64,000 bases of DNA, from assembly GCF_003932715.1 (NCBI RefSeq), contig NZ_CP020700.1:4362501-4426500 (forward strand), written 5' to 3'. Each line of letters begins with the position of its first letter. The first letter of the stretch is position 1. The notes beneath the pieces are model-generated. The model saw only the letters and a list, made by a program, of their open reading frames with translations, did not search any database and was not told where the DNA came from. This stretch comes from Streptomyces tsukubensis. Lineage in GTDB: Bacteria > Actinomycetota > Actinomycetes > Streptomycetales > Streptomycetaceae. Shown piece by piece: positions 1-64,000 of the stretch. Position numbers and translations under genes: made by a program.

Positions 1-341
1 GCTGGGTAACCGACTGGAGTGCGCAGGCAGCCTGCCGCACTACCGATCCGGATGAACTGTTCGTACAAGGGGCAGCGCAGAACAGGGCCAAAGCGGTCTG
101 CACCGGATGTCCGGTGCGAACCGAATGTTTGGCCGATGCCCTCGACAATCGGGTGGAGTTCGGTGTGTGGGGAGGAATGACCGAAAGAGAACGGCGCGCT
201 CTGTTGCGCAGGCGCCCCACGGTCACCTCCTGGCGCAGGCTTCTGGAGACCGCGCGAACGGAGTACGAGCGCGGCGCGGGCATGCTGCCGGTCGGGCTCG
301 ACGACGACGAGACGTACGCCGCGTACGCGGCCGTCGGATAG
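1..341 (+). CDS. wblA: WhiB-family regulator WblA (5' end cut by window edge)
   Basis: Reading frame 3 is open from the first base and ends at 341, leaving 112 residues; only the first one to three codons seem to be missing. The four iron-sulphur cysteines are present: one in AACRTT, then CTGC and a last one in RTEC. The beta-turn motif GVWGGMT and a basic tail (RERRALLRRRP) follow. WhiB-like proteins carry a redox/NO-sensitive 4Fe-4S cluster and act with the principal sigma factor. In Streptomyces WblA is a pleiotropic repressor of antibiotic production needed for sporulation. Identification as WblA rather than another Wbl protein rests on the two ArsA-like ATPase genes that follow on the opposite strand, the same arrangement as whiB4 in mycobacteria. 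The promoter lies outside the window. Confidence 0.88.
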   Translation, partial: WVTDWSAQAACRTTDPDELFVQGAAQNRAKAVCTGCPVRTECLADALDNRVEFGVWGGMTERERRALLRRRPTVTSWRRLLETARTEYERGAGMLPVGLDDDETYAAYAAVG

Positions 342-633
342 CCGCTCGCGCGCCGTATCACTCATTTACGGCTTCGCGCGGCTCTACGGCAACGGCCCGT
401 GGATGTGTCCCGCGAGATGCGTCCATGGCGGCGGTTCCGTATGCCGCCGTTCACCGGCGGAGTTGCCGGTGGCCGGAGCCGGAAGCGCTCCCCGCCTGCG
501 GCGGCGCGGTCCGCCCGGCCCGAGGAGGGCCGTCGCGATGGTGCTGCCGTGTGCCGGCCGGGCCGACAGCCTGCGCCGACGGCGGTACGGCGCGGAGGCC
601 CGCGCACGCATGCCTTCCTGACGCCCGGTAAGG

Positions 634-2073
634 CTAGGTCGCCGTCGGCCCGTTCCCCGCGTCACCGGCCGCCAGCTGCTCACCGATCGCCCGCAGTCCC
701 GCGAGATCGTGGACGTCTCCGGGCAGTGCGGCCACATGAGCCACCGCCACCTCGGGGTGAAGCGCGGTGAAACGGTCCCGCATGCGCTGCTCACGCGCGA
801 GCACCTGCATCCGTTCGGCATGCAGGCGCAGCAGACCAGCCGTCAGTTCTTCCGTGGTGTGTTCGTGGTGTGCCTCAAGAGGGATGGGGTGCTCGGGGGC
901 GTGGTCCACGGGCGGGGATTCGGGAGAGGCGCCCGTGGCCTCACGAACACCAGTCTTCCCTGACCCATGATCCACAATGCGGGCCTCGGCAAGATTTTCT
1001 GAGGATTCCACCAACGACTCATCCGACTCATCAGACCTGTCGGACTCATCCGCCAGGTCCGCCAGGTCCGGCGCATCGGCCTCGTGCTCCCCGGATTCGT
1101 CGTACTCGTCCTCCGGGTACTCCGGTTCCAGCACTTCCGCCGCCGCCAGGGCCCGCTGGGCCGACAGCCTGGCGGCGCCGCTGCCGTGGACCCGGTTCAG
1201 CACCAGCCCGGCCAGCGGCATCTCCTCCTCCGCCAGCCGTTCCACGAAGTACGCCGCTTCCCGCAGCGCGTCCCGCTCCGGCGCCGCCACCACGAGGAAC
1301 GCCGTCCCCGGGGCCTGGAGCAGCCGATAGGTGGCGTCGGCCCGGGTGCGGAAGCCGCCGAACATGGTGTCCATGGCCGTGACGAAGGTCTGGACGTCCC
1401 GCAGCAGCTGCCCGCCCAGCAGCTTGCCGAGCGTCCCCGTCATCATCGACATGCCGACGTTCAGGAACTTCATCCCCGCCCGGCCGCCCATCTTCGCGGG
1501 GGTCACCAGCAGTTTGATGAACTTGCCGTCAAGAAAGGACCCCAGCCGCTTGGGCGCGTCCAGGAAGTCCAGCGCGCTGCGCGACGGCGGAGTGTCGACG
1601 ACGATCAGGTCCCACTCGTCCCGGGCCCGCAGCTGGCCCAGCTTCTCCATCGCCATGTACTCCTGCGTACCGGCGAACCCGGCCGACAGGGACTGGTAGA
1701 AGGGGTTCTCCAGGATCGCGCGGGCCCGTTCGGCGTCCGCATGGGCCTCGACGATCTCGTCGAAGGTCCGCTTCATGTCGAGCATCATGGCGTGCAGCTC
1801 GCCCGCCGGGCCCGTACCGTCCTGCTCTATGCCCTTCACCCGGCGCGGTGTGTTGTCGAGTGAGTCGATGCCCAGCGACTGGGCGAGCCGGCGGGCCGGG
1901 TCGATGGTGAGGACGACGACCCGCCTGCCGCGCTCGGCCGCGCGTACCCCGAGGGCCGCCGCGGTCGTCGTCTTGCCGACGCCACCCGCACCGCAGCACA
2001 CGATGATGCGGGTGTTCGGGTCGTCGATGAGAGGGTCGACCTGCAGGGGGCCGGCCGCTGCGTCCAGGCTCAT
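634..2073 (-). CDS. ArsA/Get3-like ATPase (second of pair)
   Basis: A 479-residue ATPase of the ArsA/Get3/MinD class. The deviant Walker A loop CGAGGVGKTTTAAALG lies near residue 30, followed by switch I LTIDPARRLAQSLG and the VVDTPPS motif. An insert unusually rich in Asp, Glu and Ser (about residues 318-370) interrupts the C-terminal half. The start codon overlaps the stop of the upstream ATPase gene (ATGA), so the two are translationally coupled and probably form a heterodimer. In M. tuberculosis the equivalent pair Rv3679/Rv3680 next to whiB4 is a Get3-like complex. Substrate here is unknown: arsenite export is unlikely because no arsB or arsR is nearby, and tail-anchored membrane protein handling is only an analogy. 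Confidence 0.85.
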   Translation of the reverse strand: MSLDAAAGPLQVDPLIDDPNTRIIVCCGAGGVGKTTTAAALGVRAAERGRRVVVLTIDPARRLAQSLGIDSLDNTPRRVKGIEQDGTGPAGELHAMMLDMKRTFDEIVEAHADAERARAILENPFYQSLSAGFAGTQEYMAMEKLGQLRARDEWDLIVVDTPPSRSALDFLDAPKRLGSFLDGKFIKLLVTPAKMGGRAGMKFLNVGMSMMTGTLGKLLGGQLLRDVQTFVTAMDTMFGGFRTRADATYRLLQAPGTAFLVVAAPERDALREAAYFVERLAEEEMPLAGLVLNRVHGSGAARLSAQRALAAAEVLEPEYPEDEYDESGEHEADAPDLADLADESDRSDESDESLVESSENLAEARIVDHGSGKTGVREATGASPESPPVDHAPEHPIPLEAHHEHTTEELTAGLLRLHAERMQVLAREQRMRDRFTALHPEVAVAHVAALPGDVHDLAGLRAIGEQLAAGDAGNGPTAT

Positions 2074-3095
2074 GAACCGGTTCCCGTCCCTTGTCCGGCG
2101 CCGTGCCGGCCGTCGCTCCGGCCGTTCGGCGCAGCCGTCTGCTGTTGCTGGGCGCGCAGTTCCTTCGAGAGCCGGTAGAGCCCGGCGAGGTCGACGCCTT
2201 CGCTGAGCAGCGGCAGTTCGTACGAGGGCAGCTCAAGACCGGCCAGCGCGGCCCGCTGCTCCCGCTCCAGGGCCACCCGCCGGGCATGGTCGGTCGCCTG
2301 CTCCAGCAGCGGGGTGACCAGGGAGCGCGCACCGCTCACCCCGGCGGACGTTAGCGCCGCGGCGATCTCCGTACGGCGCCCGTCGGCGGCGCCGCGCACC
2401 GCCGCCTCGTCCAGGACATGGGGGCGGACCATGTTCACGATGACCCGCCCGACCGGAAGGTCCGCCGCCCGCAGCTCGGCCACCCCGTCCGCGGTCTCCT
2501 GGACCGGCATCTCCTCCAGCAGCGTGACCAGGTGGACCGCGGTCTGGGGGGACTTCAGCACCCGCATCACGGCCTGGGCCTGGTTGTATATCGGCCCGAA
2601 CTTGGCGAGCCCCGCCACCTCGTCGTTCACATTGAGGAACCGGGTGATCCGGCCGGTCGGCGGCGCGTCCATGACCACGTAGTCGTAGGCGTACGAGCCC
2701 TGCTTCGTACGGCGCCGGACCGCCTCGCACGCCTTCCCCGTCAGCAGGACGTCCCTGACCCCGGGCGCGATGGTCGTCGCGAAGTCGATGGCGCCGATCT
2801 TCTTGAGGGCCCGTCCGGCGCTGCCGAGCTTGTAGAACATCTGGAGGTAGTCGAGGAGCGCGCGCTCGGCGTCGATGGCGAGGGCGTAGACCTCGCCGCC
2901 TCCGGACGAGACGGCGATCTTCCGCTCCTCGTACGGCAGCGCCTCCGTCTCGAAGAGCTGTGCGATGCCTTGCCTCCCCTCGACCTCCACGAGGAGTGTC
3001 CGCTTGCCCTCGGTCGCGAGGGCGAGCGCGAGGGCGGCGGCGACCGTGGTCTTACCGGTTCCGCCTTTGCCGCTGACGACCTGGAGCCTGCTCAC
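2070..3095 (-). CDS. ArsA/Get3-like ATPase (first of pair)
   Basis: A 341-residue P-loop ATPase beginning MSRLQVVSGKGGTGKTT, so the deviant Walker A motif with the signature lysine is complete. A YVVMDAPPTGR switch II motif sits mid-protein. The family couples ATP-driven dimer rearrangement to handling of a hydrophobic or metalloid cargo. It is the promoter-proximal gene of a two-gene operon reading towards wblA, and its stop overlaps the next start by four bases. The upstream region (3096-3252) is shared with the divergent DUF4177 gene and must hold both promoters. The physiological cargo is not evident from sequence. Confidence 0.87.
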   Translation of the reverse strand: MSRLQVVSGKGGTGKTTVAAALALALATEGKRTLLVEVEGRQGIAQLFETEALPYEERKIAVSSGGGEVYALAIDAERALLDYLQMFYKLGSAGRALKKIGAIDFATTIAPGVRDVLLTGKACEAVRRRTKQGSYAYDYVVMDAPPTGRITRFLNVNDEVAGLAKFGPIYNQAQAVMRVLKSPQTAVHLVTLLEEMPVQETADGVAELRAADLPVGRVIVNMVRPHVLDEAAVRGAADGRRTEIAAALTSAGVSGARSLVTPLLEQATDHARRVALEREQRAALAGLELPSYELPLLSEGVDLAGLYRLSKELRAQQQQTAAPNGRSDGRHGAGQGTGTGS

Positions 3096-3239
3096 GCTTT
3101 CGAGCCTAACCAGTCGGACCGCGCCCTACGCACGAGGCTGTGTGCGGGCTGCGTCACGTGCCCACGGGACAGGTGTACGAGTACGGGCGGGGGAGGGCGG
3201 GAGTCGACGGGTGGATCCGGGCGGCCCCGGCGGGGCGGA

Positions 3240-3245
3240 TACAGT
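3240..3245 (+). promoter_or_regulatory. -10 element TACAGT, nearly leaderless start
   Basis: TACAGT fits the actinobacterial TANNNT -10 hexamer and ends seven bases before the ATG at 3253. No ribosome binding site fits in that gap, so the transcript probably begins at or just before the start codon. No good -35 is visible. Confidence 0.5.
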
Positions 3246-3252
3246 CGGCTCC

Positions 3253-3414
3253 ATGACCAAGAAGTGGGAATACTCCACCGTGCCGCTCCTCGTGCACGCG
3301 ACCAAGCAGATCCTGGACACCTGGGGCGAGGACGGGTGGGAGCTCGTCCAGGTCGTACCGGGCCCCAACCCCGAGCAGCTCGTGGCGTACCTGAAGCGGG
3401 AGAAGACCTCGTGA
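3253..3414 (+). CDS. DUF4177 small protein
   Basis: A 53-residue protein starting MTKKWEYSTVPLL. The pattern WEY-strand, short helix, then GEDGWELVQVVP is typical of DUF4177, a small alpha/beta fold of unknown function. The stop codon overlaps the GTG of the RidA gene (GTGA), so the two are coupled. The same pair sits beside the ATPases in mycobacteria (Rv3678A/Rv3678c), so the association is old. The start is chosen because TACAGT lies just upstream and the residues before it are not family-like. Function unknown. Confidence 0.85.
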   Translation: MTKKWEYSTVPLLVHATKQILDTWGEDGWELVQVVPGPNPEQLVAYLKREKTS

Positions 3415-3899
3415 CGACCGCCGGTGGCGGTGGCGGTGTTGTCGAGGCGCGGCTGGCGGAACTGGGGCTGACGCTGCCGGCGGTCGTTCCGCCGCTGGCC
3501 GCGTACCAGCCCGCCGTCGTCTCGGGGCCGTACGTCTATACGGCGGGACAGCTTCCGATGGTGGACGGCAAGCTCCCGGTCACCGGCAAGGTGGGGGCCG
3601 AGGTCACCGCCGAGGAGGCCAAGGAACTGGCCCGGACGTGCGCGCTCAACGGCCTGGCCGCCGTGAAGTCGGTCATCGGTGACCTGGACCGGATCGCCCG
3701 TGTGGTGAAGGTCGTGGGCTTCGTCGCCTCGGCGAGCGACTTCACCGGGCAGCCCGGTGTGATCAACGGCGCGAGTGAGCTGCTGGGCGAGGTCCTCGGT
3801 GAGAAGGGCGTCCACGCGCGGAGCGCGGTGGGTGTCGCGGTGCTTCCCCTGGACGCACCGGTCGAGGTCGAGTTCCAGATCGAATTGGTGCAGGACTAG
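3411..3899 (+). CDS. RidA/YjgF-family protein
   Basis: 162 residues from a GTG that overlaps the preceding stop. The core GPYVYTAGQLPMVDGKL, the central helix ELARTCALNGLAAVKSVIGDLDRI and the VKVVGFVASASDFTGQP strand identify the RidA/YjgF/UK114 fold, which forms trimers with ligand sites between subunits. Classical RidA hydrolyses reactive enamine/imine intermediates from PLP enzymes. This longer (about 160 aa) subgroup, with an N-terminal extension and no obvious catalytic Arg in the RidA position, may have another substrate. It is the last gene of a two-gene operon; a hairpin follows directly. Confidence 0.85.
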   Translation: MTTAGGGGGVVEARLAELGLTLPAVVPPLAAYQPAVVSGPYVYTAGQLPMVDGKLPVTGKVGAEVTAEEAKELARTCALNGLAAVKSVIGDLDRIARVVKVVGFVASASDFTGQPGVINGASELLGEVLGEKGVHARSAVGVAVLPLDAPVEVEFQIELVQD

Positions 3900-3906
3900 G
3901 TCCTGT

Positions 3907-3933
3907 CCGCCGGTTGCCGGTTGCCACCGGCGG
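3907..3933 (+). terminator. Hairpin after RidA gene
   Basis: Inverted repeat CCGCCGGT/ACCGGCGG with an 11-base loop begins eight bases after the RidA stop. There is no T-run, which is usual for Streptomyces terminators. Apart from the parS-like site, the rest of the 3900-4495 gap shows nothing coding that I can support. Confidence 0.4.
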
Positions 3934-4436
3934 CGCCGAGCAGGCGCGCCGGTGCGGCGGGCAGGACGGGAGCGGCCGGCGCGAGAGGGCTCGTACGGCC
4001 CGCTCCGCCGCCCGCCGCCGACGCGAGGTCCGGTGTTCCGCCTGCCGAGGGTCGTTGTGCCCGTGGTTCGCCGCGTTCGTTCCGCCCGGGGGCGGCGCGC
4101 GGGGTCTTCACATACGGGCGCGTGTACGGCTCCGCTCCCGTCGCCCCACTGCCCTGGCCACCGCTGCCGATGACCGGGATCCCGGCCTTCCCGGACACGG
4201 CTTCTCCCCGTCCGTACTGCCGTAACCCCGCAGCACTGCCGCAACTCTGCGGTGCCGAGCCTCCCGTCCAGGCCCGCCGCGGTCCACCGCCGTAACTCCG
4301 CAGTATCCCGCCCGAGTGACCGGGAGCCTCGGAGCGCGGGCCTGTGCCGTCCCGGGAGCTCCGGCGGCCCTGTTGGTCCGGTGCCGCCTCCGCGTCCCGC
4401 AGAGCGGCCGTCAGGTCCCGTGTAGGGGCCATCTTC

Positions 4437-4450
4437 GTTCCACGTGAAAC
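4437..4450. promoter_or_regulatory. parS-like palindrome
   Basis: GTTCCACGTGAAAC differs at one position from the Streptomyces ParB-binding site GTTTCACGTGAAAC. Flanking bases (C before, A after) extend one arm of the 16-bp version. It lies 57 bp upstream of the NUDIX gene, in non-coding DNA. Whether ParB binds needs testing; this locus is expected to lie some distance from oriC. Confidence 0.5.
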
Positions 4451-4495
4451 AGTCGCCCCCGCCCGGCACCTCTCGAACATCCCGTCCGATCCGCA

Positions 4496-4501
4496 TAGCA
4501 T
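4496..4501 (+). promoter_or_regulatory. -10 element TAGCAT, leaderless start
   Basis: TAGCAT ends exactly six bases before the ATG at 4508, the spacing expected when the start codon is the first transcribed triplet. Confidence 0.55.
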
Positions 4502-4507
4502 CCGGCC

Positions 4508-5413
4508 ATGCCCGATGGTCAGTGGTACCCCCCGGAGTGGCCCGAACGGATCCGCGCACTCGCGGCCGGTGAGCTCGTCCCCGTCGTGCCCAAGCAGGCT
4601 GCAACCGTCATGCTGCTGCGCGACACCCCGGACGGCCCCGCCGTCCATATGCTGCGCCGCAGGGCCTCCATGGCCTTCGCCGGAGGCGCCTATGCCTATC
4701 CGGGCGGTGGAGTCGATGCCCGGGACTCCCGGCCCGTCGGCTGGGCGGGTCCGCCGGTCGCCGCATGGGCGCACCGGCTCGGTACGGACGAGGCGACCGC
4801 CCAAGCCGTGGTCTGTGCCGCGGTACGGGAGACGTTCGAGGAGTCGGGGGTGCTGCTCGCCGGGCTCACCGCCGATACGGTGCTGGGCGCCGTGGGCGGG
4901 GACGAGGCGTCCGAGCCCGGGCGCGGCCCCGGGGACGACGGAGGCTGGGAGGCCGACCGGCAGGCGCTGGTCGACCGCGAACTGGCCTTCGCCGACTTCC
5001 TGGACCGCCGGGGGCTGGTGCTGCGCTCGGATCTGCTGGGCGCCTGGGCCCGTTGGATCACACCCGAGTTCGAGTCCCGCCGCTACGACACCTGGTTCTT
5101 CGTCGCGGCCCTTCCCGAGGGCCAGCAGACCCGCAACGCCTCCACCGAGGCGGACCGTACGGTCTGGATCCGGCCCGCCGAGGCGGCCGCCGGATACGAC
5201 CGGGGCGAACTGCTGATGATGCCCCCGACCATCTCCACGCTGCGCGATCTCGTCCCGTACGAATCGGCCGCGAAGGCGGTCGCCGCTGCGGACGGCCGCG
5301 ATCTGGCCCCGGTCCTCGCCACGGCCCGCTGGGAGGACGACACCCTGGTGCTGAGCTGGCCGGGGCACGAGGAGTTCACCAAACACATCCCCGCCGAGGG
5401 AGGCACCCGATGA
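4508..5413 (+). CDS. NUDIX hydrolase
   Basis: 301 residues. The NUDIX box is split: AYPGGGVD, about 35 residues of insertion, then AVRETFEESGVLL, which carries the metal-binding REXXEESG helix. This long-insert form resembles the NUDT19-like subfamily of pyrophosphohydrolases that act on CoA or related nucleoside diphosphate derivatives. The C-terminal half (FFVAALPEGQQ, then EADRTVWIRPAEA) matches the family's extra beta-sheet. It is coupled by ATGA overlap to the metallo-beta-lactamase-fold gene. The start fits a leaderless promoter at 4496. Substrate not determinable from sequence. Confidence 0.88.
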   Translation: MPDGQWYPPEWPERIRALAAGELVPVVPKQAATVMLLRDTPDGPAVHMLRRRASMAFAGGAYAYPGGGVDARDSRPVGWAGPPVAAWAHRLGTDEATAQAVVCAAVRETFEESGVLLAGLTADTVLGAVGGDEASEPGRGPGDDGGWEADRQALVDRELAFADFLDRRGLVLRSDLLGAWARWITPEFESRRYDTWFFVAALPEGQQTRNASTEADRTVWIRPAEAAAGYDRGELLMMPPTISTLRDLVPYESAAKAVAAADGRDLAPVLATARWEDDTLVLSWPGHEEFTKHIPAEGGTR

Positions 5414-6240
5414 CGGAGGCGGCGGCCCTGCCCGGACAGCCCCGGGGCGGTGTGCTCTCCGGACCCGCCACGGCCCGTGCCGTGAACGTCCTCGCGCCCA
5501 ACGCCTCGGCGATGACCCTCGACGGCACCAACACCTGGATTCTCGCCGAGCCCGGCTCCGGGCTCGCTGTGGTGGTCGATCCCGGTCCGCTCGACGAATC
5601 CCATCTGCGCCGGGTGATCGACACCGCCGAGCAGGCGGGGCAGCGCATCGCCCTCACCCTGCTCACCCACGGCCACCCGGATCACGCCGAAGGCGCGGCC
5701 CGCTTCGCGGAACTCACCCGGACGAAGGTCAGGGCACTGGATCCCGCGCTGCGGCTCGGTGACGAGGGGCTCGGCGCGGGCGATGTGATCGGTGTCGGCG
5801 GCCTCGAACTGCGGGTCGTACCCACTCCCGGCCACACCGCCGACTCCCTCTGCTTCCATCTGCCCGCCGACGCCGCCGTGCTGACCGGCGACACCGTCCT
5901 CGGCCGGGGCACCACGGTCGTGGCCCACCCGGACGGCCGTCTCGGCGACTATCTGGACTCCCTGCGCAGGCTGCGCTCCCTCACCGTCGACGACGGGGTG
6001 CACACCGTGCTGCCCGGCCACGGGCCGGTGCTGGAGGACGCCCAGGGCGCGGTCGAGTTCTATCTGGCCCACCGGGCCCATCGGCTGGCGCAGGTCGAGA
6101 CGGCCGTCGAGAACGGCTACCGCACCCCCGGCGAGGTCGTTGCCGAGGTGTACGCGGAAGTGGACCGCTCACTCTGGCCCGCGGCGGAGCTGTCCGTACG
6201 GGCGCAGTTGGAGTACCTGCGCGACCACGGGCTGATCTGA
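5410..6240 (+). CDS. Metallo-beta-lactamase-fold hydrolase (LACTB2-like)
   Basis: 276 residues with the binuclear metal motif THGHPDHAEG, then PTPGHTADS (third His), TGDTVLG (bridging Asp) and LPGHGPV (last His). The C-terminal winged-helix-like segment (YRTPGEVVAEVYAEVD) is typical of the LACTB2/glyoxalase-II-like branch, whose members include RNases and thioesterases. It is translationally coupled to the upstream NUDIX gene and ends before a strong bidirectional hairpin. The neighbour in mycobacteria (Rv3677c) is of the same type. Specific substrate unknown. Confidence 0.88.
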   Translation: MTEAAALPGQPRGGVLSGPATARAVNVLAPNASAMTLDGTNTWILAEPGSGLAVVVDPGPLDESHLRRVIDTAEQAGQRIALTLLTHGHPDHAEGAARFAELTRTKVRALDPALRLGDEGLGAGDVIGVGGLELRVVPTPGHTADSLCFHLPADAAVLTGDTVLGRGTTVVAHPDGRLGDYLDSLRRLRSLTVDDGVHTVLPGHGPVLEDAQGAVEFYLAHRAHRLAQVETAVENGYRTPGEVVAEVYAEVDRSLWPAAELSVRAQLEYLRDHGLI

Positions 6241-6296
6241 CACCCGGACCGGTCGGTCGAGCGGTCCGGGCGCGGGCCGGTCCGTCGGGGAACAGC

Positions 6297-6338
6297 GGAA
6301 GGGGCGTCCGGAACCGTTCGGTTCCGGACGCCCCTTCC
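6297..6338. terminator. Bidirectional terminator hairpin
   Basis: A perfect 19-bp stem (6297-6315 with 6320-6338) and GTTC loop lies between the convergent hydrolase and crp genes. Symmetry lets it serve both directions. Confidence 0.8.
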
Positions 6339-6374
6339 CGTGCGTGCTGCGAGTACCTCGTACGGCTCCCGGCT

Positions 6375-7049
6375 TCAGCGGGAGCGCTTCGCCAGCCGCT
6401 CGACGTCGAGCAGGATCACGGCACGCGCCTCCAGGCGCAGCCAGCCGCGCTGGGCGAAGTCGGCCAGGGCCTTGTTCACGGTCTCGCGGGAGGCGCCGAC
6501 CAACTGGGCCAGCTCTTCCTGCGTCAGGTCGTGGACGACGTGGATGCCCTCGTCCGACTGGACGCCGAAGCGGCGCGACAGGTCGAGCAGGGCCCGGGCC
6601 ACCCGGCCCGGCACATCGGAGAAGACCAGGTCGGACATCTGGTCGTTGGTCTTGCGCAGTCGGCGGGCGACGGCACGCAGCAGCGCGGACGCCACCTCGG
6701 GCCGGGCGTTCAGCCAGGGCTGGAGGTCGCCGTGGCCCAGACCGAGCAGTTTGACCTCGGTCAGCGCCGTCGCGGTCGCCGTACGCGGACCGGGGTCGAA
6801 CAGCGACAGCTCGCCGATCAGCTCACCGGGGCCGAGGACGGCGAGCATGTTCTCGCGGCCGTCGGGCGAGGTGCGGTGGAGTTTGACCTTGCCTTCGGTG
6901 ACCACGTACAGGCGGTCACCGGGGTCGCCCTCGTGGAAGAGCGCGTCACCTCGGGCGAGCGTCACCTCACTCATCGAGCCGCGCAGCTCCGCCGCCTGCT
7001 CGTCATCGAGCGCCGCGAAGAGCGGGGCGCGCCGCAGAACGTCGTCCAC
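6375..7049 (-). CDS. crp: cAMP receptor protein family regulator Crp
   Basis: 224 residues from a GTG preceded by AAGGAGAG at good spacing. The N-terminal cyclic-nucleotide-binding beta-roll ends in the cAMP pocket motif GELIGELSLFDPGPRTATA (Glu, then Arg-Thr). A dimerisation helix follows, and a winged helix-turn-helix closes the protein: LTQEELAQLVGASRETVNK with recognition residues RETVNK. In Streptomyces Crp controls germination, development and many secondary-metabolite clusters. It stands alone, facing away from nth, with a candidate operator in the shared intergenic region. Confidence 0.95.
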   Translation of the reverse strand: MDDVLRRAPLFAALDDEQAAELRGSMSEVTLARGDALFHEGDPGDRLYVVTEGKVKLHRTSPDGRENMLAVLGPGELIGELSLFDPGPRTATATALTEVKLLGLGHGDLQPWLNARPEVASALLRAVARRLRKTNDQMSDLVFSDVPGRVARALLDLSRRFGVQSDEGIHVVHDLTQEELAQLVGASRETVNKALADFAQRGWLRLEARAVILLDVERLAKRSR

Positions 7050-7183
7050 GAGTTCTCTCCTTGTCGACCTGCTCAGGGACCGTGGTCCCCCATGATGCCG
7101 GACCGCACGGTGCCCGTCCGGGGGACACCGCGGGCGGGACGCGTAGGACAGCTTCGCCGCGGCGGACCTGGCAAGTAAATATT

Positions 7184-7199
7184 CGTGCGATCAATCACA
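7184..7199. promoter_or_regulatory. Candidate Crp half-site pair
   Basis: On the minus strand the bases read TGTGATTGATCGCACG, i.e. TGTGA, six bases, GCACG. The GTG/CAC core of a CRP site is symmetrical. It lies 135 bp upstream of crp, in an AT-rich patch between crp and nth, so autoregulation is possible. One half-site is poor. Confidence 0.35.
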
Positions 7200-7213
7200 A
7201 CAAGTTTGACGCA

Positions 7214-7237
7214 CTGGAGCAGGTGTTCGTGCTCCAG
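7214..7237. repeat. Inverted repeat in crp-nth intergenic region
   Basis: CTGGAGCA and TGCTCCAG pair across an 8-base spacer. It lies between the AT-rich patch and the nth promoter and could be an operator or a leader hairpin for a longer nth transcript. Confidence 0.4.
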
Positions 7238-7292
7238 GGGCCCGATTGGGTCCGGATCAGCGGTGGCCGGGGCGGACGAAGGCGGTGGACCG

Positions 7293-7298
7293 TAGGGT
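7293..7298 (+). promoter_or_regulatory. -10 element TAGGGT, leaderless start
   Basis: TAGGGT stands six bases before the GTG at 7305, supporting that GTG as both transcription and translation start. Confidence 0.45.
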
Positions 7299-7304
7299 GG
7301 CCGG

Positions 7305-8267
7305 GTGTCCAAGTCGCCGGTGACAGCGCAGGCCAAGGGGGCCGGAAGAGTGTCCGGAAAGCAGGATTCCGCTATGGGCGAACAAGCTCCCATCGGTACC
7401 CGAAATGCCGCAAAGTCGGGCAAATCCAAGGGTGGGGCTGCTGCGTCGGGAGCGCGGAAGCGCACCGCGCCCGGAGCCGGAACCCGGACCGAATCCCGGC
7501 TCGCCATGGTCCGCCGCGCCCGCCGGATCAACCGGGAGCTGGCGGATGTGTATCCGTACGCCCATCCCGAGCTGGACTTCCGCAACCCGTTCGAGCTGCT
7601 GGTCGCCACCGTGCTGTCGGCCCAGACGACCGACCTCCGGGTCAACCAGACCACGCCCGCGCTCTTCGCCGCCTATCCCACCCCGGAGGAGCTGGCCGCT
7701 GCCGTTCCCGAAGAGCTGGAGGCGATCATCCGCCCCACCGGCTTCTTCAGGGCCAAGGCCCGCTCCCTCCTCGGGCTCTCCGCCGCGCTCCGCGACGATT
7801 TCGGCGGAGAGGTGCCGGGGCGGCTGGAGGACCTGGTGAAGCTGCCGGGAGTCGGGCGGAAGACCGCCTTCGTCGTCCTCGGCAATGCCTACGGAGTCCC
7901 CGGCATCACGGTCGACACCCATTTCGGACGGCTCGTCCGCCGCTGGAAGTGGACCGAGCAGGAGGACCCGGAGAAGGTCGAGGCGGAGATCGCGGAGATC
8001 TTCCCGAAGTCCGAGTGGACCATGCTGTCCCATCGGGTGATCTTCCACGGGCGCCGGATCTGCCATGCCCGCAAGCCCGCGTGCGGCGCCTGCCCGATCG
8101 CCCATCTCTGCCCCTCCTACGGCGAGGGCGAGACCGATCCGGAGAAGGCGAAGAAGCTGCTCAAGTACGAGATGGGCGGTCAGCCGGGGCAGCGACTGAA
8201 CCCGCCCGCGGACTATCCGGGCACCCCCGCCCCGCCCCTCGGTGCCTCCGGACAGGCCTCCGCGTAG
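7305..8267 (+). CDS. nth: Endonuclease III
   Basis: 320 residues, with a basic, low-complexity N-terminal extension of about 65 residues before the conserved domain. The helix-hairpin-helix [14 protein letters not shown] holds the catalytic lysine, VDTHFGRL holds the catalytic aspartate, and the 4Fe-4S cluster ligands follow the C-x6-C-x2-C-x5-C pattern in [17 protein letters not shown]. The enzyme removes oxidised pyrimidines and cleaves abasic sites in base-excision repair. The start is uncertain: ATG 7374 and ATG 7506 are in frame, but TAGGGT six bases upstream favours 7305. The long tail is absent from the E. coli enzyme (211 aa). Confidence 0.92.
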
Positions 8268-8359
8268 GTGCCGGCCCTCCGGTCGCGGCCGTCCGCCTGC
8301 CGTGGAGCGGTCGGAACGATCTGTGCGGCCCGGTGCGTTGTGAGACGAGGGGGGTGCCC

Positions 8360-9373
8360 ATGCGCGCACAAGAGACGAGAACCGGCGGTGGCTGTGAGGC
8401 CGAGGTGCACAACGGTCAGCAGGACGGCGACGGCGCGGCCCGCCCCGGCCGTCGGGATCCGGCCGGCCGGTCCCCGGGCGGGTACGGCCGCGACGGCTCC
8501 GCCCGGACCGGAAGCATGACCGGCCACGACGGCTCCGAAGCCCCCGGGCGGCCCGGCGAGGGAGCCACAGGCGGTCCCGGCGGTCCCGGACACCCCGCCG
8601 ACCGCGGTACGGTCCGAAACCCCGCCGACCGCGGTACGGCCGGAAGCCTCACCGGCCCCGGCGCGGCCGGTGCGGCCGGTGGTGTCAGTGGTGTTGGTGC
8701 AATCGGGGCCGTCACCGTCTCGACCAGTGGCCTGCCCGGCTGGCTGGATCCCGTCGTCGCGGTCGTGGACACCGTCCAGGGCCGCCAGCTCAGCCAGTTC
8801 CTGCCGCCCGGCGGCGGGCGCGGCAGACCGTCGGCCGTCCTGGTCCTCTTCGGGGAGGGCCCGACCGGCCCCGAACTGCTGCTCATGGAACGCGCGGGCG
8901 GACTGCGGTCGCACGCCGGACAGCCCTCGTTCCCCGGCGGCGCCCTCGACCCCGAGGACGGTGATCCGGAGACCACAGGCCCGCTGCGCGCCGCGCTGCG
9001 CGAGGCCGAGGAGGAGACCGGACTCGACCCCGCGGGTGTCCAGGTCTTCGGCACCCTGCCCAAGCTCTACATCCCCGTGAGCGGTTTCGTCGTCACCCCC
9101 GTCCTGGGCTGGTGGCGGGCGCCCAGCCCGGTCGGCGCGGTCGACCCCGCCGAGACGGCCCGCGTGTTCACCGTCCCCGTGGCGGATCTCACGGACCCCG
9201 CCAACCGCGCCACGGCTGTTCATCCGCGCGGTCACCAAGGCCCCGCATTCCTGGTCGAATCGGCCCTGGTCTGGGGTTTTACGGCCGGGGTGATCGACCG
9301 CATCCTGCACTTCGCGGGCTGGGAACGGCCCTGGGACCAAGCCCGACAGGTCCCCCTGGACCGGCGCGCATGA
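8360..9373 (+). CDS. CoA-type NUDIX hydrolase with long disordered N-terminus
   Basis: 337 residues. The first 130 or so are Gly/Pro/Asp-rich low complexity, containing two near-identical NPADRGT/HPADRGT repeats encoded by direct repeats around 8593-8640. The catalytic domain shows the CoA-pyrophosphatase signature: LLMERAGGLRSHAGQPSFPGG upstream of the NUDIX helix ALREAEEETGL. It probably hydrolyses CoA or acyl-CoA to phosphopantetheine and 3',5'-ADP. ATG 8519 is an alternative start that would remove part of the disordered leader. It lies between nth and the MarP-like protease, as in mycobacteria (Rv3672c). Confidence 0.85.
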   Translation: MRAQETRTGGGCEAEVHNGQQDGDGAARPGRRDPAGRSPGGYGRDGSARTGSMTGHDGSEAPGRPGEGATGGPGGPGHPADRGTVRNPADRGTAGSLTGPGAAGAAGGVSGVGAIGAVTVSTSGLPGWLDPVVAVVDTVQGRQLSQFLPPGGGRGRPSAVLVLFGEGPTGPELLLMERAGGLRSHAGQPSFPGGALDPEDGDPETTGPLRAALREAEEETGLDPAGVQVFGTLPKLYIPVSGFVVTPVLGWWRAPSPVGAVDPAETARVFTVPVADLTDPANRATAVHPRGHQGPAFLVESALVWGFTAGVIDRILHFAGWERPWDQARQVPLDRRA

Positions 9374-9518
9374 CAGGCTGATTCCTTCGCGCCCGGTGCG
9401 CCACCCCCGTACATCCCGGATGCCCCGGACCAAGCCGGTTGCCCCGGACCAAGCCGGACACCCAGCGGCCCCGATCCGACCGAGCGGAGCCGGAGCCGAG
9501 ACAGCGACTGCGAGGCAA

Positions 9519-10724
9519 ATGACGGTGAACGTGCTGGACATCCTGCTGCTGGTCACGGCCGTATGGTTCGCGATCATCGGTTATCGGCAAGGTTTCGTCG
9601 TCGGCATCCTCTCCGTCATCGGTTTTCTCGGCGGCGGCCTGGTCGCGGTCTATCTGCTGCCTGTGTTCTGGGACAAGCTGATGAACGGGACCGAGGCGTC
9701 CACCACCGCGATCGTCGTCTTCGTCGTGGTCGTGATCGTCTGTGCCTCCGTGGGCCAGGCCTTCACCACCCATCTCGGCAGCCGGCTCCGCCGCCAGATC
9801 ACCGGGGCGTCCGCCCGGGCCCTGGACGCCACCGGCGGCGCCCTGGTCAATGTGGTCGCCATGCTCCTGGTCGCCTGGCTGATCGGCTCGGCGCTCAGCG
9901 GCACCACACTGCCCACGTTCGCCAAGCAGGTCCGCACCTCCCAGGTGCTGGAGGGCGTCGACCGGATGATGCCCCAAACGGCGTCCACCTGGTTCGACGA
10001 CTTCTCCGGAGTCCTCGCGCAGAACGGCTTCCCCCAGGTCTTCAGCCGGTTCTCGGACGAGCCCATCAAGGAGGTCCGGCCGCCGGACCCGGCGCTCGCA
10101 GGCAGCCCGGTCGTCGCCCGAGCCAAGAAGTCGATCGTGAAGGTCGTCGGTACGGCGGACAACTGCGGCAAGGTCCTCGAAGGCACCGGCTTCGTCTTCG
10201 GCGAGCGCCGCGTCATGACGAACGCCCATGTCGTCGGCGGTGTCGACGAGCCGACCGTGCAGATAGGCGGCGAGGGCAAGCTGTACGACGCCAAGGTCGT
10301 CCTCTACGACTGGCGTCGCGATATCGCCGTACTCGACGTACCCGGACTCGAAGCGAAGCCGCTGCAGTTCGCCGACGCCGACGCGCGCAGCGGGGACAGC
10401 GCGATCGTCGCCGGCTTCCCCGAGAACGGCGCGTACGACGTCCGCTCCGCGCGCGTCCGGGGCCGTATCAACGCCACCGGCCCCGATATCTACCGCCGCG
10501 ACACCGTCAACCGCGACGTGTACTCGCTGTACGCGACGGTCCGTCAGGGCAACTCCGGCGGACCGCTGCTCACCCCGGACGGCAAGGTCTACGGCGTTAT
10601 CTTCGCCCGCTCCCTCGACGACAAGAACACTGGCTACGCGCTGACCGTCGACGAGATCGCCGACGACATCACGACCGGCCTCGCCGCCAACCAGGAGGTC
10701 AGCACGGAGAGCTGCGCGCTCTGA
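9519..10724 (+). CDS. MarP-like membrane serine protease
   Basis: 401 residues from ATG 9519, preceded by GCGAGG. Four predicted transmembrane helices form an N-terminal CvpA-like domain (residues 1-130), beginning NVLDILLLVTAVWFAIIGY. A chymotrypsin-fold protease domain follows, with triad His237 (TNAHVV), Asp268 (RRDIAVLD) and Ser346 (QGNSGGPL). Cys216 and Cys399 sit where M. tuberculosis MarP (Rv3671c) has its regulatory disulphide. MarP is a periplasmic-facing protease for acid and oxidative stress resistance; the Streptomyces counterpart probably has a similar envelope role. The in-frame upstream ATG at 9396 is not favoured because the CvpA domain normally starts at the first helix. Confidence 0.9.
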   Translation: MTVNVLDILLLVTAVWFAIIGYRQGFVVGILSVIGFLGGGLVAVYLLPVFWDKLMNGTEASTTAIVVFVVVVIVCASVGQAFTTHLGSRLRRQITGASARALDATGGALVNVVAMLLVAWLIGSALSGTTLPTFAKQVRTSQVLEGVDRMMPQTASTWFDDFSGVLAQNGFPQVFSRFSDEPIKEVRPPDPALAGSPVVARAKKSIVKVVGTADNCGKVLEGTGFVFGERRVMTNAHVVGGVDEPTVQIGGEGKLYDAKVVLYDWRRDIAVLDVPGLEAKPLQFADADARSGDSAIVAGFPENGAYDVRSARVRGRINATGPDIYRRDTVNRDVYSLYATVRQGNSGGPLLTPDGKVYGVIFARSLDDKNTGYALTVDEIADDITTGLAANQEVSTESCAL

Positions 10725-10863
10725 CCGTCCCGTACGATCCGCGGGTCCCGCGGCACATCGGCCCCCGCGCCGCGGCCGACCGCCGGGCCGCCCGTCACGG
10801 ACCGGTCGTCAGGAGCGGGTTGCCCCGGGTTTCCGCCGAAGGAGGCGAGCGCGGCGGCCGGTG

Positions 10864-11127
10864 TCAGCCGCGGGTGTGCCGGAGCCGGGCCGACACCCAG
10901 CGCGCCCGCCGCCGCAGGATCCGGGGAATCCCGATCCCCTGCCCCGGGTGGTCATGGCTCCGGCCCCGGGGGCCATCGCCGTCATGAGAGCCCGGCCCAC
11001 TGGCCGGGCGGCGGTCACGTGCCACGTCGCCATAGTCGTACGTCCAGCCCATACCGGGACGTCTGCCCGGGCCCCAAGGTCGGTAACCGTACGGAGGGCC
11101 GCCAATTGGCCTATGCGCCGGGCACAT
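10864..11127 (-). CDS. Possible small basic protein (uncertain)
   Basis: An 87-codon frame ending convergently to the MarP-like gene. The first third is Gly/Pro/Tyr-rich (GGPPYGYRPWGPGRRPG), the middle is His/Asp/Gly-rich and the last 25 residues are strongly basic (RILRRRARWVSARL). Third-position GC is roughly 75-80%, lower than proven genes nearby, and no clear ribosome binding site precedes it. It may be a real small cationic protein or chance. Apart from this, nothing in 10725-11184 looks coding. Confidence 0.3.
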   Translation of the reverse strand: MCPAHRPIGGPPYGYRPWGPGRRPGMGWTYDYGDVARDRRPASGPGSHDGDGPRGRSHDHPGQGIGIPRILRRRARWVSARLRHTRG

Positions 11128-11184
11128 GGCCGTTCCCGTACTTTTCGTGCGGAAGAGACGCGCCCACGCCCGGCGGGCGGAGAC

Positions 11185-12120
11185 CTAGCGGTCGGGCTCC
11201 GGGTCCTTCAGCCAGTTGATCAGCTCTGCGGAGAACGCCACCGGGTCCTCCTCGTGCGGAAAGTGGCCGAGACCGTCGAACAGCCGCCAGCGGTACGGCG
11301 CCTCCACGTACTGACCGGAACCCGCCGCGCTGCGCGTCCGCATCGCCGGGTCGAGCGACCCGTGCAGATGGAGCGTCGGCACCCGCAGCGGGCGCTTCAT
11401 CCGGCGGTTGAACTGGATGCCGTCGGGCCGGGCCATCGACCGCACCATCCAGCGGTACGGCTCGATGGAGCAGTGCGCCGTGGACGGGATGGACATCGCG
11501 CGCCGGTACGTCTCCAGAACGGTCTCGTCCGGCGGCTTCGGCCCCCACCAGTCGCTGATCAGCTCGCCCACCAGCGCCGCATCGTCCGCGACCAGCCTGC
11601 GCTCCGGGATCCAGGGGCGCTGGAAACCCCAGATGTACGAACCGGCCCGGGTCTGTGCGAAGTCGGAGAGCATCGCCGAACGCCACCGCCGGGGGTGCGG
11701 CATCGAGGACACCGCCAGCCGGCGCACCAGCTTCGGCCGCATCACCGCGGCCGTCCACGCCAGATAACCGCCCAGATCGTGTCCGACGAGGGCGGCGTCG
11801 GGCTCGCCGAGCGACCGCACCACACCGGTGATGTCGAGTGCGAGGTTCGCGGGGTCGTAGCCCCTCGGCGTACGGTCGCTGCCGCCGACCCCCCGCAGGT
11901 CCATCGCCACCGCACGGAAACCGGCGTCGGCGAGCGCGGGCAGTTGATGCCGCCACGCCCACCAGAACTGCGGAAAACCGTGCAGCAGCAGCACCAGGGG
12001 ACCGTCGCCCATCTCGGCGATGTGGAAGCGCGCGCCGTTGGCCGCCACATCGCGGTGGGTCCAGGGGCCGTCGATGCGTACGGGGCTTCCGGAGCCGGGG
12101 CCGGAGTCAGGGGCCGTCAT
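11185..12120 (-). CDS. Alpha/beta hydrolase, epoxide-hydrolase-like
   Basis: 311 residues from ATG 12120. HGFPQFWWAWRHQLPAL is the oxyanion-hole motif of epoxide and haloalkane hydrolases. VGHDLGGYLAW holds the nucleophilic Asp in the epoxide-hydrolase style, and GLGHFPHEEDP holds the catalytic His. A cap domain lies between. The counterpart in mycobacteria (ephE, Rv3670) sits at the same position next to marP. Likely role: hydrolysis of an epoxide to a diol, substrate unknown. It lies on the opposite strand to the protease and upstream of no other gene. Confidence 0.85.
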   Translation of the reverse strand: MTAPDSGPGSGSPVRIDGPWTHRDVAANGARFHIAEMGDGPLVLLLHGFPQFWWAWRHQLPALADAGFRAVAMDLRGVGGSDRTPRGYDPANLALDITGVVRSLGEPDAALVGHDLGGYLAWTAAVMRPKLVRRLAVSSMPHPRRWRSAMLSDFAQTRAGSYIWGFQRPWIPERRLVADDAALVGELISDWWGPKPPDETVLETYRRAMSIPSTAHCSIEPYRWMVRSMARPDGIQFNRRMKRPLRVPTLHLHGSLDPAMRTRSAAGSGQYVEAPYRWRLFDGLGHFPHEEDPVAFSAELINWLKDPEPDR

Positions 12121-12298
12121 GTCCACGAGCGTGCCACACCGGCCGGGGTGGTGCGGCCCACGGTCATCACTCGTACGGGTGTACGGGGCAGAGGAACCGT
12201 TTCCGTACCGGCCCCGCCGGAAGCCCGGCGTCAGGCCGCACCGGGACACGGAACCCTCGGGTCCGGAACCCCTTTGGTGCCCGGGCCGCCGGATCGGC

Positions 12299-12766
12299 TC
12301 AGCGCTGCGAGAGTTCGCGCTCCACGGCCGCCGGAAGCTGCCGGCGCCGGTCGGCCTCCGGACGGGGGTGCGGCTTGACGTTCTGGAGGACGGCCGCCGT
12401 CTGCTTGGCCGACGCGATCGTCTTCTCCGGCGGCTTGACCTTCTTGAACTTTGCGATCGCCAGCACCGACAGCAGCGCCGCGAGGACGACGTACGCCCCG
12501 CCGACGATCAGGAACGACCAGGCCAGCCCGAGTCCCAGATTGTGGATGCCGTACGCCGCGGCGAAGCTGAACACGGGCAGCGAGAACAGCAGGAAGACAC
12601 CGGCGATCACAAAGGCGATGGCGCCGGTGGCGCCGCGCTTCACATCCTGGCGGAGTTCCGCCTTCGCCAGTGCGATCTCATCGTGCACCAGCGCCGACAT
12701 CTCCGCCGTCGCCGATGCGACCAACTGGCCGATGCTGCGCTCGGCACCGCTGCCGGGGTCGCTCAT
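12299..12766 (-). CDS. Holin-X (actinobacterial holin superfamily III) membrane protein
   Basis: 155 residues from an ATG with GGGAG upstream. An amphipathic helix (SIGQLVASATAEMSALVHDEIALAKAEL) precedes two hydrophobic helices separated by a short loop, then a basic tail. This is the actinobacterial holin-X/PF07332-type layout. Such proteins were classed as holins by fold, but most chromosomal members have no lysis partner and are probably envelope proteins. No endolysin or phage gene is nearby. It lies downstream of nhaA on the same strand with a 100-bp gap; co-transcription is possible. Confidence 0.8.
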   Translation of the reverse strand: MSDPGSGAERSIGQLVASATAEMSALVHDEIALAKAELRQDVKRGATGAIAFVIAGVFLLFSLPVFSFAAAYGIHNLGLGLAWSFLIVGGAYVVLAALLSVLAIAKFKKVKPPEKTIASAKQTAAVLQNVKPHPRPEADRRRQLPAAVERELSQR

Positions 12767-12866
12767 GGCTGCTCCCTCTCGTGCTTCCGTATGTTCCCGG
12801 ATGTACCGGACCGAACCGGGCCGGATGGTCCGGGGTCCGCCATCAGATCATGCCGGACCCCGGCCG

Positions 12867-14273
12867 TCAGTGCGCGACGCCCCCGTCGGTGCTCCGGTCG
12901 GCGCCCTGCCCGGCGGTGGCCGCCAGCTGCCGGTGCTCGGCGGCCTTCCGCTCGTAGATCTCCGCCATCCGCAGGTGGTACGCGGGGTTGTCCTGCTCGT
13001 AGACGTCGGGGATGCCGTCCTGGTCCTCGTCCCGCTCCTCCTCCTCGTACAGCGCCTGGTACCTGCGGACCCGCAGCTTCAGCAGGACGGCCGCGAGGAC
13101 GGCGGCGATCAGCGAGCCGACCAGTACCGCGGTCTTGACCGAGCCGGTGAGCGCCGGGTCGCCGGCGAAGGCGAGCTCGCCGATGAGGAGGGAGACGGTG
13201 AAGCCGATACCGGCGAGCGTGGCGACGGCGAAGACATCGGGCCAGGCCAGTTCGTCGTTCAGCTCCGCGCGGGTGAACCGGGCCGCCAGCCAGGTGCCGC
13301 CGAAGACGCCGAGGGCCTTGCCGAGGACCAGCCCGAGGACCACTCCCAGGGCCTCCGGTTCGGTGAAGACCCGGCCCAGGGCCCCGCCGGAGACGACGAC
13401 CCCGGCGGAGAAGAGGGCGAAGAGGGGAACGGCGAGACCGGCGGAAAGGGGGCGTACGAGGTGTTCGATGTGCTCCCCGGGAGACTGCTTCTCGCCCTCG
13501 CGGCGGGTGCAGCGGAGCATCAGGCCCATGGCGACACCGGCGATGGTGGCATGGACGCCGCTGTTGTACATCAGGCCCCAGATCACCAGCGCCAGGGGGA
13601 CGTAGACGTACCAGCCGCGGACCCCCTTGACCAGCAGCAGCCGGAAGACGACGAGGCCGATCACCGCACCGGCCAGCGCGGCGAAGTTCAGTTCACTGGT
13701 GAAGAAGATCGCGATGATCATGATCGCGAAGAGGTCGTCGACGACGGCGAGCGTCAGCAGGAAGGCGCGCAGGGCCGAGGGCAGCGAGGTGCCGATGACC
13801 GCGAGGACCGCGAGGGCGAAGGCGATGTCCGTGGCGGTGGGGACGGCCCAGCCCTTGGCGGAGCCGCCGCCGAGCGTGACGGTGGCGAAGTAGACCAGCG
13901 CGGGGACGGCCATACCGCAGATCGCGGCGATCACGGGAAGCGCGGCGGCCCTGCGGTCGCGCAGCTCACCGGCGACGAGTTCCCGTTTGAGTTCGATACC
14001 GGCGACGAAGAAGAAGATCGCGAGGAGTCCGTCGGCGGCCCAGTGCTGGATCGACAGGTCGAGACCGAGGGATGCGGGGCCGAGATGGAAGGAACGTATC
14101 GCCTCGTAGCTGTCCCGCAGGGGGGTGTTGGCCCAGATGAGTGCGATCACGGCGGCGAGCAGCAGCAGAACGCCGCCGACCGTCTCGGTGCGCAGAGCGT
14201 CCGCCACGAAGGTGCGCTCGGGCAGCGAGAGCCGTCCGAGGAACTTACGGGGGGTGGATACGGGCGCGGGCAT
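12867..14273 (-). CDS. nhaA: Na+/H+ antiporter NhaA
   Basis: 468 residues from ATG 14273, with GGAGG nine bases upstream; a longer frame to 14339 is not supported. About 12 transmembrane helices. The ion-binding aspartates are present in TATDIAFALAVLAV (E. coli Asp133 equivalent) and in AVVDDLFAI (Asp163/164). The C-terminal cytosolic tail after the last helix, with EEEERDEDQDGIPD, is acidic and longer than in E. coli NhaA (388 aa). NhaA exchanges two protons for one sodium ion across the cytoplasmic membrane and supports salt and alkali tolerance. Confidence 0.93.
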   Translation of the reverse strand: MPAPVSTPRKFLGRLSLPERTFVADALRTETVGGVLLLLAAVIALIWANTPLRDSYEAIRSFHLGPASLGLDLSIQHWAADGLLAIFFFVAGIELKRELVAGELRDRRAAALPVIAAICGMAVPALVYFATVTLGGGSAKGWAVPTATDIAFALAVLAVIGTSLPSALRAFLLTLAVVDDLFAIMIIAIFFTSELNFAALAGAVIGLVVFRLLLVKGVRGWYVYVPLALVIWGLMYNSGVHATIAGVAMGLMLRCTRREGEKQSPGEHIEHLVRPLSAGLAVPLFALFSAGVVVSGGALGRVFTEPEALGVVLGLVLGKALGVFGGTWLAARFTRAELNDELAWPDVFAVATLAGIGFTVSLLIGELAFAGDPALTGSVKTAVLVGSLIAAVLAAVLLKLRVRRYQALYEEEERDEDQDGIPDVYEQDNPAYHLRMAEIYERKAAEHRQLAATAGQGADRSTDGGVAH

Positions 14274-14481
14274 GGCGGGAAACCTCCGGCGGTCGGTCGG
14301 GCAGGGCGAAGCACATGCCGACCAGACTTCCCGGCGCACCTAGGTTTTCTTGTTGCGTCTTTGACGCGGTCCTTACTTTACCTAAGTGGGCAAGGGGGCA
14401 TCCGGCGTCCTCTCACTCTAGGACTTCGCGGACTTTTCGCATGTCGGAGGGGGTCGGGGCGCGCAGGAGGGGGAGAGAGCG

Positions 14482-14532
14482 GTACGGGCGGTGGCCCGCG
14501 CCTCACCGAGAGGCGCGGGCCACCGCCCGTAC
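14482..14532 (-). terminator. Terminator after acs
   Basis: A perfect 22-bp stem with a 7-base loop lies 40 bp beyond the acs stop. No T-run. It is one of the strongest hairpins in the window and also shields nhaA. Confidence 0.8.
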
Positions 14533-14571
14533 ACATGCCGTGCGGGAGCGGTCCGGGACCGCCCCTTCCGG

Positions 14572-16527
14572 TCAGTCCTCCGAGGCCGCGCCGGGCAGCT
14601 TCGACTGGATGAGGTCCATGACCGAGGAGTCGGTCAGGGTGGTGACATCTCCGAGCTGGCGGTTCTCGGCGACATCGCGGAGCAGCCGGCGCATGATCTT
14701 GCCGGAGCGGGTCTTCGGCAGCTCGCCCACCGGAAGCACCCGCTTGGGCTTGGCGATCGGGCCGAGGGTCGCCCCGACGTGGTTGCGCAGCTCGGAGACG
14801 AGGTTCTCGTCCTCGGAGGCCGAACCCCGCAGGATCACGAAGGCGACGATGGCCTGGCCGGTCGTCTCGTCGGCCGCACCCACGACCGCCGCCTCGGCGA
14901 CCTTCGGGTGCGAGACGAGCGCGGACTCGACCTCGGTGGTGGAGATGTTGTGACCGGAGACGAGCATCACGTCGTCGACCCGGCCCAGCAGCCAGATATC
15001 GCCGTCGTCGTCCTTCTTGGCGCCGTCACCCGCGAAGTACTTGCCCTCGAACCGGGACCAGTAGGTGTCGATGAAGCGCTGGTCGTCGCCCCAGATGGTG
15101 CGGAGCATCGACGGCCACGGCTCGGTGAGCACCAGATAGCCGCCACCGCCGTCCGGGACCTCGTTCGCCTCGTCGTCGACGACGGTCGCGGAGATACCGG
15201 GCAGCGCGCGCTGCGCGGAACCGGGCTTGGTCTCGGTGACCCCCGGCAGCGGGGAGATCATCATCGCGCCGGTCTCGGTCTGCCACCAGGTGTCCACGAT
15301 GGGGGCCCGGCCGCCGCCGATGTGCTCGCGGTACCAGATCCACGCCTCGGGGTTGATCGGCTCGCCGACCGAGCCGAGGACCCGCAGGCTCGACAGGTCG
15401 AACTTGGCGGGGATGTCGTCGCCCCACTTCATGAACGTCCGGATCGCGGTCGGCGCGGTGTAGAGGATGGTGACGCCGTACTTCTGGACGATCTCCCAGA
15501 ACCGGCCCTGGTGCGGGGTGTCGGGCGTGCCCTCGTACATGACCTGCGTCGCGCCGTTGGCCAGGGGGCCGTAGACGATGTACGAGTGGCCGGTCACCCA
15601 GCCGATATCGGCCGTACACCAGTAGACGTCGGTCTCGGGCTTGAGGTCGAAGACGGCGTGGTGGGTGTAGGCCGCCTGGGTCAGATAGCCGCCGGAGGTG
15701 TGCAGGATGCCCTTGGGCTTCCCGGTGGTGCCGGAGGTGTAGAGGATGAACAGCGGCTGCTCGGCGTCGAAGGCCTCGGGGGTGTGCTCGGCGGACTGGC
15801 GGTCCACGATGTCGTGCCACCAGACGTCGCGGCCCTCGGTGACGGCGGTGTCCTCGCCGGTCCGGCGGACCACCAGGACGTGCTCGACCTGCGGGCACTT
15901 GGTGAGCGCCTCGTCGATGGCGGGCTTGAGCGCGCTCGGCTTGCCGCGGCGGTAGCCGCCGTCGGCGGTGATCACCAGCTTGGCGTCCGCGTCCTGGATA
16001 CGGGAGGCGACCGCGTCGGCCGAGAAACCGCCGAAGACCACGGAGTGGGCGGCGCCGATCCGGGCGCAGGCCAGCATCGCGACGACGGCCTCGGGGATCA
16101 TCGGCAGATAGACGGCGACCCGGTCGCCCTTGCCGACTCCCAGCTCGGTCAGCGCGTTGGCGGCGCGGGAGACCTGGTCCTTCAGCTCCGCGTAGGTGAC
16201 GCTGCGGCTGTCGCCGGGCTCGCCCTCGAAGTGGATCGCGACCCGGTCCCCGAGGCCCGCTTCGACATGGCGGTCGACGCAGTTGTACGCGACGTTGATC
16301 CTGCCGTCCGCGAACCACTTGGCGAAGGGCGGGTTGCTCCAGTCCAGCGTCTCGGTCGGCTCGGTGGCCCAGGTGAGCCGGCGCGCCTGCTCGGCCCAGA
16401 AGCCGAGCCTGTCGGCCTTCGCCTGCTCATAGGCGTCAGCCGTGACATTGGCGTCCGCGCTCAGCGCGGCAGGCGGCGCGAACCGCCGCTCCTCCCGCAG
16501 CAGGTTGGCCAGACTCTCGTTGCTCAC
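14572..16527 (-). CDS. acsA: Acetyl-CoA synthetase
   Basis: 651 residues, the usual length, from GTG 16527 with GGGAG upstream; the extra upstream codons in the same frame read as non-coding. The adenylate-forming core motif YTSGTTGKPKGI, the WWQTETGA motif and the C-terminal PKTRSGKIMRR loop are all present. Lys610 in that last motif is the site acetylated by Pat-type enzymes in other bacteria, which switches the enzyme off. It converts acetate, ATP and CoA to acetyl-CoA. Monocistronic by layout: hairpins lie on both sides. Confidence 0.96.
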   Translation of the reverse strand: MSNESLANLLREERRFAPPAALSADANVTADAYEQAKADRLGFWAEQARRLTWATEPTETLDWSNPPFAKWFADGRINVAYNCVDRHVEAGLGDRVAIHFEGEPGDSRSVTYAELKDQVSRAANALTELGVGKGDRVAVYLPMIPEAVVAMLACARIGAAHSVVFGGFSADAVASRIQDADAKLVITADGGYRRGKPSALKPAIDEALTKCPQVEHVLVVRRTGEDTAVTEGRDVWWHDIVDRQSAEHTPEAFDAEQPLFILYTSGTTGKPKGILHTSGGYLTQAAYTHHAVFDLKPETDVYWCTADIGWVTGHSYIVYGPLANGATQVMYEGTPDTPHQGRFWEIVQKYGVTILYTAPTAIRTFMKWGDDIPAKFDLSSLRVLGSVGEPINPEAWIWYREHIGGGRAPIVDTWWQTETGAMMISPLPGVTETKPGSAQRALPGISATVVDDEANEVPDGGGGYLVLTEPWPSMLRTIWGDDQRFIDTYWSRFEGKYFAGDGAKKDDDGDIWLLGRVDDVMLVSGHNISTTEVESALVSHPKVAEAAVVGAADETTGQAIVAFVILRGSASEDENLVSELRNHVGATLGPIAKPKRVLPVGELPKTRSGKIMRRLLRDVAENRQLGDVTTLTDSSVMDLIQSKLPGAASED

Positions 16528-16720
16528 GACATCTCCCTTTCCCAGGGCGTCCTCAATACCTGTGTGTCCCGGGCCATAGCTCATCAGCCGGAGGCCCGGG
16601 TGACAAGAGCCTTCGGGTAAATGGTTTAGACCTGTCGTGGGTTTTGCCCCGTGATGGTGAACCGCAGCGGCTGTCGGGGGAGAAATACCAGGTGGCGGCG
16701 GGCGTGTCGGCTGGATTCCG

Positions 16721-16761
16721 GACGGTCCCTCCTCCCCGGGCGGCGGGGAGGAGGGACCGTC
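16721..16761 (-). terminator. Terminator after SulP-carbonic anhydrase gene
   Basis: A perfect 18-bp stem with a GGCGG loop lies 110 bp beyond the stop of the transporter gene. The remaining 16528-16720 and 16762-16869 spacers show no gene I can support. Confidence 0.75.
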
Positions 16762-16869
16762 ACTCCTTTGCACGGGCCCCGGACGGCTTTGGTTCACCGC
16801 TTCTTTCCCGTGGATGTTTCCGGTCGGCCCCGGGCGCGATCCTCCCGGGCCCGGACGGGTGGGGGCCGG

Positions 16870-19377
16870 TCAGCCCCGGGCCCGGACGGACCGGGCGCCG
16901 GACGGCGGAACCCGGTGGAAGACCAGGTCGAAAGCGGGCCCCGGCGCCGTATCCGGTCCTCCGTCCGGCTCTCCGTCCGGCTGTCCGTCCGCAGGCTGCT
17001 TCCCCGCCGGCTGTCCTTCAGGCCGCCCGGACCGCTCCGGCTGCTCGGGCCGCTCCGGTCGGCCGGACCGCTCCGGCTGGGCCGGTTGTGAGGGGCCGCC
17101 GCCCGTGCGCCTGTCCTCCTCCGCGAGGAGATACGCCTGGGCCTCGCCGACATGGAAGTACATGCCGTGCAGCTTCAGCGTGCCGTCGGCGAGCCTTCGG
17201 GCCACCGTCTCGTACGACCGCAGATGCTCCAACTGCTGCACCACATTGGTCAGACAGAGCTGCTCCACCGCGTCCTTCGGCGGCCGCCCCGAGAGACGCG
17301 CCGTGGCGCCCCGGCCCGCGGCCATCCGCTCCAGGCTCGGCAGTCCGTGGCGGAGCCACCGCCGGAGCGGGGTCTGTTCACCGCCGGGCTCCAGCCCGAT
17401 CAGGGACTGCATCGCACCGCAGCCCGAATGCCCGCAGACCGTGATGGAGCCGACGCCGAGCACCTCGACGGCGTACTCGATGGCCGCGGCGACCGAATCG
17501 TCGCCGTTCTCCTCGCCGGGCAGGGGGACCAGATTCCCGATGTTCCGTACGGTGAAGAGGTCGCCGGGGCCGCTTGCCGTGATCATGCTGGTGACCAGGC
17601 GGGAGTCGGCGCAGGTGAGGAAGAGCTGGGAGGGGCGCTGTCCCTCGCGGGCCAGCCGTGCCAGCTCGTCACGGACCAGCGGAGCCGTATCGCGCTGGAA
17701 GGAGCCGAGGCCGTCGGCCAGTTCCCGGCCGGTCCGCCGGCCGGGGGAGCTGTGGCAGTGATGATTGCGCCAGGGGGTCCAGGGGCGGCAGCAGTTCTGG
17801 GACTCCGCAGCGGGCCCGCTGATCCTGCCGCCCGCCCGGCCGGTGAACTCCACCGTCCCGCCGTGGGCCACATGCGCCACCTGCCAGTCGTGCAGCGCTT
17901 CGTACGCCGCATGGTCCATAAAGGAGCCGTCCAGCTCGACCACGCAGTCCGTACCGCGGGGCACCAGGCCCAGTGCGCGGGTCAGCCGGGGCACCGCGAG
18001 GAACGTCAACTGGCCGCGCACCCGCACCCGGCGGACGCCGTCGTACTCCTCCTGGGAGATCCGGGTCCGGGTCAGCCGGTGCAGGGAGACGGCGACCGCG
18101 GCGGCGATCCCGATGGCCACGCCCTCCAGCACGCCCGTGGCGACGACGGAGAGCAGGGTCACCACGTAGACCAGCATTTCGCGGTTCCGCCGGACGGTCC
18201 GCAGATGGGTGATGCTCACCATCTGCACGCCGACGACCATCACCAGGGCGGCGAGCGCGGCCAGCGGAATGAGGTCGAGGAGCGGAACCAGCAGCAGGGC
18301 GGCGAGCACGATCCACAGTCCGTGCAGCATGGTGGAGTGGCGGCTGACGGCACCGGCCGAGACATTGGCGACCGTTCTGACGGCGACTCCGGCCACCGGC
18401 AGTCCGCCGAGGGCACCCGAGACGATGTTCGCCGCGCCCTGGCCCGCCAGCTCGCGGTCCAGATTCGAGCGGGGGATCCGGGACTGGGCGGCGCCCTCCG
18501 CGGTCTCTGCCCGCTTGGCCAGCAGTTTGTCGACGGCGACCGCCGACAGCAGGGACTGGACGCTGGTCACCAGGGTGATGGTTACGACGGCGGCGGCGAT
18601 TCCGAGCACCGGATCCTGCGGCAGCTGGGGGAGGGCATGGCTGCTCCAGGACGGCAGGTCGACGCGGGGCAGCCCGTCGAGCCGGGCGACGGCGGCGAGC
18701 GCGGTGGCCGCCGCGACCGCGGCGAGCGCGGCCGGAATCCGTCGTACGACTCGTCCGGTACGTCCGGGGAGCCGGGGCCAGGCCAGCAGTACGGCGACGG
18801 TGACGGCGCTGACCGTGACGGCGTCGGTGTGCAGCGCGGCCAACTGGCCCGGCAGGGCCAGGGCGTTGTCGAGAGCGGCCGAGCGCGGGGTGCCGCCGAG
18901 CACGATATGGAGCTGGGCCAGGGCGATCGTGGCCCCGATGCCCGCGATCATGCCGTGGACGATCGCGGGGCTGACCGCGAGGGCCGATCGCGCCACCCGC
19001 AGGGCGGCCAGACCGAGCTGGGCGAGTCCGGCGAGAACGGTGACGGCGCAGGTCGCACGCCACCCGTACTGCTGGATGAGATCGGCGGTGACGACGGTCA
19101 GCCCCGCCGCCGGGCCGCTGACCTGGAGGGGTGAGCCGCCGAACCGGCCGGCGACGATCCCGCCGACGGCCGCGGCGACCAGCCCCGCCTGGAGCGGGGC
19201 TCCGGTGGCGAGGGCGATGCCCAGGGAGAGCGGCAGCGCGATCAGAAAGACCGACACGGAGGCGGACAGATCGGCGCCGGCGATCCGGAAGCCGCCGGGG
19301 GGCGGGCTGTGGGGCAGGGGAGAGCCCTCGGGCGGCTCGGGTGGGGAGTCGGTGCGGGTGGGGACGCAGGCGGACAT
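16870..19377 (-). CDS. SulP anion transporter fused to beta-carbonic anhydrase
   Basis: 835 residues from ATG 19377, with GGAGGAGAC upstream. Residues about 30-420 are a SulP permease of 10-12 helices (ADLSASVSVFLIALPLSLGIALATG at its head). About 430-520 is a degenerate STAS-like domain. About 550-740 is a complete beta-carbonic anhydrase with zinc ligands Cys589 (CADSR), His650 and Cys653 (CGHSGCG) and the Asp591/Arg593 dyad. A Pro/Glu/Arg/Gly low-complexity tail closes the protein. Expected role: bicarbonate (or sulphate) uptake with immediate CO2/HCO3- interconversion on the cytosolic side. It is transcribed divergently from the deacetylase-like lipoprotein. Confidence 0.9.
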   Translation of the reverse strand: MSACVPTRTDSPPEPPEGSPLPHSPPPGGFRIAGADLSASVSVFLIALPLSLGIALATGAPLQAGLVAAAVGGIVAGRFGGSPLQVSGPAAGLTVVTADLIQQYGWRATCAVTVLAGLAQLGLAALRVARSALAVSPAIVHGMIAGIGATIALAQLHIVLGGTPRSAALDNALALPGQLAALHTDAVTVSAVTVAVLLAWPRLPGRTGRVVRRIPAALAAVAAATALAAVARLDGLPRVDLPSWSSHALPQLPQDPVLGIAAAVVTITLVTSVQSLLSAVAVDKLLAKRAETAEGAAQSRIPRSNLDRELAGQGAANIVSGALGGLPVAGVAVRTVANVSAGAVSRHSTMLHGLWIVLAALLLVPLLDLIPLAALAALVMVVGVQMVSITHLRTVRRNREMLVYVVTLLSVVATGVLEGVAIGIAAAVAVSLHRLTRTRISQEEYDGVRRVRVRGQLTFLAVPRLTRALGLVPRGTDCVVELDGSFMDHAAYEALHDWQVAHVAHGGTVEFTGRAGGRISGPAAESQNCCRPWTPWRNHHCHSSPGRRTGRELADGLGSFQRDTAPLVRDELARLAREGQRPSQLFLTCADSRLVTSMITASGPGDLFTVRNIGNLVPLPGEENGDDSVAAAIEYAVEVLGVGSITVCGHSGCGAMQSLIGLEPGGEQTPLRRWLRHGLPSLERMAAGRGATARLSGRPPKDAVEQLCLTNVVQQLEHLRSYETVARRLADGTLKLHGMYFHVGEAQAYLLAEEDRRTGGGPSQPAQPERSGRPERPEQPERSGRPEGQPAGKQPADGQPDGEPDGGPDTAPGPAFDLVFHRVPPSGARSVRARG

Positions 19378-19470
19378 GGTTCCCGTCTCCTCCGGGGCAG
19401 CGCGGTCGCGGAATGTGGGGGCGCGGCCGTGGGTCACGGCGTGCAGCGGCGGGATACGTGCAGAGACTCA

Positions 19471-19500
19471 ACTCTCAGTAAATTGATCGTAATGGAGAGT
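19471..19500. promoter_or_regulatory. AT-rich inverted repeat in divergent promoter region
   Basis: ACTCTC and GAGAGT are separated by an AT-rich 18-base spacer (AGTAAATTGATCGTAATG). It lies between the divergent transporter and lipoprotein genes. A tandem TTAATGCGG pair follows at 19558-19575. It looks like an operator or promoter element. Confidence 0.4.
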
Positions 19501-19671
19501 AAAGACCGAGGTTGGACAGTCCGGGCATATAGGTCAACGTTTCACTCCTTCCAGTGATTAATGCGGTTAATGCGGCCCGCCATCGGCGGCTCCCCCCTGC
19601 TGCGGTGCGACTTTGTCGAATCGGTAATACCGGTCGGAAAAACACAAAGTCATATGAAAGTGGGTGGACGG

Positions 19672-21030
19672 ATGAAGGCCGCCGTCGCACAGAGGGCCGC
19701 CGTCGGCGCGGTGGCCACGGCGCTGCTCGCGGGGCTGGCGGGCTGCTCCCTCCCGGGTGACCGGTCCGCGCAGGAGGGCGCGCCGGGTGCCAAGAAGGCA
19801 CCCCTGCCCAAGGCCGCGCCGCAGCTGATCGGGGACGGTTCGACCGCCTACACCGGGGCGCAGCCGAACCAGCTGAAGCCGCGGAAGCTGAAGGCGGGCC
19901 AGAAGCCGCCCCAGTTCGTCGTGTTCTCGTGGGACGGTGCGGGCGAGGACAGCCAGAAGCTCTTCTCCCACTTCCGTTCCGTCGCCCGGAAGTACGACAT
20001 GACGATGACGTACTTCCTCAGCGGGGTCTATCTGCTGCCCGAGGAGAAAGCTTCCCTCTATCTGCCGCCGCAGCACTCCGCCGGGCGCTCGGACATCGGC
20101 TTCAACGATGTCCAGGGCATCCGTGACACCGTGCGCGAGCTGCGCGCCGCCTGGCAGGAGGGCAATGAGGTGGGTACCCACTTCAACGGCCACTTCTGCG
20201 GGCCGGAAGGCGGCGACAGCTGGTCGGTCGAGGACTGGAAGAGTGAGATCAGCCAGGCCAAGTCCTTTGTGAAGAACTGGCGGACGAACTCCGGTCTGGC
20301 GGATGAGAAGCCGCTGCCGTTCGACTACGACAAGGAGCTGATCGGCGCCCGTACCCCCTGCCTGGAGGGCCGCAAGAACTTTGTGAAGGCCGCCGGTGAG
20401 CTGGGCTTCCGCTATGACACCAGCGGTATCAACGACCAGATCTGGCCGGAGAAGGAGGGCGGGGTCTGGGACCTCGGGCTCCAGATGGTCCCGTTCCCGG
20501 GCCGCGGCTTCGAGACGCTCTCCATGGACTACAACTTCATGGTCAACCAGTCCGGGACGGTCAAGGGCGACCCCGCGCAGCACGACTACTGGGGCCGCCA
20601 GATGCGGGACGGGCTGATCCAGGCCTTCGACCGCGCGTACGACGGGAACCGGGCGCCGCTGATCATCGGCAACCACTTCGAATCGTGGAACGGCGGGACG
20701 TACATGCGTGCCGTCGAGGACACCATCGCCACGGTCTGTGTGAAGAAGGACGTCAAGTGCGTCTCCTTCAGACAGCTCGTGGACTGGCTGGACGCGCAGG
20801 ATCCCAAGGTGCTCGCGAAGCTGCGGACACTGAAGGTAGGCGAGGCCCCGGCGGCGGGCTGGCCCGCCTTCCAGCGCGGGGTGCCGGCCGGTCCGGCGGG
20901 TGACCCCGCCGGGTCGGCGGCCGAGAAGCAGGACCGGGCGGTGCCGCCCGCCGGAGACGGGGCAGAGGAGGACGGTCCGGCGGCCGTCGCGGCCGCCGTC
21001 CCCGTGGTCAGGCCGGAAGCGGAGCGCTGA
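19672..21030 (+). CDS. Secreted lipoprotein, polysaccharide-deacetylase-like
   Basis: 452 residues from ATG 19672 (GGTGG before it; ATG 19654 is possible). The signal peptide ends in a lipobox LAGC with lipidated Cys25. The catalytic region shows a NodB-homology-like first motif (VVFSWDGAGED) and the metal-binding pair H-x3-H in GTHFNGHF; later SMDYNF and NHFESW fit the barrel. Such enzymes remove N-acetyl groups from cell-wall or exopolysaccharide sugars. The C-terminal 60 residues are Pro/Ala/Gly-rich. The 3' end overlaps the convergent ATPase gene by 23 bases. Confidence 0.75.
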   Translation: MKAAVAQRAAVGAVATALLAGLAGCSLPGDRSAQEGAPGAKKAPLPKAAPQLIGDGSTAYTGAQPNQLKPRKLKAGQKPPQFVVFSWDGAGEDSQKLFSHFRSVARKYDMTMTYFLSGVYLLPEEKASLYLPPQHSAGRSDIGFNDVQGIRDTVRELRAAWQEGNEVGTHFNGHFCGPEGGDSWSVEDWKSEISQAKSFVKNWRTNSGLADEKPLPFDYDKELIGARTPCLEGRKNFVKAAGELGFRYDTSGINDQIWPEKEGGVWDLGLQMVPFPGRGFETLSMDYNFMVNQSGTVKGDPAQHDYWGRQMRDGLIQAFDRAYDGNRAPLIIGNHFESWNGGTYMRAVEDTIATVCVKKDVKCVSFRQLVDWLDAQDPKVLAKLRTLKVGEAPAAGWPAFQRGVPAGPAGDPAGSAAEKQDRAVPPAGDGAEEDGPAAVAAAVPVVRPEAER

Positions 21031-22003
21031 TCCCGGCGGCGGTCTCGCCGAGAACGAAGGCGGGGTCGACCTGGGCCGCCAGGTCGGCACCCGTCTTCGC
21101 GTTGCCCCAGCTCTCGGCGTTCCGCAGATGGAAGTGGACCATCTGGCGGGTGTACCGCTCCCAGTCGCGCCGCTCGTAGGTGTCAGTGACGGCTGCCAGC
21201 AGGGTGCGCAGGGCGGCGCGGTTCGCCGGTTCCAGCAGGCCGTACGGCTTCGGGCGGCCCTTCTCCATCGTCCGCACCCAGTCCGAGTGGCCGACGGTGA
21301 CCAGCAGGTCGTCGCCGACCTCCTCGCGCAGGAAGTCGAGATCGTCCTCGCCCTGGACCTTGTTGCCGACGACCTTGAGCGCGACGCCGAAGTCCCGCGC
21401 GTACTCCTTGTACTGGCGGTAGACGGAGACGCCCTTGCGGGTCGGCTCTGCGACCAGGAACGTCATGTCGAAGCGGGTGAACATGCCGGAGGCGAAGGAG
21501 TCCGATCCGGCGGTCATATCGACCACGACGTACTCGTCGCGTCCGTCGACCAGATGGTTCAGGCACAGCTCCACCGCCCCGACCTTGGAGTGGTAGCACG
21601 CCACACCGAGGTCGGACTCCGTGAAGGGGCCGGTCGCCATCAGCCTGATCACGGCGCCGTCCAGCCGGACCGGGCGGGCGCAGGCGTCGTAGACCGGATT
21701 CTCCTCGTCGACGCGCAGCAGCCGGGAGCCCTCGCCCGGGGGCGTGGTTTTGATCATGGTTTCGGCGGAGGCGATCCGGGGGTTGGTGCCGCGCAGATAG
21801 TCCTTGATGAGGGGCAGTTGGGCGCCCATGGCGGGCAGCGCGGCGGCCTCGTCCTCGTCGAGACCGAGGGCCGCGCCCAGATGCTGGTTGATATCGGCGT
21901 CCACGGCGACGACCGGGGCCCCGTCCGCGGCCAGATGCCGGATGAACAGCGAGGACAGCGTGGTCTTCCCGCTGCCGCCCTTCCCCACGAAAGCGATCTT
22001 CAT
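21008..22003 (-). CDS. MinD/CooC-like ATPase
   Basis: 331 residues from ATG 22003 (a GTG two codons upstream at 22009 is the alternative). It begins MKIAFVGKGGSGKTTLSSLF, a full deviant Walker A with signature lysine, then VVAVDADINQHLG and VVVDMTAGSDSF, the switch motifs. The nearest recognised type is the CooC/NifH-like maturation ATPase group in the MinD superfamily. No metalloenzyme target is encoded nearby. It is transcribed alone and divergently from the Fic-like gene; partner unknown. Confidence 0.82.
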   Translation of the reverse strand: MKIAFVGKGGSGKTTLSSLFIRHLAADGAPVVAVDADINQHLGAALGLDEDEAAALPAMGAQLPLIKDYLRGTNPRIASAETMIKTTPPGEGSRLLRVDEENPVYDACARPVRLDGAVIRLMATGPFTESDLGVACYHSKVGAVELCLNHLVDGRDEYVVVDMTAGSDSFASGMFTRFDMTFLVAEPTRKGVSVYRQYKEYARDFGVALKVVGNKVQGEDDLDFLREEVGDDLLVTVGHSDWVRTMEKGRPKPYGLLEPANRAALRTLLAAVTDTYERRDWERYTRQMVHFHLRNAESWGNAKTGADLAAQVDPAFVLGETAAGISAPLPA

Positions 22004-22091
22004 GTTCACCTAGGGTAGTGCTGAGATTGCCCTGTGTTGTCAAGAGGGGTGAAGAAGACCACTCAAAAGGGGGACGTACGCCGGGGGCGCG

Positions 22092-22097
22092 TAGCCT
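22092..22097 (+). promoter_or_regulatory. -10 element TAGCCT, near-leaderless start
   Basis: TAGCCT ends seven bases before the ATG at 22105; no ribosome binding site fits in between. Confidence 0.45.
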
Positions 22098-22104
22098 CCA
22101 TGCC

Positions 22105-22944
22105 ATGAGGACGAACGCCGTGCCCGCCCCCTCCGCCGATCCGCTCGCCGCCCTGGGTGAACTGCCGGGAGTGCCCGAAGCCGTTGCCTCCGTACGGACG
22201 GCGGTCGACCGGGTCTACGGTCACCGGGTCATGCGGCGGCGCAGTACCGAGGTGACATCGGAGGCCGCGCTGCGCGGGGCCCGGGGGTCGGCGGCGCTGG
22301 CCGGTGCCGACTGGGCGCTGGAGGAGGTCCGCAGGCGTACGGACTTCGGTGCCGAGGACGAGGCGCATACGGTCGGGGCGGCGCTCAGGCTCTCCGCCGA
22401 GGCCGGTCAACTGCTCTCCGTCTGGCGCCAGTCGCCGCTGCGGGTCCTGGCCCGGCTGCATCTCGTCGCGGCCGGCGGGGCCCCGGCCGACGGCGCTGTG
22501 GGGCGGCCGCGGCTGGCCGGAGAGGCGGTCGACGAGCCACTGGTGACGGCTCCGCTGCCGGATGCCGCGGAGCTGAGCGGCCGGCTGGAGGGGCTGGCCG
22601 GGCTGATCGTGGCGGGCAGCGCCGCCCCGGCGCTGGTGAACGCCGCCGTGGTGCACGGCGAACTGCTGGCCCTGCGCCCCTTCTGCTCGTACAACGGGCT
22701 GGTGGCGCGGGCGGCGCAGCGGATCGTGCTGATCGGCAGCGGGCTGGACCCGAAGTCGATCTGCCCGGCCGAGGTCGGCCATGCGGAGCTGGGACGAGAG
22801 GCCTATACGACGGCCCTGGAGGGCTATCTGTCGGGTACGGCGGAGGGCATGGCCGCTTGGATTGCCCACTGCGGGCGGGCGGTGGAGCTGGGGGTGCGCG
22901 AGTCCACGGCGGTCTGCGAGGCGCTCCAGCGCGGCGCGGCCTGA
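22105..22944 (+). CDS. Fic-like protein with degenerate active site
   Basis: 279 all-helical residues. The helices AALVNAAVVHGELLALRPFCSYNGLVARAAQRIVL align with a Fic core, but the HPFxxGNGRxxR motif has become RPFCSYNGLVARAAQR. The catalytic histidine is Arg, while Pro, Phe, the NG turn and the last Arg remain. AMPylation by the normal mechanism is therefore not expected. An N-terminal helix with RSTEVTSEAALRGARGSAALAGADW resembles the antitoxin-like inhibitory segment of Fic proteins. Often annotated as oxidoreductase in Streptomyces without support. Neighbour: divergent ATPase gene. Confidence 0.6.
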   Translation: MRTNAVPAPSADPLAALGELPGVPEAVASVRTAVDRVYGHRVMRRRSTEVTSEAALRGARGSAALAGADWALEEVRRRTDFGAEDEAHTVGAALRLSAEAGQLLSVWRQSPLRVLARLHLVAAGGAPADGAVGRPRLAGEAVDEPLVTAPLPDAAELSGRLEGLAGLIVAGSAAPALVNAAVVHGELLALRPFCSYNGLVARAAQRIVLIGSGLDPKSICPAEVGHAELGREAYTTALEGYLSGTAEGMAAWIAHCGRAVELGVRESTAVCEALQRGAA

Positions 22945-23099
22945 GCCGGGGAGGCGAGGGTCCGCCCGGTCCGTATCCGGTCCGGGGTCGGGGTCCGGGT
23001 GTCCGGTCCGGCGGAAGGTCCGGAGCGGCGGGTGCCGGGCACGGGCTCCGGGGGTGGTGTTCCGTGGTGCCGGGCCGGGGTCCGGCACCGGACAGGGTT

Positions 23100-23127
23100 G
23101 CGGCGGTACCGGTTGCGGTACCGCCGC
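23100..23127 (+). terminator. Hairpin downstream of Fic-like gene
   Basis: A perfect 11-bp stem (GCGGCGGTACC/GGTACCGCCGC) with a 6-base loop, 155 bp after the stop. Confidence 0.55.
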
Positions 23128-23340
23128 TGGCACGTCCGCCGAGTTACCAAGCGTCCTCGATGATGCGCCCATCAGGCCGGGGACTTTGCCCTTCACCTGG
23201 TGCGGCTGGCCCGTATTCGACGGGTCGACGTCGCGTGGGTGCCCGGTTTTCATGCTCGGTCCGTGGGGCCTTCATGCGTGTACTAGGTGATCCTCTCGGA
23301 TGTCCTTGGTCTCGCGGGCCGTTGAATCCTTTGTACTCCT

Positions 23341-23369
23341 GCGGGCAGGGAAGCGGAACCCCTGCCCGC
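23341..23369 (+). terminator. Hairpin with T-rich tail
   Basis: A perfect 10-bp stem (GCGGGCAGGG/CCCTGCCCGC) is followed on the + strand by ACTTCTTTACTTTT. It is a good intrinsic terminator for a plus-strand transcript, although the nearest plus-strand gene ends about 400 bp upstream. On the minus strand the same stem lies just beyond the HAD gene. The 22945-23340 stretch holds no convincing protein gene. Confidence 0.55.
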
Positions 23370-23387
23370 ACTTCTTTACTTTTAGCT

Positions 23388-24428
23388 TCAAATACGGAGG
23401 AAACGGTCGTTGGAGCGGCCCGTGAGGCGACCGGTGGTGCGGCGGGTGGTGCCTGAGCCGCCGACCGAAGCCCCCACAGCCCCCACAGCCCCCACAGCCC
23501 CCGCGGCCCCGGCGGCTCCGGCTGTCGTACGGATGGCCTGGGTGACGACACGGGCCGGGCCGTTTCCCGAGGCGGCGCGGGCCGCTGCGGCACCGCTCCG
23601 GCGGCGCGCGGCGTACCAGACCAGTCCGGCGGTCGCTGCCGCCGCGCCCACCGCGGCCGCCGCCATCAGCGCGGGGCGCGGCGGCATCGAGAGGGCGGGC
23701 AGCCGCTGCTTCAGCCGGACCGGCCGGTTGAAGACCAGAACCGGCCAGTCCCGGGCGCCCGCTTCCCGGCGGAGTGCGCGGTCCGGATTAACCGCGTAAG
23801 GATGTCCGACGGACTCCAGCATCGGCACATCGGTGATGGAATCGCTGTATGCGTAGCAGCGGGAGAGGTCGTATCCCTCGGACTCGGCCAGTTCCCTGAT
23901 GGCTTCCGCTTTTGTCGGCCCGTAGGCGTAGTACTCCACTTCGCCGGTGAAACAGCCGTCGTCGCCGACAACCATGCGGGTGGCGACCACCCGGTCGGCG
24001 CCCAGCAGTTCGCCGATGGGCTCGACGACCTCGGCACCCGAGGTGGAGACGATGACGACGTCGCGGCCCGCGGTGTGGTGCTCCTCGATGAGGGAAGCGG
24101 CTTCGTCGTAGATGATCGGGTCGATCAGGTCGTGGAGCGTCTCGGCGACGATCTCCTTCACCTGTTGAACGTTCCAGCCCTTGCAGAGGGCCGAGAGATA
24201 CTTGCGCATCCCCTCCATCTGGTCGTGGTCGGCGCCGCCCGCGAGAAAAACGAACTGGGCATACGCGGTCCGCAGTACGGCCCGGCGGTTGATCAGGCCA
24301 CCGTGGTAGAAGGACTTGCTGAAGGTCAGCGTCGAAGACTTCGCAATGACCGTCTTGTCCAGGTCAAAGAACGCGGCTGTGCGGGGCAAGGAGTGGTTTT
24401 CCACGACCCGAGCATAGGTGGCCTCCAT
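23388..24428 (-). CDS. HAD-IB phosphatase, membrane-tethered
   Basis: 346 residues from ATG 24428. The N-terminal AAFFDLDKTVI carries catalytic Asp22 and Asp24, IVSTSGAE is motif II, and YAYSDSITDVPML is the Mg2+-binding motif, all in the SerB/HAD-IB arrangement. After residue 260 a single hydrophobic helix (ALMAAAAVGAAAATAGLVWYAARRR) and a Gly/Ala/Val repeat encoded by CCCACAG units suggest membrane attachment and a flexible tail. It probably dephosphorylates a small phosphomonoester. The same gene (Rv3661) flanks ssd and the 6C RNA in M. tuberculosis. Confidence 0.85.
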   Translation of the reverse strand: MEATYARVVENHSLPRTAAFFDLDKTVIAKSSTLTFSKSFYHGGLINRRAVLRTAYAQFVFLAGGADHDQMEGMRKYLSALCKGWNVQQVKEIVAETLHDLIDPIIYDEAASLIEEHHTAGRDVVIVSTSGAEVVEPIGELLGADRVVATRMVVGDDGCFTGEVEYYAYGPTKAEAIRELAESEGYDLSRCYAYSDSITDVPMLESVGHPYAVNPDRALRREAGARDWPVLVFNRPVRLKQRLPALSMPPRPALMAAAAVGAAAATAGLVWYAARRRSGAAAARAASGNGPARVVTQAIRTTAGAAGAAGAVGAVGAVGASVGGSGTTRRTTGRLTGRSNDRFLRI

Positions 24429-24510
24429 TCGGCGTACGCTCGGGCGTGTGGGTTTGCCTGAGAAGGCTCTCGGGTACACCATGGAAGTCACGGATCGTTC
24501 GCGACCGTGC

Positions 24511-24606
24511 TAACCCGGTCCGGCTCCTCCCCCCCCGAGCCGGCCGGAGAGGCGACCCCCGCTCTCCCCCCCGGCGGGGGTCGTCGCATGTCCGGACGGG
24601 TTTTCT
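24511..24606 (+). ncRNA. 6C: 6C RNA
   Basis: Two adjacent hairpins have poly-C loops. Stem CCGGCTC/GAGCCGG (24520-24543) encloses a loop with eight consecutive C. Stem GCGACCCCCGC with GCGGGGGTCGT (24552-24584) encloses a loop with seven C. A GTCCGGAC palindrome and TTTTCT follow. This is the defining structure of the actinobacterial 6C small RNA. The location between the HAD phosphatase and ssd genes is that of 6C/B11 in M. tuberculosis (between Rv3661 and Rv3660c). In mycobacteria the C-loops pair with G-rich mRNA leaders. Exact ends are estimated. Confidence 0.85.
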
Positions 24607-24740
24607 GTCCACTGCAAGATCCACCGGGCTCGACCTCCCCTTCGCGCGGCGCCGTGGGCCTGCCTCTCCGAACACTCTGCATCGTCACTGTGCGTGACGG
24701 AAGAGGTGCGCAGGGGGAACCACTGGTATGGGCGACCAAG

Positions 24741-24767
24741 TTATTCACAAGTGGTCGGTTGTCCACA
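24741..24767 (+). promoter_or_regulatory. Pair of DnaA boxes
   Basis: TTATTCACA (24741-24749) and TTGTCCACA (24759-24767) lie in the same orientation, 18 bp start to start. TTGTCCACA is the preferred Streptomyces DnaA box, and the first matches TTATNCACA exactly. A weaker AGATCCACA follows at 24779. They sit between the 6C RNA and ssd, far from any replication gene. Confidence 0.6.
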
Positions 24768-24885
24768 GTTTTTCGGCAAGATCCACACGATTTCCCGGTG
24801 CGCCGCACCGTGATTCCACCCGCGTAGTTCGCGGGCATCAGGAATCACCGATCCCGTTTCACCGCGGGATCGCGGCAAACAAGGG

Positions 24886-26016
24886 GTGGAGAGTGTGGCT
24901 GGATCCCTCACATCGCGGCGGGCGACGACCGGTGAAGGGCGCGGGCGGGGCCCGCTGATCCTCACCGAGGACATGGAACTGCTCGACGATCTGCTGCGGC
25001 TGTGCGCCGCTGCGGGGGCCGAGCCCGAGGTCCGGGCGCGGGTGCCCGAGCGCCGGGAGAGCTGGGAGGACGCCCCGCTGGTCCTGGTCGGCGACGATGC
25101 CGCGGCGCACTGCCGGGGCGCCGGCCGCAGAAGCGGGGTGCTGCTCGTGGGCCGGGACCGGGACGGGGAAGGGTCCGCCGGCTTCGTCGATCCCGTCCTC
25201 TGGCGGCATGCGGTGGAGATCGGAGCGGAATCGGTGGTGCGGCTGCCCGAAGGGGAGGGCTGGCTGGTCGGCAGGATCGCCGATGTCGTCGAGGGCGCCG
25301 GGCAGCAGGCGCTGACGGTCGGGGTCCTCGGCGGCCGGGGCGGCGCCGGGGCTTCCACACTGGCCTGTGCCCTGGCGGTGTCCGCGGCCGGAGCCGGGGT
25401 CCGCACCCTGCTCGTCGACGGCGATTCCCTCGGCGGCGGTCTCGACGTCCTGCTCGGCGGTGAGCGGGCCGAGGGGCTCCGTTGGCCGGATTTCGTCGGC
25501 ACCAGGGGACGGCTGGCGGGCGGTGCGCTGGAGGAGTCCCTGCCCGAGCTGCAGGGTCTGCGGGTCCTGAGCTGGGACCGGGCCGATGTGGCCGTTCCGC
25601 CGGAGGCGGTGCGATCCGTGCTGGCCGCGGCCCGCAGGCGCGGCGGGGCCGTCGTCGTGGATCTGCCGCGCCACTTCGACGACGGCACGCGCGAGGCGCT
25701 GGCACAGGTGGACATCGGTCTGCTGGTCGTCCCCGGCGAACTGCGGGCCGTCGCCGCGGCCGGCCGGGTGGCGGCCGCGGCGGGCCCGGCCCTCAAGGAC
25801 CTCAGGGCCGTCCCCCGCGGCCCCTATGCCGCGGGGCTCGACGAGCAGTGGATCGCCGCCGCGCTGGGGCTGCCGCTCGCCGGTGAGCTGCCCCGGGAGC
25901 CCGGTCTGCGGCGCGGCTGGGACGAGTCCACCCCACCGGGCGGCGCGGACGGACCGCTGGCGCGTTTCTGCGCGGCCTTCTGGGACCGGGCCCTCGGCGG
26001 GGACGTGGTCGCATGA
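24886..26016 (+). CDS. ssd: Septum-site determining protein Ssd (CpaE/MinD-like)
   Basis: 376 residues from GTG 24886 (GTG 24895 has the better ribosome-site spacing). An N-terminal receiver-like domain (residues 20-140) is followed by a MinD/ParA fold. The P-loop reads GGRGGAGAST, lacking the catalytic lysine of a normal Walker A, as seen for Ssd-type proteins; ATP hydrolysis is doubtful. Ssd of M. tuberculosis (Rv3660c) inhibits septation, and CpaE proteins place Tad pili. The stop overlaps the tadA start (ATGA), so it is the first gene of the tad operon. Confidence 0.85.
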   Translation: MESVAGSLTSRRATTGEGRGRGPLILTEDMELLDDLLRLCAAAGAEPEVRARVPERRESWEDAPLVLVGDDAAAHCRGAGRRSGVLLVGRDRDGEGSAGFVDPVLWRHAVEIGAESVVRLPEGEGWLVGRIADVVEGAGQQALTVGVLGGRGGAGASTLACALAVSAAGAGVRTLLVDGDSLGGGLDVLLGGERAEGLRWPDFVGTRGRLAGGALEESLPELQGLRVLSWDRADVAVPPEAVRSVLAAARRRGGAVVVDLPRHFDDGTREALAQVDIGLLVVPGELRAVAAAGRVAAAAGPALKDLRAVPRGPYAAGLDEQWIAAALGLPLAGELPREPGLRRGWDESTPPGGADGPLARFCAAFWDRALGGDVVA

Positions 26017-27158
26017 GCTCCGTCATGCTGGACGCGGTGCGGCGGCGGCTCGCGGAGAGCGGAGCCGAGCCCACCCCGGCGCGGGTCGCGGCCGCCCTGC
26101 GCGCCCAGGGGCGCCTGCTGGGAGATACGGAGATCCTCGGCGGCACGGAGTCCCTCCGCTGCGAACTGGTCGGCACCGGGCCGCTGGAGCCGCTGCTGGC
26201 CGACCCGGCCGTCACGGACGTGCTGGTGTCGGCGCCCGACCGGGTCTGGGTCGACCGTGGCCATGGTCTGGAGCGGGCGGGGATCACCTTCACCGACGCG
26301 GCCTCCGTACGCCGGCTGGCCCAGCGGCTCGCCGCCGTGGCGGGCCGCCGGCTGGACGACGCCAGGCCGTGGGTGGACGCCCGGCTCCCCGACGGAACCC
26401 GTATGCATGCCGTCATTCCACCGGTCGCCGTCGGCTCGACCTGTCTGTCGTTACGGGTGGTGCGGACCCGGGCCTTCACGCTCCCCGAGCTGACGGCCGA
26501 GGGCACGGTGCCGCCCGGCGGCGACCGGCTGCTGGCGGCGCTGGTCGCGGCCCGAGTCTCGTTCCTCATCAGCGGTGGAACGGGCAGCGGGAAGACCACT
26601 CTCCTGGCCGCACTCCTCGGCCTTGTCGGGGAGCACGAGCGGATCGTTCTGGCCGAGGACTCCGCGGAACTGCGGCCCGACCACCCCCATGTGGTCCGAC
26701 TCGAATCCCGCCCCGCCAACCAGGAGGGCGCGGGCCTGGTCACCCTGCGGGATCTGGTCCGGCAGGCGCTGCGGATGCGCCCCGACCGGATCGTCGTCGG
26801 AGAGGTCCGCGGCGCGGAAGCAGCCGATCTGCTCGCCGCACTGAACACCGGTCATCAGGGCGCCGGGACCGTCCATGCGAATGCCGCGGCGGATGTGCCC
26901 GCCCGCCTCGAAGCCCTCGGCACCGCCGCCGGGCTCGACCGGGCCGCCCTCCACAGCCAGCTGGCGGCCGCGCTCGATGTGGTGATCCACCTCGTCCGGG
27001 GCCCCGCCGGACACCGCCGGATCGCCGAGATCCACGTACTGGAACGCGGTCCGGGAGGACTGGTGACCACAGTTCCCGCAGTGCGGCACCGCGGTGACTC
27101 CTTGGTGTACGAACGCGGCTGGGCCCGGCTGCGGGATCTGATCGGAGACGAGTCGTGA
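26013..27158 (+). CDS. tadA: TadA/CpaF secretion ATPase
   Basis: 381 residues. Walker A GGTGSGKTT (Lys194), the Asp box VLAEDSAELRPDHPHVVRLESR and Walker B RPDRIVVGEVRGAEAADLL mark a type II/IV secretion hexameric ATPase. FHxNAA-type HANAAADVPARLEAL follows. It powers assembly of Flp pili or a related secretion filament at the cytoplasmic face. Translationally coupled on both sides. Shorter than proteobacterial CpaF (about 450-500 aa), with the N-terminal domain reduced. Confidence 0.92.
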   Translation: MSSVMLDAVRRRLAESGAEPTPARVAAALRAQGRLLGDTEILGGTESLRCELVGTGPLEPLLADPAVTDVLVSAPDRVWVDRGHGLERAGITFTDAASVRRLAQRLAAVAGRRLDDARPWVDARLPDGTRMHAVIPPVAVGSTCLSLRVVRTRAFTLPELTAEGTVPPGGDRLLAALVAARVSFLISGGTGSGKTTLLAALLGLVGEHERIVLAEDSAELRPDHPHVVRLESRPANQEGAGLVTLRDLVRQALRMRPDRIVVGEVRGAEAADLLAALNTGHQGAGTVHANAAADVPARLEALGTAAGLDRAALHSQLAAALDVVIHLVRGPAGHRRIAEIHVLERGPGGLVTTVPAVRHRGDSLVYERGWARLRDLIGDES

Positions 27159-28000
27159 GCCCGGTCGAGCTGGTACACGCCGCGCTGTTGTGTGCGATGG
27201 CGGCCGCCGTACTGCTGATGGACGGCCGGGGCCGCGGGCGGCGGGCGAAGCTGGTCCTTGCCGGGTGCGCCGCGGTGCCGCCTCCCCGGCCGCGGCGGCG
27301 GTGGCCGGCCTCCGAGCTGCGGGCGCGGGGCGAATGGCTGTGCGGGGCCGGTGCCCTGACAGTCGCCGTTCTGGCGGAGTCGGTGGTTCCGCTGCTGGTC
27401 GGGGCCCTGGCCGTGCCGCTGGTCCGGCGCGCCCGGCGGACCCGTGAGCGGGAGCGGGCGAGGGCCCGGCGGGCGGAGGAGGTCATCGCCCTGTGCGGCT
27501 CCCTGGCGGCGGAGTTGAGAGCGGGTCTCCAGCCCGGGCAGGCGCTGGCCGAGGTCGGCGCGGGGCAGGCGCTGGGGGCCGCCGAGCCCGCGGTGCTCGC
27601 GGCGGTCCGGTTCGGCGGCGATGTGCCCCGTGCCCTGCGGGACGCGGCAATGGAGCCCGGTGCCGAGGGGCTGTCCGGGATCGCCGCCTGCTGGAGCGTG
27701 GCCGTCGGCAGCGGCGCGGGGCTGGCGGCCGGTCTGGACCGGCTGGAAGCCGCGCTCCGTGCGGAACACGACCAGCGGGAGGATCTGGACGCCCAACTGG
27801 CGGGCGCCCGCTCCACGATCGTGCTCCTGGCCTTCCTGCCCCTGGTTGCCCTCGGCCTGGGATCGGCCCTGGGCACCGATCCGCTCCGGGTGCTGCTGCA
27901 CACTCCCGCGGGCCTTCTCTGCCTGCTGGCCGGTGCCGTGCTGGAGGCGGCCGGGCTCTGGTGGGCCGCGCGGATCGTCCGCAGGGGGCGGTTCCGGTGA
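27155..28000 (+). CDS. tadB: TadB-like inner-membrane platform protein
   Basis: 281 residues from GTG overlapping the tadA stop. Hydrophobic helices near residues 5-20, 62-84, 225-245 and 250-275 flank a cytoplasmic T2SF domain (AEVIALCGSLAAELRAGLQPGQALAEVG). It forms, with TadC, the membrane platform on which TadA acts. The GTGA junction with the next gene shows operon organisation. Confidence 0.87.
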   Translation: MSPVELVHAALLCAMAAAVLLMDGRGRGRRAKLVLAGCAAVPPPRPRRRWPASELRARGEWLCGAGALTVAVLAESVVPLLVGALAVPLVRRARRTRERERARARRAEEVIALCGSLAAELRAGLQPGQALAEVGAGQALGAAEPAVLAAVRFGGDVPRALRDAAMEPGAEGLSGIAACWSVAVGSGAGLAAGLDRLEAALRAEHDQREDLDAQLAGARSTIVLLAFLPLVALGLGSALGTDPLRVLLHTPAGLLCLLAGAVLEAAGLWWAARIVRRGRFR

Positions 28001-28785
28001 GCCCGGCCGCCTTCGTCCGCCCGGAACTGATGCCGGTGGTGGTGCCGGGGTTCGTGATCACGGCCCTGCTGGTCCTGACCGTCCTCGCGGACCGTCGCCG
28101 GAAACGCCGGACGAGGCTGCGTGCCGACCGTCTGCTGGGCCGGGAGCGGAACCGCCCCCGCCCCCGGTGGCGTACGGCCCGGCAGGAGTGGGCGCGGAAC
28201 TGGGGGCCGCCACTGGCTGCCTTCGCCGGAAGCTGCGTCCTGGTCGGCGGGCTGCCCGGCTGCGCCGTGGGGGCGGTGGCGGGCTGTGCGGTCCATCTGT
28301 GGCGGCGTCACCGGCCGCCGGGGGCCCGGGTGGAGGAGGAGGCGGCGGCCCGTCAGCTTCCCCTCGCCGCGGACCTCCTGGCCGCCTGCGTGTCCGCCGG
28401 CGCCGGGCCCCGCGAAGCGGCCGAGGCCGTCGGCGAGTCCCTGGGCGGTCCGGTCGGCGAGCAGCTCGTCCGTACCGCCGCGGAACTGCGGCTCGGCGGT
28501 GAACCCGATCTGGCGTGGGACGGATTCGCCCGGATACCGGGAGCCGGGGAACTGGCGCGCTGTTTGGGCCGCGCCGATGCCACCGGCGCTCCCGCGGCGG
28601 AGCCGGTCGCCCGGCAGGCGGAGCGTCTCCGGGCCGCCCGGGCCCGGACCGCGACCGCCCGGGCCCGCCGGGCCCAGGTCCTGGTCACCGCGCCCGTGGG
28701 GCTGTGCTTCCTGCCCGCGTTCCTCGCGGTGGGGGTGGCGCCCGTCGCCATCGGCCTGGCATCCGGGCTGCTCGACCGCACCTGA
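27997..28785 (+). CDS. tadC: TadC-like inner-membrane platform protein
   Basis: 262 residues from GTG 27997 overlapping the tadB stop. N-terminal hydrophobic helix (VVVPGFVITALLVLTVLA), a second pair near residue 75-100, the T2SF segment LPLAADLLAACVSAGAGPREAAEAVGESL and a final helix pair (VLVTAPVGLCFLPAFLAVGV). Partner of TadB in the pilus or secretion platform. A longer in-frame opening upstream lies inside tadB and is not the gene. Confidence 0.87.
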   Translation: MSPAAFVRPELMPVVVPGFVITALLVLTVLADRRRKRRTRLRADRLLGRERNRPRPRWRTARQEWARNWGPPLAAFAGSCVLVGGLPGCAVGAVAGCAVHLWRRHRPPGARVEEEAAARQLPLAADLLAACVSAGAGPREAAEAVGESLGGPVGEQLVRTAAELRLGGEPDLAWDGFARIPGAGELARCLGRADATGAPAAEPVARQAERLRAARARTATARARRAQVLVTAPVGLCFLPAFLAVGVAPVAIGLASGLLDRT

Positions 28786-28942
28786 CACGGGCGGCGCGCG
28801 GCAGCAGCCCCGTCAGCGCCCGGGTCGTTCCGTCCGGGCGCCGGGACAGCCCGTCCGTCCATGAACGCGCGTACCGAAGCCAAGCGAACCGAAACGAAGC
28901 AGGACGGATCCGACCGGATCCTTTGAACCCGAGGAGTTTTCG

Positions 28943-29209
28943 ATGTCCGAGAAGCCTTTGACGGAGAACGACGACGCAGCTGCCCGTGCCGGAAAGGCCG
29001 CCGGGGAGCGTCCGGGGAACGCCGCGCGCCAACGGCCGCGCCGGAGGCGCCGCATGTACGGGGACCGGGGGATGGCCACCGCCGAGTACGCGGTGGGGAC
29101 CGTCGCCGCCTGTGCCCTGGCGGCGGTCCTCTACCGGATCGTCACCGGGGGAAGCGTCACCCGTGGTCTGGAGTCACTGATCGGCGAGGCCCTCAGTGCG
29201 CCGTTCTGA
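28943..29209 (+). CDS. Flp-type prepilin (DUF4244)
   Basis: 88 residues from ATG with GAGGAG upstream. A basic, hydrophilic leader of 43 residues ends in RGMATAEYAVGTVAACALAAVLY. The G/M cleavage point followed by the Glu at +5 and a hydrophobic helix is the type IV/Flp prepilin signature, so this is the likely pilus subunit. No prepilin peptidase (tadV) is encoded in the window. It is set apart from tadC by 157 bp and has its own ribosome site, consistent with higher expression. Confidence 0.85.
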   Translation: MSEKPLTENDDAAARAGKAAGERPGNAARQRPRRRRRMYGDRGMATAEYAVGTVAACALAAVLYRIVTGGSVTRGLESLIGEALSAPF

Positions 29210-29576
29210 GCCTGGCACCGGCGCCCGGGACCGGGGTGCGGTGACGGCGGAGGCGGCGGTGGCGATCCCGGCCCTGGTCGCCCTGGTCGCGGCGTTCCTC
29301 TGGGCGCTGACGGCCGCGGTGGCACAGATCCGGTGCGTGGACGCCGCCTATGCGGGGGCCCGGGCGGCCGCGCGGTCCGAACCCCGCTCCGTGGTGATGG
29401 AGACGGCCCGGGCGGCGGCCCCCGCCGGAGCGCGGATCCGGGTCCATCGCGCGGGCGACTTCTGGCGGGTCCGGGTGGAATCCCCGTCGCCGGGCCCCGG
29501 GAGCCTGGCCCTCACCCTGAGCGCGGAAGCCGCGGTCCGTGCGGAGGGGACGGCGGCGGAGGTGGCGGGATGGTGA
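29196..29576 (+). CDS. tadE: TadE-like pseudopilin
   Basis: 126 residues from a GTG inside the end of the prepilin gene. RGAVTAEAAVAIPALVALVAAFLWALTAAVAQIRC carries the TadE signature: Glu at +5 of the hydrophobic stretch and one N-terminal helix. The remainder is an exported beta-rich domain. TadE-type minor pilins help prime or anchor Flp fibres. Overlaps its neighbours at both ends. Confidence 0.85.
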   Translation: MRRSEPGTGARDRGAVTAEAAVAIPALVALVAAFLWALTAAVAQIRCVDAAYAGARAAARSEPRSVVMETARAAAPAGARIRVHRAGDFWRVRVESPSPGPGSLALTLSAEAAVRAEGTAAEVAGW

Positions 29577-30058
29577 GGTCGGTGAGGGCAGTGGGGTCGG
29601 TGAGGTCGGTGTTCTCCCGGGTTGTACGGGATGCCCGACCGCACCGGATCGCGGATGGGCCGCGCGCCTGCATTCCGCGGTCCGTACGGGCGCCCGCACG
29701 GCGGGACGGCGGCTCGGCCACGGTCTGGGTGGCGCTGGTCGCGACCGTGCTCTGCGCCCTCTTCGGCACGGTGCTGGCCCTGGGACAGGTGGTGATCGCG
29801 CGTCACCGGGCGGCTGCGGCCGCCGATCTGGCCGCGCTCGCCGCGGCCGACCACGCGTTACGGGGCGAAGCCGTGGCGTGCACCCGGGCGGCGGAGGCGG
29901 CCCGGGCCCAGGGCGCGATGCTGCTCCGGTGCGAGCTGCGCGGGGAGACCGCCGATGTGGAGGCGGCTTCCCGGCTGGGACCCTTCACCCCCAGGGCCCT
30001 CTCCCGGGCGGGCCCTGCGTATCCCGTGCCGGCTCCGTCCGCACCCGGGGAAGGCTGA
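29570..30058 (+). CDS. TadF/Rv3654c-like pseudopilin
   Basis: 162 residues from ATG 29570, overlapping tadE by seven bases. A basic leader of 46 residues precedes DGGSATVWVALVATVLCALFGTVLALGQVVIARHRAAAAADLAALAAADHAL, the mark of the TadE-like helicase-neighbourhood family. This family normally lies next to the DEAD/DEAH helicase gene; here about 14 kb intervenes. Last gene of the tad operon. Confidence 0.82.
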   Translation: MVRSVRAVGSVRSVFSRVVRDARPHRIADGPRACIPRSVRAPARRDGGSATVWVALVATVLCALFGTVLALGQVVIARHRAAAAADLAALAAADHALRGEAVACTRAAEAARAQGAMLLRCELRGETADVEAASRLGPFTPRALSRAGPAYPVPAPSAPGEG

Positions 30059-30110
30059 CCGCGGTGCCCTTCGCCGGAGCCGCGCCCCACCACATCGGGC
30101 CGGCCGGAGG

Positions 30111-30133
30111 GCCTTCCCCGGATTCCGGAAGGC
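30111..30133. terminator. Hairpin between tad operon and PAP2 gene
   Basis: GCCTTCC pairs with GGAAGGC, extended by an inner CCGG/CCGG with a two-base bulge. It separates the convergent tadF-like and PAP2 genes and marks the left edge of the accessory block. Confidence 0.5.
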
Positions 30134-30135
30134 GG

Positions 30136-30939
30136 TTACATATCGCTGCAGGGGCCCGCATTCCAACGCCGCAGGCGCACCGCACACTGCTCGAAGGAGT
30201 AGAGGAGCAGCAGCAACAGCAGGGCCGCAACGCCGTCTGCCCAGAAGTGGTTGGCCGTGACCACGACGACGGCGATCGTGACCGCTGCGTGCGCGGTGCC
30301 CAGCCATCTCCAGTGACTGCTGGTCAGACGAGCTGCCACCAGGGCCACCAGCAGGCACCAGGCGACGTGGACGGACGGCATGGCTGCCAGTTCGTTGGGA
30401 GCCAGGCCCGCCATGGTTCCGTCGAACATCGACTGGCCGTACTGGACTGCCACGTCGACAAAGCCGTTCTGGGGCAGCATGCGGGGCGGCGCCACCGGGA
30501 CGAACTGGATGATCAGGCACCCCGCGGTCACCAGCACCAGCGCTGTCCAGACGCGGCGAAAGTGATGCTGATGCCGTACAAATACCCAGATCAGCGTGCC
30601 GGCCGTGCCGAGGCCGTGCATGACGGCGTAATAGCGGTTCGCCGCTTTGACCAGCCACGGTCGTGGCAGCACGACCCGCTGCCAGGAAGCCTCGTTCGGA
30701 AAGCCCAGCCGGAGTTCGGCTCGGTGAATCCGGGCCGCGCGGTCCAGAGCAGGTTCCTTTCCGGCCGATGAGAGATGACCGGTCAGCTGCCATACCGAAA
30801 AGAGGCCGAGCACCGTCCCCGCGTCGCACAGAGCTGTGCCGAGCGGGGCAAGACCCGACCGGCGGGCCACCGCGCCGGCCGTGAACAGAACCGCTGCGGC
30901 CCCACCCGTAATCCGCCACGAACGGACCGTACTCCGCAC
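30136..30939 (-). CDS. PAP2-family membrane phosphatase/phosphotransferase (Aur1-like)
   Basis: 267 residues from GTG 30939, chosen for GAGGAG six bases upstream. About six transmembrane helices. Three catalytic blocks are visible: PVAPPRMLP, AAMPSVHVAW (first His) and TANHFWADG (second His, Asp). APPR and PSVH are characteristic of the PAP2_3 branch, which includes fungal inositol-phosphorylceramide synthase Aur1. Such enzymes transfer or remove phospho head groups of lipids at the outer membrane face. In this cluster it could dephosphorylate or decorate the lipid product. Transcribed divergently from the acyltransferase gene. Confidence 0.85.
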   Translation of the reverse strand: MRSTVRSWRITGGAAAVLFTAGAVARRSGLAPLGTALCDAGTVLGLFSVWQLTGHLSSAGKEPALDRAARIHRAELRLGFPNEASWQRVVLPRPWLVKAANRYYAVMHGLGTAGTLIWVFVRHQHHFRRVWTALVLVTAGCLIIQFVPVAPPRMLPQNGFVDVAVQYGQSMFDGTMAGLAPNELAAMPSVHVAWCLLVALVAARLTSSHWRWLGTAHAAVTIAVVVVTANHFWADGVAALLLLLLLYSFEQCAVRLRRWNAGPCSDM

Positions 30940-31078
30940 CGAAAACTCCTCTCTTTGCAGCCGTACCGGTCCCACAGCAGCCTGCAGCCCGGTCCGGTAA
31001 TACTTTGAAATGCGATGCAATTGATGAAGCTGCCGGAATTCTCGACTTGCCGTACCCCGCCATGGGCGAGTGCGCGGC

Positions 31079-31084
31079 TAGGAT
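31079..31084 (+). promoter_or_regulatory. -10-like TAGGAT before acyltransferase gene
   Basis: TAGGAT lies eight bases before GTG 31093. The same bases supply an AGGA ribosome site nine bases from the start, so it may serve either role. Confidence 0.35.
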
Positions 31085-31092
31085 GCCGATCC

Positions 31093-32277
31093 GTGTCCAC
31101 GGTAACCGATATTGCAGCACATCCCGTCACGGTAAGTCCGGTTTCAGGGCGTCGCGGTAAGACCGAGTTCATCCGACTTCCCTATCATCTCTATCGAGGT
31201 GACCCATGCTGGATTCCGCCCCTTGAATACGAACGCAGACAGTTTCTCAGTAGCCGCCATAACCCGTTCTTCAGCTACGGCGAGGTGGGCTTGTTTCTGG
31301 CGCGGCGGGGGCCGCGGATCGTGGGGCGTATCGCCGCAGTCCGTAACTCCCGCTACGAGGAGTTCCAAGGGAAACGCCACGGCTTCTTCGGGCTTTTCGA
31401 ATGCGAGAACGACCCGGAAGCGGCTCGCGCTTTGTTCGACGAGGCCTCGAAATGGTTGCTCCGCTTCGACCTGGAGGCCATGCTGGGCCCGGTTTCTTTT
31501 TCGCTCAACGACGAGTGCGGGACTCTGGTCTCCGGATTCGGCCACCGGCCCATGGTGATGATGTCCTACAACCCGCCGTATCATGATCGGCTGATGAATT
31601 CCTGTGGCTTTTCCAAGGCGAAGGATCTATGGGCCTGGAAGTTTTCCGTCGAAGAGCCTCCTGCTTTTCTGCTGGAGCAGGCGGAGCAGGCTCGGGCCCG
31701 TTCCGGCGTCACCGTGAGGACGCTTGAGCTGCAGAACATGAAGACGGAACTGCCCCGCATGATTGATGTCTACAATTCCGCATGGAAAGACAACTGGGGA
31801 TTTGTTCCCATGACCAGCGAGGAGGTCGAGCGTCACGCCGATCGTCTGCGTCGGGTCATTGAGCCGGAGCTGGTGCTCACCGCGGAGGTGGACGGGGTCC
31901 CCGCCGCCTTCCTGCTGGCTCTCCCCGATGCCAATGAGGCCGTGGCCGCCGCTCAAGGACGGCTGACCCGTTGGGGTGTGCCGATCGGATTTCTGCGGAT
32001 GCTCCGGGCGGCCGGTCGCATCGAGGGCATGCGCATGGCCGCTTTCGGCGTAGCGCCCGGATACCGGAGGCTGGGGCTGGACGCTCTGCTCTACACCGAA
32101 GCATGGCAAGCCGCCCGGCGCCTGGGCTACCGCCGTGCGGAGCTGTCGTGGACCTTGGAAGACAACGCCGTGATCAACCGTGTCACTTCGGCCATGGGCG
32201 GGGAGCGCTACAAGACGTACCGCATCTATCAACGGCCGCTCGGCTCCGTACCGCCGGCACCCGCAGGGCGGTGGTGA
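31093..32277 (+). CDS. GNAT-fold N-acyltransferase, bacterial ceramide-synthase-like
   Basis: 394 residues from GTG 31093. The N-terminal half reads LYRGDPCWIPPLEYERRQFL, NPFFSYGEVGLFLARR, IVGRIAAVRN and GFFGLFEC; the middle has MMSYNPPYHDRLMNSCGFSKAKDL. The C-terminal GNAT core has FGVAPGYRRLGLDALLY (acyl-CoA pyrophosphate loop) and ends with a long helix-strand. I recall this long two-part family from bacterial ceramide clusters, where it N-acylates the sphingoid base; a different acyl-amine substrate is possible. It overlaps the reductase gene by four bases. Base composition is lower in GC than neighbours. Confidence 0.7.
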   Translation: MSTVTDIAAHPVTVSPVSGRRGKTEFIRLPYHLYRGDPCWIPPLEYERRQFLSSRHNPFFSYGEVGLFLARRGPRIVGRIAAVRNSRYEEFQGKRHGFFGLFECENDPEAARALFDEASKWLLRFDLEAMLGPVSFSLNDECGTLVSGFGHRPMVMMSYNPPYHDRLMNSCGFSKAKDLWAWKFSVEEPPAFLLEQAEQARARSGVTVRTLELQNMKTELPRMIDVYNSAWKDNWGFVPMTSEEVERHADRLRRVIEPELVLTAEVDGVPAAFLLALPDANEAVAAAQGRLTRWGVPIGFLRMLRAAGRIEGMRMAAFGVAPGYRRLGLDALLYTEAWQAARRLGYRRAELSWTLEDNAVINRVTSAMGGERYKTYRIYQRPLGSVPPAPAGRW

Positions 32278-33329
32278 AGGTGCGTATCGCAGTCACCGGA
32301 GCCACCGGGTTCATCGGCGGGCGGCTGATCCGGCATGCGGTCCGCCGGGGCGACACCGTGACGGCCCTGGTCCGCCGGCAGTCCGATACGACGGCGCTAC
32401 GGCGTACGGGAGTCGGCGTGCGGGAAGTGGACTGGGCGACGGGCGACGGAATCACCGACGCCATTGCCGACGTGGAATGTGTGGTGCACCTCGCCGGTGC
32501 AACGGCGGCCAGGAATCGGGCGGATTACCTTCGGGGCAACGCGGACACCGCCGCGGTGCTGGCACGTTGCCTGGCCGCACTGCCGGACCCCCCTCGGCTG
32601 GTGCACTGCTCCTCGCTGGCGGCGGCCGGGCCGTCCACGCCGGGCCGGCCCCGCACCGAGGCGGACCCGCCGACCCCGGTCTCCCATTACGGCGGCAGCA
32701 AGCTCGCCGGCGAAGCAGCCGTACGAGCCGTCTGCGAGCGGGTGCGCGTGGTCATCGTCCGCCCGCCCATCGTCTACGGCCCCGGGGACCGGGAGTTTGT
32801 GCCGCGCCTGATTCCTCTGGTGCGCGCGGGCCTTCTGCCCAAGGCCGGAACCGGCCTCCGATGGTATTCGCTGATTCATGTGGACGACTTGGTCCGTGCC
32901 CTGTTCGCTGCGGCAGTTCGCGGTGAGACCGTCCGGAATTCTGCACCTACTTGTGGAACCGGGGTCTATTTCGTCTCGGACGGTCACGAGTACTCATGGC
33001 AGGACATTGCGAAGACAGCCGCGCGGGCTCTTGGACGGCCCACCCCCGTCGTCTTTCCGGTTCCCCTGGCCATGGCGCAGCTTCTGGCCTGCGGAGCGGA
33101 GTTCGTTGCCCGCGCCGGTGGCAGAGTTTCCCTGCTGAACCGCGACAAGGCGCGGGAGATGCGGTATCACGCATGGACCTGCTCGCCGCAGGCAGCGGCG
33201 CGTGAGCTGAACTTCACCGCCGAGATTCCCCTGCTGCGGGGAATCGAGGAACTTATCGGACCCGATGCCGATGAAACGAGACGCAGACGCGGCCGGGTGC
33301 CGAGTGAGCCGAATGACATGTCTTCCTAG
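32274..33329 (+). CDS. NAD(P)-dependent epimerase/dehydratase-type reductase
   Basis: 351 residues from GTG 32274 (GTGA overlap with the acyltransferase stop). Extended SDR: GATGFIGG dinucleotide loop, VHLAGATAA, LVHCSSLAAAG (Ser), YGGSK (Tyr and Lys of the active site), RPPIVYGPGDREF and LIHVDDLVRALF. The 3-ketosphinganine reductase of bacterial ceramide clusters is of this type, so reduction of the 3-keto group made by the oxoamine synthase is the natural proposal. 3-beta-hydroxysteroid-type dehydrogenase activity is an alternative. Middle gene of the plus-strand unit. Confidence 0.82.
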   Translation: MKVRIAVTGATGFIGGRLIRHAVRRGDTVTALVRRQSDTTALRRTGVGVREVDWATGDGITDAIADVECVVHLAGATAARNRADYLRGNADTAAVLARCLAALPDPPRLVHCSSLAAAGPSTPGRPRTEADPPTPVSHYGGSKLAGEAAVRAVCERVRVVIVRPPIVYGPGDREFVPRLIPLVRAGLLPKAGTGLRWYSLIHVDDLVRALFAAAVRGETVRNSAPTCGTGVYFVSDGHEYSWQDIAKTAARALGRPTPVVFPVPLAMAQLLACGAEFVARAGGRVSLLNRDKAREMRYHAWTCSPQAAARELNFTAEIPLLRGIEELIGPDADETRRRRGRVPSEPNDMSS

Positions 33330-33454
33330 GCCGAGTGGACCAACCTCGCCCCCCTGTGCCGTTTCTCCGATGGGGCGCTGCCCAGGGCCCGTACCACTTG
33401 GCCCTACCTTCTTGGATCAGGCCTTCTCCAGCCATGTACGAGGAACGGGACACC

Positions 33455-36400
33455 ATGGATCGCAACCGGAGCGGTTCCGAAGAAATCGCCATTGTGGGTA
33501 TCGCCTGTCGGCTTCCCGGTGGCACAAACAGCCTCGATGAACTCTGGACGGCTCTCGCGGACGGCCGTGACCTGGTCACCGAGGTCCCGCACAACCGGTT
33601 CGACGTCTCTTCCTTCCTCGCCCCCGACCCCCGGCAGCCGGGCAAGAGCTACTCCCTCGCGGGTGGATTCCTCGAAGAGATCGCAGGTTTCGACGCGGAG
33701 TATTTCGGAATCTCGCCGCGAGAGGCCAGTCGCATCGACCCTCAGCAGCGTCTGGCCCTGGAACTGGCCGTGGAAGCCCTCGACGACGCGGCAATCCACG
33801 GCGATGTGCTCAAGGGCTCGGACACCGGGGTTTTCATCGGAGTCGCCGCTCAGCACTACGCGGCTCTCCAGGAACGTGACCCCGCTTCGATGAACGCCTA
33901 CACCATGGCCGGCGGGTCCACGGGGAACACCGCCAACCGGGTTTCCCACGCCCTGGATCTGCACGGGCCGAGCATGGCCGTCGACACGGCTTGTTCCTCG
34001 TCGCTCGTGGCGGTCCACCAGGCATGTCAGGCGCTGCTCGGCGGAACGGGCCGCGTCATGCTTGCGGGCGGAGTCAACGTTCTCCTCAGCCCGCACCACT
34101 TCGTCGGCTTCTCCAAAGCCTCCATGCTGTCGCCGAGCGGCCGCTGCCGGACGTTCTCGGCCGCGGCGGACGGCTACGTACCGGCCGAAGGCGGCGCGGT
34201 CGTGGTGCTGAAGCGCCTGTCGGACGCCCTGGAGGACGGAGACCGGGTCCACGGGGTGATTCTCGGGACCGGCACCAACGCCGACGGGCGCACGAGCGGA
34301 CTCTCACTGCCGAGCGCGACAGCGCAGGAGGCGCTGCTGCGCCAGGTCTACCGGCGGGCCGAGGTAAGCCCTGACGACCTCGCGTACTTCGAGGCACACG
34401 GCACCGGCACCGCGGCCGGTGACCCTGTCGAGTGCGAGGCGATCGGGCGCGCGTTGAGCTGCTACCGCCATAAGGATCTTCCGCTGCCCGTCGGATCGGT
34501 CAAGACCAATCTGGGGCATCTCGAACCGGCTTCGGGCATGGCGGGCCTCTGCAAGGCCCTGCTGGTCCTGCGGGAAAGGGCCATCCCGCCGTCGCTTCAC
34601 GCTGAACCACTCAATCAGGACATCGACTTCACAGGATTGCGGTTGCGCCCCGTAACCGCCGCTCAGCCGATCCACGGCTCCGGCCGTGCTGTCGTGGGCG
34701 TCAACTCCTTCGGATTCGGCGGCGCCAACGCACACGTCGTCCTCGCCGAACCGGCACAAGCCCGGGAGAACCCCCAGCCTCCGCCCAGACGCGCCCTGCC
34801 GATCGTCGTATCGGCCCGCAGCGCGGCAGCGCTTGCCGACGCGGCCGAGCGGATGAGCAGCCATATGCGCGGAATCCCGGCGGAGCGGTTCTACGACACG
34901 TGCCACACCGCCGTTCTCCGGCGGACACACCATGAGCACCGTGCCGTGGTGATGGCCGACGATCCCGGCAGCGCGGCGGCACAACTCGAAGCCCTCGCGA
35001 AAGACGCCCCGGTCTCCGGCACGGCCACCGCCGAGGCCGTGGGCAAGGGGCGCGTGGGGTTCGTCTTCTCGGGCAACGGTTCGACCTGGTCCGGGATGGG
35101 CGCAGATCTCCTGAGCGATCCGGCCTTCCGCACCGGTGTCGACGAGGTGGACTCCGTCCTGTCGCCGCTCCTGGGCTGGTCGGTCGGAGAGCGGCTTGCC
35201 GAACCGCCGGAGGCCGCGCAGATGGAGCGTACGGAATTGGCCCAACCCTTGCTGTTCACCCTTCAGGTCGCCCTGGTGAACATGCTGCGCCGGCAGGGGA
35301 TCGTGCCGGCCGCCGTCATGGGCCACAGCGTCGGCGAGATCGCCGCCGCATACACAGCCGGAGCCATTGATCTCGCGACCGCCGCCGCGGTGGTCGCCGC
35401 TCGAAGCCACTGCCAGGAGGCCACCGCGGGCCTGGGCCGGATGGCGGCCGTGGGCCTCTCCGAGGAAGACGCCGTCAAGGAGCTGTCCGCCTACGACGGG
35501 CTTCTGGAGCTGGCGGCCGTCAATTCCGACAGGGACGTCACCATCGCGGGGAACCGCGAGGCCCTCCGCCAGCTCGAACGGGACCTTACGGCACGGGAGG
35601 TCCCCTTCCGCACGCTCGACCTGGACTACCCATTCCATACCCGGGCCATGGACGTGATCGAGGAGCCGCTCCTGCGCTCCCTCTCCGGGGTGCGCTCCAC
35701 GGCGCCCGGTCCGGCGATGGTGTCCACGGTGACCGGCCGTCTCGTCGAGAGCCGGCAACTGGACGCCGCGTACTGGTGGAAGAACGTCCGTCAACCGGTG
35801 CAGTTCCTGTCCGCGGCCCGCGCCGTGCACGATCTCGGCTGCGACGTTCTGGTGGAGATCGGCCCGCATCCCGTCCTGTCGGGCTATCTGCTCCGGATCG
35901 AACCGCGCGACGAAACACCGGTCGCCGTCGTACCCACCCTCGTCCGCTACGGCGACGGGCCCGAAGCGATGCGCGCCGCAGTGTGCCGGCTCATCGCGTA
36001 CGGAGCCGTAACCGAGTGGGAGGCGCATTTCCCCATCCCGGGGCGCGTGGTCGGCCTCCCCGCCTACCCCTGGCAACGCGAGCGCCACTGGAACGGCGCA
36101 TCCCACTGGTGGTCACCCTACGGTCGCGCCGACCACCCGCTGCTGGGTTCGTCCCTGCCGACAGCGGAGCCGAGCTGGTACGGAATCCTGGACCGCACCC
36201 GTCTGCCCTGGCTGGACGACCACAAGGTCGGGGGCACCACGATCATGCCCGCCACCGGGTATGTCGAAGCGGCCCTCGCCGCCGGCCGACGGGCCCTGAA
36301 CACCGCCGTCGAGCTGACGGACCTGCGCATCACCCGCCCCCTGGCCCTGGCCGATCCGTTCTCCGAGGCAGGATTGCGGGTCTCGGTCTCGGACGAAGAC

Positions 36401-39400
36401 GGTGTGGTACGGATCGCGAGCAGCACCCCGGGCAGCGGGTCCGCCAAGGACGCCCCCGAGGACCCCGGGCAGGAGCATGCCCGGGGACGGGTACGCAGGC
36501 TGTGCGCCGACCGGCCGCGTCCTGTGGACCTGAACGGGATCCGGACCCGACTGACCGGCCGGACGAGCGCGGCGGAACACTACGAAAGGACCGCCCGCGC
36601 CGGCTTGTCCTACGGACCTGCCTTCCAGGTCCTCACCGAACTGGGCCTCGGCGACGGCGAAGTGCTGGCGGCCTACCGTGCGGAGGACCCGGACGAGGCG
36701 TACGGCATCCACCCCGCCGTCCTCGACGGTGCCCTGCAGGCCGGCACCCCGTTGCTGGCGGACTCCGGCGCGCATCAGCCCTTCCTTCCCGTCGCCGTCG
36801 AAGAGGTCCAGCACTGGGTCGGCCCGGCCCGGACCGGCTTCGTACACGTGCGGGCACGAGCGACCGGCTCACGGGAGGTCTGCTGGGACCTGGACGTCAC
36901 CGACGATGCCGGAGAGGTCTCGGTACGGATGCGCGGGGTGCGGCTGCGGCGGGTCGACACCGCGGAGTCCACCACGGCCGACTGCTGGACGACCGTGACG
37001 CGCGCCCTGCCGCCGTACCACGGCCGGCCCTTGCAGCGCAGCCCCTTCCCCACGCCCTCCGCGGTCGTGGACGACGCCGGCACGGCCCTGCTGGAGCCGG
37101 CCGGTGGGCGTCCGTTCGACCAGTGCGTGCGCGCCTTCAGCGAAATGAACGCCCATTTCGCAGCCCGGACCTTCGCAGACCTGCTGCCCGAAGGCGGCAC
37201 TTTCGGCGCCTCGGAGCTCATCGCCGCCGGTGTGCAGCCCCGCTACCGGAAGCTGCTGGACCTGCTGACCGAGCTGACGACGCAGTACGGGTTGACCCGG
37301 CGCATCCACGAAAGCGCCACGGAACCCCGGTTCCGGTTGGCACTCGATCCCCGACCCGACCGCATGGTCCAGCTGGCCGCCGCCCGATTCCCGGACCAGG
37401 CGATCGTCCTGGCCCTGTACACCAGATGCGGAAGGAACCTCGCCGAGGTACTCAGAGGCAGCATCGACGCGCCGGAACTGCTGTTCGGCGACGCGGACCG
37501 CCACCTCATCGAGCAGTTCTACGAGCAGCAGCACGATCTGCGTCTGCACAACTCCTGCGCACAGGCCGTCGTACGCAGCATGATCAGGAACTGGCCTGCC
37601 GGACGTCCGCTCCGCGTACTGGAAGTCGGAGCCGGCACGGGAGGAACAACGGCCTCGGTGCTGCCCGTGCTGCCCGCCGAGAACACCACGTACACCTTCA
37701 CCGACGTCTCCGCCGCCTTCCTGCCCAGAGCCCAGCGGCGCTTCGGCGGCCACGACTTCATCGAGTACCGAACGCTCGACCTGGACCAGCCCCCCGCACC
37801 TCAGGGCTTCCAGACCGCCGGGTACGACCTCGTCATCGCCTCCCACGCCCTCCACGCGGCTCCGGATCTGGCACGCGCCCTCGACCACGTCGGCAGTCTC
37901 CTGGCCGACGGGGGCCTCCTCCTGGCCGTCGAGTGGCACGAGTCCACCCATCTCGCGCCCTGCTTCGGGTTGCTCGACAGCTTCTGGAGCTTCCACGACG
38001 CGCCCCTGCGCACCTCCTCCCCGCTGCTGAGTCCGGCGGAGTGGGAGGCGCTCCTCGGTGACCGCGGCTTCGCCCACCCGGCACGGGTGAGCCGGGAACC
38101 GGACAGCGGCTCCCCCCTCTGCTCGGTGCTCGTCGCACAACGTGACATCAGGGCGGAAGCCCCCGAGGTGCCGCCGCCGGCCGCCGCCGATCGCGACGCC
38201 GCCTGGATCATCGCTGCCGGTTCCCGCGACAGCGATCTCGCCGAAGGCATTCGGAACGCGCTCCTCACCGCCGGACACCTGAGCGCACACCGCACCGCGC
38301 CTCTTGACCAGCCCGACGAGTGGACATCGCTGCTACCCGCCGCGGGCCCGGCGAACATCGTCCTGATCCTCGGGGACGGCGCCCACGACTCCGCTGCCCC
38401 CACCGAACGCGCAGCTGTACGCACCTGTGTGGACCATGCCGCGGTGTTGCGCGCCGCGGCCTCGGCATGCGACGGCCTTCCCGAGTCGGCCACGGCAACG
38501 CTCTGGCTGATCACCCGCCCCTGCGGCGCCCTGCCCGGCCCCGTCCGGCCACTGACCCTCGCAGACGCCGCGACCTGGGGTGTGGCCCGGTCACTGGCCA
38601 ACGAGCACCCCCGGATCGCCGTCCACCAGATCGCACTGGAGCGCGGTCCGGCGGCCGACGAGGACGCACAGCGCCTGTGCCAGGAGCTCCTGGCCGGTTC
38701 GGAAGAGCGCGAGATCGTCCTCACCCACGGTGGGCGTTTCGGCCCCCGGGTCGTCAAACGCGCCGTGTCCGGCCGCAACCGGGACCGGCAGCCCTTCACC
38801 CTTGCCCTGAGAGACCCCGGACCGGGCCACCGGCTCTCCTGGCAGGACATGCCGATGCCCGTACCGGGCCCGGGCCAGGTCGTGATCGAAGTCCGGGCGG
38901 CCGCGCTCAACTACCACGACGTCATGGTGGCCACCGATCTGCTGCCGGCGGGAGCCGAAGGCGACGAGGTGGAACCGAAGCTGGGCCTGGAGTGCGCCGG
39001 GACCATCGCCGCGGTCGGGGACGGGGTCACCTCGCTGGCCCCGGGGGACCGGGTATGCGCCATGGCGGAAGGAAGCCTCGCCTCGCACGTCCTGGTGGCC
39101 GAAGAGCTGACCGCGCCCGTGCCGGCCCGGCTGAGCTTCCCCGAGGCGGCCACCCTTCCCGCGGTCTTCACCACCGTGCACCACAGCTTCGGACGGCTGG
39201 CCCAGCTGCGCCCCGAAGACACCGTGCTGGTCCACTCGGGCGCCGGGGGAGTGGGCCTCGCCGCCCTCCAGTTCGCGCAGGCACACGGAAACCGGATCAT
39301 CGCCACGGCAGGCACACCGGGCAAGCGGGAACTGCTCCACTCCCTGGGAGTCGACCATGTGCTCGACTCCCGCGATCCCGCCTTCGGCGAAGAAGTCATG

Positions 39401-40933
39401 AGAGCCACAGGCGGCCGGGGAGTCGACGTGGTTCTCAACTCCCTCGCGGGTGAGGCCATCGCCCGAGGGCTCGAACTTCTCCGCCCCCACGGCCGGTTCG
39501 TCGAGCTCGGCAAACGCGACATCCACGCCAACGGCCGGATGCTGCTCCGGCCCTTCCGCAACAACCTGGGCTATTTCAGCGTCGACCTCCTGCAGATGCT
39601 GCGCGCAGATCCCCAGCGCTTCGGCTGCCTGCTCACCGAGGTCATGGACCAGGTAGCGGCAGGCACCTACCGTCCTCTTCTGCACCAGACCTATGCGGCC
39701 GCCCGCATCGGCGAAGCCTTCCGCGTACTGCACCGCGCCCGGCACGTCGGCAAGATCGTCATCTCGTTCGACGAGCGGCCGCCGACCGAGCCGTACTCCT
39801 CGTCGTTCCGTCCGGACCCCGAGGGCACCTATCTGGTCACCGGTGGTCTCGACGGCTTCGGAGCCGCCACCGCGGTCCGCCTGGCCGGGCAGGGAGCACG
39901 GCATATCGTGCTGGTGGGCCGCCGCGGCGCGGACACCCCGGGAGCGGACGGACTGCTGCGTACCCTGCGGAGCCTCGGGGCGGAGGCCACCGCCCGGACC
40001 GCGGACGTGACCGACCGCGGAGCCGTGCAGAAGGTACTGGACGCCATCGACGCCACCGGTCACCCCCTGCGGGGCGTGGTCCACGCCGCCATGGTCCTCG
40101 ACGACGCCCCGCTGAAGGAGCTGGACGACGAGCGCTTCTCCGCCGTGCTCGCGCCCAAGGTGCAGGGCGCGCTGGTACTGGACTCGCTGACGCGCGATCG
40201 CGACCTGGACCTGTTCCTCGTGTTCTCCTCGGCATCCTGCCTGATCGGCAACATCAACCAGGCCCCGTACGCAGCGGGCAATCTGTTCCTCGAAGCGCTG
40301 GTCCGTGCCCGCCGCGAGGAAGGGCTGCCGGGTACGGCGGTCGCCTGGGGAGCCGTCACGGACGTCGGCTACGTCGCCCGCAGAGAGCTGACCGACATGA
40401 TGGCGCGCGTCGGCCTCGGAATCATGACCTCCGCCGAAGCGCTGGACATCCTGGAGAACCTCCTTGCCCTGGGCGACGAGGTGACCGTGGTCGGACGGCT
40501 CGACTGGGACGCACTGCGACGGGTCATGCCCGTCCTGCGCACCCCCCGTTTCGCCGGCCTCCTGTCGGCGACGGATACGGCCCGCCGGAGCAGCGACCTG
40601 CGCGAACGACTGGTGGAAGCAGACGGCGAGGAAGCCGCCGCCCTGGTCACCGACACTCTCGTACGGCTGGCCGCCGACGTACTGCGCAGCACACCGGACC
40701 GGATCGACCGCTCCCGCCGCCTGGCGAGCCTCGGCCTCGATTCCCTTCTGGGCGCGGAACTCGCCGTGGTCATCCGGCGCTGCTTCGGCTGCGACCTGTC
40801 GTTGATGGAGGTCCTGACCAGCAGGGATCTCAACGATCTGGCCCACCGCATTCTGTCCCGGGTCGACCGCCGGGGTACGACACCCTCCGACGGACACCCC
40901 GAGCCGGTGAGCAGTTCCCGGGGCGGCCACTGA
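33455..40933 (+). CDS. Highly reducing iterative type I polyketide synthase
   Basis: 2492 residues from ATG 33455 (ATG 33434 possible), one module. KS: Cys180 (DTACSSS), His315 (EAHGTGT), His355 (KTNLGH). AT: Ser625 (GHSVGE), His728 in YPFH, closer to malonyl- than methylmalonyl-specific ATs. DH: His923 (HKVGGTTIMP), Asp1091 (LDGALQ). C-methyltransferase: EVGAGTGG at 1390. ER: SGAGGVG at 1928. KR: TGGLDGFG at 2129, Tyr2272, and LDD at 2215, predicting B-type alcohols. ACP: Ser2430 (LDSL). No thioesterase, docking domain or loading module. Domain order equals fungal HR-PKS. Expected product: a fully or partly reduced, methyl-branched acyl chain built iteratively and released by another enzyme. 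Confidence 0.93.
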   Translation: MDRNRSGSEEIAIVGIACRLPGGTNSLDELWTALADGRDLVTEVPHNRFDVSSFLAPDPRQPGKSYSLAGGFLEEIAGFDAEYFGISPREASRIDPQQRLALELAVEALDDAAIHGDVLKGSDTGVFIGVAAQHYAALQERDPASMNAYTMAGGSTGNTANRVSHALDLHGPSMAVDTACSSSLVAVHQACQALLGGTGRVMLAGGVNVLLSPHHFVGFSKASMLSPSGRCRTFSAAADGYVPAEGGAVVVLKRLSDALEDGDRVHGVILGTGTNADGRTSGLSLPSATAQEALLRQVYRRAEVSPDDLAYFEAHGTGTAAGDPVECEAIGRALSCYRHKDLPLPVGSVKTNLGHLEPASGMAGLCKALLVLRERAIPPSLHAEPLNQDIDFTGLRLRPVTAAQPIHGSGRAVVGVNSFGFGGANAHVVLAEPAQARENPQPPPRRALPIVVSARSAAALADAAERMSSHMRGIPAERFYDTCHTAVLRRTHHEHRAVVMADDPGSAAAQLEALAKDAPVSGTATAEAVGKGRVGFVFSGNGSTWSGMGADLLSDPAFRTGVDEVDSVLSPLLGWSVGERLAEPPEAAQMERTELAQPLLFTLQVALVNMLRRQGIVPAAVMGHSVGEIAAAYTAGAIDLATAAAVVAARSHCQEATAGLGRMAAVGLSEEDAVKELSAYDGLLELAAVNSDRDVTIAGNREALRQLERDLTAREVPFRTLDLDYPFHTRAMDVIEEPLLRSLSGVRSTAPGPAMVSTVTGRLVESRQLDAAYWWKNVRQPVQFLSAARAVHDLGCDVLVEIGPHPVLSGYLLRIEPRDETPVAVVPTLVRYGDGPEAMRAAVCRLIAYGAVTEWEAHFPIPGRVVGLPAYPWQRERHWNGASHWWSPYGRADHPLLGSSLPTAEPSWYGILDRTRLPWLDDHKVGGTTIMPATGYVEAALAAGRRALNTAVELTDLRITRPLALADPFSEAGLRVSVSDEDGVVRIASSTPGSGSAKDAPEDPGQEHARGRVRRLCADRPRPVDLNGIRTRLTGRTSAAEHYERTARAGLSYGPAFQVLTELGLGDGEVLAAYRAEDPDEAYGIHPAVLDGALQAGTPLLADSGAHQPFLPVAVEEVQHWVGPARTGFVHVRARATGSREVCWDLDVTDDAGEVSVRMRGVRLRRVDTAESTTADCWTTVTRALPPYHGRPLQRSPFPTPSAVVDDAGTALLEPAGGRPFDQCVRAFSEMNAHFAARTFADLLPEGGTFGASELIAAGVQPRYRKLLDLLTELTTQYGLTRRIHESATEPRFRLALDPRPDRMVQLAAARFPDQAIVLALYTRCGRNLAEVLRGSIDAPELLFGDADRHLIEQFYEQQHDLRLHNSCAQAVVRSMIRNWPAGRPLRVLEVGAGTGGTTASVLPVLPAENTTYTFTDVSAAFLPRAQRRFGGHDFIEYRTLDLDQPPAPQGFQTAGYDLVIASHALHAAPDLARALDHVGSLLADGGLLLAVEWHESTHLAPCFGLLDSFWSFHDAPLRTSSPLLSPAEWEALLGDRGFAHPARVSREPDSGSPLCSVLVAQRDIRAEAPEVPPPAAADRDAAWIIAAGSRDSDLAEGIRNALLTAGHLSAHRTAPLDQPDEWTSLLPAAGPANIVLILGDGAHDSAAPTERAAVRTCVDHAAVLRAAASACDGLPESATATLWLITRPCGALPGPVRPLTLADAATWGVARSLANEHPRIAVHQIALERGPAADEDAQRLCQELLAGSEEREIVLTHGGRFGPRVVKRAVSGRNRDRQPFTLALRDPGPGHRLSWQDMPMPVPGPGQVVIEVRAAALNYHDVMVATDLLPAGAEGDEVEPKLGLECAGTIAAVGDGVTSLAPGDRVCAMAEGSLASHVLVAEELTAPVPARLSFPEAATLPAVFTTVHHSFGRLAQLRPEDTVLVHSGAGGVGLAALQFAQAHGNRIIATAGTPGKRELLHSLGVDHVLDSRDPAFGEEVMRATGGRGVDVVLNSLAGEAIARGLELLRPHGRFVELGKRDIHANGRMLLRPFRNNLGYFSVDLLQMLRADPQRFGCLLTEVMDQVAAGTYRPLLHQTYAAARIGEAFRVLHRARHVGKIVISFDERPPTEPYSSSFRPDPEGTYLVTGGLDGFGAATAVRLAGQGARHIVLVGRRGADTPGADGLLRTLRSLGAEATARTADVTDRGAVQKVLDAIDATGHPLRGVVHAAMVLDDAPLKELDDERFSAVLAPKVQGALVLDSLTRDRDLDLFLVFSSASCLIGNINQAPYAAGNLFLEALVRARREEGLPGTAVAWGAVTDVGYVARRELTDMMARVGLGIMTSAEALDILENLLALGDEVTVVGRLDWDALRRVMPVLRTPRFAGLLSATDTARRSSDLRERLVEADGEEAAALVTDTLVRLAADVLRSTPDRIDRSRRLASLGLDSLLGAELAVVIRRCFGCDLSLMEVLTSRDLNDLAHRILSRVDRRGTTPSDGHPEPVSSSRGGH

Positions 40934-40961
40934 TCCGGGATCCCGTTGGTGTGCGCGTCGA

Positions 40962-40989
40962 CGGCGGTGGTGCGCAGGCACCACCGCCG
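40962..40989. terminator. Bidirectional hairpin between PKS and oxoamine synthase
   Basis: A perfect 12-bp stem (CGGCGGTGGTGC/GCACCACCGCCG) with GCAG loop in the 114-bp gap between convergent genes. Confidence 0.75.
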
Positions 40990-41047
40990 GACCGTGCGCC
41001 GACGTGCCCCTCAACGGAGTCTCCGCCGGGCGTCCCGGTGGCCGTCG

Positions 41048-42205
41048 CTACCGCAGCGCGGCGAAGGCCGCCACCACTTCGTCGAGGTGTTCCCTGCGCT
41101 GCGTCGCGGTGCAGCTCAGCCGCAGCCGCGCCGATGCGGCCGGTGGAAGGACCGCGTTGACATAGACACCACGGTTCATGAGGTCGCGCCACACGGTGGC
41201 CGTCTGCACCTTGTCCTTCATGGGCACCGGGATGATCGGGGTGGTGGCCGGTGCGCAGGCGTAACCGAGGGCGGCCAGTTCACCGGCGAGGGTACGGGCG
41301 TTCCGCAAGGCGGTGCGCCCCCGCCACGGCTCCTGCCGTGCGACGCGCAGTGCGGTCAGCGCCGCAGCCGTGGCGGCAGGAGACAGCGCCGCACTGAACA
41401 CCATGCTGCGGGCGTGGTGGCGGAGGAAGGAAATCGTCGAGGGGGTGCCGAATACGGCCCCTCCGATCGACGCCAGTGCCTTGCTGAAGGTGAGCGTCAG
41501 GAGATCGACCTCGGCGCGCCCCGCGAAGTGCGCCAGCGTGCCGCGGCCGTCCGCGAGGACGCCCGCGCCGTGCGCATCGTCGAGCAGGACGGTGGCCTGG
41601 TGGTGCCGGGCCACCTCCACCAGTTCGGGCAGCGCGCAGATATCCCCCTCCATGCTGTAGATGCCGTCCAGTACGACGAGACGGCTTCCCTTTCTGCCGG
41701 GTTCGGCCGAGGACAGGGCCGTGTCCAGGCTGTCGGGGCTGTTGTGCCGGAACATGCGCATACGGGACTGCGAAAGCCGGGCGCCGTCCAGGAGCGACGC
41801 GTGGGCGTACTGATCGAAGAAGATGACGTCGTCCGGCCCGCACAGGCCGCTCATGACACCGAGATTTGCCTGGTAGCCGGTGGCGAAGACCAGAGCGGCA
41901 GGCATCCCGAAGAAATCTGCGAGTTCCCGTTCGAGTTCCTCGTGGAGTTCCAGTGAACCGTTGAGGAGTCGGCTGCCGGTGAGGGAGGATCCATAGGTGA
42001 GCGCCGCGTCACTGGCCGCTCTGACGACGCGATCGTCGTGTGCGAGCCCGAGGTAGTTGTTGCCCCCGAACATCAAGGCGGATTTTCCGTCGACCTCGCA
42101 GACGTCCGCCGCCATATGCTGCCAGGCGGTATAGAACGGATACAGGCCCAGCTCCTGCGCCACCTGCGGCAGGTTGAACTTCTCGCATTTGTCCAACAAT
42201 GCCAT
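41048..42205 (-). CDS. Alpha-oxoamine synthase, serine-palmitoyltransferase-like
   Basis: 385 residues from ATG with AAGGAGC upstream. PLP fold type I: His135 (YAHAS, cofactor stacking), DDAHG (Asp210, His212) and Schiff-base Lys242 (TFSKALASIGG). The segments LTGSRLLNGS, ATGYQANLG, FRHNS and GIYSMEGDI recall Sphingomonas serine palmitoyltransferase more closely than BioF or KBL. It should condense an acyl thioester with serine (or alanine/glycine) with loss of CO2, giving a 3-keto-sphinganine-like product and releasing the chain from its carrier. Third gene of the ACP-KAS-oxoamine synthase operon. A BioF role is unlikely: no other biotin gene is present. Confidence 0.87.
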   Translation of the reverse strand: MALLDKCEKFNLPQVAQELGLYPFYTAWQHMAADVCEVDGKSALMFGGNNYLGLAHDDRVVRAASDAALTYGSSLTGSRLLNGSLELHEELERELADFFGMPAALVFATGYQANLGVMSGLCGPDDVIFFDQYAHASLLDGARLSQSRMRMFRHNSPDSLDTALSSAEPGRKGSRLVVLDGIYSMEGDICALPELVEVARHHQATVLLDDAHGAGVLADGRGTLAHFAGRAEVDLLTLTFSKALASIGGAVFGTPSTISFLRHHARSMVFSAALSPAATAAALTALRVARQEPWRGRTALRNARTLAGELAALGYACAPATTPIIPVPMKDKVQTATVWRDLMNRGVYVNAVLPPAASARLRLSCTATQRREHLDEVVAAFAALR

Positions 42206-42236
42206 CGGAGCTGCTCCTTAACGCCGCTCGGTGGAA

Positions 42237-43460
42237 TCAGGCGACATGGAACACAAGAGCAGCATTCTGTCCCCCGAATCCGAAGGAGTTGGTGAGGGCG
42301 GCATCCATGGGGGTCTCTCGTGGTTCCTTGCTGACGATATCAAGGTCGATTTGCGGATCCGGCGAGTCGAGATTGGCGGTCGGCGGAATGGTCTGCCGTT
42401 CCAGTGTCAGTACCGTATGCACGGACTCGATGGCGCCGGCACCGCCGATCGCGTGACCGAGGAGGCTCTTGTTCGCGCTCACCGCCGGCGGTCTGCCGAA
42501 CACGTGGTGCAGTGCGTGGAACTCGGCCAGGTCGTTGAGCGGGGTGGACGTGCCGTGGGCATTGATGTGGTCGATGTCCTCGGGGGCCAGGGCGGCGTCC
42601 CGCAGTGCCGCTTGCATGGCTTCGGCGGCGCCGCGGCCGGCCGGGTGCGGCGCCGCGAAGCGGTAGGCGTCGCAGGAGGCGCCGTAGCCGGCCAGATAGG
42701 CCCGCGGTCTCGCCCCGCGTCCGAGTGCGTCACGGGGCCGTTCCAGGACCAGGACGCCGGCCCCCTCGCCGAGGACGAAGCCGTCTCTGTCCTGGTCGAA
42801 CGGGCGGGAGGCGCCAGCCGGATCACGGGTGCGCCCGGAGAGCGCGCCCATCTGCCCGAAAGCGGCCGAACAGATGCGGTTGCACGCCGATTCCGCTCCC
42901 CCCGCGATGGCGATGTCGCAGCTGCCGGCCCGCAGAAGGCCGAGGGCGACGCCGATGGCCGTGGCGCCTGAGGCGCAGGCCGTGGAGACGCCGAAGTTGG
43001 GGCCGCGCGCTCCCAGGTCCATGCCGATCTCTCCGGCCGCCATGTTCGGCACGCTCCGGGTGATGGCCAGAGGCGAGACCTTCTCAAAGGCGCCGACCTT
43101 GATGTGGCCCACTTCTTTTTCATAATGGTCGTAGCTGACGCTGCCGACTCCGATGACGACCGCGACGCGCTCCGCATTCCAGCGGGCCGGATCCCATCCG
43201 GAGTCGGCCACGGCTTCACGTGCCGCCGTCACCGCGAGTTGTGTTCCCCGGTCCAGGCGCCAGGAGAGTCGTCGTCCGAGAATCGCATCGGCGTCGAAGT
43301 CCGGGACCCTGCAGCAGAAGTCCACGGGCAGACCCGCCAGGGCGGCGTCCGTCGCCGCACGGCTTCTTCCGGTCAGCAGGCCGTCCCAGGCGGCTGTGAC
43401 ACCGATACCCGCCGGTGTCACCAGTCCGATTCCGGTTACGGCCGCCGACGTTTCGGTCAC
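42237..43460 (-). CDS. KAS II-type beta-ketoacyl-ACP synthase
   Basis: 407 residues. Catalytic triad Cys162 (STACASGA), His302 (NAHGTSTPLND) and His336 (NKSLLGHAIGGAGA), with Lys331. The FabF-type decarboxylative condensation chemistry is intact. It starts at ATG 43460 overlapping the ACP stop. A dedicated condensing enzyme with its ACP could extend a primer or a long chain before transfer to the oxoamine synthase, or prepare the N-acyl chain. No matching ketoreductase, dehydratase or enoyl reductase is encoded here, so it must borrow primary FAS enzymes or perform a single extension. Confidence 0.9.
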   Translation of the reverse strand: MTETSAAVTGIGLVTPAGIGVTAAWDGLLTGRSRAATDAALAGLPVDFCCRVPDFDADAILGRRLSWRLDRGTQLAVTAAREAVADSGWDPARWNAERVAVVIGVGSVSYDHYEKEVGHIKVGAFEKVSPLAITRSVPNMAAGEIGMDLGARGPNFGVSTACASGATAIGVALGLLRAGSCDIAIAGGAESACNRICSAAFGQMGALSGRTRDPAGASRPFDQDRDGFVLGEGAGVLVLERPRDALGRGARPRAYLAGYGASCDAYRFAAPHPAGRGAAEAMQAALRDAALAPEDIDHINAHGTSTPLNDLAEFHALHHVFGRPPAVSANKSLLGHAIGGAGAIESVHTVLTLERQTIPPTANLDSPDPQIDLDIVSKEPRETPMDAALTNSFGFGGQNAALVFHVA

Positions 43461-43759
43461 CGCCCCGTTCCTGCCGCGGTTCCTGTCTGCTCGGGGTCGG
43501 CGGTGGCGATTTCCTCGGCGCTGTCTGCGGCTGCGTCGCGAATGATGTGGTCCAGTGCGGTTGCGGTCTCACCGAGTGTCGACGCCACACCGACATCGGA
43601 CAGTTGGTGTCCAGTGCGCTCCTGTACGATCAGGCCGAGTTCGACGAGGGCCAGTGAATCCACTTCCAGCTCTTCAAAGGTGGCATCGGGTCGCATCCGA
43701 TGCTCGTCCAGACCGAATGTCTCGGTCAGTGTTTGTACGATCAGCTGGTAACTCTCCAC
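43457..43759 (-). CDS. Acyl carrier protein
   Basis: 100 residues from GTG 43759. Helix II contains the phosphopantetheine site Ser35 in EVDSLALVEL. The first 78 residues match a standard ACP; the last 20 are an Ala/Thr/Glu tail. First gene of the minus-strand operon. Bacterial serine palmitoyltransferase genes are often next to a dedicated ACP, so acyl-ACP is the likely thioester substrate. The ribosome site (AGGTG) is weak. Confidence 0.9.
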   Translation of the reverse strand: MESYQLIVQTLTETFGLDEHRMRPDATFEELEVDSLALVELGLIVQERTGHQLSDVGVASTLGETATALDHIIRDAAADSAEEIATADPEQTGTAAGTGR

Positions 43760-43925
43760 TGCTGCACCTGCTTCTCTAGGGGCACCCGGTAGATCCGCCG
43801 ACGACTCGATGCAGACAAGAGTCGGTGTAGACGCAGTGCCGAAGAGGGCAAGACACGCGTAACTCAGTCTGTCAGCGCAATGGAACGGACTGATCCCACC
43901 GGGCTTATGGGGACGGTGTTTTGCA

Positions 43926-43950
43926 CCCCGGCATCGGCATATCGCCGGGG
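43926..43950 (-). terminator. Hairpin after helicase gene
   Basis: CCCCGGC/GCCGGGG with an 11-base loop, 12 bp beyond the helicase stop. The spacer up to the ACP start (43760-43925) must contain the promoter of the ACP operon, but no clear -10 is visible. Confidence 0.5.
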
Positions 43951-43961
43951 CTCACCGGGGC

Positions 43962-46421
43962 TCAGGGGCGGGGCGGGCCGGCGGAGGCGAGGAGCTGGGT
44001 GAGGAGACGGATCGCGGCCCGCTTGTCGAGGGGCTCGTTGCCGTTGCCGCACTTGGGGGACTGGATACAGGAGGGGCAGCCCGCCTCGCACTCGCAGGAC
44101 GCGATGGCCTCCAGGGTCGCCGTCAGCCAGGCACGGGCGGTGTGGAAGGCACGTTCCGCGAAGCCCGCGCCGCCCGGATGCCCGTCGTAGACGAAGACCG
44201 TCGGGAGAAGCGTGTCGGGATGGAGCGGGACGGAGACCCCGCCGATGTCCCAGCGGTCGCAGGTGGCGAAGAGCGGCAGCATCCCGATGGACGCGTGCTC
44301 CGCGGCGTGCAGCGCGCCGCCGAGCTGTTCGGGGGTGATCCTGGCGGCATCGAGCTGGTCGTCGGTGACGGTCCACCAGACCGCCCGGGTCCGCAGGGTG
44401 CGCGGCGGCAGGTCGAGCTTGGTCTCGCCGAGCACCTCGCCCGTGATGAGCTTGCGGCGCAGGAAGGAGACGACCTGATTGGTGACTTCGACGGATCCGT
44501 AGCACAGCCTGCCGTCGCCCCAGGGCACCTCGGTGTCGGTGCCGAGGACGGAGACGGCGGTGGTGTCGCGCGCGGTGGTGGAGTACGGGGGTACGGCCTC
44601 CTCGACCAGGGCGACCGAGTCCTCCAGGTCGAGCCGGCGGACGAGATAGGTCCGGCCCTGGTGGAGGTGGACGGCCCCTTCGTGGACGGAGGTGTGCGCG
44701 GCGGATTCGTCGACCGTGCCCAGGAGCCGTCCCGTGCCCTCCTCGACGATCTGCACGGGCCGCCCGCCCCCGCCGCGGATGTCGGCCAGGTCGGCGGCGC
44801 GCTCGCGCCGGGTCCAGTGCCAGCCCGATGCCCGGCGCCGCAGCAGCTTCGCCGCCTCCAGCTGCGGCATCAGGCCCGGGGCGGCCGGTCCGAAGAGGCT
44901 CAGGTCCGCCTCGGTGAGCGGGAGTTCGGCCGCGGCCGCGCAGAGGTGGGGCGCGAGGACGTACGGATTGTCGGGGTCCAGCACGGTCGACTCAACGGGC
45001 TGCGCGAACAGCGCCTCGGGGTGGTGGACGAGGAAGGTGTCCAGGGGGTCGTCCCGGGCGATCAGCACGGCCAGCGCGCCCTGCCCGCCGCGTCCGGCCC
45101 GGCCCGCCTGCTGCCACAGCGAGGCCCGGGTGCCCGGGTATCCGGCGATCAGGACCGCGTCCAGGCCGGAGACGTCGATCCCGAGTTCCAGTGCGGTGGT
45201 GGCGGCGAGGCCGAGGAGTTCACCGGAGTGCAGGGCGCGTTCCAGGGCCCGGCGCTCCTCGGGCAGATATCCGCCCCGGTAGGCGGCGACCCGCCGGGGC
45301 AGCGTGCGGTCGACCTCGGCGAGTCGCTCCTTGCTGATCACGGAGATCAGCTCGGCGCCCCGCCGCGAGCGGACGAAGGCGACCGTACGGACCCCCTGCA
45401 CGGTCAGGTCGGTGAGGAGGTCGGCGGTCTCCGCGGTGGCGGTACGGCGCACCGGGGCGCCCTTCTCGCCGTGCAGCTCCGTCAGCGGCGGCTCCCAGAG
45501 GGCGAAGACCAGTTCACCGCGGGGCGATGCGTCGTCGGCGACCTCGTGGACGGGCACCCCGGTGAGCCTCCCGGCGGCCCGGGCCGGGTCGGCGGCGGTG
45601 GCGGAGGCCAGGAGGAAGACCGGATCGGCGCCGTACCGTGCGCATATCCGGCGCAGCCGGCGCAGCACCTGGGCGACGTGCGAGCCGAAGACGCCCCGGT
45701 AGGTGTGGCACTCGTCGATGACGACGTAGCGCAGGGCGCGCAGGAAGGACGACCAGCGGGGATGGGAGGGCAGGATGCTCCGGTGCAGCATGTCCGGGTT
45801 GGTGAGGACGTAGCCGGCGTACTGGCGTACCCACTCCCGCTCCTCGAAGGGGGTGTCGCCGTCGTACACGGCGGGCCGTACCCGGTTGCCCAGCGGGGCG
45901 GCGAGCGCCTTCACGGCCCGGCACTGATCGGCCGCCAGCGCCTTCGTCGGGGCGAGGTACAGCGCGGTGGCGCCGCGGCCGTTGGGGGCTTCGGCGCCGT
46001 CCAGGAGCGTGGTGAGGACGGGCGCGAGGTACGCCAGCGACTTGCCGGACGCCGTTCCGGTGGCGATGACGACGGACTCCCCGTCGAGCGCATGTTCGGC
46101 GGCGGCCGTCTGGTGGACCCACGGATGGTCGATCCCGGCCTGCTGGATTGCGTCGATCACTTCCGGCCGGATGCGGTCCGGCCAGACGGCATGACGGCCC
46201 GGCCGCGGGGGCAGGTGCTCCGTATGAGTGATGCGCGCAGCCCGGTTCGCCCCCGCGGAGAGGCGGTCGAGGACCGCCTGGGGGGTGGGGCGGGCGTCCC
46301 CGCTCTCGTGGGGTCGTCGGGGACGAAGATTCTTGGCCATCGGCACCGAGTGTGTCACCGGCGTGACGGACAATGGTCCCAAGGCGTCGTGCATGGTTGC
46401 AGGTAAGTGATTGAATGCCAT
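43962..46421 (-). CDS. DEAD/DEAH-box helicase with DUF1998 domain
   Basis: 819 residues from ATG 46421 (MAFNHLPA). Superfamily 2 motifs: TGTASGKSLAYLAPVL (Walker A), VIDECHTYRGVFG (DECH box), LLASATAADP (motif III), TALELGIDVSG (motif V) and QQAGRAGRGGQGAL (motif VI). The C-terminal DUF1998 has four cysteines in CECEAGCPSCIQSPKCGNGN. The Rv3649/YprA (MrfA) type is linked to DNA repair. Transcribed away from bldG, with which it shares an 80-bp spacer. Confidence 0.92.
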   Translation of the reverse strand: MAFNHLPATMHDALGPLSVTPVTHSVPMAKNLRPRRPHESGDARPTPQAVLDRLSAGANRAARITHTEHLPPRPGRHAVWPDRIRPEVIDAIQQAGIDHPWVHQTAAAEHALDGESVVIATGTASGKSLAYLAPVLTTLLDGAEAPNGRGATALYLAPTKALAADQCRAVKALAAPLGNRVRPAVYDGDTPFEEREWVRQYAGYVLTNPDMLHRSILPSHPRWSSFLRALRYVVIDECHTYRGVFGSHVAQVLRRLRRICARYGADPVFLLASATAADPARAAGRLTGVPVHEVADDASPRGELVFALWEPPLTELHGEKGAPVRRTATAETADLLTDLTVQGVRTVAFVRSRRGAELISVISKERLAEVDRTLPRRVAAYRGGYLPEERRALERALHSGELLGLAATTALELGIDVSGLDAVLIAGYPGTRASLWQQAGRAGRGGQGALAVLIARDDPLDTFLVHHPEALFAQPVESTVLDPDNPYVLAPHLCAAAAELPLTEADLSLFGPAAPGLMPQLEAAKLLRRRASGWHWTRRERAADLADIRGGGGRPVQIVEEGTGRLLGTVDESAAHTSVHEGAVHLHQGRTYLVRRLDLEDSVALVEEAVPPYSTTARDTTAVSVLGTDTEVPWGDGRLCYGSVEVTNQVVSFLRRKLITGEVLGETKLDLPPRTLRTRAVWWTVTDDQLDAARITPEQLGGALHAAEHASIGMLPLFATCDRWDIGGVSVPLHPDTLLPTVFVYDGHPGGAGFAERAFHTARAWLTATLEAIASCECEAGCPSCIQSPKCGNGNEPLDKRAAIRLLTQLLASAGPPRP

Positions 46422-46500
46422 CGCGGCTGGCGACCGTCCCCCGGCTCCGCCGGGGAGACCTGAGGGGGCGGCCGCTCGATAGCAAGGTGCTGGAGGATCC

Positions 46501-46854
46501 GTGGACCTGTCCCTGTCGACTCGCGTTGTGCCCGGTCCGAACGGCGACCGTACGGTCGTCGAGGTCGGTGGCGAGATTGATGTGTATACCGCGCCCAAGC
46601 TGCGCGAGCAGTTGGTCGAGCTGGTGAACGACGGCAGTTATCACTTGGTCGTCGACATGGAGGGCGTGGACTTCCTCGACTCCACCGGACTGGGGGTGTT
46701 GGCGGGTGGCCTGAAGCGTGTGCGTGCACACGAGGGTTCGCTGCGTCTGGTCTGCAACCAGGAGCGCATTCTCAAGATCTTCCGGATCACCGGACTCACC
46801 AAGGTGTTCCCGATCCACACCACGGTCGACGAGGCCGTCGCGGCCCCGGACTAG
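46501..46854 (+). CDS. bldG: Anti-sigma factor antagonist BldG
   Basis: 117 residues from GTG with GGAGG upstream. A STAS domain: [20 protein letters not shown], then [18 protein letters not shown] with the phosphorylatable serine (Ser61 counting from this start) in DSTG. BldG controls morphological differentiation and antibiotic production in Streptomyces by partner-switching with anti-sigma factors; unphosphorylated BldG binds them. The anti-sigma gene follows after 308 bp containing a strong hairpin. Confidence 0.95.
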
Positions 46855-47006
46855 GCCGTTCCCGTCCCTGTCTCCGTTTCCCTCCGGCGTCCGCCGGGTC
46901 TTCCCGTGCCACGGCCGTCCGGTTTCCCGGTCGGCCCGGCCCGGGGCCGGGCCCGGCGGACGCCGGGCGGGGCGGTGAGAGGGGCCGGGGGCGGGCTGGT
47001 CGCCGG

Positions 47007-47043
47007 CTCCGGTACGGGAACCTGCCCGGTTCCCGCACCGGAG
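47007..47043 (+). terminator. Attenuator-like hairpin between bldG and anti-sigma gene
   Basis: A 16-bp stem with one mismatch and a TGCCC loop. In Streptomyces bldG is known to give both monocistronic and bicistronic messages, and this hairpin is a candidate for the partial stop. The rest of 46855-47162 is GC-rich and has no coding frame I can support. Confidence 0.6.
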
Positions 47044-47162
47044 AGGGCGCCGTGCCCTCCGGGGGCGGCCGATCGGCCGGAAGAAAACAGCAGTACCAGG
47101 GGGGAACCGGGCCGCCAGTCCGGTGCCCCCGTACGTATGCCCGTACGTCCGAGGGGGATCGC

Positions 47163-47618
47163 ATGACCACCGTCGAACTTCGATTCAGCGCTCAGCCCGA
47201 GCATGTCAGGACCGCCCGGTTGGTGGCCGCTGCCGTGGCGCGCCGGGCCGGGGTCGACGAGGCCGTGCTCGACGAGGTGAGGCTCGCCGTGGGCGAGGCC
47301 TGCAGCCGGGCCGTCGGACGGCATCGTTCCCATGGCATCACCTCACCCATCGAGGTCGTGCTGACGGAGGAGGACAAGACCTTCTCCATCGCGGTCGGGG
47401 ACGAGGTCCCCGCCTCCGGTTCCGACGGCTCCGCGGGCCCGGCCGACGGCCGGGGCGGTGATCCCCGGGACGCGGGCGACTCCGCCGCGGACGGCGAGGA
47501 CGATATGGGCCTCGCGGTGATCAGCGGGCTGGTGGACGATATGGAGGTGTCCACCACCGAAGAGGGTGGTGTGATCCGCATGAGCTGGCCGAAGGCCCAG
47601 GTCACCGCTCTGCCGTAA
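47163..47618 (+). CDS. RsbW-type anti-sigma factor (BldG partner)
   Basis: 151 residues from ATG with GAGGGGGAT upstream. GHKL/HATPase fold: VLDEVRLAVGEACSRAVGRH is the N-box with Glu and the start of the nucleotide site, and DDMGLAVISGLVDD is the G-box. An insert rich in Gly, Asp and Ser separates the two. RsbW-type kinases bind sigma factors and phosphorylate their STAS antagonist. Position directly behind bldG makes it the cognate switch protein. The missing Asn of a classical N-box (here E-A-C-S) could affect kinase activity. Confidence 0.88.
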   Translation: MTTVELRFSAQPEHVRTARLVAAAVARRAGVDEAVLDEVRLAVGEACSRAVGRHRSHGITSPIEVVLTEEDKTFSIAVGDEVPASGSDGSAGPADGRGGDPRDAGDSAADGEDDMGLAVISGLVDDMEVSTTEEGGVIRMSWPKAQVTALP

Positions 47619-48060
47619 GGCTCCCGCCGGGTCTGCCGGGGTCCGGTCCGTTCGGGCCGGGGCTCCGGGTGCTCCGGACAGGTGCCCAAGGGCGTGCCCG
47701 GCCGATCGCCCCGAGGCTTCGCGCCCGGCTCGGTACGGGCCCGCTCCGATTCGGGGTGCGGGGGCGCCGTTCACGGCCCCGCGCTCTGCTCCGTGCCCGC
47801 GCCGCGTCCCGCACCCGTCCTGGCCGTGGTCGTTCCGGCTGCACCCGCCCTGGCTGCATCCGTTCCGTCCGCGACCGGTCCAGGCCCCTGTGCGGGCCGC
47901 GCCCGGGATCCGTCTTTGAGACCTTCGGCGCGGCGCTCGCCCCGTCCGCGGCCGCCCCGTCCGCGCCTACGGGTGGGCGATTCCCCCGGCCGGCCCTACG
48001 GCCCTGATCTTGACGGACGCTCGTCCCGAGCCGCCCCCACCGGACCCGGACCCCGTCAAG
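47619..48060. other. Non-coding stretch, nothing supported
   Basis: GC-rich spacer after the anti-sigma gene. Open frames here have Arg/Pro/Gly/Ala-only composition without ribosome sites. I see no gene. Confidence 0.6.
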
Positions 48061-48086
48061 AACCCTGCTGAGCAGGGTTTTCTCAT
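48061..48086 (+). terminator. Intrinsic terminator with T-tract
   Basis: AACCCTG/CAGGGTT stem with a CTGAG loop is followed by TTTTCTCATATTT. It is one of the few classical T-tailed terminators in the window, about 440 bp after the anti-sigma gene, so the upstream message has a long 3' tail or a small RNA lies there. Confidence 0.7.
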
Positions 48087-48137
48087 ATTTCCGCGATCAC
48101 ATCCCGGCCGCGTTCCGATCATTTCCGGATCACTTTT

Positions 48138-48167
48138 CCCGTGATCGACCGCTTCGGCGATCACGGG
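48138..48167. promoter_or_regulatory. Inverted repeat upstream of hppA
   Basis: CCCGTGATCG and CGATCACGGG pair across a 10-base spacer. It lies in a cluster of GATCA motifs (48090-48230) 165 bp before hppA; candidate operator or leader structure. Confidence 0.45.
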
Positions 48168-48331
48168 TCAATGCCCCCATCCCATTACTTCTTTCGGGTG
48201 TATTTACGGAACTCGATCATTTGCCAAGGGCCACAAAGGTCACTTTGCATTTGTCGTGCTCTGTTTTGATCAGGTTCCGCTCCCTAGACTCCGTCCACAT
48301 CTTGAGCTCTGAACGACGTCAAGGAGGACGA

Positions 48332-50755
48332 ATGGCGGGGCTCTTCCATCAGCCAGATCAGGAAATGATCAATCAGTCCATCTCTCTGTCGGCCGCGGTG
48401 CTGACCGATGACAACCGGGTGATCGTGGTTGTCATCGCCGTGGTCGCCCTGGCCGCGCTCGTCGTCGCCCAGCTGCTGGTGCGCCAGGTGCTCGCCGCCG
48501 GTGAGGGCACCGACTCCATGAAGAAGATCGCGGCCGCGGTGCAGGAGGGCGCGAACGCCTATCTCGCCCGGCAGCTGCGCACCCTCGGCATCTTCGCGGT
48601 CGTGGTGTTCTTCCTGCTGATGCTCCTTCCGGCGGACGACTGGTCGCAGCGCGCCGGGCGTTCCGTGTTCTTCCTGGTGGGTGCCATTTTCTCGGCAGCC
48701 ACCGGTTACATCGGCATGCGGCTCGCGGTACGGGCAAATGTCCGGGTCGCAGCCGCGGCGCGGGAAGCGACCCCCGCTCCGGGAGAACCGCCGAAAGACC
48801 TGACGGAGGTCTCCCACAAGGCCATGAAGATCGCCTTCCGTACCGGTGGCGTGGTCGGAATGTTCACCGTGGGCCTCGGACTGCTCGGTGCCTCCTGTGT
48901 CGTTCTCGTCTATGCCGCCGACGCACCCAAGGTGCTGGAGGGTTTCGGTCTCGGCGCCGCGCTGATCGCCATGTTCATGCGGGTCGGCGGCGGTATCTTC
49001 ACCAAGGCCGCGGATGTCGGCGCCGATCTCGTCGGCAAGGTCGAACAGGGCATTCCGGAGGACGATCCCCGCAACGCCGCCACCATCGCGGACAACGTGG
49101 GCGACAACGTCGGAGACTGCGCGGGCATGGCCGCCGACCTCTTCGAGTCGTACGCGGTGACCCTGGTCGCCGCCCTGATCCTCGGCAAGGCGGCTTTCGG
49201 TGATGCCGGGCTCGCCTTTCCGCTGATCATTCCGGCGATCGGCGTGGTCACCGCGATGATCGGTATCTTCGCGGTCGCTCCGCGGCGCTCCGACCGCAGC
49301 GGGATGACCGCGATCAACCGCGGGTTCTTCATCTCGGCGGTGATCTCCCTCGCCCTGGTCGCCGTCGCCGTACTGCTCTATCTGCCCTCTTCCTACGACG
49401 ATCTGCAGGGTGTCACCGATCCGACCATCGGGGAGCACGGCGGCGACCCGCGGGTCCTCGCCCTGGTCGCCGTCACCATCGGTATCGTGCTGGCCGCCCT
49501 GATCCAGCAGCTGACCGGCTACTTCACCGAGACCAGCCGCCGCCCGGTCAAGGACATCGGGAAGTCGTCGCGGACCGGACCTGCGACGGTCATCCTCGCC
49601 GGGATCTCCATCGGCCTCGAATCCGCCGTCTACACCGCGCTGCTGATCGGTCTCGGCGTCTACGGGGCGTTCCTCCTCGGCGGTACGTCGATCACCCTCG
49701 CGCTCTTCGCGGTGGCGCTCGCGGGCACCGGCCTCCTCACCACCGTCGGTGTCATCGTCGCCATGGACACCTTCGGCCCGGTCTCCGACAACGCCCAGGG
49801 CATCGCGGAGATGTCGGGCGATGTCGAGGGCGCGGGCGCGCAGGTGCTCACCGACCTCGACGCGGTCGGCAACACCACCAAGGCCATCACCAAGGGCATC
49901 GCCATCGCCACGGCGGTACTGGCGGCGGCGGCGCTCTTCGGCTCGTACCGCGACGCCATCACCACGGCAGCACTGGACGTCGGCGAGAAACTCGGCGACG
50001 ACGCTCCGATGAACCTGGTGATGGACATCTCCCAGCCCAACAACCTCGTCGGGCTGATCCTGGGCGCCGCGGTGGTCTTCCTCTTCTCCGGACTCGCCAT
50101 CAACGCGGTGGCCAGATCGGCCGGAGCGGTGGTCTACGAGGTGCGGCGGCAGTTCCGCGAACACCCCGGGATCATGAACTACACCGAGAAGCCGGAGTAC
50201 GGGCGGGTCGTCGACATCTGCACCAAGGACGCCCTGCGCGAACTCGCCACACCCGGTCTGCTGGCCGTACTGACCCCGATCGCGGTCGGCTTCTCCCTCG
50301 GTGTGGGTGCGCTCGGCGCGTTCCTGGCGGGCGCGATCGGCACCGGCACGCTGATGGCGGTCTTCCTCGCCAACTCCGGCGGCGCGTGGGACAACGCGAA
50401 GAAGCTGGTGGAGGACGGCCACTACGGCGGGAAGGGCAGTGAGGCACATGCCGCGACCGTGATCGGCGACACCGTCGGCGATCCGTTCAAGGACACCGCG
50501 GGACCCGCGATCAACCCGCTGCTGAAGGTGATGAACCTGGTGGCACTGCTGATCGCCCCCGCCGTGATCCAGTTCAGCTACGGGGACGACGCCAGTGCTC
50601 CGGTACGGGCGCTGATCGCCGGACTCGCGATCCTGGTCATCGTCGGGGCGGTGTACGTGTCGAAGCGCCGCGGAACCGTCGTGGGCGACGACGAACCGGG
50701 CCCCACGGAAGCGGAGCGGAACGCTTCGTCTCCCGACCCCGCGGCGGTGTCCTGA
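48332..50755 (+). CDS. hppA: Membrane H+-translocating pyrophosphatase
   Basis: 807 residues from ATG preceded by AAGGAGGACGA. About 16 transmembrane helices. Pyrophosphate-binding signatures: GGGIFTKAADVGADLVGKVE, then DNVGDNVGDCAGMAADLFE, and near the C-terminus GDTVGDPFKDTAGPA. Lys in GNTTKAITKG at the position that is Ala in K+-dependent enzymes indicates the K+-independent, proton-only class. It hydrolyses PPi and pumps protons out of the cytoplasm. The acidic-basic C-terminal tail after residue 780 is variable. Upstream repeats suggest regulated expression. Confidence 0.95.
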   Translation: MAGLFHQPDQEMINQSISLSAAVLTDDNRVIVVVIAVVALAALVVAQLLVRQVLAAGEGTDSMKKIAAAVQEGANAYLARQLRTLGIFAVVVFFLLMLLPADDWSQRAGRSVFFLVGAIFSAATGYIGMRLAVRANVRVAAAAREATPAPGEPPKDLTEVSHKAMKIAFRTGGVVGMFTVGLGLLGASCVVLVYAADAPKVLEGFGLGAALIAMFMRVGGGIFTKAADVGADLVGKVEQGIPEDDPRNAATIADNVGDNVGDCAGMAADLFESYAVTLVAALILGKAAFGDAGLAFPLIIPAIGVVTAMIGIFAVAPRRSDRSGMTAINRGFFISAVISLALVAVAVLLYLPSSYDDLQGVTDPTIGEHGGDPRVLALVAVTIGIVLAALIQQLTGYFTETSRRPVKDIGKSSRTGPATVILAGISIGLESAVYTALLIGLGVYGAFLLGGTSITLALFAVALAGTGLLTTVGVIVAMDTFGPVSDNAQGIAEMSGDVEGAGAQVLTDLDAVGNTTKAITKGIAIATAVLAAAALFGSYRDAITTAALDVGEKLGDDAPMNLVMDISQPNNLVGLILGAAVVFLFSGLAINAVARSAGAVVYEVRRQFREHPGIMNYTEKPEYGRVVDICTKDALRELATPGLLAVLTPIAVGFSLGVGALGAFLAGAIGTGTLMAVFLANSGGAWDNAKKLVEDGHYGGKGSEAHAATVIGDTVGDPFKDTAGPAINPLLKVMNLVALLIAPAVIQFSYGDDASAPVRALIAGLAILVIVGAVYVSKRRGTVVGDDEPGPTEAERNASSPDPAAVS

Positions 50756-51041
50756 CCGGCCCGTTCCGGAACGCGTCACACGTCACACGTCAGTTCATCA
50801 GTGCTCGGAGTTCAGGATGCGGGCGGTCGGTGTGCTCCGGTGCACCGGCCGCCTTCCGCCGTCCGGCGCGGGCGTCTGCCGGTCCCGGTGAGCGTTCCCG
50901 GGCTCCGGGTGAGGCTTCTCTCCCCTGCATGCTTGGTGCAAATGGCTTCAATGGCACATGAACCGGTCAGTTGACGGGTGGTGAGCACCGGCCCGGCGTG
51001 TATGTTCCGGGGCGCAAGGAGCCTTGGAAGGGACCGATCCG

Positions 51042-51629
51042 GTGAACAAGAAGCTTGCGGCTGTGCTGTCCGGCGGTGCGGTACTGGTACTGGCACTGTC
51101 CGGGTGCAGTAGCGAAGAGAAGACCAACCCGGTCGACGACTGGGCCAGGAAGTACTGCGATCAGGTCAAGACCCAGTTCAAGATCAAAGCGGAGGCCGAT
51201 CAGCTGATCGCCGTCACCGCGATCGACGGCAAGCCGGCCGACCTCCAGGCGGCCGACTCGAAGGCCTTCCAGGACCTTGCGAACGTCAACAAGGCGCTGG
51301 CCGCGGCTTTCCGTACGGTGGGCACGACCCCCGTCGAGGACGACGAGCAGCTCGTCCGCGCGGCGGCCGCGGAGCGCGACGCCAGTGCCGCGTTCTACCT
51401 CGACCTGAAGAAGCAGGTCGACGCCCTCGACACCGCCGACCAGCAGGAGTTCGCGGACGGCCTGATGGTCGTCTCCGAGGGCTTCGCCAAGGCGGAGGCC
51501 AACGAGAAGGCCTGGAACAAGCTCCGGGCCAGCGAAACGGGCAAGGCGATGGGCAAGTTCGAGGGCTGCCGGACGGTGAAGGCGAAGCCCCCGGCCGCGG
51601 CGGGCCCCTCGCCGTCGACCTCCTCCTGA
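51042..51629 (+). CDS. Small secreted lipoprotein of unknown function
   Basis: 195 residues from GTG 51042, with GGAAGGG upstream (TTG 51024 also in frame). Signal peptide NKKLAAVLSGGAVLVLALSGC with lipidated Cys22. The mature part is helical with two further cysteines (KYCDQVK, EGCRTVK) likely forming a disulphide, and ends in a Pro/Ser tail. No catalytic motif recognised. Found at the same position beside hppA in Streptomyces, so it is a genus-level core protein. Confidence 0.82.
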   Translation: MNKKLAAVLSGGAVLVLALSGCSSEEKTNPVDDWARKYCDQVKTQFKIKAEADQLIAVTAIDGKPADLQAADSKAFQDLANVNKALAAAFRTVGTTPVEDDEQLVRAAAAERDASAAFYLDLKKQVDALDTADQQEFADGLMVVSEGFAKAEANEKAWNKLRASETGKAMGKFEGCRTVKAKPPAAAGPSPSTSS

Positions 51630-51668
51630 CGGCCCGCGCCGCCGCGGCGGCGCAGCCACCCGAGTACG

Positions 51669-51829
51669 CCGTACGGTGCCCCGAGCCCGTACGGCGTTCC
51701 GTTTCCCGCGCCACGTTCCGTTTCCGTACGGCGCGGGGGTCTCCGTACGGCACGACCCGTTTCCGTACGGTGCAGGTCATTTCCGTACGGGGCGGGGCAT
51801 TTCCGTACGGTGCCCGGGTCTCCGTACGG
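51669..51829. repeat. CCGTACGG palindrome array, about 20-bp period
   Basis: Eight copies of CCGTACGG start at 51669, 51687, 51724, 51743, 51763, 51783, 51803 and 51822. The last six are spaced 19-20 bp and share a preceding T-rich TTTC or TCT. The array fills the gap between the lipoprotein gene and the promoter of the methyltransferase gene. Confidence 0.85.
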
Positions 51830-51884
51830 CCCACACCGCACCCGCCCCGCCGCGTCCCGGCCGCCCGGTGTCCCCGTCGGCGGG

Positions 51885-51890
51885 GACAAT
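51885..51890 (+). promoter_or_regulatory. -10 element GACAAT, leaderless start
   Basis: GACAAT ends six bases before GTG 51897. The spacing equals that of the other leaderless starts here. Confidence 0.4.
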
Positions 51891-51896
51891 GGGCGG

Positions 51897-53414
51897 GTGA
51901 GTACGACCGGTGTCACCCCGCCCATCCCCGCCCCCGACCACGCGCCCCGGCTTCGCGACGCGCTCATCGCCGCCGACTTCACCGCCGACGGGCTGCTCGA
52001 ACGGCTCGGGGCCACCGCCTATGCCGCTCTCGCCCGCAGCGAGACCGTCCCCGCGCTGCGGGCGACCCGCGGTGACGGCCCCCTCGACGAACTCGTCCGG
52101 CTGTTCCTGCTCCAGCGGTCCGCCGCCTGCGACCGGGTACGGGACGTCCTCCCCCTCGACCTGTGCCTGGCCGACGGGTGGCTCGTCCGCGACGGCGACA
52201 CCGTCCGGGCCACCGTGGACGTGCGCCCCTACAGCGGGCCCGCGGGCGAGGACTGGTTCATCGTCTCCGACCTCGGCTGCGCGGTCGGCGGCGCGGCGGG
52301 CGCCGGCGGGCAGGGCGAGGCCGTGGTCCTGGGCGTCGGCGGCGCCTCCACGACCCTCGCCGGGATCACCGTGCGAACCCCCGTCGCTTCCGCCCTCGAC
52401 CTGGGCACCGGCTCCGGTATCCAGGCCCTGCACGCCACCCGGCACGCGACCCGGGTCACCGCCACCGACCTCAACCCGCGCGCCCTCGCCTTCACCCGGC
52501 TCACCCTCGCGCTCTCCGGCGCGCCCGGAGCCGAACTCCTGGCGGGCTCCCTCTTCGAGCCGCTGCCGGCCGCGGAGACGTACGACCTGATCGTGTCCAA
52601 CCCGCCGTTCGTGATCTCGCCCGCGGCCCGGCTGACGTACCGCGACGGCGGTATGGGCGGCGACGACCTCTGCCGCACCCTCGTCCAGCAGGCGGGGGAG
52701 CGGCTGAACGAGGGCGGGTACGCCCAGTTCCTGGCCAACTGGCAGCACGTCGAGGGCGAGGAGTGGCAGGACCGGGTCCGCGCCTGGGTGCCCGCGGGCT
52801 GCGACGCGTGGATCGTCCAGCGCGAGGTCCAGGACGTCACGCAGTACGCCGAGCTGTGGCTGCGCGACAGCGGCGACCACCGGGGGGACCCCGAGCGGTA
52901 CGCGGCACGGTACGAGGAGTGGCTGGACGAGTTCGCGGCGCAGCACACCAAGGCGGTCGGCTTCGGGTGGATCACCCTGCGGAAGTCGGCATCCGAACGG
53001 CCGTCGGTCGTACTGGAGGAGTGGACGCATCCGGTGGAGCAGCCGCTCGGCGAGACGGTCGTCGCCCACTTCGCCCGCCAGGACTATCTGCGCGAGCACG
53101 ACGACGCGGCGCTGCTCGCCGACCACTTCGTCCTCGCGGCGGAGGTCGTCCAGGAGCAGGTGGGGCCGCCGGGCGCGGAGGACCCGGAGCATCTGGTGCT
53201 GCGGCAGAACCGCGGAATGCGGCGCGCGACCAGGGTGGACACGGTGGGCGCGGGCTTCGCCGGGGCCTGCGACGGGACGCTGAGCGCCGGGCGCATCCTC
53301 GACGCCATCGCCCAGCTGCTCGGCGAGGACCCGGTACTGCTGCGGGACCGCACCCCGGCGGCCCTGCGGGTGCTGGTGGGGGAGGGGTTCCTGGAGCCGG
53401 TGGGGAGGCTCTAG
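51897..53414 (+). CDS. Class I methyltransferase (DUF7059-MTS)
   Basis: 505 residues from GTG 51897. An N-terminal helical domain (residues 10-110) is followed by a SAM-binding Rossmann domain: ALDLGTGSGIQALHA (motif I), VTATDLNPRALAFTRL (motif II) and YDLIVSNPPFVIS (NPPF catalytic motif). NPPF/Y enzymes methylate N atoms of nucleobases or glutamine. The C-terminal 180 residues form a further family-specific domain. The target is unknown; rRNA guanine N2 (RsmC/D-like) or ribosomal/release-factor protein are the usual choices. No neighbour points to one. Confidence 0.85.
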   Translation: MSTTGVTPPIPAPDHAPRLRDALIAADFTADGLLERLGATAYAALARSETVPALRATRGDGPLDELVRLFLLQRSAACDRVRDVLPLDLCLADGWLVRDGDTVRATVDVRPYSGPAGEDWFIVSDLGCAVGGAAGAGGQGEAVVLGVGGASTTLAGITVRTPVASALDLGTGSGIQALHATRHATRVTATDLNPRALAFTRLTLALSGAPGAELLAGSLFEPLPAAETYDLIVSNPPFVISPAARLTYRDGGMGGDDLCRTLVQQAGERLNEGGYAQFLANWQHVEGEEWQDRVRAWVPAGCDAWIVQREVQDVTQYAELWLRDSGDHRGDPERYAARYEEWLDEFAAQHTKAVGFGWITLRKSASERPSVVLEEWTHPVEQPLGETVVAHFARQDYLREHDDAALLADHFVLAAEVVQEQVGPPGAEDPEHLVLRQNRGMRRATRVDTVGAGFAGACDGTLSAGRILDAIAQLLGEDPVLLRDRTPAALRVLVGEGFLEPVGRL

Positions 53415-53460
53415 CGCCCCCGCCCTGCTCCGGGGCCGTTCCTGAGCTGCTGCTCCCCGG

Positions 53461-53506
53461 CTGCTCCCCGTCCCGCTCGGGTGCTGCTCCCCGTCCTGCT
53501 CGGGTG
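53461..53506. repeat. Tandem 23-bp repeat, two units
   Basis: Two 23-bp units beginning CTGCTCCCCGTC (53461-53483 and 53484-53506) differ at one base. A partial copy precedes them and a diverged one follows. The 53415-53785 gap holds nothing else I can support. Confidence 0.7.
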
Positions 53507-53785
53507 CTGCACCGGGGCTGCTTCGGGGCGGGGGGAATCGGCCAATGTTCGTTCTCCGTGACGAGTCGGTTCCCCTCGGTCACCCGGGCCGGTCGGAGCG
53601 GGTACGGGAGCGGCCGGGACCGCCCCGCCGAGCGCCCCGGCCCTGCCCGGACCCGTCCGCCGCCACGCGGGTGAACCCCCGCGCCGTTCACCCGGAATTC
53701 GCAACTCCGCCGCCCTGAGCTGTCAGCCTCGGAAGTCCGGTGCCGGGGACGGCCCCGAAGGGCCACAGAAGGGCGGGAAACGGGC

Positions 53786-53983
53786 ATGGAGAGCGGTCCG
53801 GCGATTTTCGCGGCGGCGGCGTTCGGCCTGTTCGGAGCGGCATTGCTGGTGTGGACCGGGGTGCGTACGGCACACCGTTCGCCCGTCGCCGCGGGAGTGA
53901 GTCCCGCCACGGCCGCCGCCCTCACGACCCTCACCGGCGTGGTCTCCCTCGCCCTCGGGGTGTGGTGTCTGACCCGGGTGTGA
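53786..53983 (+). CDS. Small two-helix membrane protein
   Basis: 65 residues. Two hydrophobic helices (PAIFAAAAFGLFGAALLVWTG and AALTTLTGVVSLALGVWCLT) flank a short polar loop with RTAHRSP. No known motif. The upstream sequence GGGCGGGAAACGGGC gives a poor ribosome site. Similar small proteins commonly precede topA in Streptomyces. Function unknown. Confidence 0.6.
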   Translation: MESGPAIFAAAAFGLFGAALLVWTGVRTAHRSPVAAGVSPATAAALTTLTGVVSLALGVWCLTRV

Positions 53984-54332
53984 ATCCGGTGGGAACCCGG
54001 CCGGGATCCGGCGGTGAATCCGGTGGCGCACCGGGTCTGAACATGTCCCCATCAGGAATCCGGCTGCCTCCCGCGGCTGCGGGCCGGGGGCGGGCTCCAG
54101 GGGGCCGCCGGAGGGTTCCGGCCCACCGTCATACCGGTCCGGGCGGCAGGAACGGCCGGTCTCGGGTTACCGTTCGAGTGGCCGTTGCGGGCTTTTGCCG
54201 TTTGACACGGGGGCGGGTTGTACCGTCACACTCCGCAGCGACGGCACCGGCGCGCCGCGTCGGACCGTGCCGTGCCGGGCAGTGCGACCCCGACCGGGGC
54301 CGCCCGGACCCGGGTGCCGCCCAACTGAACAG

Positions 54333-54471
54333 CCGCAGCACCGCAGCACCGCAGCACCGCAGCACCGCAGCACCGATGTACCGATGTACCGAAGTACTGC
54401 AGTACCGAACGCCGAAGAACCGAACACCCGAATACCGAACACCGAAGCACCGAGCACCGACGTACCGAGCA
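54333..54471 (+). repeat. Degenerate 7-8 bp repeat upstream of topA
   Basis: About 17 tandem units of consensus CCGNAGNA: five exact CCGCAGCA copies from 54333, two CCGATGTA, then diverged CCGAAGTA/CCGAACAC/CCGAGCA types to 54471. It ends 80 bp before the topA start and probably lies in its leader. Frames through it have no ribosome site. The rest of 53984-54332 shows no gene. Confidence 0.8.
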
Positions 54472-54551
54472 GCGCGCAGCACCGCACGGCACCATCGACC
54501 ACCACGCCGTATCCGCCGCGCACCGAGCGCCGACCGGAGAGAAGAGCCACG

Positions 54552-57440
54552 TTGTCCCCGACCAGCGAGACCGCACAGGGCGGCCGCCGACTCGTGATCG
54601 TCGAGTCGCCTGCCAAGGCGAAGACGATCAAGGGCTACCTCGGCCCCGGCTATGTCGTCGAGGCAAGCGTCGGGCACATCCGCGACCTCCCCAACGGCGC
54701 GGCCGAAGTGCCGGAGAAGTACACGGGCGAGGTCCGTCGCCTCGGTGTCGACGTCGAGCACGACTTCCAGCCGGTCTACGTCGTCAACGCCGATAAGAAG
54801 GCCCAGGTCAGGAAGCTCAAGGAGCAGCTGGCCCAGAGCGACGAGCTCTATCTCGCCACCGATGAGGACCGCGAGGGCGAGGCCATCGCCTGGCACCTCC
54901 TCGAAGTGCTCAAGCCCAAGGTCCCGGTCCACCGGATGGTCTTCCACGAGATCACCAAGGACGCGATCCGCGAGGCCGTCGCCAACCCGCGCGAGCTGAA
55001 CCAGCGGATGGTCGACGCCCAGGAGACCCGCCGCATCCTCGACCGGCTCTACGGCTACGAGGTCTCCCCGGTGCTGTGGAAGAAGGTCATGCCGAAGCTG
55101 TCGGCGGGCCGTGTGCAGTCCGTGGCGACCCGGCTCGTCGTCGAGCGGGAGCGCGAGCGCAGGGCGTTCCGCTCCGCCGAGTACTGGGATCTGACCGGTA
55201 CGTTCGCCACCGGCCGCGCCGGTGACCCTTCCGACCCCTCCTCCCTCTCCGCCCGGCTGGCCGCGGTCGACGGCCGCCGGGTCGCCCAGGGCCGTGACTT
55301 CGGTCCGGACGGGCAGCTCAAGGGCGCCGCCGCCGGTCAGGTGCTGCACCTCGACGAGGCGAACGCGCGAGCCCTGGCCGCCGCGCTGGAGAACGCCGCG
55401 TTCTCGGTGCGCGCGGTGGAGTCGAAGCCGTACCGCCGCTCCCCGTACGCCCCCTTCCGTACCACCACGCTCCAGCAGGAGGCCTCCCGGAAGCTCGGCT
55501 TCGGGGCGAAGGCCACCATGCAGGTCGCCCAGAAGCTGTACGAGAACGGCTTCATCACCTATATGCGTACGGACTCCACGACGCTCTCCGACACGGCGGT
55601 CGCGGCGGCCCGGGCGCAGGTCACCCAGTTGTACGGGGCCGACTATCTGCCCGACCGGCCGCGGACCTACGCGGGCAAGGTGAAGAACGCCCAGGAGGCG
55701 CACGAGGCGATTCGTCCTTCGGGTGATCGTTTCCGCACCCCGGCCGAGACCGGTCTCAGCGGCGACCAGTTCCGTCTCTACGAGCTGATCTGGAAGCGGA
55801 CCGTCGCCTCCCAGATGAAGGACGCGGTCGGCAACTCGGTCACCGTCCGGATCGCGGGCACCGCCTCCGACGGCCGGGACGCCGAGTTCACCGCCTCCGG
55901 CAAGACGATCACCTTCCACGGCTTTATGAAGGCGTACGTCGAGGGCGCCGACGACCCGAACGCCGAGCTGGACGACCGCGAGCGGCGGCTGCCGCAGGTC
56001 GGCGAGGGCGACGCGCTGCGCGCCGACGAGATCACCGCCGACGGCCACGCCACCAAGCCGCCCGCCCGCTACACCGAGGCGTCGCTGGTCAAGGAGCTGG
56101 AAGAGCGCGAGATCGGCCGCCCGTCGACGTACGCCTCCATCATCGGGACCATCCTCGACCGCGGGTACGTCTTCAAGAAGGGCACGGCCCTGGTGCCGTC
56201 CTTCCTCTCCTTCGCGGTCGTCAATCTGCTGGAGAAGCACTTCGGCCGGCTCGTCGACTACGACTTCACCGCCAAGATGGAGGACGACCTCGACTGCATC
56301 GCGCGCGGCGAGGCGCAGGCGGTGCCGTGGCTGAAGCGCTTCTACTTCGGCGAGGGCGCGCCTCACAAGGGCTCGGCCGCCGAGGCCGGGAACGGCGACG
56401 GCGACCACCTCGGCGGGCTGAAGGCGCTGGTCACCGACCTGGGTGCGATCGACGCCCGGGAGATCTCCAGCTTCCCCGTCGGCGACGGCATCGTTCTGCG
56501 CGTCGGCCGCTACGGCCCGTACATCGAACGCGGCGAGAAGGACACGGAGGGCCACCAGCGCGCCGACGTGCCCGACGATCTGGCGCCCGACGAGCTGACC
56601 GTGGAGTACGCGGAGGAGCTGCTCGCCAAGCCGAGCGGTGACTTCGCGCTGGGCAAGGACCCCGTCTCGGGCCACGAGATCGTCGCCAAGGACGGCCGCT
56701 ACGGTCCGTACGTCACCGAGATCCTTCCCGAGGGCACCCCGAAGACCGGCAAGAACGCGGTCAAGCCGCGGACGGCCTCCCTCTTCAAGTCCATGTCCCT
56801 CGACACGGTCACCCTGGCCGACGCGCTGAAGCTGATGTCGCTGCCGCGGGTCGTCGGCGCGGACGCCGAGGGCGTGGAGATCACCGCACAGAACGGCCGC
56901 TACGGCCCGTATCTGAAGAAGGGCACCGACTCCCGTTCGCTGGAGACCGAGGACCAGCTCTTCACCATCACGCTGGAGCAGGCGCTGGCGATCTACGCCC
57001 AGCCCAAGCAGCGGGGCCGGGCCGCGGCCAAGCCTCCGCTGAAGGAGCTGGGGACGGACCCGGTGAGCGAGCGGCCGGTGGTGGTCAAGGACGGCAGGTT
57101 CGGTCCGTACGTCACCGACGGCGAGACCAACGCGACCCTGCGGACCGGTGACAGCGTGGAGACGATCACGCCGGAGCGCGGCTACGAGCTGCTGGCGGAG
57201 AAGCGGGCGAAGGGGCCCGCGAAGAAGACGGCGAAGAAGGCCGTGAAGAAGGCACCCGCCAAGACGGCCGCAAAGAAGACGGCTGCGAAGACGGCCGCAA
57301 AGAAGACCACGGCGAAGAAGACGGTGGCCAAGAAGACCACCACCGCGGCCGCCGCGAAGAAGACGGCAGCCACGAAGACGGCAGCCACGAAGACAGCGGC
57401 CAAGAAGGCGGCGGCCTCGTCGAAGACGGTCGAGGAGTAG
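54552..57440 (+). CDS. topA: DNA topoisomerase I
   Basis: 962 residues from TTG 54552, with GGAGAG upstream. TOPRIM domain begins RRLVIVESPAKAKTIKGYLG and has LATDEDREGEAIAWH (acidic metal site). Active-site Tyr337 lies in GFITYMRTDST. No zinc-finger cysteines; four C-terminal repeats of the GRYGPY/GRFGPYVTDGE type replace them, and the last 80 residues are Lys/Ala/Thr repeats (AAKKTAAKT-like), the Streptomyces lysine-rich tail that raises processivity. It relaxes negative supercoils. The long repeat-bearing leader may affect its supercoiling-sensitive expression. Confidence 0.96.
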   Translation: MSPTSETAQGGRRLVIVESPAKAKTIKGYLGPGYVVEASVGHIRDLPNGAAEVPEKYTGEVRRLGVDVEHDFQPVYVVNADKKAQVRKLKEQLAQSDELYLATDEDREGEAIAWHLLEVLKPKVPVHRMVFHEITKDAIREAVANPRELNQRMVDAQETRRILDRLYGYEVSPVLWKKVMPKLSAGRVQSVATRLVVERERERRAFRSAEYWDLTGTFATGRAGDPSDPSSLSARLAAVDGRRVAQGRDFGPDGQLKGAAAGQVLHLDEANARALAAALENAAFSVRAVESKPYRRSPYAPFRTTTLQQEASRKLGFGAKATMQVAQKLYENGFITYMRTDSTTLSDTAVAAARAQVTQLYGADYLPDRPRTYAGKVKNAQEAHEAIRPSGDRFRTPAETGLSGDQFRLYELIWKRTVASQMKDAVGNSVTVRIAGTASDGRDAEFTASGKTITFHGFMKAYVEGADDPNAELDDRERRLPQVGEGDALRADEITADGHATKPPARYTEASLVKELEEREIGRPSTYASIIGTILDRGYVFKKGTALVPSFLSFAVVNLLEKHFGRLVDYDFTAKMEDDLDCIARGEAQAVPWLKRFYFGEGAPHKGSAAEAGNGDGDHLGGLKALVTDLGAIDAREISSFPVGDGIVLRVGRYGPYIERGEKDTEGHQRADVPDDLAPDELTVEYAEELLAKPSGDFALGKDPVSGHEIVAKDGRYGPYVTEILPEGTPKTGKNAVKPRTASLFKSMSLDTVTLADALKLMSLPRVVGADAEGVEITAQNGRYGPYLKKGTDSRSLETEDQLFTITLEQALAIYAQPKQRGRAAAKPPLKELGTDPVSERPVVVKDGRFGPYVTDGETNATLRTGDSVETITPERGYELLAEKRAKGPAKKTAKKAVKKAPAKTAAKKTAAKTAAKKTTAKKTVAKKTTTAAAAKKTAATKTAATKTAAKKAAASSKTVEE

Positions 57441-57460
57441 CGGCCGTCGTACTCGTCCCG

Positions 57461-57495
57461 GCGCGCCCCGTACCCCCACCGGGTACGGGGCGCGC
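57461..57495 (+). terminator. topA terminator
   Basis: A perfect 15-bp stem (GCGCGCCCCGTACCC with its complement) and a CCACC loop, 20 bp after the stop codon. Confidence 0.85.
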
Positions 57496-57645
57496 AGTCG
57501 TTCACGGCTCTGTACGGTGCCCCCGGTGAGCGCCCCCGTACACCGCGTAACGCCTGGTAACGCCCTCGTATCAAAGGGGTAAGGCCCTCGCTGCAGCGTA
57601 CGGCCGTCCGTTCGGACGGGCCTCCGGCAGCGGTGGTGGTCCGGC

Positions 57646-57651
57646 TAGGCT
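57646..57651 (+). promoter_or_regulatory. -10 element TAGGCT, leaderless start
   Basis: TAGGCT ends six bases before ATG 57658; the same hexamer and spacing recur before the peptidase gene at 62570. Confidence 0.55.
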
Positions 57652-57657
57652 GGGCGG

Positions 57658-60600
57658 ATGACGCGAGCCGAGCAGCCAGACGAGCCGAAGGCGGTCGCGA
57701 GCGCCGTCTCAGAGACTGCCTCAGACGTCGGAGCCACCCCCGCCCCCGCCCCCGGCCCCGGTCCCGACGAGGCCCTCGCCGCCGACTCCCGGGAGCGCGC
57801 CCTGCGCTCGCTGCTCAGAGTCCCCTCGCTGCGACGGCTGTGGAACGCGCAGGTCGCCGGAGGTGTCGCGGATACGGTCGGACTGCTCGTCCTGGTCCTG
57901 CTCACCCTTCAGGCCGCGGTCTCCGACGCCACCTTCGGCGACGGCTACCGCGGGGCCGCCTTCGCCGTGGCCGCCGTGCTCGGGGTCCGCGTCGTCACCA
58001 CGGTCCTCTTCGGCGCCGTCCTGCTCGGCCCGCTGACCTCGCTGACCGCACCTTCGGGCCCGCTCGACCGCCGCTGGACGATGATCGGGGCGGACGGGCT
58101 GCGGCTCGCGCTGCTGATCGTCGCCCCCCTGTGGATCGACTGGACACCCGCCAACGCCCCCCTGCTCCTCCTGGTGACCGTCTTCGTCACCGGTGCCGCG
58201 GAACGCCTGTGGACGATCGCGCGCGACGGCGCGGCCCCCGCGCTGCTGCCCGCACCGCCGCCGGAAGGCGCGGCCGTGCGCCCCCTGCCCGACCATCTGG
58301 ACGCACTGCGCCGCCTCTGGCTGCGGACGTCGTTCGTGGTGATCCCGGCGGGCGCCGTGGTGCTGCTGGCCGCCGTGCTCGTGAGCGAACTGCTGGGCAC
58401 CGGCGTCGAATGGTTCCAGCTCCACCAGGCGGCCCTCGCCTCGTACATCGCCGCCGGGCTGTTCGCCGCCTCGGCGTCGCTGCTGTGGGCGGTCCAGCTG
58501 CCGGGCGGCGGAACCCCGCGGCCGCGCTCCCCGCTGGAGGGCCTGCGCAGGCCGCTCATGGCAGGCGGCCCGGACGGCGCACGGGCCACCGACAAGGGCC
58601 GCACCGGCTCGGTGACGCTGTTCGTCCTCGGCTGCGCCGCGGTCGCCGGTGCGATCGCCGCGGCCGTCGCCGTCTCCGTACTGCATGCGTACGACCTGGC
58701 CGGCGGGCCCGCCTCGTACGCCCTCCTCGTCCTCGTCCTCACCGGCGGTACGGGGCTCGGCATCCGGGCGGCCACGGCCGTCCTGCCCGCCCTGTCGCGC
58801 CGCCGCCTCCTCGCCCTCGCGCTCGCCGTGACCGGTGTCGCGCTGCTGGCCATGGGCCTGGTGCCGGACACGGCGACCGTCCTGTTCATCGCCGCGACGG
58901 CCGGATTCTCGGCCGGTGTCGCGGCGGCCACCGGCCATGCGCTGCTCGACCAGGAGACCGAGGAGCCCCGCCGGGCCCGGATGACGGACCATCTTCAGGC
59001 CGTGGTCAGGGTCGCGATCGCGATCGGCGCACTGGTCGCACCGCTGCTGGCGGCGGCCATCGGACCGCACCGGCTCGCGGGCGGCGACTTCGTCTTCGCG
59101 CACGGCGGCGCCGCGTTCACGCTGATGCTGGCGGGCGCGCTGCTGCTGCCCGTCGCCGCGATCGTGCTGGCCAAGACCGACGACCGGGCCGGCGTACCGC
59201 TCCGGCGCGACCTCGGGGACGCACTGCGGCGCGGCGCCGACCCGCAGCAGGCCACCGCCCCGAACGGCTTCTTCATCGCCATCGAAGGCGGCGACGGAGC
59301 CGGGAAGTCCACCCAGGTCGAGGCGCTCGCCCGGTGGATCCGCGACAAGGGCCACGAGGTCGTCGTCACCCGCGAACCGGGCGCCACCCCGGTCGGCAAG
59401 CGGCTCCGTTCGATCCTGCTGGACGTCTCGTCCGCCGGTCTGACCAGCCGTGCCGAAGCACTGCTGTACGCGGCCGACCGCGCCGAGCACATCGGCTCGG
59501 TGGTCCGCCCGGCGCTGGAACGCGGCGCCGTGGTGATCACGGACCGCTATATCGACTCGTCCGTGGCCTATCAGGGCGCCGGCCGGGACCTCTCGCCGAC
59601 GGAGATCGCGCGTATTTCGCGCTGGGCGACGGAGGGGTTGGTTCCGCATCTGACCGTTCTGCTGGACGTCTCCCCGGAGACCGCGCGGGAACGGTTCACC
59701 GAGGCGCCGGACCGGCTGGAGTCGGAGCCGCTGGAGTTCCACCAGCGGGTACGGTCCGGTTTCCTCACGCTGGCCGCCGCCGACCCCGCTCGTTATGTGG
59801 TCGTGGACGCCGGACAGGAACCGGAGGCCGTCACCACCGTCGTACGGCACCGGCTCGACCGGATGCTCCCCCTGTCCGCCGCCGAGATCCAGGCGCGGGA
59901 GGAGGCCCGTAAGGCGGCCGAGGAAGAGGCCCGGCGCAAGGCGGAGGAGGAAGCCGTCCGCAAGGCCGAGGAGGAGCGCCTGGAACGCGAGCGGCAGGAG
60001 CAGCTCGCCAAGCTGCGCGCCGAGGAGGAGGCGCGGCGCAAGGCGGAGGAGGAGGCCGCGCGGCAGCGCGAGGCAGAGCGGCAGGCGGAGGAGGCGCGGC
60101 AGCGTGCCGAGGAGGCCCGCCGGCTCGCCGAGGAGGAGCGCCGCAAGCGGGAGGCCGAGGAGAAGGCCCGCCGCGAGGAGCAGGAACGCCTCCGCAAGCT
60201 CGCGGAGGAGCAGGCCCGGCTGCGGGCCGAGGCCGAGGAGCGGCGGCTGGAGAAGCAGCGACTGGCCGAAGAGGCGCTGCTGCGGGCCGAGGAAGTGCGC
60301 CGGCAGGCGGAGGAGGCCAGGCTGGCCGTCGAGGCGGAGGCCGCACGGCTGGCGGCGGAGGCCGAGGAGGTTCGGCGCCGGGCCGAGACCACGACGACGA
60401 CGGAGCTTCCGGCACCGCCGGTACGGGACGGCGGCGCGGACTCTGCCGCGGACTCCACTGCGGACTCCGCCGTGGACTCCGCTGTGGAGTCTGCGAACGA
60501 GGTCACCGTACCGACGCCGATCGTCCGGCCGGACGACGAGACGCACGAGATTCCGCAGCTCACGCCGGAGCAGGTGCGGGAGGCGGAGGAGACGGCGGTC

Positions 60601-60969
60601 CTGCCGCCGGTGCGGGACGCGGACGAGACCGCGGTCCTGCCTCCCGTACGGGACGCCGACGAGACGGCCGTGCTGCCTCCCGTACGGGGGGAGTCGCCCG
60701 CCGACCGGGTACCGCAGAGCATCTTCCGCGACGACGACGCCGAGAACGACGCCGGTGGTGTCGGTGATGGTGGTGTCGGCCCGAACGACCGTACGCGCGA
60801 GCTGCCCCAGGTCGACCCGGAGACGGGCGCCCCGCGGCGGCGGTCCGACTGGGCGGAGGAGACCCCGCTGGACGATCTGCCGACGCTGGCCGACGAACTG
60901 TTCGGGTCCCAGGACGACGGGGACGGGCGCGACGGCGGCGGCCGGGGCGGGCCGCGTCGCGGCAAATGA
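57658..60969 (+). CDS. tmk: Thymidylate kinase fused to MFS-like membrane domain and coiled coil
   Basis: 1103 residues in three parts. Residues about 45-520: MFS-like domain of roughly 10-12 helices. Residues about 537-745: thymidylate kinase with P-loop IEGGDGAGKST (Lys550), TREPGATPVGKRLR (DR-type Arg loop) and DRYIDSSVAYQGAG. Residues about 755-925: continuous Glu/Arg/Ala heptads, a long charged coiled coil. An acidic tail includes three copies of the 12-residue unit TAVLPPVRDADE. The kinase makes dTDP for DNA synthesis; the fusion would place it at the membrane. The same fusion type is known in Streptomyces. It lies upstream of holB, as tmk and holB usually do. Confidence 0.92.
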   Translation: MTRAEQPDEPKAVASAVSETASDVGATPAPAPGPGPDEALAADSRERALRSLLRVPSLRRLWNAQVAGGVADTVGLLVLVLLTLQAAVSDATFGDGYRGAAFAVAAVLGVRVVTTVLFGAVLLGPLTSLTAPSGPLDRRWTMIGADGLRLALLIVAPLWIDWTPANAPLLLLVTVFVTGAAERLWTIARDGAAPALLPAPPPEGAAVRPLPDHLDALRRLWLRTSFVVIPAGAVVLLAAVLVSELLGTGVEWFQLHQAALASYIAAGLFAASASLLWAVQLPGGGTPRPRSPLEGLRRPLMAGGPDGARATDKGRTGSVTLFVLGCAAVAGAIAAAVAVSVLHAYDLAGGPASYALLVLVLTGGTGLGIRAATAVLPALSRRRLLALALAVTGVALLAMGLVPDTATVLFIAATAGFSAGVAAATGHALLDQETEEPRRARMTDHLQAVVRVAIAIGALVAPLLAAAIGPHRLAGGDFVFAHGGAAFTLMLAGALLLPVAAIVLAKTDDRAGVPLRRDLGDALRRGADPQQATAPNGFFIAIEGGDGAGKSTQVEALARWIRDKGHEVVVTREPGATPVGKRLRSILLDVSSAGLTSRAEALLYAADRAEHIGSVVRPALERGAVVITDRYIDSSVAYQGAGRDLSPTEIARISRWATEGLVPHLTVLLDVSPETARERFTEAPDRLESEPLEFHQRVRSGFLTLAAADPARYVVVDAGQEPEAVTTVVRHRLDRMLPLSAAEIQAREEARKAAEEEARRKAEEEAVRKAEEERLERERQEQLAKLRAEEEARRKAEEEAARQREAERQAEEARQRAEEARRLAEEERRKREAEEKARREEQERLRKLAEEQARLRAEAEERRLEKQRLAEEALLRAEEVRRQAEEARLAVEAEAARLAAEAEEVRRRAETTTTTELPAPPVRDGGADSAADSTADSAVDSAVESANEVTVPTPIVRPDDETHEIPQLTPEQVREAEETAVLPPVRDADETAVLPPVRDADETAVLPPVRGESPADRVPQSIFRDDDAENDAGGVGDGGVGPNDRTRELPQVDPETGAPRRRSDWAEETPLDDLPTLADELFGSQDDGDGRDGGGRGGPRRGK

Positions 60970-61197
60970 GCCCGCGGCGGTACGGATCCGGGGTGGTACG
61001 GATCCCGGGTGGTAGGGATCCGGGGCCGCCGGGGACGGATGCGGCGCTGACGTGCGCGTTCTCGCGTTGTCGTACCCACCCCTCACAATGGGGACCACGC
61101 GGCACGGTTCCGGACCACCCCCCGGGACCGGCGCCGTGGGCAGGGCCCCGGCGCTTCGGGGCCGGGGACCGGGGATCCGAGAAGGAGGGGTGACGGC

Positions 61198-62403
61198 ATG
61201 ACGGTCTGGGACGACCTCGTCGGTCAGGACCGGGTGCGGGAGCAGCTCGAAACCGCCGCGCGGGACGCCGATGCGCTGGTGACGGCCGCGGCGGCGGGGA
61301 CCGCGCCGCCGGAGGCGTCCAAGATGACGCATGCCTGGCTGCTCACCGGCCCGCCCGGTTCCGGTCTGGCGACCGCGGCGAGAGCCTTCGCGGCGGCGCT
61401 GCACTGCATCAGCCCCGACCGTGCACTCGGCGGAGTGCCCGGCTGCGGCTTCTGCGACGGCTGCCACACCGCCCTCGTCGGGACGCACGCCGATGTGGAG
61501 GTCGTCCGTACGGACGTGCTCTCCATCGGCGTCAAGGACACCCGGGAGCTGGTCCGCCGGGCCCAGCTTTCGCCCGCAGGCGGCCGCTGGCAGGTGATCG
61601 TCCTGGAGGACGCCGACCGGCTCACCGAGGGCGCGGGCAATGTACTGCTGAAGGCCGTCGAGGAGCCCGCGCCGAGAACGGTGTGGCTGCTGTGCGCGCC
61701 CTCCCAGGAGGACGTGCTGCCGACGATCCGCTCGCGCTGCCGCCATCTGACGCTGCGGACGCCCCCGGTCGACGCGGTCATGGATCTGCTCGTACGGCGC
61801 GACGGGATCGAGCCCGAGGCCGCTGCGGCTGCCGCCCGTGCCACCCAGGGCCATATCGCGCGGGCCCGACGGCTGGCCACGGACGAGGGTGCGCGCGCCC
61901 GCCGCGCGACGGTTCTGAAGCTGCCGCTGCGCGTGGGCGATGTGGGCGGCGCCCTCAAGGCCGCCCAGGAGCTGATCGACGCGGCGGCGGAGGACGCCAA
62001 GCAGGTCGCGGACGAGGTCGAGACCAGGGAGACCGAGGAGCTGAAGGCCGCGCTCGGCGCCGCCCAGGGCGGCCGGATGCCGCGTGGGACGGCGTCGGCG
62101 ATGAAGGAGCTGGAGGACCGGCAGAAGAAGCGGCGTACGCGTACGCAGCGGGACAGCCTGGACCTGGCGCTCAGCGATCTGACCGGCTTCTACCGCGATG
62201 TCCTGGCGCTGCAGCTGGGCAGCCGGATCGCCCTGGCCCATACGGACGTCCAGGACGCCGTCGACCGGATCGCCCGCGAGTCGACCCCGGAGGGAACGCT
62301 GCGCCGGATGGAGGCGGTCCTGCACTGCCGGGAGGCCCTGGGTGCGAATGTGGCCCCGCTGCTGGCGGTGGAGGCGATGACGATGGCGCTGCGGGCGGGC
62401 TGA
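61198..62403 (+). CDS. holB: DNA polymerase III subunit delta'
   Basis: 401 residues from ATG with GAAGGAGGGGTG upstream. Clamp-loader AAA+ fold: GPPGSGLATAARAFAAAL is the P-loop with lysine replaced (delta' does not hydrolyse ATP), CGFCDGC gives the zinc module, and VLEDADRLTEGAGNVLLKAVEEP with IRSRCRHL the sensor and SRC motifs. Contains a charged insert (ETRETEELKAALGAAQGG) before the collar domain. It loads the beta clamp as a stator subunit. Spacer 60970-61197 has only short GGATCCGGG-like repeats. Confidence 0.93.
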   Translation: MTVWDDLVGQDRVREQLETAARDADALVTAAAAGTAPPEASKMTHAWLLTGPPGSGLATAARAFAAALHCISPDRALGGVPGCGFCDGCHTALVGTHADVEVVRTDVLSIGVKDTRELVRRAQLSPAGGRWQVIVLEDADRLTEGAGNVLLKAVEEPAPRTVWLLCAPSQEDVLPTIRSRCRHLTLRTPPVDAVMDLLVRRDGIEPEAAAAAARATQGHIARARRLATDEGARARRATVLKLPLRVGDVGGALKAAQELIDAAAEDAKQVADEVETRETEELKAALGAAQGGRMPRGTASAMKELEDRQKKRRTRTQRDSLDLALSDLTGFYRDVLALQLGSRIALAHTDVQDAVDRIARESTPEGTLRRMEAVLHCREALGANVAPLLAVEAMTMALRAG

Positions 62404-62557
62404 GCGGGCACCGTCACGGGGTGGTCCTTCGCGGCCCGGCGGCGACTCCCCCTTTCCCGCCGCCCCTCTCACCGTCTTTCTCCCTTCCCATTCACCCGTA
62501 CGAGCCGGGGGCGGGGGAAATAAGGAGGTAAAGGGGTTGTATGCGGGATGGTTCGCC

Positions 62558-62563
62558 TAGGCT
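62558..62563 (+). promoter_or_regulatory. -10 element TAGGCT, leaderless start
   Basis: TAGGCT ends six bases before ATG 62570. A TTGTAT lies at 62537-62542 as a possible -35 with a short 15-bp spacer. Confidence 0.55.
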
Positions 62564-62569
62564 CCGGGG

Positions 62570-64000
62570 ATGGACCGACGCCGTTTGCTCCGCAGTTCCG
62601 CTCTCGCGCTGGCAGCCACGGGCCTGCTGCTCTCCGGCTGCACCGGCGGGGGCTCCTCGTCCAGTGCCTCGGCAACGCCCACGAAGGGCGGTTCGGGCCA
62701 GGGCGCGCGGTCCGCTCCCACGGCGGAGCTGAAGCCGTACTACACGCAGAAACTGTCGTGGCGGAAGTGCGGCACCTCGGGCTTCGAGTGCGCCACCCTC
62801 AAGGCACCCCTGGACTACGCGAAGCCCGGCGGTGACTCCGTCGAGCTGGCGGTGGCCCGCAAGAAGGCGACCGGTCCCGGGTCGCGGCTGGGTTCCCTGC
62901 ACGTCAATCCGGGCGGACCGGGCGGTTCCGCGGTCGACTTCCTCCAGTCGTACGCGGGCATCGGCTACCCCGCGCCCGTCCGCGCCCGCTACGACATGGT
63001 GGCCATGGATCCGCGGGGCGTGGCCCGCAGCGAGCCCGTCGAATGCCTCGACGGCAAGGGCATGGACGCGTACACCCGGGTCGACCAGACCCCGGACGAC
63101 CAGCGCGACGAGGCCGAGCTGCTCGCGGCACTGAAGGACTTCGCGGCGGGCTGCGAGAAGAAGTCCGGCACGGTCCTGCCGCATGTGTCCACCGTGAACG
63201 CGGCCCGTGACATGGACGTCTTCCGGGCCGTCCTCGGCGATGCGAAGCTGTCGTACGTCGGCGCTTCGTACGGCACCTTCCTGGGCGCGACGTACGCGGA
63301 GCTGTTCCCCGCACGGACGGGCCGGCTGGTGCTCGACGGGGCGATGGACCCCTCGCTCTCGGCGCGGCAGCTCAACCGGGACCAGACGGAGGGCTTCCAG
63401 ACGGCGTTCCGGGCCTTCGCCACGGACTGCGTCAAGCGGAAGGACTGCCCCCTGGGCCGTACCTCCGCCGAGGACGCCGGGGCCCGCCTCAAGGCGTTCT
63501 TCACCCGCGTGGACGGAAAGCCGGTGGCGACGGGAGAGAGCCGGGAGCTCACCGAATCGCTGGCGACGACGGGCGTCCTGGCCGCGATGTACGACGAGGC
63601 GGCCTGGCCCCAGCTCAGGGTCGCCCTCACCGACGCGATGGCCGGCCGGGGCGCGGGTCTGCTGACGCTCGCCGACGCCTACTACGAACGCGAAACGGAC
63701 GGCACGTACTCGAACCTGATGTTCGCCAACGCGGCCGTGAACTGCCTCGACGCCCCGCCCGCCTTCCCGGACGAGCGCGAGGTCCGGGCGGCGCTGCCCG
63801 ATTTCGAGGAGGTGTCACCGGCCTTCGGCCGCAACTTCGCGTGGGCGGCCCTGAACTGCGCGTACTGGCCCACCCCCGCCACCGGCACCCCCCACCGCAT
63901 CGAGGCGAAGGGCGCGGCCCCGATCCTGGTCGTCGGCACCACCCGCGACCCGGCGACCCCCTACAAGTGGTCCCGCTCCCTCGCGTCCCAGCTCTCCTCG
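62570..64000 (+). CDS. Secreted tripeptidyl-aminopeptidase-type alpha/beta hydrolase (3' end cut)
   Basis: 477 codons to the window edge without a stop. A signal peptide with an arginine-rich start (DRRRLLRSS) and lipobox LSGC (Cys24) implies an exported lipoprotein, possibly by Tat. HVNPGGPGGSA supplies the oxyanion region, GASYGTFLG the nucleophile Ser233, and GTTRDPATPY Asp460; the catalytic His lies beyond the end. This is the SlpD/SlpE/tripeptidyl aminopeptidase family of Streptomyces, which removes N-terminal peptides from secreted proteins. The promoter element at 62558 supports the start. Confidence 0.9.
   Translation, partial: MDRRRLLRSSALALAATGLLLSGCTGGGSSSSASATPTKGGSGQGARSAPTAELKPYYTQKLSWRKCGTSGFECATLKAPLDYAKPGGDSVELAVARKKATGPGSRLGSLHVNPGGPGGSAVDFLQSYAGIGYPAPVRARYDMVAMDPRGVARSEPVECLDGKGMDAYTRVDQTPDDQRDEAELLAALKDFAAGCEKKSGTVLPHVSTVNAARDMDVFRAVLGDAKLSYVGASYGTFLGATYAELFPARTGRLVLDGAMDPSLSARQLNRDQTEGFQTAFRAFATDCVKRKDCPLGRTSAEDAGARLKAFFTRVDGKPVATGESRELTESLATTGVLAAMYDEAAWPQLRVALTDAMAGRGAGLLTLADAYYERETDGTYSNLMFANAAVNCLDAPPAFPDEREVRAALPDFEEVSPAFGRNFAWAALNCAYWPTPATGTPHRIEAKGAAPILVVGTTRDPATPYKWSRSLASQLSS

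Follow-up and report, generated by a model that had tools for sequence, protein, structure and literature searches.

A seven-gene island of Streptomyces tsukubensis combines a one-module polyketide synthase with homologs of bacterial ceramide genes and may encode a ceramide-type lipid pathway

A discrete seven-gene insertion between Tad-pilus and helicase genes

The window, i.e., the whole 64,000-nt stretch of DNA that was analysed, comes from Streptomyces tsukubensis (GCF_003932715.1, NZ_CP020700.1, positions 4,362,501-4,426,500, forward strand). Positions 30136-43759 hold seven open genes, and the clustering of the seven enzyme types listed in a first-pass annotation of this DNA was borne out, with all frames open and the Pfam classes as given there. 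The features are:

30136..30939, minus strand: PAP2_3 membrane protein, Aur1/IPC-synthase-like, a possible head-group phosphotransferase (Pfam PAP2_3, 1.1e-38)
30940..31092, no strand: divergent intergenic stretch between the PAP2 and GNAT genes, a probable promoter region going by the revised starts
31093..32277, plus strand: tandem-GNAT N-acyltransferase of the bCerS/CerS/Aca (YghO) family (Pfam GNAT, 4.8e-6; YghO homology)
32271..33329, plus strand: extended SDR resembling ceramide reductases (CerR/epi; Pfam Epimerase, 6e-35)
33335..40933, plus strand: one-module, fully reducing, C-methylating polyketide synthase (PKS) of 2532 aa (Pfam KS-AT-DH-MT-ER-KR-ACP)
41048..42205, minus strand: alpha-oxoamine synthase (AOS), serine-palmitoyltransferase (SPT)-like (Aminotran_1_2, 5.7e-50; PDB matches; tree and AU tests)
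42237..43460, minus strand: KAS II, a FabF-type ketosynthase (Pfam KAS, 6.9e-48; NCBIfam)
43457..43759, minus strand: stand-alone ACP (Pfam PP-binding, 8.2e-8; DSL serine motif)

The genes are thus arranged as PAP2 on the minus strand, GNAT-SDR-PKS on the plus strand and AOS-KAS-ACP again on the minus strand. The overlap of the PAP2 and GNAT frames as listed arises from taking the most distal start for each, that of PAP2 reaching 31020 with a TTG start; starts near 30939 and 31093, respectively, probably fit the homologs better. The promoter scan returned no sigma-70-like match within 30940..31092, and promoter and terminator scans of the island as a whole gave matches at chance level only.

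The island is flanked by Tad-pilus genes on one side and a helicase on the other, with the seven genes filling a gap of 13.9 kb; the corresponding spacing is 0-6.4 kb in the five relatives examined. This is a clean, discrete seven-gene insertion. No 10-mer is common to both of its ends and no tRNA lies in the window, so the mechanism of insertion was not found. The complete seven-gene set has no second copy in the neighbourhoods examined, as would be expected if the genes were mere neighbours without a joint pathway or a silent relic cluster. We regard this as very improbable, given that all seven frames are open and carry the motifs looked for, that the insertion holds these seven genes, and that the AOS-GNAT-SDR-PKS combination recurs in two other genomes (see below).

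Homology of the oxoamine synthase, acyltransferase and reductase to ceramide-operon proteins

A PDB search with the AOS gave 54 matches, of which the best 10 all belong to SPTs, including several variants of a single protein (top E-value 1.2e-86). Its bit score is 240 against the AOS in the SPT position of the Escherichia coli ceramide locus, vs 181 and 177 against KBL and BioF of E. coli K-12. A tree whose rows are the best tblastn pieces (pieces below 60% of the query length dropped, stops written as X) places the island AOS on the SPT side. Grouping with BioF or KBL, set beforehand as the outcome that would speak against a serine-palmitoyltransferase-like enzyme, was rejected by AU tests (p=0.027 and p=0.0009, respectively), so that neither identity is supported and the assignment withstood this check. 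Against NCBIfam, the best model is SerpalmtaseCFB with 373.9 bits (cut-off 640), and all 14 listed models score below their own cut-offs; hence, we term the enzyme SPT-like and do not file it as an SPT. The adjacent KAS II and ACP, described earlier as the AOS's own, were likewise confirmed by their Pfam matches, and of the 21 other Streptomyces neighbourhoods examined, 11 have a KAS match close to the GNAT.

For the acyltransferase, Pfam alone is weak, and the family assignment comes from full-length homology to the YghO encoded in an E. coli plasmid record (33% identity, 128/385 residues, E=3e-65), which excludes an unrelated acetyltransferase. The legend of Fig. 9 in PMC9386255 lists yghO as aca together with Caulobacter CC_1154, a ceramide N-acyltransferase. 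The structure model displays a tandem GNAT fold (pLDDT 86). Of the best 80 GNAT-profile loci, 54 have an AOS no more than 3 kb away, 47 have an SDR no more than 6 kb away, and 42 have both; the 26 loci without an AOS within 3 kb include several on short contigs. This linkage exceeds chance. Loci with a GNAT homolog include a five-gene ceramide locus in E. coli and a ceramide locus in Roseomonas, and the GNAT and SDR families sit in ceramide operons across many phyla. The GNAT shares ancestry with bacterial ceramide synthases, as the first-pass annotation had held, and is predicted to N-acylate a sphingoid base.

The SDR shares 31% identity with the SDRs of both the E. coli (E=9e-31) and Roseomonas (E=8e-27) ceramide loci; the superfamily is wide, and such homology is thus weak evidence by itself. 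The earlier identification as a reductase of the 3-ketosphinganine-reductase kind holds to the extent that the protein is homologous to the ceramide-operon reductase; a classical 3-ketosphinganine reductase (KDSR) is ruled out by its extended, epimerase-type Pfam match.

The polyketide synthase stands in the place of an acyl-loading ligase

As claimed at the outset, the PKS is a one-module reducing enzyme, with all seven domains in a single protein and the catalytic motifs that were looked for retained. Pfam detected no thioesterase in it. As the island has no other modules, we presume that this one is used iteratively. Within the order, 125 of 391 genomes match an MT-region query at E 1e-30, with many of the better matches lying in frames of about 2500 aa.

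The genes for AOS, GNAT, SDR and a large PKS occur in one row in two other actinomycetes of a single family (Streptosporangiaceae), namely Planobispora takensis (L091/L210) and a second genome (G1174, L223). The Planobispora PKS equals the island PKS in architecture and length; its G1174 counterpart, whose frame continues upstream of the gene, is 81% identical to it, domain order having been scanned in the Planobispora protein only. Unlike the island, these clusters form a single co-directional row and have a sulfatase-family neighbour where the island has PAP2. In the stretch examined they show no match to the island KAS or stand-alone ACP, and no ligase was found among the scanned neighbours (four in L091, three in L223). 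Their AOSs belong to a different branch from that of the island (p=0.0002). A single origin of the PKS-ceramide pairing was rejected for the AOS (p=0.000188, the group having been defined with the tree already in view) and was not rejected for the PKS itself (p=0.318, with the L198 row, taken from a wrong frame, excluded).

The loci with the nearest GNAT relatives (L076, L082) both possess an acyl-AMP ligase before the AOS, as does L184, a cluster sharing the PAP2; an ACP is present in L082 and L184. Pfam found no acyl-AMP ligase among the seven island proteins. The PKS occupies the place of the fatty-acid-loading ligase of these related clusters.

A candidate head-group enzyme

The PAP2_3 class and the His-His-Asp positions of the protein described earlier as Aur1-like are secure: His191, His231 and Asp235, which we take to be the catalytic residues, are invariant across 10 aligned rows. 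The Aur1 part of that description is less firm, IPC synthase/Aur1 being the best fold match of the structure model without full confidence. Streptomyces relatives share 29-40% identity with it and the first neighbourhoods held no PAP2 match, and we initially favoured a chance neighbour. This view was dropped because of the insertion boundaries and a 62% PAP2 match in L184 that adjoins KAS and ACP genes; this is one supporting cluster, the remaining neighbourhoods examined showing no PAP2 match.

A predicted polyketide-ceramide pathway and its alternatives

Judging from the gene content, we consider it on balance probable that the seven genes specify a ceramide-type lipid pathway with a PKS-made sphingoid chain. 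The one-module PKS, with no thioesterase, would act iteratively with full reduction and possible C-methyl branches. The AOS would receive this chain either from the carrier domain of the PKS or through the stand-alone ACP, and its condensation with an amino acid, serine being the likeliest, would yield a 3-keto sphingoid base. The GNAT would then load the amine with another acyl chain and the CerR-like SDR would reduce the 3-keto function; for Caulobacter, it has been proposed that acylation comes before reduction. The Aur1-like PAP2 might transfer the phosphorylated head group of a phospholipid to the ceramide, and the KAS II and ACP might serve to build or carry one of its acyl chains. We infer iteration, substrate order, the use of serine, methyl branching, the head group and the KAS/ACP role, as well as the placement of the polyketide in the sphingoid rather than the N-acyl chain. 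This proposal draws on the replacement of the ligase by a PKS, the recurring PKS pairing, the homologies of the AOS, GNAT and SDR, the discrete insertion and the precedent of SgaAB, an iterative PKS plus AOS of Pseudomonas fluorescens MYb115 that makes sphinganines (published 2025; PMC12134224).

The PKS could instead make the N-acyl chain, with the AOS using an ACP-held fatty acyl extended by KAS II and the GNAT attaching the methyl-branched polyketide as an amide; the product would still be a ceramide. GNAT, SDR and PKS are indeed co-directional and nearly abutting, with ACP, KAS and AOS forming the other row, and Streptomyces clusters lacking such a PKS (e.g., L046, L048, L213 and L214) also have KAS and ACP matches beside their ceramide genes. 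However, the PKS sits in the ligase position of related clusters, the two Streptosporangiaceae clusters pair the PKS with the AOS in the absence of island-type KAS or ACP matches or a scanned ligase, and in SgaAB, as described in PMC12134224, the PKS chain passes to the AOS; we therefore rate this arrangement as rather unlikely.

We judge it improbable that, in place of a membrane ceramide, the island makes a secreted secondary metabolite resembling sphinganines (an amino alcohol in free or N-acylated form, the amino acid used perhaps not being serine). Consistent with such a metabolite, PKSs of this kind are common in the order, the nearest AOS relative found is a member of an NRPS cluster, and the gene set is rare and inserted; against it, the GNAT and SDR come from ceramide-operon families spread over many phyla, and a head-group-type enzyme is present.

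Overall, the enzyme assignments survived testing, that of the PAP2 protein less firmly than the others, and the polyketide as sphingoid chain and the novelty of the system emerged weaker than first stated. If the polyketide-ceramide reading is right, the island unites two recently described bacterial routes, viz., the synthesis of sphinganines by a PKS and that of ceramides by the bacterial gene set. Branched ceramide lipids would then be expected in a Gram-positive genus, one candidate for a head-group enzyme would be at hand, and the acyl supply of ceramide operons might well be exchangeable (ligase with ACP, ketosynthases with acyltransferase, PUFA-synthase-like proteins, or PKS). It is small enough to be cloned whole. 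We also entertain, as a tentative and somewhat doubtful extension, a phosphosphingolipid type not yet described, in which a C-methyl-branched base would undergo bacterial N-acylation and reduction and receive an Aur1-like cap; two actinomycete families would have arrived at such polyketide ceramides from distinct AOS lineages, with PAP2 as the head-group-type enzyme in the island and a sulfatase/LtaS-type protein as its counterpart in Streptosporangiaceae.

Comparison with known systems

Fungal fumonisin-type pathways resemble the island in that an AOS releases the chain built by a reducing, C-methylating PKS, and differ in that their product is a free sphinganine analogue. The fungal reductase is of the KDSR type (PMC12134224), unlike the island SDR.

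By description, SgaAB is like the island in pairing a one-module PKS with an SPT-like AOS (33335-40933 and 41048-42205 in the island); SgaB, the AOS, prefers serine to alanine and glycine almost exclusively. Its products are sphinganines and, most likely, phosphoglycerol sphingolipids, and the system is presented as two core genes plus a KDSR-like SDR, the portions of PMC12134224 consulted describing no bCerS/CerR-type gene. The island has, in addition, bCerS- and CerR-type genes, an Aur1-like enzyme, KAS II and ACP, and since its sole separate SDR is epimerase-type and not KDSR, we do not file it as an SgaAB cluster.

The dihydroceramide genes of Caulobacter crescentus and E. coli BL21 (aasR, acpR, spt, epi/cerR, aca/cerS; PMC9386255, PMC11087976, PMC11324152) encode homologous SPT-, N-acyltransferase- and reductase-type proteins, as compared via the E. 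coli plasmid copy and the Roseomonas locus. According to PMC9386255, AasR loads the Caulobacter fatty acid onto AcpR, whereas the island has a PKS in the ligase's place. Actinobacterial AOS-GNAT-SDR operons, such as that of Streptomyces megasporus (L098), and the AOS-GNAT pair of S. aurantiacus (L094) share the core genes with the island, and such operons in part also its ACP and KAS; the stretches examined have neither a PKS of the island type nor a PAP2 match.

The first-pass annotation knew of no bacterial cluster joining an iterative PKS to all of the ceramide genes. PKS plus AOS (SgaAB) and, according to PMC12134224, actinobacterial ceramide genes are already in print, which narrows the novelty to their combination; no cluster linking an iterative PKS with the complete SPT-bCerS-CerR set was found in open-licence PMC text. 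What is new here is the presence of the PKS, the ceramide set and a possible head-group enzyme within one island.

Organization of the island and its PKS

The island (30136..43759) is a real, well-bounded unit with open genes, and its seven genes are present with the positions and enzyme classes claimed by the first-pass annotation:

from 30136, minus strand: PAP2 gene, divergent from the GNAT-SDR-PKS row
plus strand: row of GNAT (N-acyltransferase), SDR (reductase) and PKS (2532 aa) genes
minus strand: row of ACP, KAS (KAS II) and AOS (α-oxoamine synthase) genes, directed toward the PKS

Tad-pilus genes flank it on one side and an MrfA-type helicase on the other. The distance between these flanks ranges from 0 to about 6.4 kb across the five relatives read, out of 11 possessing the helicase; in the window it is about 13.9 kb and is filled by the seven genes. 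GC content dips to 0.64 at 30.5-32.5 kb versus 0.73-0.77 across the Tad stretch, and the island ends carry neither a tRNA nor a shared repeat. The PKS comprises KS, AT, DH, MT, ER, KR, and ACP domains, each retaining the motif looked for, with no match to a thioesterase. Its AT motif, YPFH, resembles malonyl-type HAFH more closely than methylmalonyl-type YASH.

Affinities of the AOS, GNAT, and SDR

The top ten of the 54 PDB matches of the AOS are all serine palmitoyltransferase (SPT) entries, and it scores 240 bits against the AOS occupying the SPT position in an E. coli ceramide locus versus 181 and 177 bits against K-12 KBL and BioF. A quick 62-row tree places it in a 44-row group (support 88) together with the SPT 3a2b and most AOS neighboring ceramide GNATs. 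Two further SPTs, 2x8u and 2jg2, are placed just outside this group by a weak branch, and still farther away are KBL and BioF. Forced grouping with KBL (p=0.0009) or BioF (p=0.027) was rejected, removing either affiliation as an objection to the SPT-like assignment made earlier. SPT-like is the proper term for this protein, because it falls under the cut-off of all 14 NCBIfam models listed.

Its sister in the tree (99) is the AOS of genome G034 (54% identity), which is encoded beside a classical SDR, a C-A-T NRPS, a KS-ACP-thioesterase protein, a class-III aminotransferase, an aldehyde dehydrogenase, and an acyl-CoA dehydrogenase, apparently specifying a different oxoamine-synthase natural product.

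A nearly full-length alignment (33% identity, E=3e-65) to the YghO protein encoded in an E. coli plasmid record bears out the ceramide-synthase relationship proposed for the GNAT (ACYLTRANSFERASE). That yghO locus also encodes an AOS, ACP, SDR, acyl-AMP ligase, and LptF/LptG; the consulted portion of PMC9386255 names BL21 yghO together with CC_1154 as dihydroceramide N-acyltransferase genes. A similar set on a Roseomonas plasmid is comparable with the Caulobacter region in the consulted part of PMC11324152. The predicted GNAT structure is a tandem GNAT fold (pLDDT 86), and the SDR is homologous to the ceramide-operon reductase. Among the best 80 of at least 557 confirmed GNAT loci, 54 have an AOS within 3 kb, 47 an SDR within 6 kb, and 42 both.

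The GNATs nearest to that of the island are those of loci L076 and L082. The AOS of these loci and of L184, a cluster also with a PAP2 match, form a separate lineage, and joining the island AOS to them is disfavored (p=0.0144). The island thus looks mosaic by sequence, since its AOS lineage differs from that of L076 and L082 though their GNATs are nearest. Four myxobacterial GNATs (L077, L080, L081, L084) show 48-53% identity to that of the window, equaling or exceeding most Streptomyces GNATs, which hints at gene exchange between myxobacteria and actinomycetes.

Distribution and acyl supply

Of 392 Streptomyces genomes, 21 (that of the window included) carry the GNAT at E=1e-20, as do 11 of 250 Streptosporangiaceae, the family of genome G912, at E=1e-40, and 7 of 394 genomes in a class-wide draw overlapping both sets. 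We read 15-20 kb around it at 21 places in the 20 further Streptomyces genomes and in 10 of the 11 Streptosporangiaceae. A PKS of the island type accompanies AOS, GNAT, and SDR in the window and two of these 10, Planobispora takensis and G1174, both in the order AOS-GNAT-SDR-PKS; their PKSs share 81% identity with each other and 49% with that of the island. Twelve further PKSs show 48-52% identity to the latter, and neither AOS nor GNAT was matched at their loci or at a thirteenth on a short contig (twelve of the 13 from Streptomyces, one from another genus of the Streptomyces family). Four Streptomyces loci (L185, L215, L216, L217) pair a distant GNAT (27-33%) with other PKS pieces, with no AOS match nearby.

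Sources of acyl chains vary. An acyl-AMP ligase is encoded in L076, L082, and L184, with an ACP in the latter two, the counterpart of Caulobacter AasR/AcpR as far as the consulted source text describes these. L220 instead has ketosynthases and an acyltransferase; its two ketosynthase matches lie immediately next to the GNAT, as does the single one of L222, and both loci have an AOS close by. In Kribbella antibiotica (L092:24-20142) a ceramide-synthase-like GNAT adjoins FabA-rich PUFA-synthase-like proteins, and the AOS is itself a fusion protein with ketosynthase, reductase, and dehydratase portions. Of the 21 further Streptomyces places, 11 have a KAS match close to their GNAT. A Myxococcaceae MAG (L093:3-11161) encodes a PKS-AOS fusion, acyl-AMP ligase, SDR, and GNAT, constituting another PKS plus ceramide-type set. 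MMPL-family transporters, possibly lipid exporters, occur near the ceramide genes of L076, L185, and L220 (after the ketosynthase-GNAT stretch in the last); none is among the seven island genes.

No ligase is found among the seven island proteins, and we read the PKS as having taken over the role of acyl source. By gene layout the PKS may feed either the AOS or the GNAT; the absent ligase and the precedent of SgaAB make the AOS the more probable recipient.

Comparison with known sphingolipid systems

In that precedent, from Pseudomonas fluorescens MYb115, the PKS SgaA and the AOS SgaB, which prefers serine, yield C24-C28 sphinganines and most likely also phosphoglycerol sphingolipids; the consulted part of that report counts 6101 homologous clusters and treats ceramide genes in Actinobacteria as already known (PMC12134224). 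For Caulobacter, acylation before reduction is argued in the portion consulted of PMC11087976. Our searches of the open-licence PMC literature retrieved no report of a PKS joined to a full ceramide set. With its predicted pathway and product, the island would add a new variant to bacterial sphingolipid synthesis, alongside the SgaAB and Caulobacter systems.
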